From Candidatus Nitrosocosmicus arcticus (GTDB lineage: Archaea > Thermoproteota > Nitrososphaeria > Nitrososphaerales > Nitrososphaeraceae): 64,000 nucleotides of DNA. The notes under the pieces were generated by a model, which saw only the letters and a list, made by a program, of their open reading frames with translations, made no database searches and was not told the DNA's origin. The position numbers and the translations under genes were made by a program. The stretch's first letter is position 1. Each line of letters opens with the position of its first letter. The stretch spans positions 62,001-126,000 of the forward strand of contig NZ_ML675586.1 of NCBI RefSeq assembly GCF_007826885.1. The letters run 5' to 3'. This document shows, one piece after another, positions 1 to 64,000 of this stretch.

Positions 1-213
1 TTGACATCCTCATTAGTAAGCAATTCATTAGACCAAGTGGCATTGGCACAGGACTTGTCCGCTATTAAAGATGAAGCGACAAAGTTATTGACAGGAAATG
101 AAAATAGTCAAAGAACAGATAATAATTCAGCATCAACAACAGATAATTCTACCTCATCGGACTCATCTCTAACGCAAAAAGCAACCGATGTATTAGGTGG
201 ATTATTAAAATAG
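1..213 (+). CDS. C-terminal part of a small secreted protein (5' end outside window)
   Basis: The frame is open from the first base, so the true start is probably upstream of the window. The visible 70 residues begin with what looks like the end of a signal peptide (VALAQD, a plausible Ala-x-Ala type cleavage site). A short helical segment follows, then a Ser/Thr/Asn/Asp-rich linker and a hydrophobic end (VLGGLLK). Similar low-complexity linkers occur in the other exported proteins of this window. I do not recognise the family. The TTG at base 1 could serve as a start but would give a poor signal peptide. Confidence 0.55.
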   Translation: MTSSLVSNSLDQVALAQDLSAIKDEATKLLTGNENSQRTDNNSASTTDNSTSSDSSLTQKATDVLGGLLK

Positions 214-445
214 AGTATAAGAAGAAAATCTAGTAGTGATTTTCCTTTTTGATCTTAATTCATTATTTTTGTTGTCAATATTATTTCGTATTCTATCATT
301 TTCGACTACAACATGTTATTCGTAGAATTCATCAAAAAGACATTGCTGCACCAGTAAAGATTACTTCCTTGTAGTAAAGGTCTCTATAATAAAATAAATA
401 TCAGATGAAATACAAAGTTCTACGCTATTTAGCATAAAATAAGAA

Positions 446-1018
446 TTATTGTATTTCTGTCATTTCAAATGAGTCAATCATATTCTGAATAACATGTAAT
501 GAATCGTCAAATTCTTTAGTAGTTCCACCATAAGTTAATACGTAAACCACATTATCTGCTATAGTCCAAATTTGCAAGTTTTTTAGATCTACACCTTCGA
601 AAGTATATGTATATACTATTTGGTGTGCTGGATATCCAGATAGTGTAGAATTAGTAGACTCAATTAGAGTAAAGTTAGGAAATTGGCTTTCCAACATACT
701 TAGAGATGAATTGCTATATTCCTCTAAAGTAAGGTTTGAAAGAAGGACTTCTGTAGTAACAGAGATGGATTCGGGGGCTTCATCAGACACTGATAATCTT
801 GGCGATATAAAGGATAAACTTTCTTCTTTAATCCAATCAGATGGATATTCTAATGTAAATCCCAGGTTGGGATTATCATATATTAATGATTCATTCATTC
901 CATTTTCACCATCATCTATTTGAGCCATAGATACAGGTATAGACCCCATTAACCCAAAAGATAGCGCAATAGACAAGACATACAAAACAGATGTTCTTTT
1001 TTTAGTCGTTATTTTCAT
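446..1018 (-). CDS. Secreted PsbP-related single-domain protein
   Basis: This is a 190-residue exported protein. A basic N-terminus (MKITTKKR) and a hydrophobic stretch to about residue 32 (SMAQ) form a signal peptide. The remainder is one PsbP-like domain: it opens with YDNPNLGFTLEYPSDW (the family's typical 'GF.i.YP..W' start), has a central GYPAHQIVYTY strand and ends with VIQNMIDSFEM. Function of archaeal PsbP-related proteins is unknown; they are assumed to act outside the membrane. A two-domain relative lies at 25010-26164 and shares the closing NSF/DSF-type motif. The gene stands alone, with a repeat-containing spacer upstream. Confidence 0.8.
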   Translation of the reverse strand: MKITTKKRTSVLYVLSIALSFGLMGSIPVSMAQIDDGENGMNESLIYDNPNLGFTLEYPSDWIKEESLSFISPRLSVSDEAPESISVTTEVLLSNLTLEEYSNSSLSMLESQFPNFTLIESTNSTLSGYPAHQIVYTYTFEGVDLKNLQIWTIADNVVYVLTYGGTTKEFDDSLHVIQNMIDSFEMTEIQ

Positions 1019-1205
1019 ACTAGTTATTGAATATTTGTTATGTATTAAGAATATAATGATTTGTTTACTAATTTAAGATGGAAAAAAACCAGAATACTTT
1101 GCAAGTTGCTTATTTTGCATAAAAACATGGCTGACTGACATGAATATTCAGTTAATTGAGTTCCAATCAGGGCCGATACAAGATTTGGAGTTATTGTGAG
1201 ATATC

Positions 1206-1242
1206 TGTGGTCATGATTCAATGTTGAATATAATCACGACCT
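1206..1242 (+). repeat. Dispersed repeat, tail B, degenerate copy
   Basis: The core ATTCAATGTTGAAT with following ATAATC matches the tail-B hairpin of the dispersed family. The GTGGGGAT centre is decayed to TGTGGTCAT. It lies in the 400-bp spacer between two minus-strand genes, in which I see nothing else. Confidence 0.6.
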
Positions 1243-1418
1243 ACAGTAGTATGAAACGGGATAGAAATGATTAATGGATATTGTGATGGCAAACACCAGG
1301 CCTAAATGAGGTATACGATATCAAGTAATAAAACCCAAAAAATAAGTTGACGGTTTTATTTCGATATCTTATCAAATCATAAGGTCTCCTTCATCTTATT
1401 CTTGATATAAATAGTGGA

Positions 1419-2993
1419 TCAACTATTGTTGTTGCTATCCTCTGAGTTGTCGTCACTTGGAGAATCGGTACTATCAGTTGGAGAATCTTCATCTTGTTCA
1501 TTTTGTTCTGCCCTTTCTGGCTCTTCACATTCCGAAAGATCTCCGCCAGATGATCCAGGTTCGTCGTTGCAATTATCGCTGGTGGAAAATGAATTACCAT
1601 TTTCGCCAGTCACCTCTTCTTCAGAAGGGTTAATGCTATCACCGTTATTATCTTGGTCAGTAGTACTAGTGTTGTTATTACCATTGATCTCCTCTAAACT
1701 GGTAGCATTTTCTTCTCCACTAGTTTCATTTGTATTATCGTTAAAGATTACTTCAAAATTCTTTGTTTCTGTTTCTGAATTATAACCATTTGCCTCTGCT
1801 TCGATTATTACCTCAAATGTTCCCTTATTTGATGCCTTTCCAATTGTCCAGGTGTGTTCAACTTTACCATTAGCATCAGTAGTTCTGTTGTCGAAGCTCC
1901 CATCATTATCAAAACTATTTGAGGCATATCTAACCATTCCGTCAACTCCTGCTCCGGCTATCCCTTCATCAGTGTCCGAGTCAGTAATTGTCACCTCAAC
2001 AGTTTGATCAAATCCTGGAATAATAGGATCCTCCCCTATTCCAATATTAATGTCCAAATTTTCATTTGGTGAGGAGGAGCCTAAATCACTATTGCCCGAT
2101 CCTGATGATGATGATGATGGGACATTGTTATTGTTATTGTTATTATTACTAAAATCACTTGTAAATCCCGGGTCATTATTTATGGGCGAATCTAAAAACA
2201 ATCCGTTATCGACAAATCCTCCCACAGGTTCAAAAGAAAACTTTGGATTAAAGGGAAAACCCATTGAATTCTGGACTGAATCCAAATTCAATGAATAAAA
2301 TTTGCCTTGCGATTTTGTTTTGTTATCTAGTATTGTAATATCAAATGGGGCCATCTGATTCTGAGTTAAATTAGCAACATTTAGTCCAAAGCTTTGGGTT
2401 CCAACAATACCAAGACTTGAATTATCATAAAATGTTGCAACAAGATTTAAGAATTGTTCTGGGAATTGCCCTTGGTTGATAATATTACCTGTGACATGGG
2501 GATTACCAACATTGTCAAAGAAGGCACTACTGCCATTTAGAACAAGATTTGCAGGTTTCTCTATTGCAGGTTGCGAAGTAGTAGAAAATTCCATAAAGTT
2601 AAATTTTCCTAGTATTTGAGGATCCTGTATTATTATATCAAATGGAGATAGTTCGGTTTGTCTAAGAGTTGATATTGATGAAAACGCAGAGTGGTTGCTA
2701 ACTATAACATTGTTTGTTGTATCAGATAAAATTGTTGTAATTACAATATCTGTTTGGGGATCAAACGAGGTGTTATTTACTTCACCTATAACATGAAAAT
2801 TACCCAAATCATCTATGAAAGTTGAGGTGCTAATTATTTGGATAATGTTATCATTGGGAAGTTGAGCAAATACAGATTCTATATTTCCTGAACCAATTCC
2901 TGAATAAGCAAAAGTCATTGATAAGACGAATGTTAAAGTTATTGCTAAAATTACAATTGAAAATAATTGTGTAGTTTCAGAACGTAAATACAA
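1419..2993 (-). CDS. Secreted FxLYD-like / Ig-like protein, paralogue 1
   Basis: The protein has about 525 residues. A signal peptide (hydrophobic segment ending near FAQ) is followed by two FxLYD-like beta domains (FIDDLGNFHVIGEVNN and FFDNVGNPHVTGNIIN are the repeated openings). After an Asn/Ser-rich linker comes one Ig-like domain (EDPIIPGFDQTVEVTITDSD onward), then a long acidic Asn/Ser/Glu tail. I infer a surface or adhesin-like role; no enzyme motif is visible. The start chosen is a TTG at 2991-2993 because the paralogue at 40147-41700 begins at the same TTG-TAT-TTA-CGT; a TTG 21 bp further upstream is also possible. About 140 bp are identical to the paralogue, which suggests gene conversion. 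Confidence 0.8.
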   Translation of the reverse strand: MYLRSETTQLFSIVILAITLTFVLSMTFAYSGIGSGNIESVFAQLPNDNIIQIISTSTFIDDLGNFHVIGEVNNTSFDPQTDIVITTILSDTTNNVIVSNHSAFSSISTLRQTELSPFDIIIQDPQILGKFNFMEFSTTSQPAIEKPANLVLNGSSAFFDNVGNPHVTGNIINQGQFPEQFLNLVATFYDNSSLGIVGTQSFGLNVANLTQNQMAPFDITILDNKTKSQGKFYSLNLDSVQNSMGFPFNPKFSFEPVGGFVDNGLFLDSPINNDPGFTSDFSNNNNNNNNVPSSSSSGSGNSDLGSSSPNENLDINIGIGEDPIIPGFDQTVEVTITDSDTDEGIAGAGVDGMVRYASNSFDNDGSFDNRTTDANGKVEHTWTIGKASNKGTFEVIIEAEANGYNSETETKNFEVIFNDNTNETSGEENATSLEEINGNNNTSTTDQDNNGDSINPSEEEVTGENGNSFSTSDNCNDEPGSSGGDLSECEEPERAEQNEQDEDSPTDSTDSPSDDNSEDSNNNS

Positions 2994-3254
2994 TAATCTG
3001 ATATCGGCTATCAAAAAGTATAAATCTTTTCATTTTAGGTCAAGGTTAAAACGTAAAAGACGAGTTTATCAAGTCAATTAATAAAATAAGAATATCAAAT
3101 GCTTTACAACATATTAATTCCAATAAGGATGGGTGGTGGAGATGATAACTCATAGATTATTATTTCATAATTCATCCATCAAAAAAAAGTATTATATTTT
3201 CTTATCAGTGAAATTCATAAGCTAATAAAAATTAGTTTATTCATATTGAACAAA

Positions 3255-3295
3255 CAGTGGGATTAATGCTGATATCGCTCTCAAAAAGGGATTTT
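3255..3295 (+). repeat. Dispersed repeat, tail C, degenerate copy
   Basis: CAGTGGGATTAATGCTGATATCG resembles the tail-C form (centre GTGGGGATTAGTGCCGATATCGG) with several changes. It lies in the 860-bp spacer 3015-3875, which otherwise holds one decayed reading frame and a promoter. Confidence 0.45.
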
Positions 3296-3369
3296 GACAT
3301 ATTTTTAAAAATCCATCAGGATTATATCCATTTAACAGTTAAATCAAAATATATTAAAATAGATGATTG

Positions 3370-3555
3370 CTATCCAGACAATACCTCTTTTAATACATGA
3401 GAGGCTTGATCGATTGCTCCTCTTGCAGCAGGTGTATCAGTAATAGCATTCAACATTACAAAGTCATTATTACTAGCATACTTCTGTTCATATATGATTC
3501 TGTTCTCTAGAAATTGAGTATTTAAGATTATTTTAACGAATTTTAAATTGAGTTC
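3370..3555 (-). pseudogene. Decayed coding remnant, family unknown
   Basis: A minus-strand frame is open for about 60 codons between two stops. It reads like real protein (FLENRIIYEQKYASNNDF, then ITDTPAARGAIDQASHVLKE) and ends at TAG, but has no usable start codon. I take it for the 3' remnant of a lost gene. It is not similar enough to its neighbours to name. Confidence 0.35.
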
Positions 3556-3847
3556 CTATTAAAGAAGGATTATAGTCAAAAAGCAATTTGTGTTGCTTAT
3601 CCATCCTTTTTAGTATTAATAGCTATATCAATCCTTATATTATTATCAAATTTGCGTACTATTAATTCTAACAACTATGTAATCCTAAAGATCGTTCTAA
3701 AACAATTAAGTCAATTAATTAGATAATTGAAAGATGGATTTGGAATTAATGAACAAGAAAATCCATTTTCAATATAGGTGAAGCATACACAAATGACACA
3801 TGGCAAAATTCTTCAGCCAAACTCAAAGTCTCTATATTGTCTAAAAG

Positions 3848-3854
3848 TTAAATA
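3848..3854 (+). promoter_or_regulatory. TATA box of the methyltransferase gene
   Basis: TTAAATA lies 28 bp before the ATG at 3876. This is the archaeal TATA-box spacing expected for a leaderless or nearly leaderless transcript. No Shine-Dalgarno sequence is visible before this start. Confidence 0.45.
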
Positions 3855-3875
3855 CGACATTTAATAGCCATTGTT

Positions 3876-4952
3876 ATGGCATCAAATAAATCTACCGATA
3901 AAATAGATGAGACGGAACTTCAAGAGTTTATGGTAAAAGCAGCAGAAGATATGAGTGGTAGCATCGGAGCGATGATGATAATGCTTGGTGAAAGACTTGG
4001 TCTGTACAAAGCAATGGCTAATTCAGAACCTATAACTTCAGATCAATTAGCTACAAAAACCAATACTGCTGAAAGGTATGTTAGAGAGTGGCTTGCAAGC
4101 CAAGCAGCTGCGGGCTATGTAATGTATAACCCTTCAGATCAAACATTTATCATGCCTCCAGAACAAGTCCTTGTTTTAGCTGATGAAGAGAGCCCCTTTT
4201 ACGTTCAAGGAGCTTACCAAATAATTCGTTCTATTTTTAAAGATGAAGAAAAATTTGTTGAAATATTTAAGACAGGAAAAGGGCTAAGATGGGGTGAACA
4301 TGATCATAACCTATTTGAAGGAACTGCCAAATTCTTCAAACCAAACTACCTTGGAAACCTGGTACAATCTTGGATTCCTTCGCTTGATGGAGTGACCCAT
4401 AAACTAAAGCAAGGAGCAAAAGTAGCTGATATTGGATGTGGTTATGGTATATCTACAATTATTATGGCAAAAGAATACCCAAATTCAAAGTTCTATGGCT
4501 ATGATAATCATAAGCCTTCTATTGAGTCTGCACAAAAGCTTGCATCAAAGGAAGGAGTAACTAATAGGGTAGAATTTTGTTTGGTCTCTGCAAATGAAGA
4601 CATCGGTAAAGATTACGATTTGATTACCTTCTTTGACTGTCTACATGATATGGGTGACCCTGTAGGGGCATTAAAGTTCGCAAGACAATCGCTCAAACCA
4701 AATGGCACTTGTATGATTATAGAACCAATGGCCAAAGACAAATTAGAAGACAACATTAATCTCATGGGAAAAATTTCCTATTCTGTATCGTCAATCATTT
4801 GTGTTCCAAATTCCTTAGCCGATAATGGTCCTGCGTTAGGTGCACAAGCAGGAGAGGAAAGAACCAGGAAAATTGTAGAAGAATCTGGATTTAGTGAATT
4901 CCAAAAAACATCTCAAACGCCGTTTAACATAGTATATGAAGCAAAGCATTAA
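3876..4952 (+). CDS. Class I SAM-dependent methyltransferase with N-terminal winged helix
   Basis: The protein has 358 residues. Residues ~15-90 form a winged-helix module (LGLYKAMANSEPITSDQLAT then RYVREWLASQAAAGYV) as in Rv2258c-like methyltransferases. Residues ~165-330 are a Rossmann methyltransferase: motif I VADIGCGYGIS, a following acidic residue in YGYDNHK, and LITFFDCLHDMGDP before LKPNGTCMIIEP. It should transfer methyl from S-adenosylmethionine to a small molecule; the substrate cannot be read from sequence. It is cytosolic and not in an operon. The ATG is supported by a TATA box 28 bp upstream. Confidence 0.85.
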   Translation: MASNKSTDKIDETELQEFMVKAAEDMSGSIGAMMIMLGERLGLYKAMANSEPITSDQLATKTNTAERYVREWLASQAAAGYVMYNPSDQTFIMPPEQVLVLADEESPFYVQGAYQIIRSIFKDEEKFVEIFKTGKGLRWGEHDHNLFEGTAKFFKPNYLGNLVQSWIPSLDGVTHKLKQGAKVADIGCGYGISTIIMAKEYPNSKFYGYDNHKPSIESAQKLASKEGVTNRVEFCLVSANEDIGKDYDLITFFDCLHDMGDPVGALKFARQSLKPNGTCMIIEPMAKDKLEDNINLMGKISYSVSSIICVPNSLADNGPALGAQAGEERTRKIVEESGFSEFQKTSQTPFNIVYEAKH

Positions 4953-5146
4953 AGAATAAGCTACTTTTTTAGTACCAATTTAAAGAATCATTTGTATTAA
5001 CAGAATATCTATAAGGAAGACGAAAGTACAGTATAAAAATCAAACACTTTCTGAAATAAAGTAAGCCATAATCATATTGAGAAACATAATCTATTTAATT
5101 ACTTATATTTCAATGAATCTAATACAAGTAATTCAGAAACAATCTT

Positions 5147-5190
5147 CATCCGTGGGGATTAAGTTCCTTGTGGCAATGGGGTTCTATTGC
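5147..5190 (+). repeat. Dispersed repeat, tail A
   Basis: Lead CATC, centre CGTGGGGAT, then TAAGTTCCTTGTGGCAATGGGGTTCTATTGC in two parts matches tail A. It sits in the 430-bp spacer between convergent genes. A 68-residue frame across it is only the repeat read as protein. Confidence 0.8.
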
Positions 5191-5295
5191 ACTAATACGA
5201 AATCAGATCCGATAAAAGCAATAAAGTTAATTGCGCTATATCACCAATTAAAAAATCGTCTTACAATATCCAAAACATCCTAGATCCAACATTAC

Positions 5296-5310
5296 CCCTA
5301 GGCCCTAGGG
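5296..5310. terminator. Stem-loop between convergent genes
   Basis: CCCTAG-GCC-CTAGGG is a 6-bp GC-rich hairpin followed by an A/T-rich run. It lies 73 bp after the stop of the minus-strand gene ending at 5383 and may help terminate either transcript. Confidence 0.35.
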
Positions 5311-5382
5311 ATTGTTATAAAAAATAAGGAAAAAATAATTAAAAGGATTATTTTAGTACAGCGACATCGTTTTTACGTCAAG

Positions 5383-5907
5383 TTATTCCAAAAGCCACAT
5401 ATGATCTGAGAGAATTGGGCCTGATGCACTCTTGGATAAAGTGATACTATTGTTTAAAATCGACAAAGAATCACTTTTGGTATTATTGAACAGGGTTATG
5501 CCGTTAAATACCCACTTATTATCAGTCTGTCTCCCAATGTCTGAAGAAATCCAAGTGATATTTTGTCCATCCATAGTTTCAATAGTTCCATTTCCTTTTC
5601 CCAGGAGTATGTCATCCGATATATGTGTGTTTAAATATGTCTGAGTATTGGTTACATTTTCTACACCATTTAATAATCCGTTCTCGACATACTTTTGTTC
5701 TGTTATAAAATAAGGTATCAATGATATATTTTTATTGCTCAATAATTTTTCACCATTTCCTTCATATATCGCATTAGATGTGTTAAGAAAATTCATTTCC
5801 TTACCATCCCGAACAGGCAGTGCTTGAGTATTACTGATGTAGGGAAAGAGAAGTAAACTTGCGAGTAGAATAGATATACCTACTACTAATGATGAATATT
5901 TTGACAA
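5383..5907 (-). CDS. Secreted protein of unknown family
   Basis: The protein has 174 residues. A signal peptide is clear: MSKYSS, a hydrophobic core VGISILLASLLLFPYI, then a likely cleavage after NTQA. The mature part is rich in Asn and Ser with many N-x-S/T sites and beta-prone stretches (IETMDGQNITWISSDIG, WVFNGITLFNN). I do not recognise a domain. The ATG start is consistent with the signal peptide. The gene is single, followed by the hairpin at 5296. Confidence 0.6.
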   Translation of the reverse strand: MSKYSSLVVGISILLASLLLFPYISNTQALPVRDGKEMNFLNTSNAIYEGNGEKLLSNKNISLIPYFITEQKYVENGLLNGVENVTNTQTYLNTHISDDILLGKGNGTIETMDGQNITWISSDIGRQTDNKWVFNGITLFNNTKSDSLSILNNSITLSKSASGPILSDHMWLLE

Positions 5908-6036
5908 ACAAATTTACCTTAATTTGTGTGTATATACTTGTCGATATGATTAATGTGACGGGTTACAAAATAATTTGAGTATAATGTTGATCATCTTTAC
6001 AAGATTGTAGAATAAAAAAGAAAAAGAGTTAAGAGT

Positions 6037-6483
6037 TTAACTCTGTGCTAATGCATTGTTTCCTATGTTTTCTTGACTTTGGAAGTTGATGTTGTTACCA
6101 GAACCTACTGTATCTCCACCTGATACTACTTGGCTGTTTTGGTTAGAGGATTGAGATTGGCTGATACTTTGGTCTGCAGAGTTTCCACCGTTGTCGTCAT
6201 CATCATCTTGTGCCAATGCGTTGTTTCCACTGTTCTTTTGGTTTTGGAAGCTAACATTGTTACATGACAGAAATGTTGTTCCACCAGATGCACACAAAGC
6301 ATTTTGTACTGAAGATTGCGATTGCTCTATTGATTGTTGAGCATGATTACCTTTTTTCTTTTTGGTTGCAAAGGCGTGATCCATAGCCACAATGGGACTT
6401 GCGAAAAGAGCTAATGCGACCACTATTGCAATTGATGCAACAAAGAGTTTTTTGTTTTTGTTTTGAACATTTGTTTTATTCAT
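6037..6483 (-). CDS. Secreted curlin-like Gln/Asn/Ser repeat protein, paralogue 1
   Basis: The protein has 148 residues: a signal peptide (hydrophobic IAIVVALALFASPIVAMDHAFA) and two copies of a Gln/Asn/Ser-rich block (QSIEQSQSSVQNA and QSISQSQSSNQNS, each followed by SGG and a NN-x-x-FQ-x-QxN pattern ending GNNALAQ). An Asp run separates them. The alternating Q/N/S strands resemble curlin amyloid repeats; I infer an extracellular fibre-forming or matrix protein. Paralogue at 50199-50654 is nearly identical in plan, and both share a conserved upstream block. One Cys pair (LCASGG, LSCNN) lies in the first repeat. Confidence 0.7.
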   Translation of the reverse strand: MNKTNVQNKNKKLFVASIAIVVALALFASPIVAMDHAFATKKKKGNHAQQSIEQSQSSVQNALCASGGTTFLSCNNVSFQNQKNSGNNALAQDDDDDNGGNSADQSISQSQSSNQNSQVVSGGDTVGSGNNINFQSQENIGNNALAQS

Positions 6484-6490
6484 ACCTTTG

Positions 6491-6562
6491 ATACTATAGA
6501 AAAAATATATTGGGATTGCTAACCAACTGCAATACTCTAATATTCTAGCAGTCTTAGAATTA
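6491..6562 (-). promoter_or_regulatory. Shared upstream block of curlin-like genes (copy 1)
   Basis: Read on the minus strand this contains a TATA-like AATATATTTTTTC about 20 bp before the start at 6483. Further upstream is an inverted repeat ATTCTA-7 bp-TAGAAT (6542-6560). The same block stands before the paralogue at 50668-50732, and its distal half recurs at 26258-26303. I infer a common promoter with an operator. Confidence 0.55.
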
Positions 6563-6791
6563 AGAAATAGCAGTTCAAGAATAATAATGGATTACTATAT
6601 CTTCATTTCTCAAAAATTCTTTGAAAAGGGATGCAAGTTCTATTTCGTCATAGATTACAATAATTGAAGGTGCAGATAACGATGACAATGGATATTATTT
6701 TTTTGAAATCATTTAACTTTATCTAAATATTTTGAGTTTTGGCGTAAGGGGTTTAGTATTAGAGATATAATGAACCCGATGCTGAATATGA

Positions 6792-6800
6792 TTTATTAAA
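6792..6800 (+). promoter_or_regulatory. TATA box of flavin reductase-like gene
   Basis: TTTATTAAA lies 22-30 bp before the ATG at 6822. The distance fits an archaeal promoter with a leaderless transcript. Confidence 0.4.
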
Positions 6801-6821
6801 TCTGCTTTATAATTCCATTTT

Positions 6822-7406
6822 ATGGATTTACCTTGGGGTGATCCCCGTTCAAATAAATTCGCTACATCAATAGGCTTGATAACATCGAATGGTCCTCATG
6901 GTCATAATATTATGGCATGTGAATGGACTCATCACCTTTCTTATAGACCTGGGCTTCTAGCGGTTTCTTTGGGACCAACAAAAACAACAGTTGAAAATAT
7001 AAGAATGTCAAAAGAATTTGGAATTAGTCTATGTGCAAGTGATCAAACAATACTCGCCAGTGTGGCTGGGGGATACAGTGGTAGACACTATGACAAAATT
7101 AATGCTTTAAAAGAATTGGGATTTCAGTTCTATCATGGAGACAGTATAGAGGTACTGATGGTAAGAGGGGCTTCGTTAAGTGCGGAATGTAAGTTATTCA
7201 AAGAGGTCACTTTCGGGGATCATGTAATGCTAATTGGAGAGGTATCAGACGCAATACACAATTCTGAAAAAGAATCATTAATATACAATAATGGAAAATA
7301 TTGGTCATTACAATCCATAGAAAAGTCTAATCAAGAGACACGTCAAAGTATAAAAGACATTTTAGAGAAACATAGGAAAACTCCCAATAATATCGATGAA
7401 ATTTAG
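6822..7406 (+). CDS. Flavin reductase-like (FMN-binding split barrel) protein
   Basis: The protein has 194 residues. The split-barrel flavin domain is clear: TSIGLITSNGPHGHNIMAC near the start, RPGLLAVSLGPTKTT and an F-G-I-S-L strand after it, then GYSGRHYDK and a C-terminal strand with HVMLIGEVSDA. Members bind FMN and usually reduce it with NAD(P)H or serve as flavin-binding redox partners. The protein is cytosolic, with no partner oxygenase beside it. The chosen ATG begins MDLPWGD and is backed by the upstream TATA box. Confidence 0.82.
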   Translation: MDLPWGDPRSNKFATSIGLITSNGPHGHNIMACEWTHHLSYRPGLLAVSLGPTKTTVENIRMSKEFGISLCASDQTILASVAGGYSGRHYDKINALKELGFQFYHGDSIEVLMVRGASLSAECKLFKEVTFGDHVMLIGEVSDAIHNSEKESLIYNNGKYWSLQSIEKSNQETRQSIKDILEKHRKTPNNIDEI

Positions 7407-7645
7407 TAAAATCAATCATTTGAGACCTTAACTCTTGAAGATAATATAATTTGATTTCATTTTAATTTTTTAAAGATCTTTTATGTATTTCATCAATAAT
7501 TCAGTTTTAGAATATCTCAATATCCGTGTCAATGAATAACCATGATTTTTCAATTATTTGAATCTGATGACTTGATATCGTGAATAGGACTCGAATCTAC
7601 GTCCTTAGGACGGGGCGATATAATTTTTTGTAAATTTCTATATGT

Positions 7646-8269
7646 TTACTTTGAAATGACTACGAAAAGCGCTTTGGGTAACGGATTTAATGTGCCCTGA
7701 TAAACGGTTTCCCTGATGCTTTGTATTTTGAATCCAATGTTTTCAAATGTTTTTTTTATCATATCATGTGAAAATCTGTAAGGTCCAGTATCTCTCGAGG
7801 GTTCTTCTTTGCTAAAGCATTTCAGGAACAATAGTCCTCCTTCTTTTAAAATTCGGTTTACTTCCCCTGTATATTTTGACCTTTTTTCTGGTGAAATTAC
7901 ATGAAAGCAGCCTCTATCAAAAATAAAGTCAAATTCGTTACTGTTTAAATGAGAATTTATGATATCATCAACTATAAACTTGATTTTATTGTTCATATTT
8001 TTATTATAACGAACTGATGCTTTATGAATTGATGTAGGTGACAGATCAGATGCAGTAACATCAAAACCTCTTTCAAAAAGCCTTATTGCTTGTGTCCCAG
8101 GTCCAGTCCCAAGATCAAGAAAATATCCTTTTTTGATTTTCAATTTATCTAATTCTAATTTTAAATCAGGATCAAGAGATTCATTATACCACGGCATGGA
8201 TTCTACTTCTTGGTTCTTGTATAGAGTTTCCCAGTCAGGAAATGCCCTTGTATTTTCTGTCATGAACAA
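7646..8269 (-). CDS. Class I SAM-dependent methyltransferase, TehB/thiopurine type
   Basis: The protein has 207 residues. Motif I is FLDLGTGPGTQAIRL, followed by FDVTASDLSPTSIHKA (acidic residue after strand 2), IKFIVDDI, and FDFIFDRGCFHVI, a pattern of small-molecule methyltransferases such as TehB and thiopurine S-methyltransferase relatives. The N-terminal WETLYKNQEVESMPWYN matches the lid of this group. Substrate is unknown. The start may be the ATG given or the one two codons later (MTEN). It stands alone between repeat-bearing spacers. Confidence 0.82.
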   Translation of the reverse strand: MFMTENTRAFPDWETLYKNQEVESMPWYNESLDPDLKLELDKLKIKKGYFLDLGTGPGTQAIRLFERGFDVTASDLSPTSIHKASVRYNKNMNNKIKFIVDDIINSHLNSNEFDFIFDRGCFHVISPEKRSKYTGEVNRILKEGGLLFLKCFSKEEPSRDTGPYRFSHDMIKKTFENIGFKIQSIRETVYQGTLNPLPKALFVVISK

Positions 8270-8423
8270 TTTCTATACGACATAGAATAATATTAAGAAA
8301 GTCTTTCTACACATAATCTTTACCAGCGATAGTCTAGGAATGCCTTTTTCTTCTATATTATGGACAGTCATAGTCGTCTATCTATTAAGATCTGACAGGT
8401 TAAGTACATTTATCGGCCACAGT

Positions 8424-8468
8424 TCTCATCCGTGGGGATTAAGTTCCCTGTGGTAGTAGGGTTCCAAT
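8424..8468 (+). repeat. Dispersed repeat, tail A
   Basis: Lead TTCTCATC, centre CGTGGGGAT, tail TAAGTTCCCTGTGGTAG then TAGGGTTCC. CCCT and AGGG within the tail can pair around an 8-nt loop. It lies in the 367-bp spacer upstream of the methyltransferase gene. Confidence 0.85.
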
Positions 8469-8636
8469 ACAATAGACAAGCAGAGGTATCATTCAATTAA
8501 AGTTCTTTAGGCCAGTAAGAATTATGGATTTAAAGTAATAGTCTATTTAAAGAATAACCAACAAAGGCTAACCATATCTTTCAAGTGAGGAATAATAAAC
8601 AATCATTTTCCGTAGCGGTGTCATGTTTGACCTACT

Positions 8637-10313
8637 TCATTCTTGAAGTACTTGATGAATAAATGAGATCGCAACTGAACCTTCTCCCACAGCGGAAGCA
8701 ACTCGCTTGATACTGCCACTACGCACATCGCCCACAGCAAAAATTCCAGGTAAACTAGTTTCAAATGAGTATGGCTGACGTGCAAGGGGCCAGCCTATAG
8801 CAGTCAGATTTTCTGGTAACAGATCAGAACCCGTCTTGATAAAGCCTTTAGAGTCAAGAGCAATGCAGCCATCAAGCCAGGCGGTGTTTGGAGTAGCACC
8901 TGCCATGACAAATACATTTTTAATTTTATGCTTCTCTATCTCCTTAGTTATACTGTTTTGCCACTGGACTGATTCAAGGTGAATACCTCCTTCGAGTGTC
9001 ATGATCTCCGTGTGCGTATGCGATACAATCTTGGGATTATCTTCGATCCGGCGGATAAGGTACCGCGACATGGTCTCGGCCAAACCGGCAGATCTAATGA
9101 GCATATGTACACGCTTTGCCGAGTCGGCCAAGAATATAGCAGCCTGACCAGCCGAGTTCCCTCCGCCAATTACAATCACTTCTTCCCCTTTACATGATTG
9201 AGATTCCAAAAAGGTCGCGCCGTAGTAAACACCCATACCTTCAAAGCGTTGTAAGTTTGTTAATCGTGGCCTCCTATACTCTGCCCCCGTTGCGATTATG
9301 ACTGTACGTGTCGGTATTTGGGCTCCGCTCTCATTTTCAACTATATAGGGTTTGCCGTCACAGGCTAGCCGTCTGCCTTTGGTGATAAATATCTCCGCAC
9401 CAAACTTTTGCGCTTGGTTGTAAGCTCTAGCTGTAAGTTCCTGACCTGAGATACCTGTTGGAAATCCCAAGTAATTTTCGATCCTTGAACTTGAACCGGC
9501 CTGTCCGCCGGGCAAGCTGGTTTCCAGAACTAAAACGTCAAGTCCCTCGGAAGCTCCATATACTGCTGCAGCCAAACCAGAGGGACCGGCGCCAATGATA
9601 ATTAGATCTCTCACGGCGGTTTGATTAATTTGTTCGTTAAAGCCCAAGCAATCAGTGATTTGCTGGTTATTGGGATTTTGAAGGACTAACTTACCTTGGC
9701 AGATCAGAACTGGTATGTCGCTGGCGACAATGTGGAAATTATCCAACAGATTCTGTACCTCAGGATCCCGTTCAAGGTCTATGTAGTTGTATGGGTGTCC
9801 GTTGCGCATGAGAAACTCTTTTATGTGAAATGTACGGGCCGAATTTACTGATCCAATGAGAACAACGTCTCCAACTCCAGCCGTTACCAACTCAACTCTG
9901 CGGAGAATAAAGGCCCGCATCAAGATATCTCCTATTTCAGCATCGCTTTGCAGCAAAGCCATCATGTGTTGACGATCCAATTCAATTACGTTACCTGGTT
10001 TTGTTACACGTGCACGAAAGAGTGCCCGGCGTCCAGAGAGCATGTTAACTTCACCTGTAAATTCGCCAGAGCCATGTACGGTAATAAGAGTCTCAGTGGC
10101 GCTGCCGGAGGGACGAAGAATTTCTATTTCGCCGGATACTACTATAAAGAAAGGAACGTTGCTAGCTCCCTGCTCGACTAGGACTTCTCCAAGTTTTACT
10201 CTACGCAGGTGACCGCGCTCTTGCATTCGACCAATCTGTTCTGGAGTTAATTTAGGAAATATCTGCTCGATATGAGATCGGGTCAGCGGAAGTCCTCGAG
10301 AATTATTGTTCAT
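8637..10313 (-). CDS. cNMP-binding / glutaredoxin-fold / thioredoxin-reductase-like fusion
   Basis: The protein has 558 residues in three parts. Residues ~10-130 are a cyclic-nucleotide-binding (Crp-type) beta barrel (GEVLVEQGASNVPFFIVVSG). Residues ~145-225 are a glutaredoxin-like fold (IKEFLMRNGHPYNYIDLERD). Residues ~235-558 are a thioredoxin-reductase-type FAD/NAD(P) module: GAGPSGLAAAVYGASEG, GGQAGSSSRIENYLGFP, VIGGGNSAGQAAIFL and FAVGDVRSGSIKR. The redox CxxC between the two nucleotide sites is absent; a lone Cys occurs in LESQSCKGEE, as in other cNMP-linked members. It probably moves electrons from NAD(P)H under ligand control. The DNA is clearly GC-richer than its neighbours, suggesting acquisition from bacteria. 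Confidence 0.88.
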   Translation of the reverse strand: MNNNSRGLPLTRSHIEQIFPKLTPEQIGRMQERGHLRRVKLGEVLVEQGASNVPFFIVVSGEIEILRPSGSATETLITVHGSGEFTGEVNMLSGRRALFRARVTKPGNVIELDRQHMMALLQSDAEIGDILMRAFILRRVELVTAGVGDVVLIGSVNSARTFHIKEFLMRNGHPYNYIDLERDPEVQNLLDNFHIVASDIPVLICQGKLVLQNPNNQQITDCLGFNEQINQTAVRDLIIIGAGPSGLAAAVYGASEGLDVLVLETSLPGGQAGSSSRIENYLGFPTGISGQELTARAYNQAQKFGAEIFITKGRRLACDGKPYIVENESGAQIPTRTVIIATGAEYRRPRLTNLQRFEGMGVYYGATFLESQSCKGEEVIVIGGGNSAGQAAIFLADSAKRVHMLIRSAGLAETMSRYLIRRIEDNPKIVSHTHTEIMTLEGGIHLESVQWQNSITKEIEKHKIKNVFVMAGATPNTAWLDGCIALDSKGFIKTGSDLLPENLTAIGWPLARQPYSFETSLPGIFAVGDVRSGSIKRVASAVGEGSVAISFIHQVLQE

Positions 10314-10660
10314 AGATGCATTTTCATCCCCATTGTTCCTTGCGAATCATTGCTAGGAAGTTGAGTTTTATTGAATAAAGTAAGTTTTGATATTCTAAGT
10401 GTATGCCGAATGATCTTTCCAAAATTATGAACATTCTCATACTCTATCAGATGAACCAGTAAAAAATTGACCTTTGTACTATTAAGGCAATGATTGGCTG
10501 TACTATCCATAAAGAAGTTATCATTCAACAATGAAAGATCTTTTCTTCCGGATAAGGCAACCTGCATCTTGAGGAGAGGTCCCATATAGCTTTTGCAAGC
10601 CTTTGATATTTTCTTTGGGTCTATAAGAAATTGAATAAAGGGTTTAGTGAGAAGAGACAC
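10310..10660 (-). CDS. Hypothetical protein overlapping the reductase start
   Basis: The 116-residue frame has a TGA stop that overlaps the ATG of the reductase gene (ATGA, 10310-10313), an arrangement typical of translational coupling. It reads MSLLTKPFIQFLIDPKK at the start and has a mixed, partly basic composition (FGKIIRHTLRISKLTLF). Its base composition is the AT-rich one of the host, not that of the reductase. No motif is recognised; it could be a real small gene or a chance open frame at the edge of the transferred segment. Confidence 0.35.
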   Translation of the reverse strand: MSLLTKPFIQFLIDPKKISKACKSYMGPLLKMQVALSGRKDLSLLNDNFFMDSTANHCLNSTKVNFLLVHLIEYENVHNFGKIIRHTLRISKLTLFNKTQLPSNDSQGTMGMKMHL

Positions 10661-10797
10661 ATCTTTTGTACAAGTCGAATATTAAAAAGGGTTTAGTGGA
10701 TGTTATTAAAAAAATAAATCATTTTCAATCATTCGTGACCCAGGTTATTAACCTTAACAATCTATTAGGAAAAACAGATTGTATCCGCTATTGTAAA

Positions 10798-11796
10798 TTA
10801 AGTTATGTTTAACAATTCCTTGGCTTCGTAAAAGGCAGATAATTCTTTTGATATATGTTCAGCAAAAATTCCGAGTAATTCAAATTCAATAGGTGAAAGA
10901 GTCTTCTTACTAAACATTGCAAGTACTCCTATAGGTTTTCCAGCATGAGTTATTGGGTAACCTGCAAAGGATCTCAGCTTTTCTTTTTCCGCCCATGTAG
11001 GATATTTAATTCTTGGATCGTTTACTACATCATTTGTAATGACTGGTTTATTTCTTATTACAATGGTACCTATTTTACTGTTTAACCTTATTGACACTTT
11101 CGAAAACTCGCCGTTAATGTTCCTATATTTTCCTGAACTGAATTTTAAGATAAGATTTTTGCTATTTTTATCTAACAACCACATTCGTGCAAATATAGCA
11201 TCAAAATATTTGACTAAGCTATCTACTGTGAGTTGAAGCTTTGTGTTCAAGTTTTCTGATTTCCTTAACGAATTTATTATCTTGTAAATCCGGAATTTCT
11301 TTTCGTTTGATTCTTGTTCGTCCAATATGGAATAAGGAGTTGCTTTTATGATTTTAGAATCATAAGTTCGATATTCTGAAACTAACTCTGCAAAGCGGTT
11401 GATAAAATTATCACTTTCTAATTCATATTGTTCTATAGAATCAAAAACAAAATGACATATGAAATCAAAGTCTCCACTCATTCTAGCAGAAAACAAACAG
11501 AAACGTGAATTGTCAATGTAATTGTTTAATCTTCCCATGAGGTCAGAAGTATTCTTAGTAATTTTGAATTTTAATAAAATGGTTCTGCTTATTTTATCAG
11601 AAATGAGAGAGGGATTGAAGATTGGTGAATATCCCAAAATAGTATTAGATTGCTCTAACCTTTTTAACCTATATCGTATTGCTCTCTCCGTTATTTTATG
11701 TTCCATTTGTCGAAGATGGTATGCAATTTCAGCTACAGGTATACGAGCATTCTTACTTAAATCAGAAAGAATTACTTTGTCAATTTCATCAATCAT
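10798..11796 (-). CDS. AsnC/Lrp-type regulator fused to a GAF domain
   Basis: The protein has 332 residues. Residues 1-65 are an AsnC-type DNA-binding domain (DEIDKVILSDLSKNARIPVA, ending ERAIRYRLKRLEQSNTILGY). Residues ~70-150 resemble the RAM-like dimer part (SRTILLKFKITKNTSDLMGR). Residues ~175-325 are a GAF sensor domain (LQLTVDSLVKYFDAIFARMW, then AGYPITHAGKPIGVLAMFS). Such a protein should bind DNA in response to a small ligand or redox signal. The target is unknown; the GC-rich reductase gene 140 bp downstream is one candidate. Fusion of AsnC and GAF is uncommon outside archaea. Confidence 0.8.
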   Translation of the reverse strand: MIDEIDKVILSDLSKNARIPVAEIAYHLRQMEHKITERAIRYRLKRLEQSNTILGYSPIFNPSLISDKISRTILLKFKITKNTSDLMGRLNNYIDNSRFCLFSARMSGDFDFICHFVFDSIEQYELESDNFINRFAELVSEYRTYDSKIIKATPYSILDEQESNEKKFRIYKIINSLRKSENLNTKLQLTVDSLVKYFDAIFARMWLLDKNSKNLILKFSSGKYRNINGEFSKVSIRLNSKIGTIVIRNKPVITNDVVNDPRIKYPTWAEKEKLRSFAGYPITHAGKPIGVLAMFSKKTLSPIEFELLGIFAEHISKELSAFYEAKELLNIT

Positions 11797-11964
11797 CTTT
11801 ATGACAAATTAAGATTAATTGATGTTTATTTCTATTTCGGAAAAAATAGAAAATCTTGTACCATTTCCATTAGAAAGGTTCCATAACTTTATTTCCGTTT
11901 CAGAAATATTGTGACAATCTTTGTTTCAATGAAGAATATTACTTTGACTTACGTAAAATATATT

Positions 11965-12276
11965 ATGCAACTAGATTTATTTGAAATTGATAGAGTAATT
12001 GATGACATGGCAAAGGGATATGCAGCTCCATGTGCTACAACATGGTTTAAGGTAACAAACAACAAAAAGCCAACAAAAGAAGAATATAGAAAAAAGGTGG
12101 TTGAATTTATGAAGCATTTTGAATATGTTGTATCCAGTCTGTATCCTTCAAATACACAAACAGAATATTTCAGAGATTATGTAAAAGGTGGATTACGAAA
12201 AGCAATCCATAGTGTAAATAGTGGAAACAATAAAGAAGTAGAAAGACGATATACATACTACACGGATTATTGCTAA
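11965..12276 (+). CDS. Small hypothetical protein
   Basis: From the ATG at 11965 the protein has 103 residues (MQLDLFEIDRVIDDMAKGYA). It is helical and charged, with KKPTKEEYRKKVVEFMKHFE and a C-terminal RRYTYYTDYC. An upstream ATG at 11929 and GTG at 11911 also keep the frame, but the A/T-rich TAAAATATATT just before 11965 looks like promoter or leader. No family is recognised. The next gene starts 25 bp after its stop, so the two probably share a transcript. Confidence 0.5.
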   Translation: MQLDLFEIDRVIDDMAKGYAAPCATTWFKVTNNKKPTKEEYRKKVVEFMKHFEYVVSSLYPSNTQTEYFRDYVKGGLRKAIHSVNSGNNKEVERRYTYYTDYC

Positions 12277-12301
12277 TCGTCAGAAGAAAAGGCAACAGAA
12301 T

Positions 12302-12910
12302 ATGTTAAGATTAGTCATACCATTAATTATAATCTTCATAATTGCAGGAGCTATAAGCTTTTCATTAGCGTTTACCTATTATCCGAAGAAGAATGTGAAT
12401 GTCAATGTTGATGGTATCTGTTATGAAATTTTGGGACCTGCGTATGCAGATTATACAGACCTCGAAGCTGAAAGAGAATTAAGAGTTTTAGCATATGAAT
12501 ATAATGCAATAGAAGAACCAAATGCAATAATACCCATATTGTATACTGGAACAAAAGGTCAAGTGCAGGATTTTATCTCAAAGTACAATGCCAGAGTAAC
12601 TGATAATCAAGAAATCGGTGGTGAAATGTACTATACTAAAGATTACATTGGCAAAACAATCATCAAAGGAGAAATATCAAAAGCAAATTTGTTAAAGGTA
12701 ATATCTGATTTATCTTCACCCAAAAGAGATTCAAATGAAAACGTCCTTTACAATTTAGGAATACAGACCAACGCTTTCTTAAGTTCAGAAGAAAAAGAAA
12801 AGATTTCATCAGATTCAACTAACTTTATGTTTCAAGGAATACAAAAGATATTAGAAAATAGAAAAGACAGCATCAAGCAAGCAGAATGCCGAAATCAAAT
12901 TCAAGTATGA
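12302..12910 (+). CDS. Membrane-anchored hypothetical protein
   Basis: The protein has 202 residues. One N-terminal membrane segment (LVIPLIIIFIIAGAISFSLAF) anchors a hydrophilic domain that should face the outside. The domain has a Cys near its start (DGICYEILG) and one near its end (AECRNQIQ), which may pair. It is otherwise a mixed alpha/beta sequence (AIIPILYTGTKGQVQDFISK). No family is recognised. It follows the small gene at 11965 by 25 bp in the same direction. Confidence 0.6.
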   Translation: MLRLVIPLIIIFIIAGAISFSLAFTYYPKKNVNVNVDGICYEILGPAYADYTDLEAERELRVLAYEYNAIEEPNAIIPILYTGTKGQVQDFISKYNARVTDNQEIGGEMYYTKDYIGKTIIKGEISKANLLKVISDLSSPKRDSNENVLYNLGIQTNAFLSSEEKEKISSDSTNFMFQGIQKILENRKDSIKQAECRNQIQV

Positions 12911-13141
12911 CAAGAAATAAGCAATTCTTGTCTCCGAATATCGGAATTAGCAAAAATCTGTGGAACTACACAGAAAATAAAGATAAAAATGTAGCCGACC
13001 AGTTGAAAATAGAATAATAATAAAGACCGGAAGGGAGACCTGTCAAGCTACCCCTTTTCCTATAATTTCATACTCTTTTTAGTTCGATCATCTTGTTACA
13101 TTTCTTACTCGCAAAACCCACTTAAAAGAACCTCTATCGTT

Positions 13142-13188
13142 ACGGGCCCGTGGGGCTTAATACCGATATCGGTTCTTTAAATGGACTA
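13142..13188 (+). repeat. Dispersed repeat, tail C
   Basis: Lead ACGGGCC, centre CGTGGGGCT, tail TAATACCGATATCGG and TTCTTTAAATGG. The palindrome CCGATATCGG is intact. A G-to-C change is seen in the centre. The spacer 12911-13362 also has a weak GGAAGGG...CCCCTTTTCC stem near 13030; nothing else is visible. Confidence 0.75.
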
Positions 13189-13362
13189 TAGTTATCAAGA
13201 CAATTACAGAAATACAATGGTTTTATGATTGATTAAAATGTCTGTAACATAATTATTACAATTGATTATCTTCTGATGGTATATACTATTTCATTATCTT
13301 GTAAAATTTTCAGCAATATTTGATACCTATCACAAATATATATTAAAGAACGTTAACATTCG

Positions 13363-13653
13363 ATGTATAAAATTAATACATTAAAAAAATCGCTAATGTC
13401 AGTAATGATTTTCTCTGTTATTGCAACACTGTTAATAGCCGCCATGGGTTCAACAACTACCACAAATGCTAATGCATTCAATTTTGGTTTAAAATCAAAC
13501 GATGTTAATTCAGGAAGTATTGATACAGACAGTCTTTTTAGTTGTGTTGGCGCAGCAATAGCATGTATAAATACAAATCAAGATAACAACAATGAAGTCG
13601 CTAATAATACCGCGGCAGCACTACCAACCCCAATTTCAGACCTTGATGCCTGA
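13363..13653 (+). CDS. Small secreted protein, family unknown
   Basis: The protein has 96 residues. The signal peptide is MYKINTLKKSLMSVMIFS with a hydrophobic core ending near TNANA. The mature chain is short and Asn/Asp-rich, with two Cys (FSCVGAAIACIN) that may form a disulfide. An A/T-rich TATATATTAAA about 25 bp upstream fits an archaeal promoter. The protein at 31854-32261 has a comparable plan (FxC...ICxxxN near a D/N-rich region), but homology is not certain. Confidence 0.55.
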   Translation: MYKINTLKKSLMSVMIFSVIATLLIAAMGSTTTTNANAFNFGLKSNDVNSGSIDTDSLFSCVGAAIACINTNQDNNNEVANNTAAALPTPISDLDA

Positions 13654-13903
13654 GCAGTAAGTGTAATAAAGCTACATAAGATAAGGTTAATCATAACCTA
13701 AAACCTCTTTTTCTATTAAATATTACATTCAAAGTAATATCGCTTCTGTATAGTTACCTAAAACAGATAGATCATAACCTTGAAAAGATAATTCTAACGA
13801 TTCATTTGTTGATTTTTGAGCATTCCTACAATATAGTATTAAGAATTTTCACAGAATTCGGATTAAACGTTCCATGAACAATTTATTATTTGATTGGTGA
13901 CTA

Positions 13904-13953
13904 AGTTTGGGCCCGTGGGGATATGATTCAAGGTTGAATATAATCCACCATCT
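13904..13953 (+). repeat. Dispersed repeat, tail B
   Basis: Lead TTTGGGCC, centre CGTGGGGAT, tail with ATTCAAGGTTGAAT and ATAATCCAC. The arms ATTCAA and TTGAAT flank a GG loop, and the outer GTGG...CCAC bases can also pair. It lies in the 488-bp spacer 13654-14141, which is otherwise featureless. Confidence 0.85.
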
Positions 13954-14141
13954 ATCGACATAGCGAGTAGTAACAAGGCCAAAACCTTTGTGATGCAAAC
14001 GGTGTTAATGGTTAAGGATAGAGGGTTAGTTTCATTTTAAAATTTCTTGTAATGTTTCAAATCAAACTTGTCAATATATAAATATCAAAATAACCTTTAC
14101 AAATAGGTGTATTTGGCATAACAAGCCGATTTGTAATTTGT

Positions 14142-14696
14142 TTGACTGGTATGCCTGGAGCAGGAAAATCAACCGTGGCCAATTATCTAAGAAAAAATAG
14201 TTTTTATGTTCTAAGTATGGGAGACATAATCAAAGAGAAGGCATTAGAACAAAACCTTGATCTCAATGACAAAAATCTTGGAAACCTTATGTTAAGTCTA
14301 AGGGAGGAGAAAAATGACAACGGAATTGTTGCAAAATTAATGCTTGAAAAAATTATGGGATTAAATGGTGTTGAGAAAATAGTAGTAGATGGAATTAGAA
14401 GTTACGAAGAATTTTTGGTATTTAAAAAAGTTGAATTTGCAAAACTATTGGTAATTCGTGCTTCTTCCAGTAAGCGTTATGAACATATAAAAGCACGAAA
14501 TCGGTCGGATACTCCGGAAAACTTTGAGAGATTTGGTAATAGAGATAAAAGAGAAATAAGCGTGGGGATTCGTAAGGCAATTGCGTTGGCTGATAAATCC
14601 ATTTCTAATAAGGATTTGTCTTTGGTAGATCTTTACAATCAAGTCGAAAAAATAGTCAAAGAATGGTCAAAAGAATTTAATAAAATCGACAAATAA
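14142..14696 (+). CDS. UPF0200-family P-loop kinase-like protein
   Basis: The protein carries a Walker A TGMPGAGKST at its N-terminus, then YVLSMGDIIKEKAL and a strand KIVVDGIRSYEEF, and ends with a helical region. This is the archaeal UPF0200 family, related to adenylate and dephospho-CoA kinases. The substrate is not established. The start is odd: the TTG used here leaves a single residue before the P-loop strand, while the frame is open upstream and encodes FVICLTGMPGAGKS, the expected first strand. No ATG, GTG or TTG lies in that extension, so a rare start or an error upstream is possible. Chain length is otherwise normal. Confidence 0.8.
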   Translation: MTGMPGAGKSTVANYLRKNSFYVLSMGDIIKEKALEQNLDLNDKNLGNLMLSLREEKNDNGIVAKLMLEKIMGLNGVEKIVVDGIRSYEEFLVFKKVEFAKLLVIRASSSKRYEHIKARNRSDTPENFERFGNRDKREISVGIRKAIALADKSISNKDLSLVDLYNQVEKIVKEWSKEFNKIDK

Positions 14697-14924
14697 ATTC
14701 ATAGAATACGGACTTCCATATAAAGAAACGACCAAAAACTATGGATCATTTTACTTCATTAGCGTTCTTTTATTAACTCCATCTGAGAATGCATAGAGAT
14801 TATCAAAGTTTCATATCTATTTAGATCAAAAAAAACTCTTACCAACTTCTTAGGATGATTGCATAATATTGGTATACTTTTGATCCCTTTGTTATTTTTA
14901 TAATATCAAATCATATCGATTCAT

Positions 14925-15326
14925 ATGAGTAATTCGGACAACTTTGAACATCAAAAGGATACCAGCGGTCTGATCCAAATTGTTTTTATCCGCGCCCCAA
15001 AGAAGAATCATGATGCCTTAGTAAATATTGGCAAGCAAACGGATGATTTTTTCAGGAAACACGGCGTGTCAAAATATGCGTATAGGTTGACTGCAAGAGA
15101 GAATATGATGGATTTTGTAAATGTATCAAAAACCATTTCTGCTAGTGATGACGAAGATGTAAATTTAGAAATACTATCCTACAGAGATGCCAAGCACGTA
15201 GAGGAAGTTATGAAGGCTATGGAAGGCGATAAAAGGGCTAATGAATTGTATAAGGAAGCTATGGAACTCATTACGCCTGGATCAATAGTATTTGGAGATT
15301 TTAGTAGGTTGAATGAAATATCCTAA
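14925..15326 (+). CDS. DUF1428 family protein
   Basis: The protein has 133 residues. It matches the DUF1428 (YbaA-like, ABM-type ferredoxin-like fold) pattern: IQIVFIRAPKKNHDALVNIG near the start, HGVSKYAYRLTARENMM in the middle and a C-terminal FGDFSRL strand. The biochemical role of the family is unknown. It is cytosolic and monocistronic. The ATG is preceded by an A/T-rich TTTTTATAATAT about 25-30 bp upstream, consistent with a promoter. Confidence 0.75.
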   Translation: MSNSDNFEHQKDTSGLIQIVFIRAPKKNHDALVNIGKQTDDFFRKHGVSKYAYRLTARENMMDFVNVSKTISASDDEDVNLEILSYRDAKHVEEVMKAMEGDKRANELYKEAMELITPGSIVFGDFSRLNEIS

Positions 15327-15417
15327 ATAGTCATTTCTTTTTCTACAACTTTTAAAAATTCATGGAATCAATATATAGATATTTTATACTTTTCCAAATG
15401 TTCAGTCCTTATGAACA

Positions 15418-15588
15418 GATCCGTGTAAACACCATTCAAGGTTGAATAGAATCTAGAATTAATTCGACCTGAGCGTTTGGAGGAGGGCTCAAATCCCGGT
15501 GAATCATAATATCATTTACTACATAACAGAACAGTTAGTCTGGGCGCGTGGGGATTAAGTTCCCTGTGGTAGTAGGGTTCTATCAAAC
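15418..15588 (+). repeat. Composite dispersed repeat: tail B unit, linker, tail A unit
   Basis: A degenerate tail-B half (CATTCAAGGTTGAATAGAATC) is followed by TAGAATT, a T-arm-like GGGCTCAAATCCCGG, AATCATAATATCATT and AACAGAACAGTTAGT. It then runs into CTGGGCGCGTGGGGATTAAG and tail A. The same order recurs at 23829-23990 and 42567-42733. The spacer 15327-15987 holds no supported gene. Confidence 0.8.
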
Positions 15589-15987
15589 ATTTACAAACTC
15601 ATATCTAATCTTAAGATAACAAACTAATCAATTATTCCGAAGGGATTAATGTATAAAACATGTGATTGTTCTCGATTTTATCATTGTTAATTCTAATGGG
15701 TATATAACATACGTCCAATTTTACTTCAAGTTTGATGAGTCTATTGCTACATTTATCCTCGGTTATTGGTGAAAGAGAATAGTATAGAATTAGACAATGC
15801 ATAGAATATGAGGATTCAAAAGATTCGAGCATTAAAGACAGTAATTCTTATTGCTATAAAAAGGAATTATTGAAAATGGTTCTGTAAAGGATTTATTTGA
15901 TAGTGAATTTGAATAGTTTCTATATCTTTTTAGAGGAGGTAAAATATTCTTAACTGACAACAACATAGACTAGAACCATCTCATTTC

Positions 15988-17262
15988 TTAAAAAGCAAGA
16001 GAATTAAAGGAAGAAAGCCTTGTATCTATATTATCGGTTCGTGCAATAACATAGCCAGATCCTTGCATAACTGTCTTAATAAAATCATCGTCATTATCTA
16101 CTTTATCATATTCTTTTAACTTTGATAAATCATCAATAGTCCAATATGGTATTTCTTTTCCTTGACCTTTGTCTATGAATGTTTTCACCGTTCTCGAATT
16201 ATTGGCATCTAAATAGGTTACTACTTTCAGAGTCACATTATTAGTTTCTGTAAGATCATTTATAAAAACCGGATTACCATTCTTATCCTTATTATGAAAT
16301 TTAAAACTGTCTCCTGTCAGTTGCTTTATCATCTCATAGTCATATTTTACATAATGACCATCCTCACGAAATTCAAATAGATTAGGATTACTATCTGCAG
16401 AAACATCAAACAATACTCCAAATCCATTTCTTTGATCATCTTCATCACTGGTGTGACGTCCAGTATTGAATTGAATTGTTATATAGGTTTCATTATCAAA
16501 GTCATCAATAGGTTCTTTAAAGTAATCTCCAATGTTTCCTTGCCATTTTATTATCTGGTTTTTTGCTGCTGACATATTGGGCTCACCCTCTAAATTCTCT
16601 CTCACTAGTTCAATACGTGGAGAATTTAGATCCTCTAGACCTCCTTGAGTATGCTCATCAAAATCTAGTGATACTTTTATCTTATTGGCGGGATTCAGAG
16701 GGTCTAGTGATTCGAAAGTATACTGATTATTGAATTTAGTATCTGCAATTAATAGACCATCATTACTAAAGTTGTCTGTTTCTAATTTTTTATCCTCATC
16801 CTCATCCTCATCCTCATCCTCATCATCATCATCAATATGGCAAGACTTCTTTGATTGATTGACAAAGTATGCTATGCAGGTAGAAGGATCAGATACAGTA
16901 TAAACTTTACAAAATTTACTACTACTATTAGTATTGAAATTATTGGTTACACTATTACCTAAATCATTTCGATCAAGATTTTTGATAAGCTTTTCATCGG
17001 AATTTGAATTCAAGATATTTCGGTCATTTAAGGAAGGAGAAAAACAATTGGAAACATTAGTAGTATTTATCAGCAATTGAGGACCTTTTGTTGAACTGTT
17101 GTTGTTTTTGCGGTCATAATTGTGCTTTAACTCGTCAATTGCTACACTAGACGCATCAACATGTCCAATCTCTTTTTCCATATAATAATCAAAATATAGG
17201 ACTACACTAAGTATAAGAACCACAAACGAAATCTCTGAAATCCGTAGTGACCTAGATTTCAT
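15988..17262 (-). CDS. Membrane-anchored or secreted beta-rich protein
   Basis: The protein has 424 residues. An N-terminal hydrophobic segment (ISFVVLILSVVLYFDYYM) is a signal anchor. An Asn-rich region is followed by an acidic run of Asp/Glu encoded by a hexamer repeat (about 16791-16836). The last ~250 residues form a beta-rich domain (IELVRENLEGEPN, YITIQFNTGRHTSDEDDQ, NGFGVLFDVSADSNPN, VKTFIDKGQGKEIPYWTID), reminiscent of jelly-roll lectin or polysaccharide-lyase folds. No catalytic motif can be assigned. I infer a cell-surface role. Confidence 0.6.
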   Translation of the reverse strand: MKSRSLRISEISFVVLILSVVLYFDYYMEKEIGHVDASSVAIDELKHNYDRKNNNSSTKGPQLLINTTNVSNCFSPSLNDRNILNSNSDEKLIKNLDRNDLGNSVTNNFNTNSSSKFCKVYTVSDPSTCIAYFVNQSKKSCHIDDDDEDEDEDEDEDKKLETDNFSNDGLLIADTKFNNQYTFESLDPLNPANKIKVSLDFDEHTQGGLEDLNSPRIELVRENLEGEPNMSAAKNQIIKWQGNIGDYFKEPIDDFDNETYITIQFNTGRHTSDEDDQRNGFGVLFDVSADSNPNLFEFREDGHYVKYDYEMIKQLTGDSFKFHNKDKNGNPVFINDLTETNNVTLKVVTYLDANNSRTVKTFIDKGQGKEIPYWTIDDLSKLKEYDKVDNDDDFIKTVMQGSGYVIARTDNIDTRLSSFNSLAF

Positions 17263-17450
17263 ATATTATTTTATTCAAGTATCTATATATTTGTTTAAGA
17301 AAGATTTAACAATTATAATAAAATTTTAATTGATATAACTTAATTGAGTTATTCAAATTCAAGTTGATTCAAAAAGATTAGCCAAAATTTCAACATAAAA
17401 CGCTACAGTAAGGATTATCGGAATTAATAATATCATTGATTAATAGCAGT

Positions 17451-17621
17451 TCTCAGTTGTGGAGATTAAGTTCCCAGTAGTAAGGTTCTATAACATCTGA
17501 TGGCACAGAAAATTCTTTAATCGGATGATGCATATTTGTGCTCGATATCAGAGATTTTGGATGAAATATAGTAACAGGCTGGGCGCGTGGGGATACGATT
17601 CAAGGTAGAATATAATCCCCC
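17451..17621 (+). repeat. Composite dispersed repeat: tail A, long lead, tail B
   Basis: A worn tail-A unit (CAGTTGTGGAGATTAAG, TTCCCAGTAGTAAGG) leads directly into the long lead (TTCTATAACATCTGATGGCAC ... TAACAGGCTGGGCGCG). It ends in a tail-B unit whose outer GGGGAT and ATCCCC pair perfectly. The spacer 17263-17674 holds nothing else visible. Confidence 0.8.
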
Positions 17622-17674
17622 ATACAAAGTGAAGTTCTATAGAGATCAAGTGAAAAATCAGTCGATTTTATAGA

Positions 17675-19024
17675 TTATTTTTTATTTTCATGAATTTCCT
17701 TCATGACATATTGTATATAATCGACCACTTCATTTTCAGTCAATGATGATTCAACTCCAGATGCTTCTTCAATCTCATCCTCTAGATTCTTCGCAATAGC
17801 CAACACCTTGGATTCTAGTTCCTTGTTTCTCTGAGCAGTACCAATACCACCTAAAAAATTGGCTTGTTCAGTTGCTGATTTCCTAATTGATCTTAGAAGT
17901 GCATTGTCCTGAGAAATAATTTGGGTGGCCGAATATAATCCGGAATAGATAAGGTAACATGAGAATCCAATAAGAGAAATCGAAAGTAGGCCAAATGGCG
18001 GGTATGCAGCCTGAGTAGCATTGGCAGATCCTGTAATATAGAAAAATAAAAAGCCGTATGCAGCCAACATCAATTGACTTCTAACTGCAGAGTCTCTCTT
18101 CATGGTCCTTGCTATTGATAAAAAGGCAACTCCAAATATAATACCGGCAAGAATTCCACTAAAAGAGAATAAGAGAATATTAAAAAAGACATTTGCATCA
18201 CCAAAAAGGCTAAAATACCCTAACACAAAAAGAGGAAATTCTATATTATAGTAAATGAGAGATACAATTATTATAGACCAAAAGTTAAATCTTCCAATTC
18301 TATGTAGATACCGATATAGCAATTTTATACTACCTATCCATGTTAGGATAAATGCGAGTGTGGAACAAACATTGTAAATTAAATTAATTTGACTTCCTAT
18401 AGCCACATTACTAAACTCAGGAAAATATGCAACATCACCCAGAGAGATGATTGGCTCTTGCTGTGACAAAGTATCCAATGTATAAATCAAACCCAATAAC
18501 CCATTTGCTACATAGGCTATCATGGCAAGTGTAAATATCAGGATCAGGATATTTTTATCAAAATTCTTATACCATAGGATGAATGCCCTTGTCAATAGAC
18601 CCAATATACCAATCCAAATTCCGTAACTAATAATGTGAATAATATATAGAAACGTAATCTGATATTCTTGAAATATCAGAATCTGTAGAACAACAGAAGT
18701 TAATACTATTGCGATCAGGATTTGCGAGATGAATATTATATTATATACTAGTTTGAAATGAATGTATTTTACTTTTGTCAATTTTTCGAAACTTTTGACA
18801 TGATAAATAATATAGAAAGACGATAAAATTAGAAATATTGTCAAACCTACATACAGGAGAATACCAGGCAAAGAGGATATGTATTCGGGAATAAAATCTG
18901 CGATAATACCGATCTGAGAATCCATGATAACGGAGATACCCATGAGTATAAAGACGATCAGAATCCGATTGTTTTTGGGTTTCACAGAAGACGATATACT
19001 ATCCACGTAATCCCTAATGTTCAT
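17675..19024 (-). CDS. Multi-pass membrane protein, 10-TM family, paralogue 1
   Basis: The protein has 449 residues. Roughly ten hydrophobic segments run from residue ~20 to ~365, followed by a cytosolic helical tail rich in Glu/Lys (AKNLEDEIEEASG ... YIQYVMKEIHENKK). A conserved stretch before the tail (YPPFGLLSISLIGFSCYLIY then LYSATQIISQDNALLRSIRK) is matched in the paralogue at 36385-37698 (YPPFGLVAIMCMQLSSF, LYSSAISISEDIGLRNIIRK). The plan resembles a membrane sensor domain with a truncated coiled output, but no kinase domain follows. Function is unknown. Confidence 0.7.
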   Translation of the reverse strand: MNIRDYVDSISSSVKPKNNRILIVFILMGISVIMDSQIGIIADFIPEYISSLPGILLYVGLTIFLILSSFYIIYHVKSFEKLTKVKYIHFKLVYNIIFISQILIAIVLTSVVLQILIFQEYQITFLYIIHIISYGIWIGILGLLTRAFILWYKNFDKNILILIFTLAMIAYVANGLLGLIYTLDTLSQQEPIISLGDVAYFPEFSNVAIGSQINLIYNVCSTLAFILTWIGSIKLLYRYLHRIGRFNFWSIIIVSLIYYNIEFPLFVLGYFSLFGDANVFFNILLFSFSGILAGIIFGVAFLSIARTMKRDSAVRSQLMLAAYGFLFFYITGSANATQAAYPPFGLLSISLIGFSCYLIYSGLYSATQIISQDNALLRSIRKSATEQANFLGGIGTAQRNKELESKVLAIAKNLEDEIEEASGVESSLTENEVVDYIQYVMKEIHENKK

Positions 19025-19247
19025 GAATATTATCGTTGTATGATGTTATTGAATTTAAAGAATTGTAAATTATATCAACCAACAGATTCAAGGAACCTTT
19101 ACTGGGTACTAGACGGTGCGTCAAGTAAATAGATAAAGAATTTTTAACAAAGAAGGTTTTTTCGTACAATATGGTATATGGAATAAATCTTGATCGAATT
19201 CAAATATCATTACTTATTTGTAACTAAAAATTTTATCTTTGATTGAA

Positions 19248-19298
19248 TACATCCGTGGGGATTAGTGCCGATATCGGTATTTTAAATAGGATTCTACC
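19248..19298 (+). repeat. Dispersed repeat, tail C
   Basis: Lead AATACATC, centre CGTGGGGAT, tail TAGTGCCGATATCGG then TATTTTAAATAGGATTCTA. This is the cleanest tail-C copy together with 32868. It lies in the spacer 19025-19367 between two minus-strand genes. Confidence 0.85.
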
Positions 19299-19367
19299 AG
19301 TATGGAAGAAAAGGTTTTACTTAAGCCTTTGTTTTAATATTGTTTTAACATATTGATGCCAAAAAAA

Positions 19368-19865
19368 TTACGGACTATTTGTAAATAATACTCCATCGTC
19401 AAGATTGATAAATGGTTCTTCAGGATGACTACCTTTTTTGTTTGTGAATTGTTGGCAACTTTCTGCCGTATTAAATCCAGCGTCTTGGGGCGAGAATGGA
19501 GCAAACACAATGCATACCGAGTATGGAGCACCATCCTTGAATAGACCAGGGAGAGCCTCTATTTGATCTAGCACATAAGTATCAATATTATCATTCACAC
19601 TTGTTTGCATATTTTGAAAAGACGAATCCGAAGCGGGGACAATGCAGAATGCTCGAGGATCATTAACTGAATCAAGTGTGACGGCTCCTTCATATACACA
19701 ATAACTGAAGGTCCCTTCTAAATTCTCTCTCCATTGAACCGTGGGCGTAATCTCTAGTCCACCTCCAGACTGCGACTGGGCAGGGCTCACTGAAAGAGGA
19801 TACGCATACAATATAGATGTTATAGATAATACACATAGCAACAATGAAATGTTTTTCATTATCAT
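19368..19865 (-). CDS. Secreted Cys-containing hypothetical protein
   Basis: The protein has 165 residues. A signal peptide (ISLLLCVLSITSILYAYPLS) is followed by a mature chain with four Cys (FSYCVYEG, RAFCIVPAS, YSVCIVFAP, AESCQQF) that could form two disulfides. The sequence WRENLEGTF and a Phe/Ser-rich middle give no family match. The start may be the first ATG or the one two codons later. It has its own spacer with a tail-C repeat downstream. Confidence 0.55.
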   Translation of the reverse strand: MIMKNISLLLCVLSITSILYAYPLSVSPAQSQSGGGLEITPTVQWRENLEGTFSYCVYEGAVTLDSVNDPRAFCIVPASDSSFQNMQTSVNDNIDTYVLDQIEALPGLFKDGAPYSVCIVFAPFSPQDAGFNTAESCQQFTNKKGSHPEEPFINLDDGVLFTNSP

Positions 19866-20138
19866 TTTAAAGTAAAGAACATATTTAAGAATTCCCTATA
19901 TAGTAGTTCGGTATATTAGATTCGCTTAAGAGATATGTTTAGTAATACTATTAGATACCATACCAGATTTTTCCTAACATCTTTGTGCAGTAAAGAGAAT
20001 TATCCTTGAATTGGTTAATCCTATAATGTAGAAAATAAGAATATCAAAATAGTAGATGATAATTTGGAGAATAATGATTTGAGTTATTCAAAAAAATAAT
20101 GGTGTTGTTTAAATAAAGAGGTAATAAACCCAAAAGGG

Positions 20139-20684
20139 TTATTTGCACAGATTTGGGGCTTCTACACAGATAAGATGCTGAGTTCCAAAGATGGGAGTAG
20201 TTCCAAAGTGATTATTGGTCGAATTACCATCAACAGTAATGGCTATCGCACTTTCATCTAGTAACTCTATTTGTGTAGGCACATTTGAAACTGGTCCGTC
20301 TTTAAGCGTTACTGTTGTTGTTCCATTGAGCATTGTAGAGTTCGAACTGCTATCAACAATCGGGCTACCCGATAACTTTAGGTCATATATCGAGTGAATA
20401 TGTTCTGCTGTACCGTCTATTTTAGTCATATAGAAAGAAGCGTTAAAAGTAGGAGAGGAGGAATTAAATTCGGTAAATTTATACACTCCGCCTAATACCC
20501 AGGCAGGCTCTGTTGTATTGCCGTCATTTGAAGTACTTGTGATACCTCCTTTTAATACATTTGAGTCCGTATTTGAAGGATTTTGAGCAAAAACCTGATT
20601 CAAATTAACAGTCACTACTATCAAAGAAACAGAAACTGCTAACAAAAAGATGGTCTGAATCGATCTATTGGTGATTTTCATCAT
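20139..20684 (-). CDS. Secreted hypothetical protein, Asn-glycosylation-site rich
   Basis: The protein has 181 residues. A signal peptide (IQTIFLLAVSVSLIVVTVNL, cleavage near VFAQ) precedes a domain with VLGGVYKFTEFNSSSPTF, FYMTKIDGTAEHIHSIYDLK and a closing pair of Cys (LICVEAPNLCK). Several N-x-S/T sites are present. The HIHSIYDL block with paired His could bind a metal, but this is speculation. I do not recognise a named family; the plan recurs in exported proteins of soil ammonia-oxidising archaea as far as I can recall. Confidence 0.6.
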   Translation of the reverse strand: MMKITNRSIQTIFLLAVSVSLIVVTVNLNQVFAQNPSNTDSNVLKGGITSTSNDGNTTEPAWVLGGVYKFTEFNSSSPTFNASFYMTKIDGTAEHIHSIYDLKLSGSPIVDSSSNSTMLNGTTTVTLKDGPVSNVPTQIELLDESAIAITVDGNSTNNHFGTTPIFGTQHLICVEAPNLCK

Positions 20685-20871
20685 AATTTATCTAGAAGCC
20701 TAGTATATAAATTTCATTAATATAAAATAGTTTGTTTTGGTCTAATATCGACCTTTGACAATTAACGAATATACCGAAGAATATGCTTGATTAACTCGAG
20801 GCAAGTCTCAATATTACATCTAATCAGATGAATTTGAAATTGAATTTTTGTATCAATTATTGTTTAATTTA

Positions 20872-20931
20872 TTAGTTACAGTTCTCATCCGTGGGGATGT
20901 GATTCAAGATTGAATATAATCACATGGCATA
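20872..20931 (+). repeat. Dispersed repeat, tail B
   Basis: Lead AGTTACAGTTCTCATC, centre CGTGGGGAT, tail GTGATTCAAGATTGAATATA then ATCACAT. The outer GTGAT and ATCAC can pair. This change on both arms relative to other copies supports a real hairpin. Confidence 0.85.
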
Positions 20932-21142
20932 GTAGTATAAGACTGATAAAATGATTGATGGATTTTGGACGGTAAGTCACCTATGAACAATTTATTCAGT
21001 ATCTAGTAATAATATAGAAAAATTTGATGATTTCGTTTTGATGGTTATCTCAGATTATAGTGGAGTAAGCACACCGTATTTTTTGAAATAAGATAAAAAT
21101 GGAGCAATTATTATTATTGTCTTCTGAACCATCAATATTTTC

Positions 21143-21292
21143 CTACGAGTTGGTGTTATTCTGTTCATTGTCATTACTCTCATCCTCGATATTGTTTTCT
21201 TCAGACTGTTCACTAAAGTCATTATTCTGTACATTCTCAACCACATTGTCACCTTCCAAAGTTTCAGAAGATGACAATTGTTCTGTAAATTC
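21143..21292 (-). pseudogene. In-frame continuation of the next gene after a TAA stop
   Basis: Directly after the TAA of the gene at 21293, the same frame stays open for 49 codons and reads as an acidic Glu/Asn/Ser tail (EFTEQLSSSETLEGDN, EENNIEDESNDNEQNN) to a TAG at 21143. Beyond it the frame continues a further 30 codons (ENIDGSEDNNNN) to TGA at 21050. Such tails are typical of exported proteins here, so I take this as a lost C-terminus. Confidence 0.5.
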
Positions 21293-21703
21293 TTATTGAG
21301 GAGGAATATTTTCGTTAACGCCGTTTGGATTCTGTTGTGTTAATGGTTGAGACTGCTCAATAACACCTGAGGGCAGGCGTTCCTTAAATGGAGACTTTGT
21401 CGGTGGAGGGTTTGGATCCTGTTCAAACATCTGGATGTAACGCTCACCACAGTTTTGACTTACTCCTCCTGGACCTATTTCACAATCAGTGCAGTATGTT
21501 ACTAAAGTTCCTGCAGGGTTGCTAGGACCTCGATTTATAATATGGTCTTGACAGCAAGTTCTTTCCAATGTTCCTGTTCTGTAACATTTTACATTACCGG
21601 AAGGCTCAGCATGTGCCAAAAATGCATATGTAGTATAATAACTGACGAACACGGAAACAAATAGTAATAACATTGATGCAAAGATAAAAGGTTTGGTTAA
21701 CAA
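21293..21703 (-). CDS. Secreted Cys-rich protein, probably truncated
   Basis: The protein has 136 residues. A signal peptide (MLLLFVSVFVSYYTTYAFLA) is followed by a Cys-rich core (VKCYRTGTLERTCCQDH, TYCTDCEIGPGG, QNCGERYIQMF) with six Cys. A Pro/Gln linker (QDPNPPPTKSPF) then runs to a TAA. The frame continues past the TAA with a tail-like sequence (see 21143-21292), so this product may be a shortened version of an older protein. The Cys spacing suggests a small disulfide-bonded domain; the family is not recognised. Confidence 0.6.
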   Translation of the reverse strand: MLTKPFIFASMLLLFVSVFVSYYTTYAFLAHAEPSGNVKCYRTGTLERTCCQDHIINRGPSNPAGTLVTYCTDCEIGPGGVSQNCGERYIQMFEQDPNPPPTKSPFKERLPSGVIEQSQPLTQQNPNGVNENIPPQ

Positions 21704-21997
21704 GAAAAATATCTATTAGATAAATACTATCAAGGATTACTTATTTGGGTTATTATAATGTCATAAGTATGCACTTGGATCAAATATATTGATTTTTATC
21801 TAGAAAATTTGGAAAAATCTCTACACTTCATAGTCATATGTATCCTTACAATTCTTCTCATACCTGTTCCTGGATCTGCATTAGCATCTAGTAAGGAATG
21901 GGGGCAGAGATAGTGTTGTATACTTTATACTTACTATTTTGTAATATGTTTTGATAGACAAGAAAAGAAAAATATGAGTTGGATTAAGATCACTGAT

Positions 21998-22115
21998 ATG
22001 TCTTTCGATTGACGACAAAGGAGAAAACGAATTTGCAAATGAGGCATCAAACATAGTGGGAAAATCCGAAAATAGTCCAGAGGAAGAGGACAAAAAGGCT
22101 CCTGTAAGTAGATAG
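21998..22115 (+). pseudogene. Frameshifted copy of the small acidic protein gene at 23449
   Basis: From the ATG at 21998 one extra T (TCTTTCG against TCATCG in the other copy) shifts the frame. With that base removed the sequence encodes MSSIDDKGENEFANEA then NIVGKSENSPEEEDKK and a stop at 22115. This matches the intact protein at 23449-23607 nearly residue for residue in its first 28 positions. A short acidic C-terminus replaces the longer helical one. I call it a recent pseudogene. Confidence 0.5.
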
Positions 22116-22170
22116 AAAATTCTGTATCACTTTTCCATTATTTTTGATTTGACCTGGATATATTAGTCAT

Positions 22171-23208
22171 CTACTGGCGAATTGCCAAAGCCCATGGATG
22201 CTGAAGTTTATACTCCTTTGGCCAAGGCATTTCTAAACTCTTCCAAGAGAGTCCCGAATCTTTCGAAACAAAGATTCCCCGATTATTTAAGCAATAAAAT
22301 TCATCTTCAACATGTGGAGTGGAATCGAGAATCGAAATAAACGTTCCTTTTGACTCAGGCAAACCATTACGAACTGATTCCCATTTTGAACTTTGATCAT
22401 CTTCCTCTTCAAAAGAACGTCTATAAATGAAGGATTCTAGATCTGAAATATCATGAGATTTCCAAGCATTATTTGCTGCTGATACTATCATATTTTTAGG
22501 ATTACCGGAATTTAATGCAATACTAAACAGATATGTGTGATCTTTTAATCCCTCATTGATGTTATTCCAGGTATTTCCATAATCTTTACTTTCAAAATAG
22601 CCGTCTCCGGCAGCAGAATAGAGTATTCCCGGGGCTTTATTGTTAGTTATTAGTTTATGAGTATCATAAGGACCACTTTCTACCCTGTCCATCCAGGTCT
22701 TTCCACCGTCAAAAGTTCTGATTAGTGCTCCTGCTTCTATCGCAGCAAATACACAATTTTCATTACTTGTATCTGGCTCAATCCAACGTACATGGTGAGT
22801 GGAAGGTCGAGGAGGAAATGACCACGTAGTATGTGAAGGTAACTCATTAAAATTTTCTATTTTTTCCCATATTGCCCCCCCATCAATTGAGGAAAGAATC
22901 GTACTAGGCTCGGTTCCAACAAATACTCTTCCAAATCCAGATTTTCCCCTCTCAATCGCACTGACTGAAACAGAAGTTATATGGGAACCAATATTGTCCA
23001 AGAAGGTTTTCTCCCATGTTAAACCATTATTATCGGTTTTCCAAAGACCAGAGTTAAATGTTCCGCAATATGCCCTACTATAATTGTGAGGATCAATAGC
23101 AAGAGAATTAATATTATATTGTTTCAAGTGCTCATGGATTTTCCATCCATCTATTGTAGAATCCAAAACCAAAAGCGAATTTTGTAAGGCTGCCAAAATA
23201 GTAGTCAT
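22171..23208 (-). CDS. BNR/Asp-box beta-propeller protein
   Basis: The protein has 345 residues without a signal peptide. At least five Asp-box motifs (S/T-x-D-x-G-x-T/S-W) are visible: TDNNGLTW, SIDGGAIW, TFDGGKTW, SKDYGNTW and SKDSGLSW. They are spaced ~40-65 residues apart, as in six- or seven-bladed propellers of the sialidase/VPS10 type. No sialidase catalytic Arg triad can be assigned, so a binding or scaffold role is more likely than hydrolysis. The start MTTILAALQNSLLVL is an ATG. The protein is probably cytosolic, unlike the YVTN protein at 33186. Confidence 0.75.
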   Translation of the reverse strand: MTTILAALQNSLLVLDSTIDGWKIHEHLKQYNINSLAIDPHNYSRAYCGTFNSGLWKTDNNGLTWEKTFLDNIGSHITSVSVSAIERGKSGFGRVFVGTEPSTILSSIDGGAIWEKIENFNELPSHTTWSFPPRPSTHHVRWIEPDTSNENCVFAAIEAGALIRTFDGGKTWMDRVESGPYDTHKLITNNKAPGILYSAAGDGYFESKDYGNTWNNINEGLKDHTYLFSIALNSGNPKNMIVSAANNAWKSHDISDLESFIYRRSFEEEDDQSSKWESVRNGLPESKGTFISILDSTPHVEDEFYCLNNRGIFVSKDSGLSWKSLEMPWPKEYKLQHPWALAIRQ

Positions 23209-23330
23209 TATAATGCCATACTATTGAATGAAATTATTTAAGTAATCTCACGAAAATTATCATGTCGTCCCTTTTTTGATATAGAAACGTTAGATTTCTA
23301 TTTAACCGTGATAAATGAGTCAGGTTTATC

Positions 23331-23370
23331 GCGGGCCGTGGGGATACGGTTCAAGGTTGGATATAATCTC
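23331..23370 (+). repeat. Dispersed repeat, tail B
   Basis: Lead GCGGGC, centre CGTGGGGAT, tail ACGGTTCAAGGTTGGATATA then ATC. It lies 79 bp upstream of the small gene at 23449 on the same strand. Confidence 0.8.
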
Positions 23371-23448
23371 AGCAAAAGTGATGACTTCTCGGGTTCAAGA
23401 AATTTAAAGACATAGATAGTTATACCTTTTTTGTATAAAAATTCCTAT

Positions 23449-23607
23449 ATGTCATCGATTAATGACAGCGGAGAAAATGAATTTGCATATGAGGAATCAA
23501 ATATAGTAGGAATATCCGAAAATACTCCAGAAGAAAAGAACAAAAGAATATTAAAATCAATCAAAAAGGAAATCTTAGAAAAAGAAGAGGATAAACCTAA
23601 CGTATAA
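23449..23607 (+). CDS. Small acidic/helical protein (52 residues)
   Basis: The frame runs ATG to TAA and encodes MSSINDSGENEFAYEE, then NIVGISENTPEEKN and a charged helical end (SIKKEILEKEEDK). The near-copy at 21998 with a one-base frameshift shows that the sequence has been under duplication, and agreement in the first 28 residues with mostly conservative changes supports a real protein. There is no signal peptide and no known family. An A/T-rich TTTTTTGTATAAAA about 20 bp upstream could be a TATA element. Confidence 0.5.
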   Translation: MSSINDSGENEFAYEESNIVGISENTPEEKNKRILKSIKKEILEKEEDKPNV

Positions 23608-23704
23608 TATTGTAAAATGAGTGAAAAATAACATTGAGAATCTGGAGTTATTTTCCTGTTTGTATGAGTTAATTGCATAAAATAAACATCATCAATTAGG
23701 CTTG

Positions 23705-23776
23705 ATGCTTGGTTCAGATGACAGTGCTGGTGACATAGTTAACGAAATTTTTAAGAAGGTAACTGATAATCAATAG
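23705..23776 (+). CDS. Possible 23-residue peptide
   Basis: A short frame ATG to TAG encodes MLGSDDSAGDIVNEIFKKVT plus three residues. It has an amphipathic helix-like end and lies 98 bp after the small gene at 23449. There is no further support, so it may equally be the remnant of a longer gene. Confidence 0.2.
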   Translation: MLGSDDSAGDIVNEIFKKVTDNQ

Positions 23777-23828
23777 ATTTGTATTCGCAGTTCAAGATTT
23801 TTCTAAATGTTAAATCACTAATTAAACA

Positions 23829-23990
23829 CATCCGTTGGATACGATTCAAGTAGATAATTCAAGGTTAATTTTACACGAGCGTCTGCATAAATTCCACTCC
23901 ATCCTGAGTCATAACATCATTGCTAGATAAGCGATCAATGAGTTTGGGCGTGTGGGGATTAAGTTCCTTGTGGTAGAGGGATTCTATTGC
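23829..23990 (+). repeat. Composite dispersed repeat: decayed tail B, linker, tail A
   Basis: A worn tail-B half (CATCCGTTGGATACGATTCAA) is followed by a linker with ACACGAG, GAGTCATAACATCATT and AGTTTGGGCG. It runs into TGTGGGGAT and TAAGTTCCTTGTGGTAG. The order matches the composites at 15418 and 42567. It fills most of the spacer before 24083. Confidence 0.7.
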
Positions 23991-24082
23991 AACTATAAAA
24001 TGAAGGACAAGAAAAAGTAAACTGGTAAAAAAGGTAAGTTACTCTTTTTATCTCTCTTAACCATAACTCATCTACATACCAA

Positions 24083-25009
24083 TCACCGGATACATGAATT
24101 CAAATCCAAATCTCCCATCCACATAAGATTCCCAAGTTGAGAATCTGTCGTCCTGTTTTCAGCTAATATAATTTCAGAAATATTGTCATCAGAAAAGGTT
24201 TCTGTCAAACTACTAAATTCATTGTTGCTGCGGCTGTCAATTGAGAGGTTACCTAGAGTATCAGTTATTTTAAATACCGGACGCAATCCCCCTCCTTCGC
24301 CAAATAAATCCCTATTGGGCAACGAAAAACCATTATTGCCGTATTTGTATAATAAAGCCTGGATATCGTTTTCTGAAGGTTGAAGTTTGCCTGTGGTTTC
24401 GGAATTCGCACACGTTTGCTTTTCTTCACCATTCGGATACCAATCATAGCTACACATTAAATCATAATCAATATTGAATGTATGTCCCAATCCCAATGTG
24501 TGCGCAAACTCATGTATCGCTGTGGAATAAACATCCTCTTGCGGTAGATCTAAGATTTGAAATCCATCAGAACACGATGTTAAAATTGTAGCCACCACAG
24601 GTTTATTAACTGCTTCTGGATGCGGAGAAGCAAATCCTAACATATCATCACAGTAGTTATAGTCTGGTGGCGTACTGACTAGTTCGAGTATTATTGTATT
24701 AGGATTTGAAGGCTGAACCGTTTCAAGATTTCCTATCTCGGATCTAACGTTGAAATTCCATGCTTGTGAATTGTTACTATATTGTTTTAGTAGGTTAGAC
24801 CACTCGTATACAGCTTCGGTTACAATATTGACATATTTTGAAGACTGATTTTGGGTACCTTCATTTACTAGGACTACAACATCAATATTGTCACTTCTCC
24901 ATTCATCAAGTGAAAGTTCGATATATTTTGCTTCATTAAAAGTAAAATTACTGGGTCGGTATTCATCGATACTAATTGATGATTTAGGCTCTGCAAAATC
25001 TATGCTGTT
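24083..25009 (-). pseudogene. Matrixin-like metalloprotease domain in frame after a stop
   Basis: This stretch of 309 codons has no internal stop and is in the same frame as the PsbP-like gene that ends at 25010. It encodes a beta/alpha region (EWRSDNIDVVVLVNEGTQN, EWSNLLKQYSNNSQAWNF) and then the zinc site HEFAHTLGLGH with a following Cys and a Met-containing turn (YDLMCSYDW), as in matrixin/archaemetzincin-like proteases. The first ATG (24643) lies inside the domain and would give an N-terminally cut protein. So either the domain is made by readthrough of the TAA, or the gene is broken. The tail has Asn/Ser-rich linker and ends LNSCIR. Confidence 0.65.
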
Positions 25010-26164
25010 TTACATTGTATCAAATATAGGAATATACTTATCATATTGTTGAGGATTAGCTATTAATGATATCCAATACATTTTATCACTAATAGGAATT
25101 GCATACATAGTTACTCGCAAAGGTACCTGTTGATTTTGATCAAATGTCTTGAATGTTGCTTTATATGTATCAAAGCCATCGATCAAATCCGAATATTTTG
25201 ATTCAACTAATTCAAATGATGGATTATCACTTTCCATTTTCAAATAATCTTCAACAAAGGTTTTAGAATCATCTCTTGTCAGAATATCATAATTTTTCGC
25301 TACACCTATTTGTAAGTATTCTTGTTGGTCGTCTAAGCCACTAATAATCGGTGACATAATTTCCAGAAGAATTGTACCTTCATTACTATCAGCACTGAAA
25401 CTAGATTCTTTAGTATAATCTATGAGTTCATAGGTTTCTGGATATGTCAAAAAATTGATACCTGTATCAGGATTAGAGTAATTTAAGAAATTTCTCCCAG
25501 GGTCTTGTCCAGGGGGAGCTGAAGGAGTAATAGGAATAGACTTTTCAATCACCTTATCGATTTTAAAAGAGTTGATAGACTGCTTTGCTATAGGAAAATA
25601 TGCATCATAGTCGGACTTTTCGCCTTGGAAATTAATAAAATAGCCTTGACTATTATTTACAACTGTCCCTATTTCATAAGCTTTAATCTCAATGTCATCA
25701 ATACCCTCATCTTCGTAAGTATAAGTATAAACTATCTCATAAGCAGGTAATCCGGACAGAAAGGAAGTATTTTGATTGACTATTTCAAAGTTTTTGGATG
25801 ACTTATAAGCATCTATTGTTTCATTCAGATATTCATCTATATCCGCATCATAGGGTATTTCATCGTAATAAATATCCATGCCATCATACCATTTATCTCG
25901 ACTATCCTCCAATGGTGAAGAAAAGCTAACAACATCTATTGCTCTGATATCTGGATTGAGTTTTGGATCTATCTTTTCCCAATTATTAGGATATTGAATT
26001 TCGATACCGTAAGTGGTATTTCTATAAGATGATATCGGAGTATTGCTGCCAAATAATTCATCTTCCTGTGCACTAATACTTTTGTTAATTAAGGTATTTG
26101 AAATAACAAAACTAAAACAAGCAAGAATGGAAATGAAGATATATAATATTTCTTTATTTTTCAT
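25010..26164 (-). CDS. Secreted protein with two PsbP-like domains, truncated by TAA
   Basis: The protein has 384 residues. A signal peptide (ILYIFISILACFSFVISNTL) is followed by PsbP-like domain 1 (RNTTYGIEIQYPNNWEKID to SINSFKID) and, after a Pro-rich linker, domain 2 (YSNPDTGINFLTYPETYELI to the stop). The TAA falls inside the closing motif of domain 2: domain 1 reads QSINSFKI, while domain 2 reads DTM-stop-NSIDF. The frame then continues into a metalloprotease domain (24083-25009). The original protein was most likely PsbP-PsbP-matrixin and extracellular. Function of the PsbP parts is unknown. Confidence 0.75.
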   Translation of the reverse strand: MKNKEILYIFISILACFSFVISNTLINKSISAQEDELFGSNTPISSYRNTTYGIEIQYPNNWEKIDPKLNPDIRAIDVVSFSSPLEDSRDKWYDGMDIYYDEIPYDADIDEYLNETIDAYKSSKNFEIVNQNTSFLSGLPAYEIVYTYTYEDEGIDDIEIKAYEIGTVVNNSQGYFINFQGEKSDYDAYFPIAKQSINSFKIDKVIEKSIPITPSAPPGQDPGRNFLNYSNPDTGINFLTYPETYELIDYTKESSFSADSNEGTILLEIMSPIISGLDDQQEYLQIGVAKNYDILTRDDSKTFVEDYLKMESDNPSFELVESKYSDLIDGFDTYKATFKTFDQNQQVPLRVTMYAIPISDKMYWISLIANPQQYDKYIPIFDTM

Positions 26165-26257
26165 TTTCGACCTTAGCGATGGACATTTTATATATTTTAC
26201 TACTTCAAAGCTTAATAGTCATTTCTAATTTATCATTTTCTATGACATTCCTAGAAT

Positions 26258-26467
26258 TTGCTAACTAGTTGCAATGGTTTAATATTCTAGCAGTTTTAGA
26301 ATCAAGTTATAAAATCCGAACCTAGTAGAGTTCTACAACATATAATAGCACAACGAATTCTTTGATCGGGTTATATATATTAGTGCTTAATATCTGATAG
26401 ATTCGGTATGACTTTTAGGAACAGTCTTGGCCCGTGGGGAAACGGTTCAAGGTTGAATATAATCCAT
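26258..26467 (+). repeat. Long dispersed repeat: P block, long lead, tail B
   Basis: It starts with the distal half of the curlin-gene upstream block (TTTGCTAACTAGTTGCAAT and ATTCTA-7 bp-TAGAAT, 26284-26302). The long lead follows (GTAGAGTTCTACAACAT ... TTAGTGCTTAATATCTGA ... GGAACAGTCTTGGCC), then CGTGGGGAA with tail B. The same order is seen at 50668-50900. It occupies the spacer between divergent genes at 26164 and 26751. Confidence 0.75.
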
Positions 26468-26750
26468 TTTCAAAAAAATTATTAACCTAACAGACAAACA
26501 TCTTTGGATTTGTAGAATGACCGGCCAGATTAAGGTCATATTGTCTGTAACCCTAGATAAGAAAAAAAACCGACATTTTCGTTGAATGTTTATCGATCTG
26601 ATGAACAATTAGCCTGTATTTCCAAATTGTAATTCAAATGAATATATTTAAGACAGTAATCTCAATTGTCCTTGGTCTCCTAACATGCAAGTATTATATT
26701 GAGGATACAAAAACAAATTTTCTTGGTGTAATATAATTTACAAATTGTCT

Positions 26751-27509
26751 ATGAAATTCATATTAGCCTTATTTGTTCTCGCACAAATAATTTCTTTCTC
26801 ATTTTTGCTTACGGGTTTTTTTTATGAATACAATGTTTCAAATACTATATCCGCCGGGATTGTCGCGTTCTTATTGTTTATCTTTTTGCTAAGCACTACA
26901 GTATCGTCAAGAATTATTTATAATTCACAAACACTTCTTTTAATGTCCCTAGTGTCGTGGTGTATTGCTGAGGCTTTCTATGGATATTATGAAGGGATCC
27001 TAGAAATAGATCCCTATCCATCCGTTGCTGATTTTTTTTATCTCGCAGGTTCCATTTTTTTTCTTCTGTTTTTCATCTTGATGAATAGGTCATACAAGAT
27101 AGAACTTGCATTTATTGCTAGTTCTATAATTACATTCTCTCTAATTGTATTCTATGTCATATATATTGCGGTATTTATTTTTGACGTCTATGATTATAGT
27201 GGTAGCATATTTGATTTGGTATTACTATTTGCATATCCCATAATTGATGTGTTAATAATGATAGGAGCAATTACATATTATTTTAGAGGAAGATCTATTT
27301 CTCTTAATAAGGATTATATTCATTGGATATTCGTATCTTTGTTTGCATTTTTCTCTCTCATTGCAGATATAACATTTGGTTATAATAATCTTGTTGATGA
27401 TTTTAGCGATGAAATATTATCGGATTTGTGCTTCAATATAGGATATTTGTTACTTGGAGTTGCTGTTTTAATTAGGATGTATTATCTAAATGCTCCCAAA
27501 AATTACTAG
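26751..27509 (+). CDS. Seven-TM sensor-like membrane protein without output domain
   Basis: From the ATG at 26751 the protein has 252 residues with about seven membrane segments. The loop YYEGILEIDPYPSVADFFYL matches the 'P-S-x-A-D-x-F-Y-L' signature of sensor modules placed at the N-terminus of archaeal and bacterial histidine kinases and diguanylate cyclases. Here the frame stops after the last segment (LIRMYYLNAPKNY), so no output domain is present. Either the module works alone or the gene lost its C-terminus. A TTG two codons earlier is an alternative start. Confidence 0.65.
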   Translation: MKFILALFVLAQIISFSFLLTGFFYEYNVSNTISAGIVAFLLFIFLLSTTVSSRIIYNSQTLLLMSLVSWCIAEAFYGYYEGILEIDPYPSVADFFYLAGSIFFLLFFILMNRSYKIELAFIASSIITFSLIVFYVIYIAVFIFDVYDYSGSIFDLVLLFAYPIIDVLIMIGAITYYFRGRSISLNKDYIHWIFVSLFAFFSLIADITFGYNNLVDDFSDEILSDLCFNIGYLLLGVAVLIRMYYLNAPKNY

Positions 27510-27827
27510 ATTGTTGTTGAAGTTCTCTTATCTTATCTGATTGTTACAAAACTTTGATTTAAAATATATCTTCTCTTTTCTTTGTTCCATTCCTTCTCTA
27601 CACTTGAGTATATATTATGTTCTAATTTAATTCAAACTCAAATTTAACCATTAACTTTAATATTATAAATTTAATTTTCGGTTACTATACTTCTTTGTAG
27701 AATAATTTAGAATAATTCAGACATCTTACTTTTTCCTAAACAAAAACAATTGTAGTCACATTCTTCCATCAATTTTTTGCTTTTATTGAAAGACAGACTA
27801 AATCGATACATTATCTTTCTCTACTTA

Positions 27828-27871
27828 AATACATCCGTGGGGATACGGTTCAAGGTTGAATATAATCACAG
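27828..27871 (+). repeat. Dispersed repeat, tail B
   Basis: Lead AATACATC, centre CGTGGGGAT, tail ACGGTTCAAGGTTGAATATA then ATCACAG. It is an almost consensus copy in the 464-bp spacer between convergent genes; no other feature is visible there. Confidence 0.85.
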
Positions 27872-27973
27872 TATTTAAAGAGACGCTATTGATTCAAATA
27901 ATACAGATTTTTAATTAAATAATATTTTGGTTTGGGCATATTATGTCTATTGTGATTGATTTAATTCACATTC

Positions 27974-28693
27974 TCAATCGCGTCTTCCCCATTCATTGAT
28001 GAAGTTGCCGTTGGTGTCAAACTTTTGGACACGATGATTCTCGTCGTCAGTTACATACACAAATCCTGATGCATCCACGGCTACGCCTTTGGGAAACTTG
28101 AATTCTCCTTTGTCAGAGCCTTTGCGTCCCCATTCACTGATGAAGTTGCCGTTGGTGTCAAACTTTTGAACGCGGCAGTTGCCATCATCAGCTATATACA
28201 CATAGCCAGCCGAGTCAAATCCAATGCCATAAGGGTGCTTAAGTTGACCATCTCCCGAACCCTCTGAACCCCACGCTGTAATGAAGTTGCCGTTGGTGTC
28301 AAACTTTTGGACACGATGATTCTCGTCGTCAGTTACATACACAAATCCTGATGCATCCACGGCTACGCCTTTGGGAAACTTGAATTCTCCTTTGTCAGAG
28401 CCTTTGCGTCCCCATTCACTGATGAAGTTGCCGTTGGTGTCAAACTTTTGAACGCGGCAGTTGCCATCATCAGCTACATACAAATGGCCTGAAGCACCCA
28501 CGGCTACGCCTTTGGGAAACTTGAACTCTCCTTTGTCAGAGCCTTCTTCACCCCATTCTTTTCTAAAATTTCCATTGCTATCAGATTTCTGAATGCGGTG
28601 ATTCGCATCGTCAGCTACGTACAAATGGCTTGAAGCATCCACGGCTACGCCTTTGGGAAACTCGAACCTCATTGCCAACCTTGGCGACTTCAT
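27974..28693 (-). CDS. NHL-repeat propeller protein
   Basis: The protein has 239 residues made almost wholly of five NHL repeats of 47 residues (F-PKGVAVDASGHLYVADD, then HRVQKFDTNGNF and EWG-GSDKGEFK). NHL propellers mediate binding; no enzyme motif is present. There is no signal peptide, and the first repeat starts right after MKSPRLAMRFE, so an N-terminal part may be missing; six repeats are usual for a closed propeller. Repeats 2 and 4, and 3 and 5, are almost identical at DNA level (unit 141 bp, duplicated block 282 bp), which indicates recent internal duplication. Confidence 0.75.
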   Translation of the reverse strand: MKSPRLAMRFEFPKGVAVDASSHLYVADDANHRIQKSDSNGNFRKEWGEEGSDKGEFKFPKGVAVGASGHLYVADDGNCRVQKFDTNGNFISEWGRKGSDKGEFKFPKGVAVDASGFVYVTDDENHRVQKFDTNGNFITAWGSEGSGDGQLKHPYGIGFDSAGYVYIADDGNCRVQKFDTNGNFISEWGRKGSDKGEFKFPKGVAVDASGFVYVTDDENHRVQKFDTNGNFINEWGRRD

Positions 28694-28821
28694 TCAATAA
28701 AAAAATATCTATTGCCATCTTGTTCTCATATCAAGATACCTCTTAAGAATATGGAGATAATTGCATTTGATTTATATATATATTTGTTAAAATTGTCCTC
28801 GATTCAATCTTTATTCAATTA

Positions 28822-28915
28822 CAATCAGGGATACGATTCAAGGTTGAATATAATCTAAATATTTAGTTTGACATGCACCAGGAGTGGGACTCGAATCCAT
28901 ACCGTATAGTCGCGG
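28822..28915 (+). repeat. Dispersed repeat, tail B, with tRNA T-arm-like flank
   Basis: AATCAGGGAT then ACGATTCAAGGTTGAATATA and ATCTAAAT form tail B with a worn centre. About 20 bp later comes CAGGAGTGGGACTCGAATCC, which read on the minus strand resembles a tRNA T-arm (ATTCGAGTCCC) with an acceptor-like CCTGGTGCA. No full tRNA can be folded around it. Confidence 0.55.
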
Positions 28916-29031
28916 ATTCATCTGTATTAAAAATTATTAATAGATGTGCTTTATTTACTTGAATCCAGTAGAACATATCCGAGATATAAGATTTCATTAA
29001 ATGAACATAGGCATCATTTGGGTCCGCACAT

Positions 29032-29039
29032 TTTAAATA
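29032..29039 (+). promoter_or_regulatory. TATA box of the HtrA-like gene
   Basis: TTTAAATA lies 24 bp before the last base ahead of the ATG at 29063, the standard archaeal distance for a near-leaderless transcript. Confidence 0.45.
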
Positions 29040-29062
29040 TAATATTTAACACCTAATATGTT

Positions 29063-30925
29063 ATGCTATTTGATACAATGACAAATGAGAAGAGGAAATT
29101 TCTTTTGTTTTCTACTATATTTGTAGTAGCATTGTCTTTGGGTTTCTATTTAATACCGAATACAATTAATATGATGGTTACCGGAAATCATATCTTTGTT
29201 AGCGCTTTTGCTCAACAGGCATTACCAAATATACCTAAAAATGATAACATTTTTACAAATACAAATAATAATACTTTATCGTCAGATAATAGTCCCGGTA
29301 AACCTTCAGAAGAGGGCTTAATAAAACTATACGATAAAGTGGACCAGTCTGTAGTTCAAGTGACGCAAAATTCAAATTCGAATATACCGGGCATGTCTCG
29401 GCTAGGTTCAGGTTTCGTATATGATAAAGAGGGACACATAGTTACCAATTACCATGTCGTGGCTGGAAACTATATCAATAAAGAGTTTGACATAACATTC
29501 ACTGATGGATCCGCATACAAAGCAGTAATTGTAGGTGTGGACCCTTACGCTGAAATAGCCGTTTTAAAGATTCCTTTAGAAAATAATACCCAAGTGAGAG
29601 AGAAGTTAATACCATTACAAATTGGCAACTTTTCTGAAGTAAGTGTAGGACAAAGGGTTATTGCTATTGGTAACCCATTTGGATTGTCTGCTTCTATTAC
29701 TGAAGGGATAGTGAGTGGCCTAGGAAGAACACTTCCTGCTTTACCTTCTGAAATTGGTCCAATACCCCTTGTTGAAGATACACCTGCTTTTTCAATTCCA
29801 AATATTATACAAACAGACGCTGCAATAAACCCCGGAAATTCCGGTGGACCCCTACTAAATATGAGAGGTGAAGTTATAGGAATCAATACTGCTATTTTCT
29901 CGGCTACAGGTGTGTACTCAGGAGTGGGTTTTGCCATCCCCTCTTATCTAATACAAAAAGTAGTACCTCCCCTTATTACTACAGGTGAATATCAACACGC
30001 GTATTTAGGAGTATCTGGAAGGGATATCGATGCAGACATTGCAGAAATAATGAACCTTAATAATACTACAGGATTTCTGGTAATACAGGTTACTTCTGGC
30101 AGTCCTGCAGAGAAGGCAGGTATTCGTGGAGGAGATGTATTAACAGAAATAAACGGAAGAGAAGTGGAGCTTGGAGGAGATGTAATAATAGGAATTGATG
30201 ATAAACCTATTAGAAAAATAGACGAGTTACTATCTTATCTAGACAGAGAAAAGAAGGTTGGAGAAATTGTCACTCTTTCAATTATAAGAAATGGACAGAT
30301 ACAAGAAATAGATTTAACCTTGGCAGCCAGGCCTTCATCTACAGTTTTAGACAGCGAAATTATACAAGATACACAAACAGAAGAAGGTCCAACCCTTGGT
30401 ATTACTGGTATTAATGTTGCACCTGAAATAGCTTTGCAAATGAACATACCTTCTAATATTACTAATGGAGGGAAAGGATTCTTAGTAATTGACGTCCTTA
30501 GGAATGGTTCGGCAGAGAGTGCAGGGATTAGGGGAGGGTATATTTCCTCAAATATTGGTGGAAACCAAGAAGTGGAGCTTGGAGGAGATGTAATAATTGG
30601 AATCGACAATACCACAATAGGATCGGTAGATGATATAAGAAAAGCACTTTCTACAAAACAGATAGGAGATAGTGTGCAACTAACAATATATCGAGATAAC
30701 AGCACACTAAATGTCCCCGTTACATTAAAGAAAGGACCTCATCCGGATTTGATAGAAAATACCATACCCATACCTCCACCTCCTACTTTTCCTTCTCCAA
30801 ATATTCCGGGAGATCCTTCTCCATTCCAACCATTCAATCCATTTAATGATCTTAGTGATGGTATCTACAATCAATGTGTTGATATAATGGGTAAGGATAC
30901 TTGTGACAGACTATTTGGAAGATAG
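29063..30925 (+). CDS. HtrA/DegP-type secreted serine protease with two PDZ domains
   Basis: The protein has 620 residues. A signal or anchor segment (LLFSTIFVVALSLGFYLI) ends near AFAQ. Residues ~85-300 form a trypsin-like domain: catalytic His131 in VTNYHVV and Ser260 in INPGNSGGP. The position of the usual Asp (normally D-x-x-x-D-I/L-A-V-L-K) reads DPYAEIAVLKI, so Glu164 replaces it. Two PDZ domains follow (~310-425 and ~440-570; AEKAGIRGGDVLTEING and AESAGIRGGYI). A Pro-rich end has a Cys pair (NQCVDIMGKDTCDR). It should degrade or guard misfolded exported proteins. It converges with the Met-rich gene at 30961. Confidence 0.88.
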   Translation: MLFDTMTNEKRKFLLFSTIFVVALSLGFYLIPNTINMMVTGNHIFVSAFAQQALPNIPKNDNIFTNTNNNTLSSDNSPGKPSEEGLIKLYDKVDQSVVQVTQNSNSNIPGMSRLGSGFVYDKEGHIVTNYHVVAGNYINKEFDITFTDGSAYKAVIVGVDPYAEIAVLKIPLENNTQVREKLIPLQIGNFSEVSVGQRVIAIGNPFGLSASITEGIVSGLGRTLPALPSEIGPIPLVEDTPAFSIPNIIQTDAAINPGNSGGPLLNMRGEVIGINTAIFSATGVYSGVGFAIPSYLIQKVVPPLITTGEYQHAYLGVSGRDIDADIAEIMNLNNTTGFLVIQVTSGSPAEKAGIRGGDVLTEINGREVELGGDVIIGIDDKPIRKIDELLSYLDREKKVGEIVTLSIIRNGQIQEIDLTLAARPSSTVLDSEIIQDTQTEEGPTLGITGINVAPEIALQMNIPSNITNGGKGFLVIDVLRNGSAESAGIRGGYISSNIGGNQEVELGGDVIIGIDNTTIGSVDDIRKALSTKQIGDSVQLTIYRDNSTLNVPVTLKKGPHPDLIENTIPIPPPPTFPSPNIPGDPSPFQPFNPFNDLSDGIYNQCVDIMGKDTCDRLFGR

Positions 30926-30938
30926 GAAATAAAGGTTT

Positions 30939-30955
30939 ATTATTTTTAAAATAAT
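30939..30955. terminator. Inverted repeat between convergent genes
   Basis: ATTATTTT-T-AAAATAAT is a perfect inverted repeat ending in a T run, placed 14 bp after the protease stop and 6 bp before the stop of the minus-strand gene. It suits a bidirectional terminator. Confidence 0.5.
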
Positions 30956-30960
30956 TTTAA

Positions 30961-31167
30961 TTATTGAGTAGTTGAATTACCACCCATGCTGGTAGAATTA
31001 TCCATACTCATGGTCATATTACTCATTTGATCCATTGGCATTGTTGAATTATCCATTGACATTGACATGTTATCTTGTGCTACTACTGGTGTTACCATTG
31101 CTATTCCTGCAAATAAAGATGCTGCTGCTACAATACTTAAAACTACGAATACATTAAAATTATTCAT
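30961..31167 (-). CDS. Small secreted Met-rich peptide
   Basis: The protein has 68 residues. A signal peptide (VFVVLSIVAAASLFAGIAMV, cleavage near VVAQ) leaves a mature peptide of about 38 residues, of which some eleven are Met. They are grouped as MSMSMD, MPMDQM, MTMSMD and SMGG, spaced by Asp/Asn/Ser. Such clusters bind Cu(I)/Ag(I) in exported copper proteins. I infer a copper buffer or chaperone outside the cell, fitting the copper-dependent metabolism of ammonia-oxidising archaea, but no copper protein gene is adjacent except the distant tyrosinase-like one. An A/T-rich promoter region lies upstream. Confidence 0.65.
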   Translation of the reverse strand: MNNFNVFVVLSIVAAASLFAGIAMVTPVVAQDNMSMSMDNSTMPMDQMSNMTMSMDNSTSMGGNSTTQ

Positions 31168-31404
31168 GCATAGTACCTTTAATTTTATAGTATATAATAC
31201 TTAGTTTAGTATTAGTATATTATACTGCTTTAATTTTATAGTATACATTATCTTGTTGGTATCAGTAAATATATTGATTTTTATATATTAAAAAAGGTTT
31301 GACAAATTGGGGACATATTCCAATTAGGTTTCATAATTTAACCCATTTTTTGAAAAACCGACATATAGACACAATTAAACTTATGTTAAATATTTATTAG
31401 TAAC

Positions 31405-31448
31405 AGTTATCATCCGTGGGGATACGATTCAACGTTGAATGTAATCCA
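31405..31448 (+). repeat. Dispersed repeat, tail B
   Basis: Lead CAGTTATCATC, centre CGTGGGGAT, tail ACGATTCAACGTTGAATGTA then ATCC. ATTCAACGTTGAAT is a perfect 14-bp palindrome here. The rest of the spacer 31168-31853 has only the inverted repeat at 31676. Confidence 0.85.
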
Positions 31449-31675
31449 AAGATCATTCTTGCTCGGGATTAATGATTTTCCCATTTCTACATTAAACTAC
31501 GATTGTATGGAGAATTGTCTTACATAATGACCGCCGTTTATGACAACAAATCATCCAATCAAAAACTTACCTGTTCCGAATGATTGACAATAAAAGTCGC
31601 CTCCTTCGTTGCAGGCATCTAAGAATTAAAATCTTAGACATTACTACAAAATACAAAATTAAATAGATTGCCATT

Positions 31676-31734
31676 CTTGTCTCTGGCTGCTAATATCTCT
31701 TTTGTTATATTCATAAGGTATTGTCAGGGACAAG
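31676..31734. repeat. 10-bp inverted repeat, possible structured RNA
   Basis: CTTGTCTCTG (31676-31685) pairs with CAGGGACAAG (31725-31734) with one G-U pair. A shorter arm pair TCTAAGA/TCTTAGA lies at 31618-31638. Both lie in a non-coding spacer; a small RNA is possible but unsupported otherwise. Confidence 0.3.
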
Positions 31735-31853
31735 AAAAAGAAAAACATTGAATATGTATAAATCATTTATGGATGATAGTGTTATTAAATATTCTAACTA
31801 ATTAATTTTCAAAAAATAGAAATGAAAAAAGATTCGATATGGGCTTAGTTAAT

Positions 31854-32261
31854 TCAGGAAAGACTTAAAGTGCTTGGAGCGATAGCAGGCACTCCATTTG
31901 CAATTTCACAAGTGACGTTGTTTCCTGTAGCAACTAGGCTTGAGTTTTCAGAGGCAGAATTATTACCACAGGTTTGGCTAAAACTTGTGTTAAAACTATC
32001 GCTAATGGTGGTGTCATCATCGCTGTTATCGGTAACACTATTATCTACATTGTTAGTCTCTTGAGTCACACTATTGTCCTCACTGCAAATATTGTCTCCT
32101 ATATTTCCAACTGGGACAATACACTCAAAATCGGACAAATCAAAATCCAATGCATTTACGTTAATGAATATTGATGGGGCAAAGCCGGATACTAAAACAA
32201 GCAGTATACTAAATACGAAAATTGTTCCTATTCTTTTTGTATGTGAATTCATATTATTCAT
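31854..32261 (-). CDS. Small secreted Asn/Asp/Ser-rich protein
   Basis: The protein has 135 residues. A signal peptide (IGTIFVFSILLVLVSGFAPS) runs to about residue 38 (NVNA). The mature part has a Cys pair (DFECIVPVGN, DNICSEDN), an Asn/Asp/Thr-rich stretch of simple repeats (VTQETNNVDNSVTDNSDDD) and a second Cys pair (SQTCGNNSAS, NVTCEIANG). The alternating polar pattern could form extended strands. It recalls the small exported protein at 13363 in plan. The family is unknown. Confidence 0.55.
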   Translation of the reverse strand: MNNMNSHTKRIGTIFVFSILLVLVSGFAPSIFINVNALDFDLSDFECIVPVGNIGDNICSEDNSVTQETNNVDNSVTDNSDDDTTISDSFNTSFSQTCGNNSASENSSLVATGNNVTCEIANGVPAIAPSTLSLS

Positions 32262-32564
32262 TTTTCCATAGGAGAGAATGAATATCTGGATTTTGTCATA
32301 TTTCTCTGCAAAATATTAAGTGTATCATTTTACTTTGAATTTTAGTAGAATATTTTAAGAATTAGAATTGCATTAGAAGAAGAAAAACTATTTTTTATTC
32401 TCAAAGTCTTTTCCAAAAATAGAAAAATTTTTAGGGAAAGAGCAGTATCTAGATTGAAATTATTTGCAATGGCTACAGTTTAAGGGTAGCGCGTTCAAAT
32501 AAAGTGGTTCACCTGTCATCTTGCGACTTTTCTGTATTGCAAATTTTGCGGAACAAAGTTATGA

Positions 32565-32741
32565 CTCGAGGATGGAGTTTTAGAAACGCAATCTGCAGAT
32601 GAACGGACAGTATCACCACTAAAACAAAGTGAGATAGGTAATCTTCCTGAATTGAAGTCTTTAGAACCGCTACCGACAGATGAAGGTATAGTACAGGAAC
32701 CTTCAGCAAATGAAATAAATCAATCTGCAACTGTAGAATAG
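32565..32741 (+). pseudogene. Acidic coding remnant
   Basis: A plus-strand frame open for 58 codons to TAG encodes LEDGVLETQSADERTVSPLK and SEIGNLPELKSLEPLPTDEG, protein-like and acidic, but lacks a start codon. A second frame just upstream (LFCIANFAEQSYDSRMEF, stop at 32581) runs into it with a shift. I take the pair as a frameshifted remnant. Confidence 0.3.
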
Positions 32742-32766
32742 GAACCCACGCAATCTTGCCTAAGAG

Positions 32767-32922
32767 GCCAAGGATTCTATAACATCTAATAGTACAGTAA
32801 ATTCTTTGATCTGATTACCTATATTAGTGCTTAATATGGATGGATGTGGTATGACGTTTAGTAACAGTCTGGGGGCGTGGGGATTGTGCCGATATCGGTA
32901 TTTTAATCAGGATTCTATTAAA
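32767..32922 (+). repeat. Dispersed repeat: long lead plus tail C
   Basis: The long lead (GATTCTATAACATCTAATAGT ... TAGTGCTTAATATGG ... ATGACGTTTAGTAACAGTCT) joins GGGGGCGTGGGGAT and TGTGCCGATATCGG, TATTTTAATCAGGATTCTA. The same lead carries tail A at 44587 and 50668 and tail B at 17480 and 26258, showing that lead and tail vary independently. A 63-residue frame across it is not a gene. Confidence 0.8.
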
Positions 32923-33185
32923 CTAAAAGATATGCTTTCGTGTAAGAATTTCGAATACAATACAATAGGATATAGCTCAAGATCATTTCGTATCATAAAC
33001 TCGATTCAAGGTATTTGAGTATTGGATTAATAGACACAGATAAGGAAATGCAAGATAAAGGGATTTTTGCCTAAAGTAATGTTTTGTATTCATTTATCAT
33101 CGAACATTGTCAAAAATAGAAAAAATTCTTCAACATTCCGAATTATGTTAAAAATTCTAATATCATAGTCAAGGTATAAACAACT

Positions 33186-34265
33186 ATGTCAAAGGGAAGA
33201 TTTAATTGGATTTTTATTCCATTCTTGATATCCACTATTTTTTTAAATTGTATCTCAATGATGTTGCAGAACAATATTGCTGAAGGTGATAGTGAAATAG
33301 TTACGATAGAGGTAGGAAATTCCCCATATGGGTTAGCATTTGATCCTAATGTAGGTACTATTTATGTGGCTAATTGGGGAGACAATAATGTTACAGTCAT
33401 CAACGGATCAACAAATACCGTTATAGGAGATCCAATCGCTGTGGAAATGGGTCCCAATTCATTGGCTTATGATGGACATAATCATTACGTATATGTAACA
33501 AACGCTCAAAATGATTCGCTTAGTATTATCAATACTTTGAACAAATCTATGAACAGTTATTCTGTCCCTGTAGGTGATCTACCAACTGGAGTTGCAATAA
33601 GCACAAACGAGAACATGATTTATGTAACTAATGCAAAAGATGATAATGTTACAGTCATCAACGGATCAACAAATACCGTTATAGGAGATCCAATCGCTGT
33701 TGGAGATCAACCTAGAGGTCTAGCCTTTAATCCTTTCAATAATTATATTTATGTTGCTAATTATCGTTCAAATACAGTCACAGTCATAGATGGAACAACA
33801 AATACCGTTATAGATACCATAGATGTAGCTCCAACGCCAATTAGAATCGCAATAAACCCCAATGAAGGAACAGTATATGTGAGTCATTATAAATTAAACG
33901 AGAGATCTCAAAATGATCCTATTTCTGTAATCAATGGATCCACAAACGAAGTAGTAGACAGAATTCCTGTATGTATAGCTCCAATTGGACTGGCCGTCAA
34001 TCCTAATACTGATAAGGTATTTGTAGCAAATTCGGGTTCGGCAAGAGTATCTGTAATAAATCCTTTGGTTAATGATTCAATAGGAATTCCCCCAATAGAC
34101 GTCGATCTTGAGCCCTATGCTGTGGTCATCAACAATTTGACCGATAGCGTGTATGTTGCAAATTACAATACTAGCACAGTTTCTGTTATAGAGGATTCGG
34201 ATCCTAATTTTGAAACTACGGCAACACGTGCTTTATGTCCACCGATCCCACATCCAGAACATTAG
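33186..34265 (+). CDS. Secreted YVTN-type beta-propeller protein
   Basis: The protein has 359 residues. A signal peptide (FIPFLISTIFLNCISMML) is followed by seven propeller blades with the YVTN pattern (GTIYVANWGDNNVTVINGST, IYVTNAKDDNVTVINGST, IYVANYRSNTVTVIDGTT, VFVANSGSARVSVINPL, VYVANYNTSTVSVIEDS). A short tail with one Cys ends it. Such proteins are surface-layer or adhesin-like components in archaea. Some blades repeat exactly at DNA level (GTTACAGTCATCAACGGATC twice), indicating internal duplication. It converges with the M11-like protease gene. Confidence 0.8.
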   Translation: MSKGRFNWIFIPFLISTIFLNCISMMLQNNIAEGDSEIVTIEVGNSPYGLAFDPNVGTIYVANWGDNNVTVINGSTNTVIGDPIAVEMGPNSLAYDGHNHYVYVTNAQNDSLSIINTLNKSMNSYSVPVGDLPTGVAISTNENMIYVTNAKDDNVTVINGSTNTVIGDPIAVGDQPRGLAFNPFNNYIYVANYRSNTVTVIDGTTNTVIDTIDVAPTPIRIAINPNEGTVYVSHYKLNERSQNDPISVINGSTNEVVDRIPVCIAPIGLAVNPNTDKVFVANSGSARVSVINPLVNDSIGIPPIDVDLEPYAVVINNLTDSVYVANYNTSTVSVIEDSDPNFETTATRALCPPIPHPEH

Positions 34266-34319
34266 TTACAGAATGAGGGTTTAGTTCGAATCCTGCTTCT
34301 TTAATCGTATATCCACTGT

Positions 34320-35963
34320 TTAGTTATGACCTACTTCGACTACTAATTCATTAGGATTTTGATTGACTGCAATAACCCTTATTTTTACGTTAGACAAAGG
34401 ATCTATGAATGTAATCCCGGGTTTAAGTATAGATAAGTAAAAATTAGTTCTATTATCGGGTGACGCATCTATAAGAAGTGATGCACTAGAATTTCTATTT
34501 GGAAAGGAAACATGTAGCAATGAGCCATTGAATAGATCTCCGTGATATCCGGATGTCTGATTAAATGTAATTGGCTGTCTGAATTCTATATATAAAAAGT
34601 CATCAATATCCCTTTGAATTTTTAGTATTTTTAAATCATCTGTAATCATTTCTATGGGTTTTAAAGTGTATCTTTGGGTATCTGCAATATCAGTTAGAGT
34701 AAGAATATTTGATGTGGATAGCCAATCCAAGGTCTCCAGATGAGGGGCATTTAGATGATAATTGTTATTTTGTCCCATTATATCATAGGGATCAGATTCT
34801 TCATAAACGATGCACCGAGGCTGAAAATTTATTGAAGATTCAGGAAGAGATATTTGTCTGCATTCGAGTGCATTAGCATGTCCTAAACCAAGATTGTGGC
34901 CGATCTCATGACCAATTACACTGAGGAGACTTGAAGAGTTAGACTGCGGTAGCAATTGGATAAAAGAAAGATCCATACTAACTTTGCCATTGGATGTATC
35001 AATTGTATCGACATCAAATGAGTTCCAGGCTAAACCAGGCATATCACAATAATCCCCAGAATAATGTGCTAATAGAATCAAATAATCATAATTGGGAAAA
35101 TATACATCGGAGTCAGAAATGGAAGAAACATTGTCTACATAATTTTTCAAAGTGATTTCACTATTGAATGGACAATAAGGGCTGGATTCATCGATAGTAT
35201 TCAAACGATAAGGTCCAAAAATGTCCGAATCTAAGATAAAGCGATTCCCCGAATTGATTGAATAATACTGATTTAGTTGAGACAAGCTGTTACTAATTAC
35301 AGAATTATTAAATGATAAATCATTCTCATTTCCCAAATTTACCAATATAGCTGCGGCCCTCTTATTTCCTTCAAGAGCTGGCATGGCAGTATCATTGTTG
35401 TCCTGTACTATAATGCTTGTTGAGTTATCAAGCCTATTGTCAAAAAAAAGGCTATTATTTAACATAAACCCTGTAATTGAAACATTTGATCCAGATTGCA
35501 GATCAAGGTTTTTTGTTGGATACAAAGGAACAATTTGATCTTTATCTGATGGAATTATGCTGTAAGATTCTTTATATTGTCCAGCCTCATCATAATCGAT
35601 ATGAAGAATCATTAGTTTTCCGTCAATAGTTTTTTGTCCCTTAATACAGTTGTGATCTGTATTTATATGCGAGTTTACCTGTTTAAGTGAAGGATTTTCT
35701 AAACTCGTGTTATTATTTTCATAAAGTTCAATAACATTAGATTCTGAATTATTTAATTTGATGTTGTCCAGTAGATTACTTTGATTAATGGAAGTAACGG
35801 TACTATTTTTAAATACTTGATTGAAACCATACTTTGAAATACAGAACAATGGGTTAGAATCATCCAAAGCCCATAATTCCGATGGCGCCGAGAAACCTAA
35901 TAAAATTAATGAAAAGATGCTTACAACAATAAAAGGAACTAAATTCTGATTTATCATATCCAT
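34320..35963 (-). CDS. Secreted M11/gametolysin-like zinc metalloprotease
   Basis: The protein has 547 residues. A signal peptide (VVSIFSLILLGFSAPSELWA) precedes a propeptide-like beta domain (~100-190) and the catalytic domain. Zinc site HEIGHNLGLGH (His352, Glu353, His356, His362) is followed by ANALEC and the Met-turn YDIMGQ, as in peptidase family M11. Cys residues around the site (SPYCPFN, GDYCDMPG, LECRQ, PRCIVYEE) may form disulfides. The C-terminal ~130 residues are beta-rich. It should cleave extracellular proteins. It is the intact counterpart of the broken protease domain at 24083. Confidence 0.82.
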   Translation of the reverse strand: MDMINQNLVPFIVVSIFSLILLGFSAPSELWALDDSNPLFCISKYGFNQVFKNSTVTSINQSNLLDNIKLNNSESNVIELYENNNTSLENPSLKQVNSHINTDHNCIKGQKTIDGKLMILHIDYDEAGQYKESYSIIPSDKDQIVPLYPTKNLDLQSGSNVSITGFMLNNSLFFDNRLDNSTSIIVQDNNDTAMPALEGNKRAAAILVNLGNENDLSFNNSVISNSLSQLNQYYSINSGNRFILDSDIFGPYRLNTIDESSPYCPFNSEITLKNYVDNVSSISDSDVYFPNYDYLILLAHYSGDYCDMPGLAWNSFDVDTIDTSNGKVSMDLSFIQLLPQSNSSSLLSVIGHEIGHNLGLGHANALECRQISLPESSINFQPRCIVYEESDPYDIMGQNNNYHLNAPHLETLDWLSTSNILTLTDIADTQRYTLKPIEMITDDLKILKIQRDIDDFLYIEFRQPITFNQTSGYHGDLFNGSLLHVSFPNRNSSASLLIDASPDNRTNFYLSILKPGITFIDPLSNVKIRVIAVNQNPNELVVEVGHN

Positions 35964-36092
35964 AATCGTGTGAACATTTAGATAAGTATTATATAATATC
36001 CAGATTTCATAATTTATTCAATCATATACTTTTGATTAACCAAACGGAAATTTTATTATACTTTGAGGATCGTATATGTTGTGTATTAATAA

Positions 36093-36302
36093 TTGTATAA
36101 AGGATACCTCATATCAATCAAAAAAAAGCACATAGTTGTATTAATCTCCTTTTCAATTGTTTTGATTATAGGAATAGCTTATGGACTTTCAATCATGGAA
36201 GTCAATCATCTTTTAATTTCTATTATTTTATCAATTATGATAATGATACTGGTCATTTTTGTACATCTGAATTATACAAAAAAAGAGGAAAAAATTAAAT
36301 AG
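36093..36302 (+). CDS. Small two-helix membrane protein
   Basis: The frame starts at TTG and encodes 69 residues. Two membrane segments (HIVVLISFSIVLIIGIAYGL and LLISIILSIMIMILVIFVHL) sit between basic ends (SIKKKH, NYTKKEEKIK). There is no family match. The TATA-like element and start are weak, so the start is uncertain. It lies 82 bp before the larger membrane gene at 36385 in the same direction and may be co-transcribed. Confidence 0.45.
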   Translation: MYKGYLISIKKKHIVVLISFSIVLIIGIAYGLSIMEVNHLLISIILSIMIMILVIFVHLNYTKKEEKIK

Positions 36303-36370
36303 GTACTCATTGAATTTAGGAACACTTCCCATGTAAATAGATTTAGCATACCCATGTTAATCATAAGAAT

Positions 36371-36384
36371 GGAGGGAGAGAGGA
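36371..36384 (+). promoter_or_regulatory. Purine-rich ribosome binding site
   Basis: GGAGGGAGAGAGGA stands directly before the ATG at 36385. This is an unusually strong Shine-Dalgarno-like stretch in a window where most starts look leaderless; it fits an internal position in a transcript begun upstream. Confidence 0.4.
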
Positions 36385-37698
36385 ATGTCCGTAACGTCCT
36401 TTACAAATAAACTCAATTTGGCATACATAACGTCAACTATTCTTTTGGCTATTTTAGTTGGAACAATGACTGTTGATATCCTACTAGGCGATTTATCATT
36501 AGTACTTGGGAATTTTTCGTGGGCAATTCCTTTATTTATTCTAATGGTAATCATCTACGCCTTCATTCAATATTTTACAATTCAAACTATTAGAAAGAAC
36601 AATGAGGATGTTGAAAAGAGAAACAGCACAGTGAGACGAGTTTCTTTGGGAATGTATTTTTTTCAATACATAATCATTTCTCTCCTTTTGTATCTGACCG
36701 GCTCGATGCTTGTAAGGAATTCCTATGATACTTCCCTTGTAATGGTCTTGATAGGAATGAGTTACGCGGCCACTTCAATTATTTTCGCAATGCTGTCCCT
36801 ACAATTCATAAAATGGTATTTAGCAAATCGTAACTTTTTAGTATTACTATATTTTGTTGTTACTATCGTTATTTCATTTAGAATTATTGCAATAATCCCC
36901 TTTTATGAGGATCTGCTTGCCAGTGTTCCTGTAGAAAGGAGCGCAGAATCCTTAGTTCCCGAATACAATCCAGAAATATTTCTCAACAACATTTATGGTA
37001 TTTCTAGTGGAGTAGCTAATATTTTATTATGGATAAGCACCTCGCTACTTCTTAAACACTATAAAAAAAAGATTGGAAATATTAGATATTATTTGGTAAT
37101 GGTTGTTATTGGCCTCTCTGCAGCCTATTCAATGAGTGATTTTGTTCTTACACCTGCTGTTGAATCCTACTTCGGTGAGGTAGAATACTGGACGTTTACT
37201 GCTTTTCAAGGAGTGTTATCAGGTATAGCACTTGGAATACCTTTTTGGTCAATAAGCATTGCCCTAAAAAACAGCAGCAAAAAGATAAGCTACTATATGC
37301 TTGTATGTGGATTTGCTTTTTGTATTTTCATAACAGCAGGGTCTGCCATTATTGATCATTCTCCATACCCGCCATTTGGACTAGTGGCAATTATGTGTAT
37401 GCAACTCTCATCCTTTATGCTGTTTACTGCATTGTATTCTTCTGCAATTTCAATTTCTGAAGATATAGGGTTACGCAATATAATCCGTAAGAATTTTAAA
37501 GAACAGGCAGATTTACTCGAAAGGATCGGTTTTGCTGAAATGGAGGAGGAATTATTGAAACGAACAGTACAGATTAGTATGAATGAAGCTAACCAGATGT
37601 ATAATACCACAGGTATTCAATCAACTGTAAATGAATTGGAATTGAAGAAATATGCAGAGGAAGTCCTACAGGAGATCAAAGATACCTCTAAAACATAA
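36385..37698 (+). CDS. Multi-pass membrane protein, 10-TM family, paralogue 2
   Basis: The protein has 437 residues with about ten membrane segments up to residue ~360, then a cytosolic helical tail (LLERIGFAEMEEELLKRTVQ ... LKKYAEEVLQEIKD). It shares with 17675-19024 the block YPPFG, LYSSAISISEDIGLRNIIRK and the length and topology. The family appears specific to this kind of archaeon and its function is unknown; the layout suggests a membrane sensor with a coiled signal tail. The start is fixed by the strong purine-rich site. Confidence 0.7.
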   Translation: MSVTSFTNKLNLAYITSTILLAILVGTMTVDILLGDLSLVLGNFSWAIPLFILMVIIYAFIQYFTIQTIRKNNEDVEKRNSTVRRVSLGMYFFQYIIISLLLYLTGSMLVRNSYDTSLVMVLIGMSYAATSIIFAMLSLQFIKWYLANRNFLVLLYFVVTIVISFRIIAIIPFYEDLLASVPVERSAESLVPEYNPEIFLNNIYGISSGVANILLWISTSLLLKHYKKKIGNIRYYLVMVVIGLSAAYSMSDFVLTPAVESYFGEVEYWTFTAFQGVLSGIALGIPFWSISIALKNSSKKISYYMLVCGFAFCIFITAGSAIIDHSPYPPFGLVAIMCMQLSSFMLFTALYSSAISISEDIGLRNIIRKNFKEQADLLERIGFAEMEEELLKRTVQISMNEANQMYNTTGIQSTVNELELKKYAEEVLQEIKDTSKT

Positions 37699-37842
37699 AC
37701 ATATCATAGTTCTATTTTATAAGAACTACATCTAGTTTTTCGTTTTGTTATCAAATTCTATTTTTTAACAATGATTGAAGTTTTTTACCAATTTCTATAA
37801 ATATCTTAAATATTTTTATACATGCCGATCAATTAGACTATT

Positions 37843-38550
37843 ATGCTCATTATGCGCAACATGATTTTAGTAGTGATCTTTTCCTCTATTATGTTTCTAT
37901 CAGGAATGTTTTCACAAAAATCACTATCAATAGAAGAATATCACGATTGTCCGAAGGGCGCAGAACAGGAACTTTGTGAAAGTACGCCAAACATCTCGAA
38001 AGGAATACCTGTTGTGACATTTCCTACAAGAGAAGAAATATATGAATATATTAATTCCTCTGGTGGTAAAAAGGAATTTAATGCTCTTTCAAATGCCAGC
38101 CAAGGATTCTCTTCAAATATTCAAACTGCATCAGCTGGAAATACAACATGGACCGCTTGGCAAGGAAATGTAGACGGAATTAACAAGATTTTTGCTAAGG
38201 TAAGTTATAATGAAAGTTTGGTATTTACACCTGCAGTACAATTATCTGAACAAGTTGCTGGAAATGCAAGCAAACTTGAGCTAGATGTTTCGGAAAATGG
38301 CAACTTGGTATATGCGGTATGGCAGGATAGCAATATAACAACTGGGAAGAATAGAATCATGGTCAGTGCAAGTATGGATGGCGGAGGAAACTTTAGTACT
38401 TATACACTAAATACCCCTAATGATGCTGATTCAATTGATCCAGGATTAAACATAGATGGTGAGAAAGTGGTCGTAAGTTGGACACAAGCTGGTCCAAACG
38501 GGACTTGCTCTCCTCTTCCAGGTACAGCATGCAACCATGGCAGGTGGTAA
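37843..38550 (+). CDS. Secreted BNR/sialidase-fold-like protein, probably truncated
   Basis: The protein has 235 residues. A signal peptide (MILVVIFSSIMFLSGMFSQK) precedes propeller-like repeats (TWTAWQGNVDGINKIFAK, LVYAVWQDSNITTGKNRIMV, SASMDGGGNFSTYTLN, KVVVSWTQAGPNGT). The last complete motif is followed at once by a stop after CNHGRW. Members of this kind are usually much longer. In the next frame the sequence continues as AGGNGNNNFYFDYYF before a stop, so a frameshift near 38535 is possible. The role is probably binding at the cell surface. Confidence 0.6.
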   Translation: MLIMRNMILVVIFSSIMFLSGMFSQKSLSIEEYHDCPKGAEQELCESTPNISKGIPVVTFPTREEIYEYINSSGGKKEFNALSNASQGFSSNIQTASAGNTTWTAWQGNVDGINKIFAKVSYNESLVFTPAVQLSEQVAGNASKLELDVSENGNLVYAVWQDSNITTGKNRIMVSASMDGGGNFSTYTLNTPNDADSIDPGLNIDGEKVVVSWTQAGPNGTCSPLPGTACNHGRW

Positions 38551-39192
38551 TGGTAATAACAACTTCTATTTTGATTATTACTTTTAGCTAAATGTATCTA
38601 TATTCTAAATACATTAATTTTCATTTTAATCACTTATTTCTAAATTAGTCTCAATTTTTTGTCGTAATACAATCTTGTCTACATATTTGTAAGTTTCGGA
38701 TAGGAAAGGATTTTACCAATTAATCAATACTATATTATCATACATGGCGCAGGACCGGCCTGTATATGTTTCTCTTCGTGCACACCTAACCCCATTTAAT
38801 ATAACTTGTCTCTTCTCAAACATAGCTTTTACCTTAACACTCATACGATTATATGGTTTCCAATAGTCTTGGAATGTAACAACTGAATTTTCGTTGTTTC
38901 TATCTTTGCAAACCATTTACGGCTAATCTATCCTTGAATAGTAATATACATTAAACAGGATATAATAAATCTTAATATATATCAATTCCCATTTTATGAA
39001 GAAATCAGTTAGGTATAAAACTAAGTCGACATCGGCTGATTCTTTTTCAACAGAAATAGTTTACAAGGAGGATTCTCAGTACTACCTATAATCCGCTAGA
39101 ACCAAGATGTCATGATTACGAGTTTTCTACTAGTATTTTTGTAGAGGAGAATATCTTCCAAATATTACATATTATGAAATAATGAAATTATG
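38551..39192. other. Intergenic stretch, no dispersed repeat
   Basis: Apart from the doubtful frame at 38713-38916 I see no gene, structured RNA or repeat copy in this 640-bp stretch. It is A/T-rich and separates a probably truncated propeller gene from the DUF72 gene. Confidence 0.3.
38713..38916 (-). CDS. Possible small basic protein
   Basis: The frame runs from ATG to stop, 67 residues (MVCKDRNNENSVVTFQDYWK), with three Cys and many Arg/Lys. Its composition is protein-like but there is no family, promoter or neighbour to support it. It could be a chance frame. Confidence 0.25.
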   Translation of the reverse strand: MVCKDRNNENSVVTFQDYWKPYNRMSVKVKAMFEKRQVILNGVRCARRETYTGRSCAMYDNIVLINW

Positions 39193-40065
39193 CTATTCGG
39201 CCTTTTCTAATACCTTTTTTTCATTTTCGGGTAAAGGTTTCTCACTTATCATTTCTTTAAATTGAAGGGCGTTTAATATGGCTTTACCTCCATAGTGATT
39301 ATTAAAGTACACAAAAATGGTGTCGGTCTTTTCCTTTATTTTTCTAATCTTTTCAACCCATGGATTAAGTTCCTTTTGAGAATAAAGATAGTTATACCAA
39401 TAGTGGCCTTGAGTTGTATTTCTACCATGGAGTCGAACTACTACCCCGGTGGATTTGGAAGTTATGTTATTTTCGTCAGACAGAAACTCTAAATTTTCTT
39501 TCGAAGGAGAATCAGTTAAAACAGAGACTATATCATAATGTTGAAGTAATTCTAGTACACCTTCTGTATTCCATGATTTGTGTCTAAATTCAATTGCAAA
39601 TTTGATATCACTTTGGGTATCTGAATCGCTCTTTAATACTTTAAGAAATTCTTCTAATTTTTTAGATTCCGTAATTGTAAAACTTGGTGGTAACTGGATA
39701 ATTATTGCTCCTAGTTTATGGGAATTTTGTAGAGGTGATATTTTGTCAAGGAATATCTTTAAATCAGTCATTACATCTTTGTTTATATCTAATCTTTTTT
39801 CATGCGTAATTATTTCTGGAACTTTCACTGAGATCTTAAAATCGGCAGGTGTCGCCTTTGTTATTCCTATAAACAAGCCTTGAGTCATATGTTGGTAGAA
39901 TCTATTATAGAAGGTGGCATCCATTTCAACTGTGTTAAAGAATTGTGAATAGTAGTGGAGTTTTCGAGTTTTATTGTCAGGATAAAATACGTTTAGCCAT
40001 CCTCCCTTTTCAGATGAATCACCATAATTCCAGCCTGAACATCCTACGAATAATTGAGGACACAT
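39193..40065 (-). CDS. DUF72 family protein, copy 1
   Basis: The protein has 290 residues. The DUF72 (YecE-like, TIM-barrel) signature is clear: FVGCSGWNYGD at the start, YYSQFFNTVEMDATFYNRFY, FKISVKVPEIITHEKRL, KFAIEFRHKSWNTEGV and a closing VYFNNHYGGKAI. The biochemical function of the family is not established. It is cytosolic. A second member at 54280-55131 is only moderately similar, so they are not recent duplicates. The gene stands alone, 80 bp downstream of the stop of the neighbouring FxLYD gene in the same direction. Confidence 0.85.
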   Translation of the reverse strand: MCPQLFVGCSGWNYGDSSEKGGWLNVFYPDNKTRKLHYYSQFFNTVEMDATFYNRFYQHMTQGLFIGITKATPADFKISVKVPEIITHEKRLDINKDVMTDLKIFLDKISPLQNSHKLGAIIIQLPPSFTITESKKLEEFLKVLKSDSDTQSDIKFAIEFRHKSWNTEGVLELLQHYDIVSVLTDSPSKENLEFLSDENNITSKSTGVVVRLHGRNTTQGHYWYNYLYSQKELNPWVEKIRKIKEKTDTIFVYFNNHYGGKAILNALQFKEMISEKPLPENEKKVLEKAE

Positions 40066-40146
40066 GTTCTAGATTTTGCGATTAATAGATAATGATGAAA
40101 AAATATTTACGAAGATAGATGGAATAACTGTGTTCTAATTACGATG

Positions 40147-41700
40147 TTAGTTTTCATTTCCACCACTGTCATCACTGTTACTATCATTTTGTTCATTATT
40201 AACTTCATCACTATTGCTGTTATCGCTACTACCATCTTCACCGGAATCACCTTCATTATTACTATTCTCATTTTGCTCCTCTTGTTCTTGTTGTTCCTGA
40301 TCAATTAAGGGTTCTATTTCTGCATCTTCATTCTGATTAGTGTTTCCATTAGTTTGTTCTTCACTATCGTTAGTACCAGTGCCATTATTGTTATCTGAAT
40401 CGGTAGTATTGTTTTGACTACTTGTTTCATTAGTATCATCTAGTTCTTCAATTACCTCAAAAGTTGTTCGATCCGTTTCTGTGGTGTATCCCGCTGCATT
40501 GACTGTGGCCGTAACATCAAAATTGCCAGTATTAGATCCCGGACCAATTTCAATCTCGAATGTTGCTACTCCATTATTATTTGTTTGACCACTTTCTACT
40601 TTATCAAAGTCAGTAGTGTAAAATACCCTAAGATCAGTATTGGCATTACCAATTTTTTCTTGTGTACTTTCGTCACTAACTATCACATCAATTGTTTGAA
40701 TATTTCCTCTCACTAGAGGATCGTTCTCAACATCTATTTCTATATCAAGTTCAGCACCTGTAGGAGAAGGATCAAAATTACCGTTACCGTTACTAGACCC
40801 TGATGAGGGCGATTGGCCTATGTTATCATCATTTACAAACCCCTGATTATCGCTTATGGGTGGTGGAGTTGTAAACAGACTTCCACCACTATCAATGAAT
40901 CCTGTACCTACTCCACCACCACCAAAACCATCATTATTAAAAGGAAATTTTGTGCTGGTTGGAAAAGTCATTGAACTTTGAGTAGAATCCATGTCTAGGG
41001 AATAGAATTTGCCTTGAGATTTTGTCTTGTTATCAAAAATAGTGATATCAAATGGCGTCATCTGATTCTGAGTTAGATTGCCAACGTTTAGGCCAAAACT
41101 TTGAGTCCCTACAACTCCTAGACTTGAATTATCATAGAATGTTGCAACTAGATTTAAGAATTGTTCTGGGAATTGTCCTTGGTTAATTATATTACCTGTG
41201 ATGTGAGGATTTCCAATATTGTCTAAAAAGGCACTAGTTCCATTTAATACAAGATTTGCAGGCTTCTCTATTGCAGGTTGCGAAGTAGTAGAAAATTCCA
41301 TAAAGTTAAATTTTCCTAGTATTTGAGGATCCTGTATTATTATATCAAATGGAGATAGTTCGGTTTGTCTAAGAGTTGATATTGATGAAAACGCAGAGTG
41401 GTTGCCAACTATAACATTGTTTGTTGTATCAGATAAAATTGTGGTAATTACAATATCTGTTTGGGGATCAAATGAGGTGTTATTTACCTCACCTATAACG
41501 TGAAAATTACCAAAATCATCTATGAAAGTTGAGGTGCCAATAATTTGGATAATATTAGAATCAAGATTTTGAGCAAATGCATAATCTATATCCCATAAGC
41601 CAATTCCCCAATTAGTAAAAATCATTGAAAACATTGATGTTAATGATATTGCCAAAATTATAATTATTGAAAATTGTGTAGATTCAGAACGTAAATACAA
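40147..41700 (-). CDS. Secreted FxLYD-like / Ig-like protein, paralogue 2
   Basis: The protein has 517 residues with the same plan as 1419-2993: signal peptide (IIIILAISLTSMFSMIFTNW, cleavage near AFAQ), two FxLYD-like domains, a Gly/Ser linker (FGGGGVGTGFIDSGGSLF), one Ig-like domain (VRGNIQTIDVIVSDESTQEK) and an acidic Asn/Asp/Glu/Gln tail. The first ~220 residues are almost identical to the paralogue, with about 140 bp of uninterrupted DNA identity, while linker, Ig domain and tail differ strongly. The TTG start is shared by both copies. I infer a surface role. Confidence 0.8.
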   Translation of the reverse strand: MYLRSESTQFSIIIILAISLTSMFSMIFTNWGIGLWDIDYAFAQNLDSNIIQIIGTSTFIDDFGNFHVIGEVNNTSFDPQTDIVITTILSDTTNNVIVGNHSAFSSISTLRQTELSPFDIIIQDPQILGKFNFMEFSTTSQPAIEKPANLVLNGTSAFLDNIGNPHITGNIINQGQFPEQFLNLVATFYDNSSLGVVGTQSFGLNVGNLTQNQMTPFDITIFDNKTKSQGKFYSLDMDSTQSSMTFPTSTKFPFNNDGFGGGGVGTGFIDSGGSLFTTPPPISDNQGFVNDDNIGQSPSSGSSNGNGNFDPSPTGAELDIEIDVENDPLVRGNIQTIDVIVSDESTQEKIGNANTDLRVFYTTDFDKVESGQTNNNGVATFEIEIGPGSNTGNFDVTATVNAAGYTTETDRTTFEVIEELDDTNETSSQNNTTDSDNNNGTGTNDSEEQTNGNTNQNEDAEIEPLIDQEQQEQEEQNENSNNEGDSGEDGSSDNSNSDEVNNEQNDSNSDDSGGNEN

Positions 41701-41938
41701 TAGTCTAACATCTTCTATTTAAAATTATAAATCTTTTCATAACAATTACATTAACAATTAAAGGAAATTTTATTGAATAAAACAAAAAAAAATAGATCTT
41801 CATTAGGTATAAACAAGTATCGGTAAACCAGACAGGCATGAAAAAGGATCTATTTACCTTAATTTTTTCTTTATCGATGAATCCCTTTCATAATTAAGTC
41901 AAATTGAGATGCTTATCTTGAACAATCTGTTATCAAAT

Positions 41939-42154
41939 TTATCTATGATGATATGATTTCACTGACAGGAAGAGAACGGTAGATGCTATTGCTAGACACA
42001 TAAAACCTGCAGTTAAAAAATACAACGGAGCATCCCGATGATGATCATTAGTTCCAATCACTGCGGAATAGATATATGCCGATCCAAAAAATATCATGAA
42101 AATAGCAAAAACAGTTCCCATGAAGACAATTATATTTTTAATGATTTTATTCAT
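41939..42154 (-). CDS. Small two-helix membrane protein
   Basis: The protein has 71 residues. Two membrane segments (NIIVFMGTVFAIFMIFFGSA and PLYFLTAGFMCLAIASTVLF) are joined by a His/Asp-rich loop (GTNDHHRDAP), and the chain ends SVKSYHHR. The His-rich loop could bind a metal, which is speculation. No family is known. The ATG start is preceded by an A/T-rich region. Confidence 0.55.
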   Translation of the reverse strand: MNKIIKNIIVFMGTVFAIFMIFFGSAYIYSAVIGTNDHHRDAPLYFLTAGFMCLAIASTVLFLSVKSYHHR

Positions 42155-42255
42155 AAAGAATAGTTAATTGGGTGACAATTACATTTAGATTTAGTCTTTT
42201 TATTTCTATTTGTGAAAAATGCTATTACTGTGAAATTCGTATGCAATCATAAAAA

Positions 42256-42432
42256 TTAAAATGTGAAGTCAGCACCTTCTTCATAAAAGACTATATAATT
42301 TACACCAGTTACTACAGCATCAAAATCTTTCACCACCTGAATATTAATTATCTTTTTATTTCCTCTTTGTAGAAAATTATTGATTTCATCCATTATAGTA
42401 TTATTCCATCGAAATATTTCCTGTTTTATCAT
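42256..42432 (-). CDS. Small hypothetical protein
   Basis: From the ATG at 42432 the protein has 58 residues (MIKQEIFRWNNTIMDEINNF) with an alpha helix followed by strands (KKIINIQVVKDFDAVVTGVN, YIVFYEE). A longer version starts 13 codons upstream. The helix-strand layout suggests a compact domain, but no family is recognised. Confidence 0.45.
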   Translation of the reverse strand: MIKQEIFRWNNTIMDEINNFLQRGNKKIINIQVVKDFDAVVTGVNYIVFYEEGADFTF

Positions 42433-42566
42433 ATGTATTTTGAGAATTTTATATATAAAACTCAATCGCAAAATGATGTTATCGAGGTTATAATGCCACG
42501 CGAGGGTAAAAATTTTTTATATATCCTTCCTAAATTTTTTTACCCAAATAATAGTCAGATTTGACG

Positions 42567-42733
42567 TGGGCGCGTGGGATACGGTTCAAGGTTGAATAGA
42601 ATCTAGAATTGGTTTGACACGAGAGTCAGTAAAAAGACTCATCTAGGCAATCATAATATCATTACCATATAACAGAACATTTAGTTTGGGCGCGTGGGGA
42701 TTAAGTTCCTTGTGGTAGTGGGATTTATTGCAA
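42567..42733 (+). repeat. Composite dispersed repeat: tail B unit, linker, tail A unit
   Basis: GTGGGCGCGTGGGAT and ACGGTTCAAGGTTGAATAGA are followed by ATCTAGAATTGG, TTTGACACGAGAGTC, CAATCATAATATCATTACC and AACAGAACATTTAGT. Then come TTGGGCGCGTGGGGAT and TAAGTTCCTTGTGGTAGTGG. This is the best-preserved composite of its type. It fills the spacer before 42882. Confidence 0.85.
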
Positions 42734-42881
42734 AGGTTCATGTAAAAATCAACAACGATAGAAAAAGGACGGATTCTTAGTGGCATGGAAATTGTAGATT
42801 CTTGTACCTATTTTCCTATTATAACTATACAATGATAAAAATTATATGAAAATATCCGTTGACTGAATGATTGGATAGCAA

Positions 42882-43640
42882 TTATTTATTATATTCATCA
42901 TGACGACGAACCCAGAATTGGGCATTTTCATGACCTGCCTCATCTCGACCCTTGGGAACCAGGTCAAGGTAGTTGTATGCTCCATTCAATATATCTATAC
43001 CGCGTGCATATGCTGAATAAGTGTGAAAAATATGACCCTCAGGGTTTTTATAAAATACACTGACGCCTGGCATCTCTGAAATACCTGTGTCCTGTATCAC
43101 GTAATTATAAAACGCGTTCTTCTTTACTACTTCCTCTTCTGTGAAAGACACATGATAGTCGAAATTAAAGTCATTATTATAAGAAGAGACCCAACTAAAA
43201 TCCCACCCCATCCGTTTATGGTATTCAGCTATTTTGTCATATGGTGTCCTCGATATAGCGATCATGCTCACATCTCTTTGATTCAGGTGTATAATTATTT
43301 TATTAAAATTATCAGCCCAAAATGAACAGCTTGGACATCCTGCATCCCAGCTTGGATCAAACATGAAATGATAGACTATAAGTTGACTTCTACCATCGAA
43401 AAGTAATGATAATGTTTCTTTCCCGTTTGACCCATCAAAAACATACTCTTTATCAACTCTAACCCAAGGTAAATCTCGTCTCTTTTGGCTAAGTTGGTCA
43501 CGTACAACGGTAAACTCTTTTTCTTTGGTTAGTAAATCTTTACGAGCTTTTATCCATTCATCTTGCTTAACAATAGTATGGTTTTTCGAGAGGTCTTTAT
43601 CTTTTTTTTCAGTTCTGTTTTCATGCTCATTTATGGACAT
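42882..43640 (-). CDS. DUF899 thioredoxin-like protein
   Basis: The protein has 252 residues. It matches DUF899: WIKARKDLLTKEKEFTVVRD, then RDLPWVRVDKEYVFDG, and the block SWDAGCPSCSFWADNF, where a CPSC pair sits in a thioredoxin-like fold, followed by ISRTPYDKIAEYHKRMGWDF. The C-terminal GAYNYLDLVPKGRDE is also typical. Function is unknown; a redox role is inferred from the CxxC. It is divergent from the ArsR/SRPBCC pair with 65 bp between the starts, an association I know from bacteria as well. Regulation by that ArsR through the palindrome at 43661 is likely. Confidence 0.85.
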   Translation of the reverse strand: MSINEHENRTEKKDKDLSKNHTIVKQDEWIKARKDLLTKEKEFTVVRDQLSQKRRDLPWVRVDKEYVFDGSNGKETLSLLFDGRSQLIVYHFMFDPSWDAGCPSCSFWADNFNKIIIHLNQRDVSMIAISRTPYDKIAEYHKRMGWDFSWVSSYNNDFNFDYHVSFTEEEVVKKNAFYNYVIQDTGISEMPGVSVFYKNPEGHIFHTYSAYARGIDILNGAYNYLDLVPKGRDEAGHENAQFWVRRHDEYNK

Positions 43641-43660
43641 TGGAAATAAATATAACCGCT

Positions 43661-43682
43661 GTTATTTAAATATTTAAATAAC
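43661..43682. promoter_or_regulatory. Perfect 22-bp palindrome, probable ArsR operator
   Basis: Half-site GTTATTTAAAT is followed directly by its exact reverse complement. It lies in the middle of the 65-bp spacer between the divergent DUF899 and ArsR starts and overlaps the likely TATA boxes of both. ArsR-type repressors bind such symmetrical sites, so control of both genes is expected. Confidence 0.65.
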
Positions 43683-43705
43683 TGTACAACTCATTTATTA
43701 TAGTA

Positions 43706-44038
43706 ATGGCGCCTTCGGTTTGGAAAGTACTATCTGAGGACAGTAGAAGACAAATATTACTACTGTTGAGAGAACGGGATATGTATCCAACTGAGATTGC
43801 CAAGTATTTTGATACTACATTGGCTGCAGTTTCTACTAATCTAAGAATTTTAAAGGATGCTGATTTGATACAAGAAACCAGAGAAGGGCAAAAAAAACGA
43901 TATTCAATTAATCCTAAAACTTCAATGGAAATAAAGGATTTTTTTGATAAGATGTGGGGTCATAGTCTCAATGATCTTAAGGAGTTTGTTGAGGAGACAA
44001 GTAACAAAGAAAAGAATCATGGAATTAGAAAGAAATGA
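43706..44038 (+). CDS. ArsR-family transcriptional regulator
   Basis: The protein has 110 residues with a winged helix of ArsR type: VWKVLSEDSRRQILLLLRER, MYPTEIAKYFDTTLAAVSTN (recognition helix region) and LRILKDADLIQETREGQKKR (wing). No metal-binding Cys cluster is visible, so it belongs to the group linked to SRPBCC partners. The stop overlaps the start of the next gene (ATGA at 44035). It probably represses its own operon and the divergent DUF899 gene through the palindrome at 43661. Confidence 0.85.
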   Translation: MAPSVWKVLSEDSRRQILLLLRERDMYPTEIAKYFDTTLAAVSTNLRILKDADLIQETREGQKKRYSINPKTSMEIKDFFDKMWGHSLNDLKEFVEETSNKEKNHGIRKK

Positions 44039-44478
44039 AAGAAAAAGATTATGATGCAATTAGAAAAGAAATAGTAATCAATGCCTCAGTAGATAAAGTA
44101 TATTCAGCTCTAATTGATCCCGAGCTATTAACTCAGTGGTTTCCCAACATAGCGACCATAGAACCATGGGCTGGAGGAAAAGTATTTTTTAGATTTTCAA
44201 AGGAGGTGACAAAAGAGAAAAAGGATCATGATGTTATTGGAACGATTATTAGCATCATACCAAATAAAGAACTTTCTTATACTTGGAACTTTACAACGAA
44301 ACCAGAATATAATAAAAATACTATTGTTACTTGGAAACTTGAACAGCTAGACAATGATAAAACGAAAATTACTTTAATTCATAGCGGCTTTACAAATGTA
44401 GATAGAATTCAATATGATGAACATAATGAGGGCTGGGATTGGTATACCAAAAGACTCGAGAATTTTGTTAGAGATTAG
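44035..44478 (+). CDS. SRPBCC / AHSA1-like ligand-binding protein
   Basis: The protein has 147 residues and the START-like AHSA1 pattern: IRKEIVINASVDKVYSALID, then ELLTQWFPNIATIEPWAGG, ELSYTWNF and the closing HNEGWDWYTKRLENF helix. It should bind a hydrophobic ligand or protein. The ATGA overlap with the ArsR gene implies coupled translation. The ArsR-AHSA1 pair is a known arrangement, and the divergent DUF899 gene is probably its functional partner. Confidence 0.85.
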   Translation: MKEKDYDAIRKEIVINASVDKVYSALIDPELLTQWFPNIATIEPWAGGKVFFRFSKEVTKEKKDHDVIGTIISIIPNKELSYTWNFTTKPEYNKNTIVTWKLEQLDNDKTKITLIHSGFTNVDRIQYDEHNEGWDWYTKRLENFVRD

Positions 44479-44586
44479 GTAAATAAGGATAGGCCATAAG
44501 AGTAATCAACCTATAAGATTAAGAACACATAGCAATCTACTTTCGATAAATTTGCGAGATAAATTCACTAGCCGGACATATTAGCA

Positions 44587-44768
44587 CCTTTAGAATTAGT
44601 TTATGAGATCGCAAACTAGTAGGGTTCTATAACATTGAATAGCACAACGAATTCCCGGATATGATTATGCATTCTAGTGCTTGATGTCTGACGGATTTGG
44701 TATGACGTTTAGTAACAGTCTGGGCGCGTGGGGATTAAGTTCCTAGTGGTAGTAGGGTTCTAATGCAA
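44587..44768 (+). repeat. Dispersed repeat: long lead plus tail A
   Basis: It begins with a trace of the P block (CTTTAGAATTAG). The long lead follows (CTAGTAGGGTTCTATAACAT ... TAGTGCTTGATGTCTGA ... ATGACGTTTAGTAACAGTCT), then GGGCGCGTGGGGAT and TAAGTTCCTAGTGGTAG, TAGGGTTCTAATGCAA. The lead opens with the same AGTAGGGTTCTA that closes tail A, so units could chain end to end. Confidence 0.85.
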
Positions 44769-44881
44769 TGAAAAGTTTTCAATGTCTAGAGATACAGAAG
44801 GTAAATGGAATACAGTGATGACAAATACTATTTATCAAATCTCTGAGGCATGGATTGTGATGACTCTATCACATAGTTCTT

Positions 44882-45067
44882 TCACACATATTCATATCCC
44901 AGATTCAAAGTGTCTCTGGTGTCTTCATCGGTAAATGTCCATGGATCCATTATCGAATCAATACCTGAGAGACCTGGAACCTCACTTGGATGGTCTTTTT
45001 GCCATTCCGCCCATAATCGATCACAATATTTAATCCTTCTCTTATTATCTAATTTGTGATCTATCAA
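44882..45067 (-). pseudogene. C-terminal remnant of a tyrosinase-like gene
   Basis: The frame encodes 61 residues: YCDRLWAEWQKDHPSE, then IMDPWTFTDEDTRDTLNLGY. This matches the end of tyrosinase (usual pattern HHxxxDRLWAxWQ and the DVLDT..LGY end). The copper-binding His residues that should precede DRLW are missing, and an in-frame stop lies just upstream, with only a TTG to start. I take it as the remnant of a lost tyrosinase gene. Confidence 0.5.
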
Positions 45068-45484
45068 ATAACCCTTGGATTATTGTTAATTGGTATATTA
45101 ACATTAAATTCAATATACCTTATTGACGTTCATAATTTGAATTCTCAGATAAACATTTACCGAGTTTAGTTGATTTACTAAATCTTATACACATCAAATC
45201 AAAGAATGCCATTTTTTATGACATGGTAACAGTCTGAAAGTATAATGATTAATGGCAATATGAGAATTCTAAAATTAAATATCGAAACGGATTCTTAAGT
45301 ATTAAATAGATATTGAAGTTATGGAATTAAATAAATATAATATAAAGGTAATTACAATTTTACATAAAAATAATACATATCATAAGGTATAATTTTCTAA
45401 AGCATATTTTTGTTCACCTATGAGACCTTTCAGACTTAGTTCCTTGTTTAAAACCTCAGAAGGCGGATTTTATACATTATCGAT

Positions 45485-45637
45485 ATGTCGGTTCACAAAA
45501 TTAATAAATCGTATATTAAGAATATAATTTTCTTTAGCCTATCGGTAGCAGGAATATTCTCCTACCAATACAGTCAGAATGTAACCCATCGATATAATAT
45601 ATCTTCCACTTTGAAATATAATCACTCAATGAAATAA
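45485..45637 (+). CDS. Small membrane or exported peptide (50 residues)
   Basis: The frame runs ATG to TAA and encodes MSVHKINKSYIKNIIFFSLS followed by VAGIFSYQYSQNVTHRYNIS. A basic N-terminus with a short hydrophobic stretch looks like a signal peptide or anchor. The remainder is short and polar. It is a plausible small gene without a family, placed in the spacer 45068-45677, where nothing else is visible except a faint trace of a repeat lead at 45219-45238. Confidence 0.35.
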   Translation: MSVHKINKSYIKNIIFFSLSVAGIFSYQYSQNVTHRYNISSTLKYNHSMK

Positions 45638-45677
45638 AAGAATGAAATTCCAATATTGAATTCTATTCTGTCAAATT

Positions 45678-46391
45678 TTATGTTTGTGGAGCAGAGATGG
45701 GTTGACCTAAATCAGTTATCCCAAACAATCGCAAAAGTCCTTCAAATCCTACATAACCAACTACAAAACCCATCAATAACCCACCCCAAAAATCTTCTAC
45801 GGTTATGAAGGATTGTACATCTTTTCGACGCATCAATATCACTCCTGCTATAAATGAGAGGATAATATTGACAAATAATATAGGCAATACTATTTCGGGA
45901 TTCATCTTTTCAACATTTGTCCTAGAGATTAATTGACTATTAGCGAGGGTTCCTAGAATACCACCTGCGATTGTTCCAATAAGCATGCTGGAAAAAGAAG
46001 GGAAAATACTGATCGATACATTCGTAAATTCTTGTGTATCAGATGCTCCGTCATTATATTCCACTGTAATCAGTACAATATGGGTATCAGGCTTTGGATT
46101 TGTGCCCCACCAAAAGCCTGCACGTAATAAGAAATTATGGGTATACCCATCATCTTTTGCAATCTTTCTATCGATATCGTCTTGAAATACGTATGCAATT
46201 TTGCTATAAGGTAATTTCTGATCTAGTAAGGGACTGGGTTCACTACCTTTGGAAAATCCCATGGGAGCGGTCAAAGTAATACGTTTAATAGTAATTTCTT
46301 CCGGGTTACCGTTGATAATTTCCACATAGATTCCAAATAAATCACCTCGTCGAATTGATTTGTTGGAGATCATTGTTTTTATAGAGATCAT
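45678..46391 (-). CDS. Membrane protein with N-terminal soluble domain
   Basis: The protein has 237 residues. Residues 1-130 form a beta-rich domain (KSIRRGDLFGIYVEIINGNP, TIKRITLTAPMGFSKG, LLRAGFWWGTNPKPD, HIVLITVEYNDGASDTQEFT), like an Ig-type fold. Three membrane segments follow (SMLIGTIAGGILGTLANS, IVLPILFVNIILSFIAGVIL, WGGLLMGFVVGYVGFEGLLR). No signal peptide precedes the soluble domain, so its side of the membrane is unclear. The family is not recognised. Confidence 0.6.
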   Translation of the reverse strand: MISIKTMISNKSIRRGDLFGIYVEIINGNPEEITIKRITLTAPMGFSKGSEPSPLLDQKLPYSKIAYVFQDDIDRKIAKDDGYTHNFLLRAGFWWGTNPKPDTHIVLITVEYNDGASDTQEFTNVSISIFPSFSSMLIGTIAGGILGTLANSQLISRTNVEKMNPEIVLPILFVNIILSFIAGVILMRRKDVQSFITVEDFWGGLLMGFVVGYVGFEGLLRLFGITDLGQPISAPQT

Positions 46392-46910
46392 TTATCATAT
46401 TTTACATTGTCTCCTATATAATTATTTCTTTATTTTTCCAATATCGTCCAATATCTATCATTCTTTATTATTGTTTTCGTTTGTTCTCGAGTTTAGCAGA
46501 TTATTTGAACCACAATTTTATCACTTTGTGAACTCAACAAAAACAAGAGAATTTTGATATTCTAAAAGAGAATATAAGTATTATAAAGTAGTATAACTGA
46601 TTCTAATAAATTATATATTAAAATATATGATGAGAATAGAATATAGTTCGCGAACTCTGTAAAGAACTATCTTAAAATCATGGATTCTAATACAGCCAGT
46701 GAATGAATAGTTTGTCACAAATTTACCAGATATACAATTGTAGTATTCTCTGTGCGTTAACAAAACTTGCGTGGGATAAACTTGAATGGATAGTCGAATC
46801 TCATTGTTGTCAACATCTAACTAGGGATTAGGATGCAATCTAAATTTTAACTATTAAGTTATTAAATTTGAATCTTAAAAAAATAAATTATTAGTGAGAG
46901 AGACAAAAAA
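46392..46910. other. Intergenic stretch with no visible feature
   Basis: These ~520 bp are A/T-rich, lack a supported reading frame and carry no copy of the dispersed repeat. Promoter elements for the minus-strand gene at 45678-46391 should lie at its left edge. Confidence 0.3.
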
Positions 46911-48662
46911 TTATATTTCGACCGGAGTACCATCAAACCTCGTAAATCTAATTGGCTTTGTAAAATTCTCGTTGTAAGTTAGTTTCTGTTCCTGTAATAT
47001 TCCAATTGATATTGTTTCGCCTAATCTCAATGAGTTCCAATAATCACTTCGATAGTGTACTCCTCCCCCATTCCTTCCTATTGCAACATTTGCAGCAAGT
47101 TTATTTAATTCTCCACCTAATGTAAGATGGTTTCTATCCGATCCTTCATAATTACGAAGCCCATTGCCGGAGTCATTTGCTTCTAAAGGATTCTCGATCT
47201 TAAATGTATCGTCAAACCATGCTTTCAGAATGGTTACACATGCTCCAGCTACCGTTGCATGACCTGCGCCATAGGAAGGATGTGCAGGTGATCCCTCTGG
47301 GAATGCTAGAGGAAGCAAATAGGTACCCCCAGTTTCCTCTCTATTTTCGTTTTGTTTCTCATTGTGTTTAAATACTTTCTGGAGAACGGATGAATTTAGT
47401 GCGTCTTGATGTATGGGTATTGGATAGTTGGCACTGTTAGTCTTCTTAATATGAATTAAACCTGCTATGGCTTCAGGTCTTAATCGACGGTATAAGAACC
47501 ATTTAGTATACCACACCGATTTCAAAGCCCTTGTTGCAACCTCACAAACTAAACTTAAGACATGAGGACCCCCAAATGTTCCAAAGCCATATTGAGTTTT
47601 AAATTGAGCAGTTGTGCTATCTTTGTAGGGGTTGCCTTGGTTCAGAATTTTGGCACCTACGTTGGCATCATCAGAAACTCTAAGTAAATACATACACGCT
47701 GAAAGATATGCTTGATACAATGCGTCATAATGTACGAAAGTCGCAAGATCTCTTAAATTACGCAAGAACTTGGGTTTGTTATCAAAGTAATTTAATGGAT
47801 CCCTATCATCATTCTTATACAGTGGACTAATGTCACGTTTTTCTCCTCGCTGTACAGAAATCCATGATTTATAATTTGTAACAAAGTCTCTACCAGGGAC
47901 TGCAACTACGTGTCTTTGGTCAATTGCACAAGTTCCGTACTTTATCCATCCATCGTTTTCGGCACGATCGAGAACGATGTCTTTGTTTCCTTTTAACATG
48001 AATTGTGAGATATAAGGGCCTATAAGATCACCTTCGGTTGATCCTCTAAAGATGCTCTTATCAGTAACTTTCCCGCCGATTTTGGGTCCGCGGAAATCAG
48101 ATAGATTGTTCAAATCATTTACTGCATCTTTTACTGTACTATTGTCATGATAATCAGAAAAGTCAACATCTCTAATTAGAGACATCCAGTATAATTCGAC
48201 GATTTCTCCAGCAGCTTCTGGTGAATTTAGCTTTGGCGGGGCTGCGAATTTATCATAGCTAGCACTATTTAATAGGTCCGTAGCTCCTTTCTTCAAGATC
48301 GCAACTGCATGACCATCTGGACCTTCCAGGTCATAAGCTAATCCCGATTGTGGATTAGTAAGCTTCTTGTTACCTCGACCATTAACAAACGACTGATCTA
48401 AAATGATATTTTGAAAGTCAACCGGATCTCCGCTTTGTATTGCCTTTAGAAAACTTTGGTATGCGGCTATATCTACTTCTCCCGAATCTTGATGAGGTAA
48501 ACTCTTGTGAAAATTGCCTATAAAATTGGGATAAGTTTGCTCTTCTTCGTTTGGTGGTCCGATTTGTAAGTCTTTACCAAAATGCGGTCTACTATTGGCA
48601 AGATTTGTTGCGTCATCTCTGATTTTTTTGGCATTATTTTTCCTTTGCATTGGATCGTTCAT
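46911..48662 (-). CDS. Vanadium-dependent haloperoxidase-like protein
   Basis: The protein has 583 residues, similar in length to algal bromoperoxidases. The vanadate-site residues line up with the Corallina enzyme: Lys387 and Arg395 in KWFLYRRLRPEA, His461, Gly467 and His468 in HPSYGAGHAT, and Arg530 and His536 in GRNGGGVHYRSD. The Ser that contacts vanadate in the algal enzyme is Ala466 here. Vanadate haloperoxidases oxidise halide with H2O2 and share their fold with PAP2 phosphatases, so phosphatase activity is the alternative. No signal peptide is visible. The gene is monocistronic. Confidence 0.85.
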   Translation of the reverse strand: MNDPMQRKNNAKKIRDDATNLANSRPHFGKDLQIGPPNEEEQTYPNFIGNFHKSLPHQDSGEVDIAAYQSFLKAIQSGDPVDFQNIILDQSFVNGRGNKKLTNPQSGLAYDLEGPDGHAVAILKKGATDLLNSASYDKFAAPPKLNSPEAAGEIVELYWMSLIRDVDFSDYHDNSTVKDAVNDLNNLSDFRGPKIGGKVTDKSIFRGSTEGDLIGPYISQFMLKGNKDIVLDRAENDGWIKYGTCAIDQRHVVAVPGRDFVTNYKSWISVQRGEKRDISPLYKNDDRDPLNYFDNKPKFLRNLRDLATFVHYDALYQAYLSACMYLLRVSDDANVGAKILNQGNPYKDSTTAQFKTQYGFGTFGGPHVLSLVCEVATRALKSVWYTKWFLYRRLRPEAIAGLIHIKKTNSANYPIPIHQDALNSSVLQKVFKHNEKQNENREETGGTYLLPLAFPEGSPAHPSYGAGHATVAGACVTILKAWFDDTFKIENPLEANDSGNGLRNYEGSDRNHLTLGGELNKLAANVAIGRNGGGVHYRSDYWNSLRLGETISIGILQEQKLTYNENFTKPIRFTRFDGTPVEI

Positions 48663-49017
48663 CTAAATTTTCTCCTTTTGATATTGGTTTATCATTGCAA
48701 TAACATACAATAACTAGTTTATAAGCTTTGTGCATTATTGGTGTAACTTGCCAATTTCGTGATAAGTTCCAATCTTGATGTTTTATCAATAATTAAAAAG
48801 AGGGATACAAATTTTACATATTCTGTTTTAAAGTATCAAACAAAGATAAAATTAATCAAAATCTTGTAGAAGTATTATTTTTGTATTTCAATTTCTTTTA
48901 AATCTTAATTACATATCCTGAATAGTTTTTTATTATACATATTGTTATAGAATAATTATAACTCCTTCTTCATTCTCAAACCTAATTATTAAATAGTACT
49001 GTACAGCATGCAATTGC
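48663..49017. other. Intergenic stretch between divergent genes
   Basis: These 355 bp separate the haloperoxidase and TPR genes. They must hold both promoters (A/T-rich stretches near 48710 and 48985) but no repeat copy or other distinctive structure. Confidence 0.3.
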
Positions 49018-49938
49018 ATGATTACTACAAAATTTCTCAATATACCCAATATTCAACAACAATCACTATTATTTGCAAATAGCATATCTAATCGAATTAA
49101 AAGAAAGATCTCAGTTGTCTTTTATATTACAGCATTTTCAACAATAACTGGCGGGATACTGCATTTATTGATGATAGGACCAGAACTTAAACCAGTTAAT
49201 TTCCCCGTGGAGATGCTCCCGTATACTGATGGGTTATTTATTTTGTCAGGAATATTACAAATATTTTGGTGTATTCCAATGATAATGCGCTGGGGATATA
49301 AATGGTATCTTTCAGGATTAATAGGAACGATTGGATTATCTCTGCTACTCTTGATAACTAGGATTCCCAATGGAATCACTGGTTTACCGCTGGAGGATAA
49401 AAATCCAATGTCTCTACTCACAGAAATATCTCAATTGCTGTTCATTGGATCGACCCTAACAGTGATAAAGTATTCAAAATATATGAATATAACATCTCGT
49501 CGTTCTGGATCCAATATAGGACAAGAATCTAAGAGTAGCGAATTACGTGCTAAAGAATCTGAAGAAGATGTAATCCCCAAAGACAAGATATACTACAGAT
49601 ATAGTAATTGTGAAGATACTATTTATTTACTAAAAAAGCTTGAGTATAGAATCAATATCAATTCTAGGGACTCCAGATTATGGATAACTAGAGGATTAGC
49701 CTTAAGGCAACTTGGTGGGAATGTTGAAGCAATACAGTCATTTGATGAAGCTATAAAATTGGATCCGACGGAAGTGGTGGCTTGGTATCAGAAAGGACTT
49801 TGTTTAAACATTTTAGGAAAGACGAGGGAAGCAATGCAAATTTATGAAATAGCTGGATTGATTAAGAAGAGTTCACAAAATCAAAGTTCAAAATCTATCA
49901 ATGTCAAAATCATAGTGAAAGAATTGAACAATACTTAA
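49018..49938 (+). CDS. Membrane protein with C-terminal TPR repeats
   Basis: The protein has 306 residues. Four membrane segments occupy residues ~35-155 (VVFYITAFSTITGGILHLLM, DGLFILSGILQIFWCIPMIM, LSGLIGTIGLSLLLLITRIP, ISQLLFIGSTLTVIKY). A linker is followed by about two tetratricopeptide repeats (LWITRGLALRQLGGNVEAIQ, AWYQKGLCLNILGKTREAMQ). The TPR part should bind a protein partner on the cytosolic side. The ATG follows an A/T-rich promoter. The role is unknown. Confidence 0.7.
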   Translation: MITTKFLNIPNIQQQSLLFANSISNRIKRKISVVFYITAFSTITGGILHLLMIGPELKPVNFPVEMLPYTDGLFILSGILQIFWCIPMIMRWGYKWYLSGLIGTIGLSLLLLITRIPNGITGLPLEDKNPMSLLTEISQLLFIGSTLTVIKYSKYMNITSRRSGSNIGQESKSSELRAKESEEDVIPKDKIYYRYSNCEDTIYLLKKLEYRININSRDSRLWITRGLALRQLGGNVEAIQSFDEAIKLDPTEVVAWYQKGLCLNILGKTREAMQIYEIAGLIKKSSQNQSSKSINVKIIVKELNNT

Positions 49939-49959
49939 ATTTTTGTCTTATCCTCGCAA

Positions 49960-50160
49960 CTATGAATATTTAATAAGTTTATGATTCCGGAGCAATAAAA
50001 CAAGTAATGACAGATTGGCGAGAAGTGAGCCTATAAACAAATATTCAATCCGAATTATGAAATCACATGCTCCAACAAAAATGTCATCCTTATAGTGAGG
50101 ACAAAGCAAATTGTGACAATCAGGTCCTACGACATTACTAACAATGTACAGATAAATCAT
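49960..50160 (-). CDS. Possible small membrane protein
   Basis: The frame encodes 66 residues: a Cys-containing N-terminal part (GPDCHNLLCPHYKDDIFVGA) and one membrane segment (YLFIGSLLANLSLLVLLLRN) with a basic end. The C-x5-C and His pattern is suggestive, but there is no family. The gene lies between convergent neighbours with short spacers. Confidence 0.4.
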   Translation of the reverse strand: MIYLYIVSNVVGPDCHNLLCPHYKDDIFVGACDFIIRIEYLFIGSLLANLSLLVLLLRNHKLIKYS

Positions 50161-50198
50161 AAATTGAACTAAAAGTAAAAAAATAAAAGGTCTTGTAG

Positions 50199-50654
50199 TT
50201 AGCTTTGGGCTGCTACGTTGCCACCAGAGTTTTCTTGGTTTTGAACGTTAATGTTGTTACCAGAGCCTATTGTATCTCCACCAGAAACTACTTGGCTGTT
50301 TTGTTCAGAGGATTGAGATTGACTGATGCTTTGGTCTGCAGAGTTGCCACCATTGTGGTCGTCGTCGTCATCTTGTGCTAATGCGTTGTTACCTGTATTC
50401 TTTTGGTTTTGGAAGCTAACGTTATTGCATGATAGAAAAGTTGATCCTCCAGAAGCGCACAAGGCATTCTGAACTGATGCTTGTGATTGAGATATCGATT
50501 GCTCAGCTACGTTACCACCTTTGTTCTTCTTTTTGGTTGCAAAGGCGTCATCGACAGCCACTAAGGGGCCTGCAATCAATGCTAATGCGACCACTATTGC
50601 AATTGATGCGACAACGAGTTTGTTGTTTTTGTTGTGAATGTATGATTTATTCAT
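50199..50654 (-). CDS. Secreted curlin-like Gln/Asn/Ser repeat protein, paralogue 2
   Basis: From the ATG at 50654 (matching the start MNK of the paralogue at 6037) the protein has 151 residues. Signal peptide IAIVVALALIAGPLVAVDDA is followed by the same two blocks (EQSISQSQASVQNALCAS and DQSISQSQSSEQNSQVVSGG), an Asp/His linker and the end GGNVAAQS. The two paralogues share 80% or more of their residues by eye and the same upstream block. I infer an exported matrix or fibre protein. Confidence 0.7.
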   Translation of the reverse strand: MNKSYIHNKNNKLVVASIAIVVALALIAGPLVAVDDAFATKKKNKGGNVAEQSISQSQASVQNALCASGGSTFLSCNNVSFQNQKNTGNNALAQDDDDDHNGGNSADQSISQSQSSEQNSQVVSGGDTIGSGNNINVQNQENSGGNVAAQS

Positions 50655-50667
50655 ACCAGTCATACTA

Positions 50668-50900
50668 TAGAAAAAATATATTGGATTGGCTAACTAGGTG
50701 CAATACTCTAATATTCCTGCAGTTTTAGAATTAGATGATGTAATCCGAAACTAGTAGGGTTCTATAACATTTAATCGTACAATGAATTACTTGCTCTGAT
50801 TTTGCATTTTAGTGTTAATATTTAATAGATAGGTATGACGTTTAGTAACAGTCTGGGCGCGTGGGGATTAAGTTTCTTGTGGTAATGGGGTCCTAATACA
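50668..50900 (+). repeat. Long dispersed repeat: P block, long lead, tail A
   Basis: Positions 50668-50732 are the upstream block of the curlin-like gene, with the arms ATTCCT and TAGAAT around 7 bp. The long lead follows directly (CTAGTAGGGTTCTATAACAT ... ATGACGTTTAGTAACAGTCT), then GGGCGCGTGGGGAT and TAAGTTTCTTGTGGTAATGG. So a gene promoter and the repeat are fused into one unit here, as at 26258. Confidence 0.75.
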
Positions 50901-51100
50901 ACTTGATGTCAATATATTTTTTCAAGCCAAAATCCAGGGTTAACAAGATAAAGTCTCATAGTATTTTCAATCTTAGATTATTACGGCCATTCATAGTGTC
51001 CAATTCATAAAAAGATTGATATAATAAATTTATAGTTAGAAATGACCTTATAACAATTTGAAGAAATATGTAAATCTAAACAAATTTAATTTCTTCTACT

Positions 51101-51391
51101 ATGATTGCAATGTCAGTTCTTTATGTTGAATATATTAGGGATCTGTTCTCTTCCACTTTAAGTCTAAGATCAAATATTATAGAAGAACTAGAGAAAACGA
51201 TAATGGATATTCCTTACGACGAGATTATAATCGATTTTTCTGGTGTTAAATCCATGAGTATTGAATTTGCAAAAGAATACTTGACAATCAAGCACAGAAG
51301 CAATAAAGTAATAAATGAAGTAAATTTGCCACTTGATCTACAGCCGACAATGGATAAGGCATTAGGATCTCTGAAAATTCCTGCTTCCTAG
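51101..51391 (+). CDS. STAS-like DUF4325 protein
   Basis: The protein has 96 residues. The central IIIDFSGVKSMSIEFAKEYL is the DUF4325 / STAS-like signature, with a preceding helix (RSNIIEELEKTIMDIPYDE). Such proteins often work with kinases or anti-sigma-like partners in signalling or defence modules, but no partner is adjacent. The start may be the first ATG or MSVLY three codons later. It is cytosolic. Confidence 0.65.
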   Translation: MIAMSVLYVEYIRDLFSSTLSLRSNIIEELEKTIMDIPYDEIIIDFSGVKSMSIEFAKEYLTIKHRSNKVINEVNLPLDLQPTMDKALGSLKIPAS

Positions 51392-51648
51392 ATTTTGCAT
51401 TAGACAGAAAAGAGAAGGTTATAGTCAAGAACATAAATCCTACATTTCAATTTGTAGTAATAGCTGGAATCTTTTAATTGAATTGAATATGTTGACGCCA
51501 CCTTAAAAGCAGAATGTAGTAATATCTTAAAATACTGTGGTGACGTATCTATTACTTTAGTAACATATAGGCTCGCTATTTTAGTATACAAATAGTACCA
51601 AGGTACATTACTAGAAGGGGTTCAGTCATAACAGAAAACATTTGAATC

Positions 51649-51692
51649 TAGTCTGGGCGCGTGGGGATACGGTTCAAGATTGAATAGAGTCC
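51649..51692 (+). repeat. Dispersed repeat, tail B
   Basis: Lead AGTCTGGGCG, centre CGTGGGGAT, tail ACGGTTCAAGATTGAATAGA then GTCC. It lies in the 508-bp spacer between convergent genes, which otherwise shows no feature. Confidence 0.85.
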
Positions 51693-51899
51693 TTGACTAG
51701 ATAAATAGAGATAAAAAAACTCCGCAGTTTTTTCAGATAGATTATTTTGTTGGTGATAAATTATCTAACATTTGGGATAACTTACGCTTTGTGTCAATAG
51801 TAGGTAAAAGAAATCCGATGTGAATTAATTCTCGGAATAAACTTTCTTCCAAAAAAATACTTCTTTTTTGTATGATTAGTATTCTAATAAAATATTACC

Positions 51900-52763
51900 T
51901 TAGAGATCAAGATCCTTCTTTGCTTGCTCTAAATCTTCTTCCCAAATCCACAGCCTATGACTTGGCGGGACATTGAAGAAATCAAATTTTCCTACTACCG
52001 AAAGATTTCGAAGATCGACACAAATCCTTTCAAATGCATCCTTAATACATTCAGAAGCACTTTTATTTTCTTCAGAGAGTTTGATACACATTCGATACTC
52101 ATATCCAAGCAAGAGATTTTTACCATATTTTTCCCAAGCACCTTTTCCCTGCGTCCAAGCCTCATTAGCCGCTTTTATGGTAATGTTAAGATCTTTGTTA
52201 TTTGGAAGGGAAGGATATATAGGAAAAAAGGCAGCCCATCCATTTGATATCATATCCAAATTCAATGTATTTCTCCTAGGATCTCCGATTGGAGGTAATG
52301 GATCTTCTCGTGTGTTCTTATACCATGGAGACACATATGCAAGCATTCTTCCATACACGTCAATTAAGTCGCCAGTAGGCATTACGGCAATCTTCCTCTG
52401 ACTACCATCTGGAAGTGTTAATCTTTCTGATAACATTTTTTCAAAGGCCTCTATGGCATCCATAGCAGCGTCTATATGTTTTTTTGCGGCATCATTGATT
52501 ATTTTATTACGGAGGTAATTCCTCAACCCGGTTGGAAGTTCATCATAAAATCCGTTGTTTAGTCGCTCTTTGCATCTATCTAGTTTAGGTTGACTCTCTT
52601 CAGGTTTTCCAGCATAAGTTGCCTTCTCAGGAGTATCACAAGATACAAGGCGGAGCGGCTGTTCTGCAATTACGATGGTATCGGCATCAGTAGATGTAAA
52701 GAGTTTTCTTGCCTTAGGACTTATAGTATTTCTTTTATAATGGAAATTGATCTCTATTGACAT
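51900..52763 (-). CDS. Staphylococcal-nuclease-fold protein
   Basis: The protein has 287 residues. SNase hallmarks are present: DADTIVI then PLRLVSCDTPEKA (usual RLxGIDTPE, giving Arg, Asp and Glu of the active site), YGRMLAYVSPWY (usual YGRxLAYV with the second Arg) and LNLDMISNGWAAFF. A ~70-residue insertion lies between the two Arg-containing motifs (RLNNGFYDELPTGLRNYLRN), and the C-terminus has two Cys. There is no signal peptide, so it is probably cytosolic. The catalytic set looks complete, but the long insertion is unusual. Confidence 0.65.
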   Translation of the reverse strand: MSIEINFHYKRNTISPKARKLFTSTDADTIVIAEQPLRLVSCDTPEKATYAGKPEESQPKLDRCKERLNNGFYDELPTGLRNYLRNKIINDAAKKHIDAAMDAIEAFEKMLSERLTLPDGSQRKIAVMPTGDLIDVYGRMLAYVSPWYKNTREDPLPPIGDPRRNTLNLDMISNGWAAFFPIYPSLPNNKDLNITIKAANEAWTQGKGAWEKYGKNLLLGYEYRMCIKLSEENKSASECIKDAFERICVDLRNLSVVGKFDFFNVPPSHRLWIWEEDLEQAKKDLDL

Positions 52764-52997
52764 ATATTGTAAATACCATACAAGAATATAAATATTTTCT
52801 AAAGGAAATCTATATTTCCTTATCTAACATAATTTCTTCAAACGAAATTTTATTATTCAAGATAAATTTATGTTTTCAAAACTATTTTTACTTATCATTA
52901 CCATATAAAGTTATTATTTCAAATGGTTTTGTAATATCTTTAACTTTATTGGCAATAATTAGAAAAACTTAATAATGACAAATATCTAAATCAGAAC

Positions 52998-53924
52998 ATG
53001 GTAACTATGCTACCTCCGAGAGCCAAACTGATGTTGGCTTTGAGAGAACACAGAATGCATCATGTATTATGGCATACTGTAAGAGATAACTGGGAACGAG
53101 AAGTGTCAGGGCAACCAATGTTTAGCGATTCTGAAAAACAACGTATAAGGGATATGGGATGGGAGCCACCTAGGCCTTCTCTTAACAAAGATGGAGTTCG
53201 CATAGAGAATAACAAATCTGGCGAGGATTTTCTATTTATGCATAGACAAATGATATTACATGTAGATACCTTACTTTCAGAAATTGGAGATGCATCTTAT
53301 CCCAAGGTAGAGGGTTGGACGCACGTTCCCCCTCCAAATGATCCAGATTATCCTGTTCCTGTGTGGAATTCCGCTCCAGATTTCATTAAGCCTGCAAAAA
53401 CCGACAACTTCTACAGTAATAGAATGGTGCGTTGGGAAAATGACTATTCAACCCCAGAGTATCTCTCAGAGTTGACCCTCGGACAATTAGGGTCTCGACT
53501 GGAATACACAATTCATAACGCGATGCATCTGAGATGGGCTTCTGATCCAGGTGAAGAGAGGCCACTTGTTTTTCCTTCAAACGCTGATACTATTGAGACT
53601 AGATGGGATAACCCCTCCTATGACTATTTGGCTGATCCATATTCAAGTCATGTAAACTATATCTTCTGGAAGTTGCATGGGTGGATTGATGATAGGATAA
53701 ATGATTGGATGAGAGCACATGAAATTACAGGAGAGGTTCCATGGAGCGTAGAGTGGGATAAAAATATCATGCCCCAACATGGTTTAATTCATGAACCACA
53801 TTTAATGGCAAGAATGGGCGACGAGATGAAAGATACCATCAATAGGATGGAAGAGGTGGCAAAGATTGTGTCCAAAACCGATCTGATAACCCCATTTTCG
53901 GTAATAGATGATGGCATAGTGTGA
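52998..53924 (+). CDS. Tyrosinase-like di-copper protein
   Basis: The protein has 308 residues. The CuA-like region reads FLFMHRQMILHVDTLL (His82; tyrosinases have FLPWHR). The CuB region has IHNAMHLRW (His173, His177; usual HNxxH) and the final helix YIFWKLHGWIDDRINDW (His227; usual FxxHHxxxDRxW). The second CuA His, normally nine residues before the HR, is absent (Lys73), though a His cluster HRMHHVLWHTVRD at residues 18-26 may contribute. Tyrosinases oxidise phenols; here activity is uncertain. There is no signal peptide. A tyrosinase remnant lies at 44882. Confidence 0.6.
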   Translation: MVTMLPPRAKLMLALREHRMHHVLWHTVRDNWEREVSGQPMFSDSEKQRIRDMGWEPPRPSLNKDGVRIENNKSGEDFLFMHRQMILHVDTLLSEIGDASYPKVEGWTHVPPPNDPDYPVPVWNSAPDFIKPAKTDNFYSNRMVRWENDYSTPEYLSELTLGQLGSRLEYTIHNAMHLRWASDPGEERPLVFPSNADTIETRWDNPSYDYLADPYSSHVNYIFWKLHGWIDDRINDWMRAHEITGEVPWSVEWDKNIMPQHGLIHEPHLMARMGDEMKDTINRMEEVAKIVSKTDLITPFSVIDDGIV

Positions 53925-54134
53925 AAGAACGACAAGGAGTCAAAGAATTATAGAAGCAATCGAAATTTGAAAATGTTTGATTGCTTTGAAATTTTCTCCT
54001 CTGATCATCTCATTTTAAGTGAGGGGAATTGAACCTTTGGCCTATAGATGAGGGTTCCGATAGGTATTTGTGAAACAAATTGAAATCATCCAATCATTAA
54101 TTAATTTGGAAATAATTTAGATTAAGGTTGATTG

Positions 54135-54196
54135 GGGACCATGGGGATAGCGTTCAAGAACGTGGGGATATGATTCAAGGTTGAATATGATCTAAA
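54135..54196 (+). repeat. Dispersed repeat, tail B, doubled centre
   Basis: CATGGGGATAGCGTTCAAG is followed at once by AACGTGGGGATATGATTCAA and GGTTGAATATGATC, so the centre and half of the tail occur twice in tandem. This is the only doubled copy. It lies in the spacer between two plus-strand genes; upstream at ~53982 is another T-arm-like GGGGAATTGAACC. Confidence 0.7.
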
Positions 54197-54279
54197 TATA
54201 ATCAACTATATAGACTCGACATAAGTTTTTTTGAGAACACTGAAAGTTTTTCTACTGTCGTGATCTATTTACATGAAAC

Positions 54280-55131
54280 TTGACCTTGAATATCGGTTGT
54301 TCAGGCTGGAGTTATGAAGGATGGAGAGGTAATTTTTATCCAAAGAAGATGGATAATAAAGACTATTTGTCATTTTACTCGAACTTATTCAAGTTTGTTG
54401 AGGTCGATTCTACATATTATCATATACCTTCGAGATCTACAGTTAGAGGTTGGAAAGACAAAACCCCTGAAGATTTTAAATTTTCATTGAAATTTCCCAA
54501 GGTAATTACCCATGAGAAGAAATTAGAAGATGTTGCTAAACCTCTTTCAATATTATTTTACTCATTAGAGCCCTTGATTGAAAAAACAATAACTTTGTTA
54601 ATACAACTTCCACCATTTCTTTCAGAAAAGAAAGGGTTTAATCCTTTAAAAGATATGATTCGTCATCTAGACAAGAGATTTAGATATTCTTTAGAAGTGC
54701 GACACTCTTCATGGTTCAATGATAACGTATATGATTTTTTAAAAGAAAATAACATCTCATTAGTTTGGAGTGTAAGGGATGAATTGGAGTCTCCTTCAAT
54801 TCTAACTTCTGATCAGGTTTACATCAGATTCATAGGCGATAGAAGCATTTCAGAGATGGACTTTGGTAAGATCGTAAAAAACAGAAGAAATGAGATGCTT
54901 GAATATGTAAAGCAGGTTAGAGAGTTACAGGATGAAAATTCAAACATCCGTAACGTATTAATAGCATTTAACAATCATTTTGCCGGCTTTGGTCCTCAAT
55001 CCGCTAACGATTTTTTGAAACTGATGAATATGTCTGAAATAGATTGGAAGACTGAATTGGAACGTTATGAAAACAATTCTAGTCAATCCAATGGGAGATA
55101 TCAGTCTAGTTTAACCGATTTCCCTAAATAG
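54280..55131 (+). CDS. DUF72 family protein, copy 2
   Basis: The protein has 283 residues. DUF72 hallmarks: IGCSGWSYEGWRGNFYPKK, YSNLFKFVEVDSTYYHIP, FKFSLKFPKVITHEKKL, YSLEVRHSSWFNDNV and the closing IAFNNHFAGFGPQSAND. The start is a TTG six residues before GCSGW, since no in-frame ATG is near; a second TTG follows two codons later. This copy is closer to the bacterial YecE pattern (SGWSYxxWxGxFYP) than the copy at 39193. Function is unknown. Confidence 0.85.
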   Translation: MTLNIGCSGWSYEGWRGNFYPKKMDNKDYLSFYSNLFKFVEVDSTYYHIPSRSTVRGWKDKTPEDFKFSLKFPKVITHEKKLEDVAKPLSILFYSLEPLIEKTITLLIQLPPFLSEKKGFNPLKDMIRHLDKRFRYSLEVRHSSWFNDNVYDFLKENNISLVWSVRDELESPSILTSDQVYIRFIGDRSISEMDFGKIVKNRRNEMLEYVKQVRELQDENSNIRNVLIAFNNHFAGFGPQSANDFLKLMNMSEIDWKTELERYENNSSQSNGRYQSSLTDFPK

Positions 55132-55184
55132 ACTTACTCCTTAATCAATTTCCGAAAAATAAAACTATCATAATATTTTTCTAT

Positions 55185-55766
55185 TTAATCAGTAAAAGAT
55201 TCATTTATTTCGTCCGAATTACCATTAACAATTTCTATATTGTCTGGACTTAATTTGATTGATTCAATTATATCCCATAAACTTTGAAATTCTCTAATAA
55301 TTTGAGATTTGGCGTTATTACAATTTTTACACTTAAAGGAAAATAGAATGTCAATGCCCTCATTCGTAATATTAGTCTCAATATTTTCTGTGGTAATATT
55401 TTTCGAACTACATTTGGGGCATTCGGCATGCTCCATGAGAGACAAAGGAATTATTTTCCATTCCGTCCACCAATCCGATGGGTCTTTATCCGGACTAAAT
55501 TTGTTGAATCTATTCTTCCCGTTCATTGTTTTTCGACAGTAGCGGCATGTGGCCCTGCCATATACAGTAAACTGTCCAGTCCGATTGTTCCAATTTACTT
55601 GTGATGCTACTATCTTCATTTCACTCTTAACCCAAGCATTGCACCAGGGACATGGTTTCCCAAAATCTTTATACAATATGTAAAAGAATGTGTAATGATT
55701 ATTATTATTTATATGAAAATGGTTGAAACATAAGATCTTGAAAGGGCTTAGTAGTTTGAATGCCAT
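55185..55766 (-). CDS. Multi-zinc-ribbon protein
   Basis: The protein has 193 residues with four C-x-x-C pairs: PCPWCNAW, CRYCRK, ECPKCSS and CKNCNN. They likely form two zinc ribbons. The first ~35 residues (MAFKLLSPFKILCFNHFHIN) are less well supported and the true start may be further in. No enzymatic motif is seen; nucleic-acid or protein binding is the common role of such ribbons. A perfect 16-bp palindrome stands 65 bp before the start. Confidence 0.6.
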   Translation of the reverse strand: MAFKLLSPFKILCFNHFHINNNNHYTFFYILYKDFGKPCPWCNAWVKSEMKIVASQVNWNNRTGQFTVYGRATCRYCRKTMNGKNRFNKFSPDKDPSDWWTEWKIIPLSLMEHAECPKCSSKNITTENIETNITNEGIDILFSFKCKNCNNAKSQIIREFQSLWDIIESIKLSPDNIEIVNGNSDEINESFTD

Positions 55767-55830
55767 TTTACACTATCGGCAAATGCGCTAGACCCATCAA
55801 GACCTTTAGTGGTTTACACCAAAGCCTACA

Positions 55831-55846
55831 ACCTTTTGCAAAAGGT
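55831..55846. promoter_or_regulatory. Perfect 16-bp palindrome upstream of the zinc-ribbon gene
   Basis: ACCTTTTGCAAAAGGT is its own reverse complement and lies 65 bp before the minus-strand start at 55766. It could be an operator or a structured element. A second, imperfect symmetry (CTTTAGTGG ... ACACCAAAG) lies just to its left. Confidence 0.35.
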
Positions 55847-56031
55847 ATAGAATGTTATGCCAAATAAATTTAAATAATCTACTAACCAGGAATTTTTTAC
55901 CTAAAATTATAATTAATAGATATTTTAACACGTAATTAAAACAAATTAGAGACATTTTGTAATAAAGTCAAATAGTCTATCCACATCTAAACAATAAAAG
56001 TCACCAAATTTATTTTCAATATTAATCAATG

Positions 56032-56193
56032 ATGAATGATAGAGTATATGAAAAGAAAAAGCAGACTATTCTAAGATTTATCAAAAAAAACAGAAAAGTA
56101 GATCATTCATTTATTTTAAATAATGTCAATATTGATTATGAAACTTTAATGAAGATACTATCTGAATTGCGAATGGAGGGACGTTTAGATTAG
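56032..56193 (+). CDS. Small winged-helix-like protein (53 residues)
   Basis: The frame runs ATG to TAG and encodes MNDRVYEKKKQTILRFIKKN, then a helix-turn-helix-like stretch (HSFILNNVNIDYETLMKILS) and ELRMEGRLD, as in the core of small winged-helix DNA-binding proteins (helix, helix, recognition helix, start of wing). It could be a small regulator or the remnant of one. An A/T-rich promoter region lies before it. Confidence 0.45.
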   Translation: MNDRVYEKKKQTILRFIKKNRKVDHSFILNNVNIDYETLMKILSELRMEGRLD

Positions 56194-56377
56194 AAATTGA
56201 GTAACTAGGTTTTAACTTTGATTTTCGTACTATCAGATCTATAATAATATATTAACAGATTTTAGAGACGATAGATGATTCATAATGAAAAAATCAAGAC
56301 AATTATCTGCTGCGAATTAGTTAACACCATGGAGGAATTATTTCATCAAAATACATCTTTAGATAGGGTGAAAATTT

Positions 56378-56421
56378 AGTTTGGGCGCGTGGGGATGCGG
56401 TTCAAGATTGAATGTAATCTG
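56378..56421 (+). repeat. Dispersed repeat, tail B
   Basis: Lead AGTTTGGGCG, centre CGTGGGGAT, tail GCGGTTCAAGATTGAATGTA then ATC. It lies downstream of the large Excalibur-repeat gene. Confidence 0.85.
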
Positions 56422-56578
56422 AGCAGAGTATTCAATCCATGGAAACAGGTATGAATCGCTTTATTTATAACAATTTATTTTAACGTTTGAATAAAATCCA
56501 TATTATTATCAGAGGTAGTCTGCTTGATACAAACAAAAAAAAGGTTAAGAACGATTTCCGGGAGTGACTAGATGTTTC

Positions 56579-58780
56579 TTAGTTAAAGAAATTAATGTTT
56601 GCTTCAACAAAATTATTGGCTGCAAACTCTATTGGTTCATCTTCGCCATCATTCCATAATACTATTCCATTTACATTGTTCAGAGTTTTTGTTTCGCCAG
56701 TATCTAAATCAGGTCCTTCTTGATTATCAGTAATTGTGGCTTCGTATAAAATATTTGAATTAGACTCTGATTGTTCGACTTGATTCATTTCTACTTCAAC
56801 TGCATCAGATAAACCATCATTCAAGTTGGCTGCAACTAGTTTTAGGTCATCATTTTGAACAAGATTCAACTGCAACGATGCAGAATCTAAATCACAGTTA
56901 TCAAAGAAGGCAATAACTCTTACATCTTGTGGATCTATTTGTTCGGATGATAGATCTACAGTATCAGAAATGTCGGTACATGAATTTGATGGAGTAATAA
57001 TGTATTTGTTACTATCGTCACCATTATTATTACCATTGTCGTTATCATTGTCATCATTATTGTTGTTTCCATTATTATTGCCGTTTCCTCCTTTACCATT
57101 GTTTTCACAACCAATACCATCGTTATCTTTGTCAAGTCTGTTAGGATCGGAGGAGGTCACTTTGACGCTATTTGGTATATCATCACAATTAAGAATGTCA
57201 GAACCAGAGCCGTTTCCTCCTTTACCATTGTTTTCACAACCAATACCATCGTTATCTTTGTCAAGTCTGTTAGGATCGGAGGAGGTCACTTTGACGCTAT
57301 TTGGTATATCATCACAATTAAGAATGTCAGAACCAGAGCCGTTTCCTCCTTTACCATTGTTTTCACAACCAATACCATCGTTATCTTTGTCAAGTCTGTT
57401 AGGATCGGAGGAGGTCACTTTGACGCTATTTGGTATATCATCACAATTAAGAATGTCAGAACCAGAGCCGTTTCCTCCTTTACCATTGTTTTCACAACCA
57501 ATACCATCGTTATCTTTGTCAAGTCTGTTAGGATCGGAGGAGGTCACTTTGACGCTATTTGGTATATCATCACAATTAAGAATGTCAGAACCAGAGCCGT
57601 TTCCTCCTTTACCATTGTTTTCACAACCAATACCATCGTTATCTTTGTCAAGTCTGTTAGGATCGGAGGAGGTCACTTTGACGCTATTTGGTATATCATC
57701 ACAATTAAGAATGTCAGAACCAGAGCCGGATTCATTTGCCTCATCTTCTTCACAGCCTATGCCATTTCTATCGCGGTCAAAGTCGTGTGGATCATCTGAT
57801 CCTACTTTAAAGTTCTTGTGTGGAATTTCATTTGATTCAAGTATTCCATCATCATCCTGACAGTTTAAATCAGGTTGATTTGGTTCAATACAGAAATCAG
57901 GATAAGAAGGATCACAAGAAGTTTCTGCACATCCATCTAGTTCAGGGCTGTCTTCACATACATTTTCTTGAGATCCACAGGTTTTTCCATCAGATCTAAA
58001 TATCATTCCATCTGGACATCCATCTGAATCTGGAATACATCTTCCAGTTTCATCATCATCTACAGTATGGTATCCGTCTGGACATCCGCCTTCAGGAACA
58101 CATTGATCGTCGTTATTATTGAAAAATCCGTCAGGACAATCTCCTTCAACAGAAGCACATTTTGGTAAATCAGGATTCAACAGACAATCGTTGTCAGGAC
58201 CTTCACTAGTAACACTGATTGGAGAAAAGCCCATATTCCTATCGTTATTATCCTCATCACCGCTTTCACAGCCTATACCATCATTGTCACCATCAAATCT
58301 GTTTGGATCATTTGATGATACTTTGAAATTCTTACTCGAAACATCTCCACAATCTAGATCTTGTTCCTCAGTCTCCTCAACTAGAGGAGGAGATGTATTT
58401 TCTGTACTGAAGGTTAACCCTAACAGACTCTGTCCTAATGCTGGGTCAGTAGTAGTTGATGATGATGCTAATGCTGGGTCAGTAGTAGTTGATGATGATG
58501 CTAATGCTGGGTCAGTAGTAGTTGATGATGATGCTAATGCTGGGTCAGTAGTAGTTGATGAACTCGATTGATCTCCACCACTGGAATCTCCACCACTGGA
58601 ATCTCCACCACTGTCACTCTCTTCTTCTGCAAATGCAAGTAGATTTACTGGTGCATTAGGAGAAGAAAAAAGTATAGTGGATGAAACCGGAGCAGTGACC
58701 ATCGGAACTGATATTGCAAGTATTAATAATAATACGGGTATTTGATAAAATATTTTTTTTCTAACACTGTTATTACGCAT
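56579..58780 (-). CDS. Large secreted Excalibur-type calcium-binding repeat protein
   Basis: From the ATG at 58780 the protein has 733 residues; the frame is open 63 codons further upstream, but the signal peptide starts here (MRNNSVRKKIFYQIPVLLLI). After a Ser/Thr repeat come Excalibur-like motifs (NRFDGDNDGIGCESG, HDFDRDRNGIGCEED), a Cys-rich region (GCPDGYHTVDDDETGRCIPD) and five identical 43-residue repeats with DKDNDGIGCE. An Asn/Asp linker and a C-terminal beta domain close the chain. The DxDxDG loops should bind Ca2+, with Cys pairs bracing each unit. I infer an extracellular, calcium-dependent structural or adhesive protein. Confidence 0.8.
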   Translation of the reverse strand: MRNNSVRKKIFYQIPVLLLILAISVPMVTAPVSSTILFSSPNAPVNLLAFAEEESDSGGDSSGGDSSGGDQSSSSTTTDPALASSSTTTDPALASSSTTTDPALASSSTTTDPALGQSLLGLTFSTENTSPPLVEETEEQDLDCGDVSSKNFKVSSNDPNRFDGDNDGIGCESGDEDNNDRNMGFSPISVTSEGPDNDCLLNPDLPKCASVEGDCPDGFFNNNDDQCVPEGGCPDGYHTVDDDETGRCIPDSDGCPDGMIFRSDGKTCGSQENVCEDSPELDGCAETSCDPSYPDFCIEPNQPDLNCQDDDGILESNEIPHKNFKVGSDDPHDFDRDRNGIGCEEDEANESGSGSDILNCDDIPNSVKVTSSDPNRLDKDNDGIGCENNGKGGNGSGSDILNCDDIPNSVKVTSSDPNRLDKDNDGIGCENNGKGGNGSGSDILNCDDIPNSVKVTSSDPNRLDKDNDGIGCENNGKGGNGSGSDILNCDDIPNSVKVTSSDPNRLDKDNDGIGCENNGKGGNGSGSDILNCDDIPNSVKVTSSDPNRLDKDNDGIGCENNGKGGNGNNNGNNNNDDNDNDNGNNNGDDSNKYIITPSNSCTDISDTVDLSSEQIDPQDVRVIAFFDNCDLDSASLQLNLVQNDDLKLVAANLNDGLSDAVEVEMNQVEQSESNSNILYEATITDNQEGPDLDTGETKTLNNVNGIVLWNDGEDEPIEFAANNFVEANINFFN
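57082..57726 (-). repeat. Five tandem 129-bp coding repeats
   Basis: The unit starts at 57082, 57211, 57340, 57469 and 57598, and the copies look identical in DNA. Each encodes 43 residues with one Excalibur motif (DKDNDGIGCE). Identity at synonymous sites shows very recent expansion or homogenisation, and copy number may vary between strains or be miscounted in assembly. Confidence 0.9.
58437..58560 (-). repeat. Four tandem 33-bp coding repeats
   Basis: The unit begins at 58437, 58470, 58503 and 58536 and encodes the 11-residue ASSSTTTDPAL near the N-terminus of the large secreted protein. The last copy is partial. It forms a Ser/Thr linker just after the signal peptide. Confidence 0.85.
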
Positions 58781-59138
58781 TGAAAGGTTACAATTGATGA
58801 TGTAAATCCAAGTAATATCCTTTGTGATAATTTTGTTATAGATAAATCGTATATAACATTGAATTGCATCATATCCCCAATGTTTTGAACAATTGCTTTG
58901 GTAAAGATTCTTTGTTGAAGGATTATGGAGTTTTATAGCATTTGTATAATAGATGTCACAATACTTCAAATATGATCAATAATGATTGGTTATTAACACA
59001 GGTAATCAGAGAAGGTCGATCTACTTTATAAAATTTTTAAGGTTGTAAATATAAGCAGATAAAATTCTTTTGCATTATTCTCAATGCTAGGAAAACAAGC
59101 GAAAGCAAGTCCTTACTTCTTCTGAATATATGCTTACA

Positions 59139-59172
59139 TATGTGGAGATACGGTTCAAGGTTGAATATAATC
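59139..59172 (+). repeat. Dispersed repeat, tail B
   Basis: ATATGTGGAGATACGG and TTCAAGGTTGAATATAATC; the centre has one changed base. The spacer 58781-59589 shows no supported gene otherwise. Confidence 0.75.
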
Positions 59173-59589
59173 TACTATGTGAGAAGTCACCGAAATAAAA
59201 TGAATTAGTTTTCTTAACCGCACTCCTCTACATTTACCATTTCATCAATAATATTCAGGAGTAACGTTTGCAAGACTTCAAAGGATCTGGCCCGGTGGAT
59301 TCCGCTGCATTTTCACTACTAAAAAAGGACACATTTTTATATTTATCAGTTTACTTAGACTTTTCAGAAAGGTAATAAGAACGCGAATTGGAATGCATTA
59401 TCACAACTAGCATTTGATCAAATTACCGTATTATTGCATTTATATTATAACTATATTGTATTATATTTGGTATATCTACAACTTGCCTTTCATACTACTA
59501 CCCTAATAAAGTCTATACAAAATGAAAGTCGGATAGCCTCGACTGCATCCATTTTAGTGAATTTTTCTCGAGCATTAAAGGCACTTTTA

Positions 59590-60090
59590 TTAAGGTTCCA
59601 AATTCAAGACCAAATTACCTTCATCTCCTTGTAAATCAACATAACCATCAATAACCTTGTGACCACCAATAACTGCATTGCTGTATTGTTGAGGTTCAAG
59701 TTCATAAGTTTTGGTTCTCTTTTCCTTTTCCTCTATGCTATTGACAGACATGAAAAAGTTAGAATTTTCAAGGACGGTCTTCTCACTATCTGGTTCTTCT
59801 GGAACTTTCAGTTCAAAATTCAAAAAGACTTGACTTTCTGATATGGAAACTGGGAAAAGTAACGAGTCTGCAACCTCGGAACCTATTAAATCTGTTACAT
59901 TCGTTTTAATGTCCTCAACTTCATACATATCTGACCCAAGGCCACTGAGAGAACCATTAGGCTGTTCTAATTCCATCTCAAATGTATATTTAGTTGTATT
60001 AGTAGTCTGTGAATAACCTTCATGAGAGATATTCATAAACAGTATGGCTATTGTAAAGAGGGCTACGGTCATTACAAAAATATATTTCAT
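59590..60090 (-). CDS. Secreted hypothetical protein
   Basis: The protein has 166 residues. A signal peptide (MKYIFVMTVALFTIAILFMN, cleavage near YSQ) precedes a beta-rich domain (YTFEMELEQPNGSLSG, LLFPVSISESQVFLNFELKV, KRTKTYELEPQQYSNAVIGG, VIDGYVDLQGDEGNLVLN). There are no Cys. The family is not recognised. It is monocistronic with A/T-rich promoter sequence upstream. Confidence 0.6.
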   Translation of the reverse strand: MKYIFVMTVALFTIAILFMNISHEGYSQTTNTTKYTFEMELEQPNGSLSGLGSDMYEVEDIKTNVTDLIGSEVADSLLFPVSISESQVFLNFELKVPEEPDSEKTVLENSNFFMSVNSIEEKEKRTKTYELEPQQYSNAVIGGHKVIDGYVDLQGDEGNLVLNLEP

Positions 60091-60365
60091 AGGGGAAAAT
60101 ATTATGGCAATCTAATATACTTTTTCATATTGGAATAATAGTCCAAACAATTCAATGTTGATACAAACAGGAATCTATAGATGATTACTTACCAATTTTC
60201 CCCCCAATTTTATTTAAATATTATTCTCTTTTGATCTCCAATTTCTTATTCTCTATTTCGACTAGTTTTGAAGTAACGTAATTAGTCAGATCAGGTGTAT
60301 CTCTAAATAATCAAAAATTAAAGAGAGTAGAACCCTAGCCAATTACTAAATATCTTATATTTGCT

Positions 60366-60414
60366 AGAATACATCCGTGGGATTAAGTTCCCTGTAGAGT
60401 GAGATTCTATAGTA
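60366..60414 (+). repeat. Dispersed repeat, tail A
   Basis: Lead AATACATC, centre CGTGGGAT (one G missing), tail TAAGTTCCCTGTAGAGTGAG then ATTCTATAG. It lies in the 367-bp spacer between two minus-strand genes, which has no other feature. Confidence 0.8.
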
Positions 60415-60457
60415 ATTTGAGGATATCACAGTTTTTAAACGACAACCTGGACTTTTC

Positions 60458-60769
60458 TTAAGCCTGATTTGTATCCTTAATATGCTTTCTAATCCTTGAC
60501 CATGCTTGTTTAGTTTTATAATCCATTGGCCGAATATCTGATTCTTTAAGTTTCCCATAATGCTCAAATTCTCGAGCAAATGCTGATTGTATTCTATTTA
60601 GGGCCTCTAGTCTATCGGTTCCTACAATCACAGATTCAGTAGTATTTATCCCAAAATCATCTAAAATCTCTTCAGTAGGGATTTTGAGTATTCCTAAATG
60701 TATGTCTATAGGAATGGGATTAAACTCATAGCCATCAATTGGGTCTGGTTGAAATAAGAATCGCGGCAT
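60458..60769 (-). CDS. Hypothetical cytosolic protein
   Basis: The protein has 103 residues: an N-terminal MPRFLFQPDPIDGYEFNPIP, a strand ESVIVGTDRLEALNRIQSAF and a charged helical C-terminus (DYKTKQAWSRIRKHIKDTNQ). Composition and start look genuine. No family is recognised and there is no partner gene, since repeats lie on both sides. Confidence 0.55.
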   Translation of the reverse strand: MPRFLFQPDPIDGYEFNPIPIDIHLGILKIPTEEILDDFGINTTESVIVGTDRLEALNRIQSAFAREFEHYGKLKESDIRPMDYKTKQAWSRIRKHIKDTNQA

Positions 60770-60860
60770 AGAAAAAGGTATTAACCATACTAGAATTTAA
60801 TAATTGCAACATACTAAAAAGACGAGCCAAAATAATATTTATCATATATAGATGTAGAGA

Positions 60861-60903
60861 ACAGCATTCGTGGGGATACGGTTCAAGGTTGAATAGAATC
60901 TCA
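60861..60903 (+). repeat. Dispersed repeat, tail B
   Basis: Lead ACAGCATT, centre CGTGGGGAT, tail ACGGTTCAAGGTTGAATAGA then ATC. It is the last copy in the window. The remaining spacer to 61242 shows nothing. Confidence 0.85.
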
Positions 60904-61242
60904 CAATTAATTCAATTAAATAATGAGATATGTTACATTTGAGTTAAGGTTTGAGTTTCTTCATTTACAATTTCTATTTAAATTATCATTCTTGTGAATT
61001 TGATATTATATCGCATTTCAATATTTAGCAAAAGCCACTTTTACCTTTAACTGGTCCTGAGGAATTTGATTATAGATATTTCATGTATCCCAATTATTTT
61101 ATGGAACAATAAACCCGAAATCAGTTACAGGACTTTTTTCTCGGTGAATCCAGATTTTATTGCTGTCGATCTTAACCGATTAGATGCCATCCACATTAAT
61201 ATTCTGTTGCAAAATTAATGGAAAAGACATTAATAAAGTCTT

Positions 61243-61959
61243 TTACTCCGTTGAGTCGTAAATGTATCTTTTAGATGCTATTGATTGATGCTCAATGATC
61301 TTGTCAAATATATGCAATAACTCACGTGTAAAATCTAAATTTAATTTCCATAAATCTGTTTCAATAGGCTTCTGATGATTAAATCTATACAACTTTCCAT
61401 CCCAGTCTATAATAGGTCGATCTTTGGAATTTCTAGAAATATAAGCACCATTGTTATGAATTGAGTTCCTTATTGTAGTTGCAATCTCAATGAAATTATT
61501 TTTATTTTCTGTTGGAATGATTCCTTTTATAATATTCTTGAATAAACTTTCAAAACTATTCTTATTCTGTTCAAAACTTGTTGGATCATATTCTTTTGAG
61601 ATAAGTCTAAAAGAATGTTCGAAACTAGAAAATATAAAAATATAATATGAATTTCCTATGTGTTGATCGATATAGTCGAATTCCCTAGGATAATTATCTT
61701 CTGGTTTTTTTGCAAAAGAACGATTGCTCAAGTTATAATCAATATAAGTCTCTTTCCACCAGGTGGTATTACCCAGATGCTTGTGAGTAAAAATCAAAAA
61801 ATGAATCGTTGAATCTAGTGTGTTTAATGAATGTTTATAGAAGGTTACTCGAGCATCATTTTGTGCTCTTTTCTGAATATTTAATAGACTGGTCTTTTTA
61901 TTATCAAATATCTGTAGAATTTGGTCAAGTTCTCTTATTAAGTCTAGTCTGTCTATCAT
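61243..61959 (-). CDS. HEPN-like hypothetical protein
   Basis: The protein has 238 residues and is mostly helical. Near the C-terminus IATTIRNSIHNNGAYI carries the R-N-x-x-H arrangement of HEPN ribonuclease domains. The preceding helices (SLNTLDSTIHFLIFTHKHLG, YYIFIFSSFEHSFRLISKEY) fit an all-helical HEPN bundle. HEPN proteins often act as RNases in toxin-antitoxin or defence systems. The partner antitoxin (for example an MNT nucleotidyltransferase) is not seen nearby, so this assignment is tentative. Confidence 0.5.
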   Translation of the reverse strand: MIDRLDLIRELDQILQIFDNKKTSLLNIQKRAQNDARVTFYKHSLNTLDSTIHFLIFTHKHLGNTTWWKETYIDYNLSNRSFAKKPEDNYPREFDYIDQHIGNSYYIFIFSSFEHSFRLISKEYDPTSFEQNKNSFESLFKNIIKGIIPTENKNNFIEIATTIRNSIHNNGAYISRNSKDRPIIDWDGKLYRFNHQKPIETDLWKLNLDFTRELLHIFDKIIEHQSIASKRYIYDSTE

Positions 61960-62041
61960 AATATTTTGCAGCAGAATGACTATTTATTATTACATGATGG
62001 TAATTAGTAAATTAGAAACCGATTCGTAATTTTTTGGTATT

Positions 62042-62269
62042 ATGAATTCTAGAATCTCAAATAAGATTTCCTTAAGTTTACAGCCTGTTATTAGAAGGTT
62101 ATTCGTATATCATAAAGCGATTAAGGAAAAATTAATGAATTATTTTCATTTGGTTTTTCTTTTATTCAATATATTGCGTATAAACACATCATTTGGAAAA
62201 ATGAACAATATTCTAGATATAGATTCGGTGAAATTAAGATCACCTATCAGCAAAAAACTTTTCCAATAA
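62042..62269 (+). CDS. Doubtful small protein
   Basis: The frame runs ATG to stop, 75 residues (MNSRISNKISLSLQPVIRRL), with a hydrophobic middle (FHLVFLLFNILRI). It lies divergently 83 bp from the HEPN-like gene. Composition is close to random A/T-rich sequence, and no family supports it. Confidence 0.25.
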   Translation: MNSRISNKISLSLQPVIRRLFVYHKAIKEKLMNYFHLVFLLFNILRINTSFGKMNNILDIDSVKLRSPISKKLFQ

Positions 62270-62320
62270 TTTATTTTATCCCAATATTATTGTTAGAATG
62301 TGAATTGATATTATAGATAA

Positions 62321-63169
62321 TTATTCTTCAAATATTTCTTTTAGTTTTTTTACAGAGTCAGTATAGGTTTTGCTGTCAAGATCAGTTGCAGAATAATTCA
62401 ATTGTTTGCTCATCTCTTCCATAATGGAATCATCTATATTTTTCTTTAATTTTTCACTTGAATCGGATTCACTTTGTATATTGTCATCTTTCTTTTTATT
62501 CATGAGGACTTTTAATCCCGATTTGACGTCTGGATTTTTTATTTTCATGTTGGTTTCATCTAGGACTACATTCTGTTTATTGCGTAGGTATTGTTCTGGT
62601 ATCGAGTCTGGTTCCTTTGATTTATCAAACATTGATTTAATTATATCCTCATCATAGTAAGTTGATAACCGGGTTACAAAAGGTAGATCCCTCAATAATA
62701 AAACCAGGGTCTTTGCTAGCGAATGTATTTCCCTCAAGCATTGAACCTTTACTGATCCTTCAGTATCAGGACTCATGACAATGTTCCAACATTCCTTTTT
62801 AATTAACTCTATCTCATCTATACATTTTCTATAAACGCTTATGTATGCGTGATGATTCACTGCCAGCCGATAATACCATTGCTTGTCTTCCATTTCTTCC
62901 GATTTCTTCAGATACTCTATGCCTGATCTCTCGATCCAAATTTTTGTCTTGGAGGCAATATAACATTGAATATCCTTGATAACCATAAAGCCTTTCAGAA
63001 TTGCTTCCTTGTAGCACAGCCTCACCCATTCTTTTTCCGTATTACGTAGTTGTCTAACTGACTTTACTTTTTTTAAGATTATTAATCTGTCACCAAATAT
63101 TGGATCATACATACTTTCGATTTCTTTAAATTTATCATGATGATATCCCGAAAAAATCAAACTTCTCAT
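62321..63169 (-). CDS. Hypothetical helical protein
   Basis: The protein has 282 residues, mostly helical and charged. A central region (EWVRLCYKEAILKGFMVIKD, RLAVNHHAYISVYRKCIDEI, LREIHSLAKTLVLLLRDLPF) is followed by an Asp/Ser/Lys-rich linker and a C-terminal helix (YTDSVKKLKEIFEE). No membrane segment, signal or known motif is visible. The long conserved-looking frame and a purine-free A/T promoter region support a real gene. It may come from a mobile element, but no neighbour confirms this. Confidence 0.55.
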   Translation of the reverse strand: MRSLIFSGYHHDKFKEIESMYDPIFGDRLIILKKVKSVRQLRNTEKEWVRLCYKEAILKGFMVIKDIQCYIASKTKIWIERSGIEYLKKSEEMEDKQWYYRLAVNHHAYISVYRKCIDEIELIKKECWNIVMSPDTEGSVKVQCLREIHSLAKTLVLLLRDLPFVTRLSTYYDEDIIKSMFDKSKEPDSIPEQYLRNKQNVVLDETNMKIKNPDVKSGLKVLMNKKKDDNIQSESDSSEKLKKNIDDSIMEEMSKQLNYSATDLDSKTYTDSVKKLKEIFEE

Positions 63170-63322
63170 TTATATATAAGTAATAATTGTATTTAGATCT
63201 TTCTTTAATTATTAGTCGAAGAATTTGGGATATTTATATAATTGCAAAATACCATAAACTATGGTGCAGTAGCACCATAAAAGTTAGTTCGTATACATTC
63301 GTTTGCTGTTAGTTTAAGAGAT

Positions 63323-64000
63323 TCAATGTCTAAATCTACGTTCAAATTTTCTTCTTAAGGCGATGAATAGAGTTCCTAATAGTGGAATACTTAAAACTCG
63401 GATAACAAAATCTAGAATAGAATTGTCTGATTTAGTTTGAAAAAGATCTGATAATGTGGATTGGATGGGTTCAGAGATCCTTTGATAAGTGGAACATCCA
63501 TTACAAGGATCAAATACGAAGAAAATGCTCGAGGATAATATTGTTAGTGCTCCTATCCAAAATAATGGCCTTTTGTAAGATTCACCGTAATTACAAATGA
63601 TATTATAAACCGCAATTAAAGAAAAATGTCTTTGAGCCCACTTTTTCTTTTTAATGAAAAGTGATCGATCGGTGTCAGCATAAATCCTTCGAATCTCCAT
63701 TTCTCGTATGAAAAACTGGCTTGCCTCCTCATACCTCATATTGAATTCGTAGTTTTCTCTTAAATGTCGATAATTCGTAAGAATATCATTTTTTTTGATT
63801 TGCCATGGAATTGCTCTTTTGGTTTGTGTATTTTCTTTGGCGTTCCTTGCTTTCTTATACCATTTCTTTTTTTGTTCATTATCTAAATTTTCTTCGACTA
63901 ACCTTTCCGGCAATATTTTATATTTATGCTTTTCATTTCCCCATATTATGTGAGGATCGAAATTTAATTCACTTATATCTGTATGAATAAAATATGCATT
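63323..64000 (-). CDS. Membrane protein, N-terminus beyond the window
   Basis: The frame is open to the last base, so the gene begins outside. The visible 225 residues start within a region like the end of pentapeptide-repeat proteins (AYFIHTDISELNFDP, then IIWGNEKHKYKILPERL). A helical block YRHLRENYEFNMRYEEASQF and FIREMEIRRIY follows, a pattern often found after pentapeptide repeats, with two membrane segments (PLFWIGALTILSSSIFFVFD, FVIRVLSIPLLGTLFIALRR) at the C-terminus. A Cys pair CNGC lies between them. Starting at the internal TTG (63913) would cut a continuous domain. The role is unknown. Confidence 0.6.
   Translation of the reverse strand, partial: NAYFIHTDISELNFDPHIIWGNEKHKYKILPERLVEENLDNEQKKKWYKKARNAKENTQTKRAIPWQIKKNDILTNYRHLRENYEFNMRYEEASQFFIREMEIRRIYADTDRSLFIKKKKWAQRHFSLIAVYNIICNYGESYKRPLFWIGALTILSSSIFFVFDPCNGCSTYQRISEPIQSTLSDLFQTKSDNSILDFVIRVLSIPLLGTLFIALRRKFERRFRH

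Follow-up and report, generated by a model that had tools for sequence, protein, structure and literature searches.

The window analyzed here, a 64,000-nucleotide stretch of the Candidatus Nitrosocosmicus arcticus genome (contig NZ_ML675586.1, positions 62,001 to 126,000), carries on its minus strand a PsbP-PsbP-matrixin gene interrupted by an in-frame TAA (Table 1), and we consider it probable (roughly 0.85) that this gene is a young nonsense pseudogene that has been disabled independently in each lineage. We propose that Nitrosocosmicus is losing the gene for a secreted PsbP-PsbP-matrixin protein. In the lineage of the window, one T-to-A change would have converted TTA (Leu), a codon late in the second PsbP domain, to TAA; separately, what lies past the matrixin domain has no counterpart in the orthologue. 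The translation product would be at most a truncated secreted PsbP-like protein without the protease, and the protease half would have kept its open frame only because little time has passed since the disruption. We infer that the stop is unsuppressed and that no protease is made.

Table 1. Features of the interrupted gene, in window coordinates; L004 is the orthologue in Ca. Nitrosocosmicus sp. 48_S62.
Feature	Coordinates	Strand	Remarks
N-terminal frame with signal-peptide-like N-terminus and two PsbP-like domains	25010..26164	-	384 aa, closed by TAA
In-frame TAA	25010..25012	-	TTA (Leu) in L004
Open continuation with metzincin (MMP-like) domain	24086..25009	-	308 codons, start-less for 122 codons
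Zinc motif HEFAHTLGLGH	24482..24514	-	Met-turn Met at 24455-24457
Block homologous to L004 227-2261	24260..26302	-	90% DNA identity over 2,048 alignment columns
Codon 85	25910..25912	-	TTG in window, TAG in L004
Codon 575	24440..24442	-	TGG in window, TAG in L004
C-terminal tail after KITD, no similarity to L004	24083..24259	-	TPR repeats at this place in L004
Approximate mosaic break, ~codon 449	24760..24880	-	from third-position differences vs L004

An earlier note, made from the sequence alone, had described a PsbP-like frame closed by this TAA and a protease domain with the motif HEFAHTLGLGH continuing in the same frame, and both descriptions were borne out, the latter with a match to an MMP-like fold as well. 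The note gave the open stretch after the stop as 309 codons; the stretch is indeed open, but it comprises 308 sense codons followed by a stop at 24083-24085. Given that 6.7% of minus-strand trinucleotides are stops, the chance probability of such a run is ~5e-10. The first ATG, GTG or TTG past the TAA lies 122 codons on (ATG 24643-24641, beginning MLGFASP) and only 43 codons upstream of the zinc motif, which agrees with the claim that no start precedes the middle of the protease domain and would leave the domain without its N-terminal half. A separate protease with its own signal peptide is therefore not readable here. Judged by eye, the stop also falls, as the note had it, at the position that corresponds to the I of SINSF in PsbP domain 1.

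The N-terminal part passed the Pfam model PsbP (PF01789) in two stretches (29.4 bits against a cut-off of 23.5, E 9.6e-7). The closest Pfam model for the continuation is Peptidase_M10 (PF00413), with a weak score of 20.5 bits that is under the gathering cut-off of 24. An AlphaFold2 model of the protease domain (mean pLDDT 73) nonetheless matched MMP catalytic domains in Foldseek, with karilysin (4in9) first (E 1.9e-6), and among 10 relatives HExxHxxGxxH is invariant and the Met-turn methionine nearly so. The domain thus shares with matrixins and other MMP-like metzincins such as karilysin the zinc motif, the Met-turn and the predicted fold, but it falls under the Pfam cut-off and sits behind two PsbP domains, with a stop between. 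Another genus of the family encodes a TPR-matrixin (L007) whose matrixin domain is 36% identical and which is an intact single protein of 536 aa; it likewise has TPR repeats, but these are N-terminal, and PsbP is absent. Two further relatives of the protease domain (L133 and L136) lie in frames of 734 and 682 aa with long N-terminal extracellular repeat-like regions.

We searched 15 Nitrosocosmicus genomes for relatives of the gene, and a full-length orthologue was present in only one of them, Ca. Nitrosocosmicus sp. 48_S62 (G013), on JAKDMR010000330.1 (L004). Its frame crosses the site of the window's stop and encodes PsbP-PsbP, matrixin and then TPR repeats. Because L004 has a leucine codon at this site, the ancestral reading frame was continuous through PsbP-PsbP-matrixin. 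This is the comparison with related strains that the earlier note had suggested; of the note's three options, the result favors a recent nonsense mutation and leaves both readthrough and a sequencing error unlikely. L004 is itself broken by two TAG codons, the second just beyond the Met-turn, so that the intact frame after the stop, on which the note had laid stress, is a weaker sign of function than it had seemed. In the coding part, the gaps between the two copies are of 3 and 12 bases, all in-frame, and neither copy carries a frameshift. In a third genome (G010) all that is left is a 3' fragment contained in a 73-aa ORF (L003), and no matrixin match was found in the remaining 12. The TPR end of L004 has no DNA match anywhere in the window's genome. 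Lesions at different sites in L004, the remnant in G010 and the differing C-terminal end together point to gene decay in several lineages, a reading that rests on one full orthologue for comparison.

These features resemble those of prokaryotic nonsense pseudogenes, which show a single-base change from sense to stop, an otherwise readable frame, lesions that are not shared among relatives, and a patchy presence. The window case differs in being very young and free of frameshifts, with stops rather than indels in both lineages. That three stops have accumulated across two copies, yet no frameshift, counts against decay; about 5% of random substitutions in the window gene would make a stop, however, so that a young pseudogene could readily gain a few of them before any frameshift.

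The alignment with L004 is a mosaic. Third-position differences amount to 9% upstream of a break near codon 449 and 35% downstream of it, and placing a break there gains 28.4 log-likelihood units, against a maximum of 9.2 among 1000 permutations. The upstream, younger tract has dS 0.17 and dN/dS 0.30 (0.45 in PsbP domain 1), and the downstream, older tract has dS 0.89 and dN/dS 0.09. The two lineages thus had the 5' part and ~140 bases upstream of the gene in common at a later time than the 3' part, for which recombination is the simplest explanation; a chimeric MAG contig is a less likely alternative. Since the gene is a mosaic, the low dN/dS of 0.10 over the whole continuation mainly reflects older constraint that preceded the disruption. 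In the part of the young tract just past the stop, which spans 63 codons only, the ratio is 0.19 (95% interval 0.07-0.48), still below 1.

This pattern bears directly on stop-codon readthrough, in which a fraction of ribosomes would continue beyond the TAA and yield small quantities of the full PsbP-PsbP-protease. The open continuation, its dN/dS of 0.10 and the absence of frameshifts are what readthrough would leave, and bacterial in-frame stops with dN/dS below 1 have been reported: Belinky et al. 2021 (PMC7918605) described in-frame stops under purifying selection, for which the key criterion is a stop at the same position in orthologues. The window gene shares the downstream dN/dS below 1 but not the shared position, since the stop site is TTA in L004, which has its own stops elsewhere, and there is hence no recoding site to conserve. 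The low ratio, moreover, comes mostly from the old part of the mosaic. Nothing that would support suppression was found: PylS gave no match over the cut-off in the 15 Nitrosocosmicus genomes, the ~43 tRNA loci of the window's own genome, to the extent that they were readable (intron-bearing loci partly by eye), include no UUA or CUA anticodon, RNA structure downstream of the stop does not exceed chance (z = 0.00 over 123 nt), and the interval 23000-27500 matches no Rfam family. TAA, TAG and TGA all terminate ORFs normally. Across 540 kb of two Nitrosocosmicus genomes the window locus is the only interrupted frame whose continuation lacks a start, every other unshadowed open-stop-open case having a start codon within 25 codons, so that no comparable frames lie nearby. 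We accordingly regard readthrough as very unlikely. A variant of it, in which stops at codons that differ between species are tolerated and partly read through, keeping the dosage of a secreted protease low in Nitrosocosmicus, seems to us more doubtful again.

Two candidate decoding mechanisms were considered and rejected. Pyrrolysine or amber reassignment is contradicted by the many ORFs that end in TAG and by the PylS matches, none of which reaches the cut-off in any of the 15 congeners. An intron-bearing tRNA that ARAGORN reports as 'SeC (tca)' is not a suppressor, as its spliced loop, CTTCTAA, reads by eye as Arg-UCU. Separately, we observed a 63-base tRNA-like sequence (L112:160-222, on G000:C2) with acceptor, D and T arms and no anticodon arm, which may be what remains of a tRNA or else one piece of a split or permuted tRNA.

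About as improbable as readthrough is a base-call or assembly error, by which the true codon would be TTA and the gene intact up to its altered C-terminus. The stop and the leucine codon of L004 are indeed one base apart. The genome used here (2,644,860 bases in 22 contigs, 98.28% complete) is, however, probably that of Ca. N. arcticus strain Kfb, which has 22 scaffolds and 98% completeness and whose assembly combined deep Illumina sequencing with IonTorrent reads; a substitution error would then be improbable, and an error in the window would leave unexplained why L004, assembled independently, is also disabled, at other sites. The least credible reading is that both halves are functional genes, one for the PsbP-PsbP protein and the other for a protease with a start of its own: stand-alone secreted matrixins of ~230 aa, each with a signal peptide, do occur in another genus of the family, but they are just ~25% identical, translation from MLGFASP would give a protein with neither a signal peptide nor the domain's N-terminal half, and the single full orthologue is continuous across the site. 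Close orthologues encoded as two separate genes, which the earlier note had named as the finding that would speak against its own description of a single split gene, were not found.

Secreted PsbP genes have decayed elsewhere too, not only at the window locus. A secreted PsbP paralogue (L031 and L032, compared with L043) is intact in G004, is interrupted by a single in-frame TAG in G012, and in G005 carries a frameshift plus a TAG. The stop marks in many family-wide PsbP matches were also considered as signs of decay and set aside, since match ends and frame lengths suggest that most of them simply mark where a one-domain gene normally ends.

The surroundings of the gene contain a clustered intergenic repeat of ~43 bp, AGTTTGGGCGCGTGGGGATACGGTTCAAGGTTGAATATAATCT, which also occurs with a second type of tail. 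The window holds 18 copies between 5150 and 60900 (e.g., 23950-23973, 26433-26464 and 27836-27867), with further clusters at G004:C1:180-340 kb, G003:C1:540-620 kb and G002:C1:1130-1190 kb, and zero copies in 200 kb of contig C1. Each cluster keeps one chromosomal orientation (24/24, 50/50, 26/26 and 12/12) regardless of the strand of neighboring genes. No recombinase signature was found near the repeat, and no Rfam match in the region tested (23000-27500 only). Partial copies of this repeat family flank the split gene (23833-23994 and 26256-26467), and similarity to L004 starts at 26302, where a different dispersed sub-repeat (26258-26302) ends. Repeat copies on both sides together with a similarity edge at a sub-repeat end suggest that the gene may have been moved or exchanged as a unit. 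The repeat has no bearing on the stop codon.

The locus most probably represents ordinary recent gene loss. It cautions against taking an open frame with a low dN/dS after a stop as a demonstration of readthrough when the gene is recombinant and its older segment accounts for the low ratio. A PsbP-PsbP-matrixin-TPR architecture is also put on record for Nitrosocosmicus, disabled in both genomes that have it.

Follow-up and report, generated by a model that had tools for sequence, protein, structure and literature searches.

Vanadium haloperoxidases and PAP2 phosphatases have a common fold and a common site. The solved structure closest to the protein described here is AmVHPO from Acaryochloris marina (PDB 5lpc), the wild type of which is active, brominating monochlorodimedone to 53% conversion and chlorinating it to 8% (PMC11871015). 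According to the same source, the residue at AmVHPO position 425 governs chlorination: the R425S replacement gives a chloroperoxidase, for whose chlorination Phe401 is required, replacement R397W or R397F increases chlorination by the Corallina pilulifera enzyme, and the chlorinating enzymes of Ascophyllum and Curvularia have a Trp there. Searching open-licence full texts, and not subscription papers, for haloperoxidase or vanadium together with archaea, we found no such enzyme in the soil ammonia-oxidising archaea among the matches listed, and the main text on Candidatus Nitrosocosmicus arcticus (PMC6657660) mentions neither vanadium, haloperoxidase nor peroxidase.

The window, i.e. the whole stretch of 64,000 nucleotides analysed here, belongs to a Ca. 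N. arcticus genome of 2,644,860 bases in 22 contigs that encodes an archaeal AmoA. As the preliminary description had proposed, this ammonia oxidiser carries an intact haloperoxidase-like gene (Table 1): the ORF starts with ATG, immediately preceded on its 5' side by a TAG codon, and encodes 583 amino acids without an internal stop. The protein has neither a signal peptide nor a hydrophobic N-terminal segment and, because no signal peptide was seen, it is probably located in the cytosol. A sigma-70 promoter scan gave 14 sites against 10.5 expected and is uninformative, the sigma-70 model being unsuited to archaea, and an AlphaFold model built from two sequences (P0001 and L010) had a mean pLDDT of 29.7.

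A phmmer search of the PDB with an E limit of 1 recovered 11 different sequences, every one named as a haloperoxidase or bromoperoxidase. The best match was 5lpc (E 2e-105), accompanied by two AmVHPO variants, followed by 1qhb of Corallina officinalis (E 5.6e-100, spanning residues 37-583 of the window protein), which together with 1up8, 7qvw, 7qwi and 8vgx was assigned by scores and length to the red-algal Corallina kind; the others were 1qi9 of Ascophyllum nodosum (E 2.4e-56), 5aa6 and, weakly, 4cit (E 0.097). This similarity to solved haloperoxidases is far beyond chance. AmVHPO, whose deposited chain is longer (666 residues versus 583), is identical to the window protein at 242 of 527 aligned residues, and the Corallina enzyme at 240 of 528 aligned columns (45.5%), whereas the partial Ascophyllum sequence reaches 35.1% over 387 aligned columns. 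Acidobacteriota homologues (G696, G752 and others) reach up to 53.4%, the highest-identity single sequence being the acidobacterial L035. An NCBIfam search of the window protein returned no family. With its full-length homology to solved vanadium bromoperoxidases, its vanadate-site residues and its grouping with characterised enzymes in trees, the window protein, as judged from its sequence, adds a member to the vanadium bromoperoxidase family, and from an unexpected host, a soil ammonia-oxidising archaeon; the PDB matches, site residues and phylogeny all bear out the identity first suggested for it.

The alignment and the DNA codons agree with the preliminary description that seven of eight named Corallina site residues are kept and that the eighth, Ser483, is replaced by Ala466. 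The axial His (H536), the Lys (K387), the two Arg (R395 and R530), the Gly (G467) and the acid-base His (H468) are thus all present. The spacing, said to be identical to that of Corallina, is so within the three motif blocks (8 from Lys to Arg; 6 and 7 from His to Gly and to the second His; 6 from Arg to His) but not between them, where the distance from Arg to His is 66 versus 72 and that from His to Arg 62 versus 60. Ascophyllum also keeps the Lys, Arg, His, Gly, His, Arg and His, with a Ser at the Ala466 position, while AmVHPO has all eight positions of the window protein, Ala included. Ala466 stands in place of the Ser that hydrogen-bonds vanadate, which we did not count as a defining feature, since active AmVHPO does without it. 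Among aligned homologues Ala occupies this position in all six archaeal proteins, 9/17 acidobacterial ones (the others having S in 4, T in 2, G in 1 and Q in 1; some acidobacterial homologues have lost a site residue), one of three from proteobacterial plasmids and one of three PDB rows. The replacement, which had been singled out as noteworthy, is native to an active enzyme and to most homologues examined, and is therefore hardly informative on whether function was lost; a lost or altered function on this ground was rejected, since active AmVHPO carries the Ala. The acid-base His itself is replaced by Ala or Leu in two plasmid homologues, from Microvirga (L012) and Polymorphobacter (L013), the latter being annotated as a vanadium-dependent haloperoxidase.

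Table 1. Features of the haloperoxidase locus (positions in the window)
Feature	Position	Strand	Basis or remark
Vanadium-dependent haloperoxidase (bromoperoxidase-type) gene	46911..48662	-	ORF, PDB matches, site alignment
His536, predicted axial vanadate ligand (Corallina His551)	47055..47057	-	alignment, codon re-read
Arg530 (Corallina Arg545)	47073..47075	-	alignment, codon re-read from DNA
Gly467-His468 (Corallina Gly484-His485)	47259..47264	-	alignment, codons re-read from DNA
Ala466 (Corallina Ser483; AmVHPO Ala518, PMC11871015 numbering)	47265..47267	-	alignment, codon re-read
His461 (Corallina His478)	47280..47282	-	alignment, codon re-read from DNA
Arg395 (Corallina Arg406)	47478..47480	-	alignment, codon re-read from DNA
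Lys387 (Corallina Lys398)	47502..47504	-	alignment, codon re-read from DNA
Trp384, three residues before catalytic Lys	47511..47513	-	alignment, codon re-read; PMC11871015
Divergent intergenic region, 355 bases, A+T-rich, between haloperoxidase and membrane-TPR genes	48663..49017		
Membrane (3-4 segments) and TPR protein, 306 aa	49018..49938	+	conserved divergent neighbour

Three positions ahead of the catalytic Lys, the window protein differs from both of its closest characterised relatives: it has Trp384 in place of Arg425 of AmVHPO and Arg395 of Corallina, and Ascophyllum likewise has a Trp at this point. All six archaeal and all 17 acidobacterial aligned rows have Trp here. Phe401 of AmVHPO corresponds to Phe360 of the window protein, and Glu139, which aids chlorination in AmVHPO, to Thr102, which speaks against carrying the argument for chlorination straight over. 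Trp384 perhaps points to the use of chloride, a guess that can be tested.

At E up to 1e-10, homologues are present in 6/70 Nitrososphaeraceae genomes, distributed over three of 12 genera, and in three of 398 genomes from an even draw of the host phylum, all three Nitrososphaeraceae. The scan of genome contigs gave a single locus, L010. Of 297 genomes from the phylum to which the Chloracidobacterium genome G461 belongs, 13 have a homologue, and three of them (G461, G736 and G752) have three such genes apiece. Six plasmid records had a match, and no relative was found in viral contigs. One of the plasmid genes, L011 of a Pseudanabaena plasmid (NC_019690.1), is interrupted by an IS630-type transposase insertion, and another, L014 of a Rhizobium phaseoli plasmid, has AbiGi and Shedu defence genes nearby.

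A phylogeny with bacterial homologues, which had been proposed as a check, groups the window protein with the characterised AmVHPO and Corallina bromoperoxidases. In a 29-row tree, which has long branches and a bootstrap that was not settled, the window protein pairs with that of G059 (98/93), and these two fall with three more archaeal proteins, AmVHPO and Corallina in a single supported set (99/99), with Ascophyllum 1qi9 outside it. A second tree was made to check this, dropping five rows as long-branched or partial (1qi9, L044, L012, L013 and L014), and the same set was recovered at 100/99. The sampling is lopsided, consisting of Acidobacteriota and a few plasmids, with AmVHPO as the sole cyanobacterial sequence and no phosphatase; the split Pseudanabaena copy L011, the two-piece G694 match (L045/L049), the G671 fragment L046, a second Rhizobium phaseoli plasmid, a short Rhizobium sullae match and all red-algal chains except 1qhb, 5aa6 and 4cit were omitted. 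A single origin of all six archaeal genes was rejected on the 29-row tree (AU test, p 0.0033), because the Tat-type L008 sits among acidobacterial sequences; one clade of the remaining five is borderline on the reduced tree (AU test, p 0.0508). The simplest reading of these sequences, unevenly sampled as they are, would be that the gene moved between soil bacteria and archaea more than once. L008, from G062, is the only one of the six archaeal homologues with a twin-arginine-type N-terminus; it occupies a separate region of the tree and has the motif HPAYPAGH.

Upstream of the haloperoxidase, the window carries a divergent gene whose product joins a TPR part to hydrophobic segments, three of them clear and a fourth possible. 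The full-length form, with both parts covered, is found in three of 70 family genomes (G000, G059 and G007) and in each of these it is divergent from an adjoining haloperoxidase gene; the chance of all three copies falling among the six carriers is 0.00037 if genomes are taken as independent, which they are not. The membrane part alone lies upstream of the haloperoxidase in G068 and is present too in the non-carriers G003, G021 and G013; the 9.1 kb of G067 and the 12 kb of G062 that were available around their haloperoxidase genes lack it. Pfam gave no family for the membrane part of the window's membrane-TPR protein and a weak DUF7475 match in two of four members (best E 0.00083). When the ORFs at 30000-64000 of the window were compared with the neighbourhoods collected for comparison, one distant membrane ORF was the sole match beyond the pair itself and a shadow ORF within the membrane-TPR gene, so the gene pair stays together in otherwise differing surroundings. 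The two proteins may be physical partners. Elsewhere around these loci, in G067 (L018) and G068 (L019) alike, the haloperoxidase gene is immediately followed by an ORF for an adhesin-like or repeat protein (337 and 234 aa). The window also encodes a tyrosinase-like, PvdP-related protein at 52998-53924 (+), about 4.3 kb from the haloperoxidase (PDB 6rrp, E 1.4e-38; NCBIfam PvdP model 173 bits, under the cut-off of 625), a DUF899 protein adjoining an ArsR-type regulator and an AHSA1-domain protein at 42882-44478, and, at 50199-50663 (-), a Q/S/N-rich repeat protein that looks secreted and matches no Pfam family.

Taken together, we consider it likely that the gene encodes a cytosolic vanadium haloperoxidase of the red-algal and cyanobacterial bromoperoxidase type, oxidising bromide or iodide with H2O2. 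Vanadate would be held by His536 as axial ligand, by Lys387, Arg395 and Arg530 and by the backbone of Gly467, with His468 as the predicted acid-base residue; H2O2 would then bind, bromide or iodide, and possibly chloride, would be oxidised to hypohalite, and this would halogenate or oxidise nearby molecules. The enzyme might be tied to the membrane via the divergently encoded membrane-TPR protein, and its role would most likely lie in oxidative or halide chemistry alongside the Mn-catalase, not in replacing it. That the protein binds vanadate and oxidises halides, which halides it takes, its place in the cytosol and its role in the cell are what we infer from the sequence. Speaking against the reading, hypohalite produced in the cytosol would do damage there, and the surroundings of the gene offer no pathway to explain its use.

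The main job of the enzyme could instead be the removal of H2O2, with halide as a recycled mediator, shielding ammonia oxidation. Haloperoxidases do consume H2O2, and H2O2 is described as enriching Nitrosocosmicus in PMC11656794. A Mn-catalase is nevertheless encoded in the same genome, in 27/70 family genomes and in five of the six carriers (G000, G007, G059, G067 and G068, not G062), and heme catalase in three of 70, one of them a carrier (G059); catalase activity was demonstrated in a related Nitrosocosmicus (PMC11656794). Removal of H2O2 is therefore unlikely to be the only use, and the patchy occurrence of the haloperoxidase gene in the family also speaks against it as the main one: we regard this as a rather unlikely reading, and the quenching of H2O2 put forward in the preliminary description loses weight as a main role. 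A substitute for catalase was rejected on the same occurrence of Mn-catalase in carriers.

The protein could also be a phosphatase, or another enzyme of this fold that transfers phosphoryl groups, and just resemble a haloperoxidase; this would fit the fold and site shared with PAP2 and a weak match to the Pfam PAP2 profile (PF01569; 16.5 bits against a gathering cut-off of 27.2, E 0.0074). We hold it to be very unlikely, as no phosphatase appears among the PDB matches at E up to 1, Lys387 and a full haloperoxidase-length N-terminal half are present, three separate canonical PAP2 genes exist in the genome, and the protein groups with characterised bromoperoxidases. The placement within a clade of phosphatases that the preliminary description had considered did not occur, in trees that contained no phosphatase sequences; it is on the PDB matches and on these trees, with that composition, that a phosphatase identity was rejected.

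Some bacterial vanadium enzymes are described as selective (PMC11871015), and the gene could likewise encode a tailoring halogenase for one specific metabolite. Pfam, however, recognised no biosynthetic cluster among eight neighbouring ORFs, and the sequence fits bromoperoxidases, selective bacterial chloroperoxidases not being recognised among the PDB matches, so that we give this possibility scant credence. A bacterial contaminant in the assembly is barely credible: the sequence with the highest identity to the protein is acidobacterial and the organism derives from an enrichment described as having bacterial contaminants (PMC6657660), but the gene is interior to a contig no shorter than 126 kb and the same-genus single-contig genome G007 has a homologue with the same divergent neighbour.

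Returning to the vanadium haloperoxidase, if it is active there would be hypohalite chemistry within an abundant group of soil nitrifiers, and a candidate archaeal input to soil organohalogens. It is conceivable, though quite improbable, that some soil ammonia-oxidising archaea hold a lineage that includes the closest sampled prokaryotic kin of the red-algal enzymes and that, with its chlorination-linked Trp and a dedicated membrane-TPR partner, would produce hypohalite at the inner membrane face and add to soil organochlorine and organobromine. A testable halide-preference residue, Trp384, and an intriguing membrane-TPR neighbour mark this member of the family, and natural enzymes that combine Ala at the Ser site with a Trp tied to chlorination would be a useful test of the determinants of halide preference.
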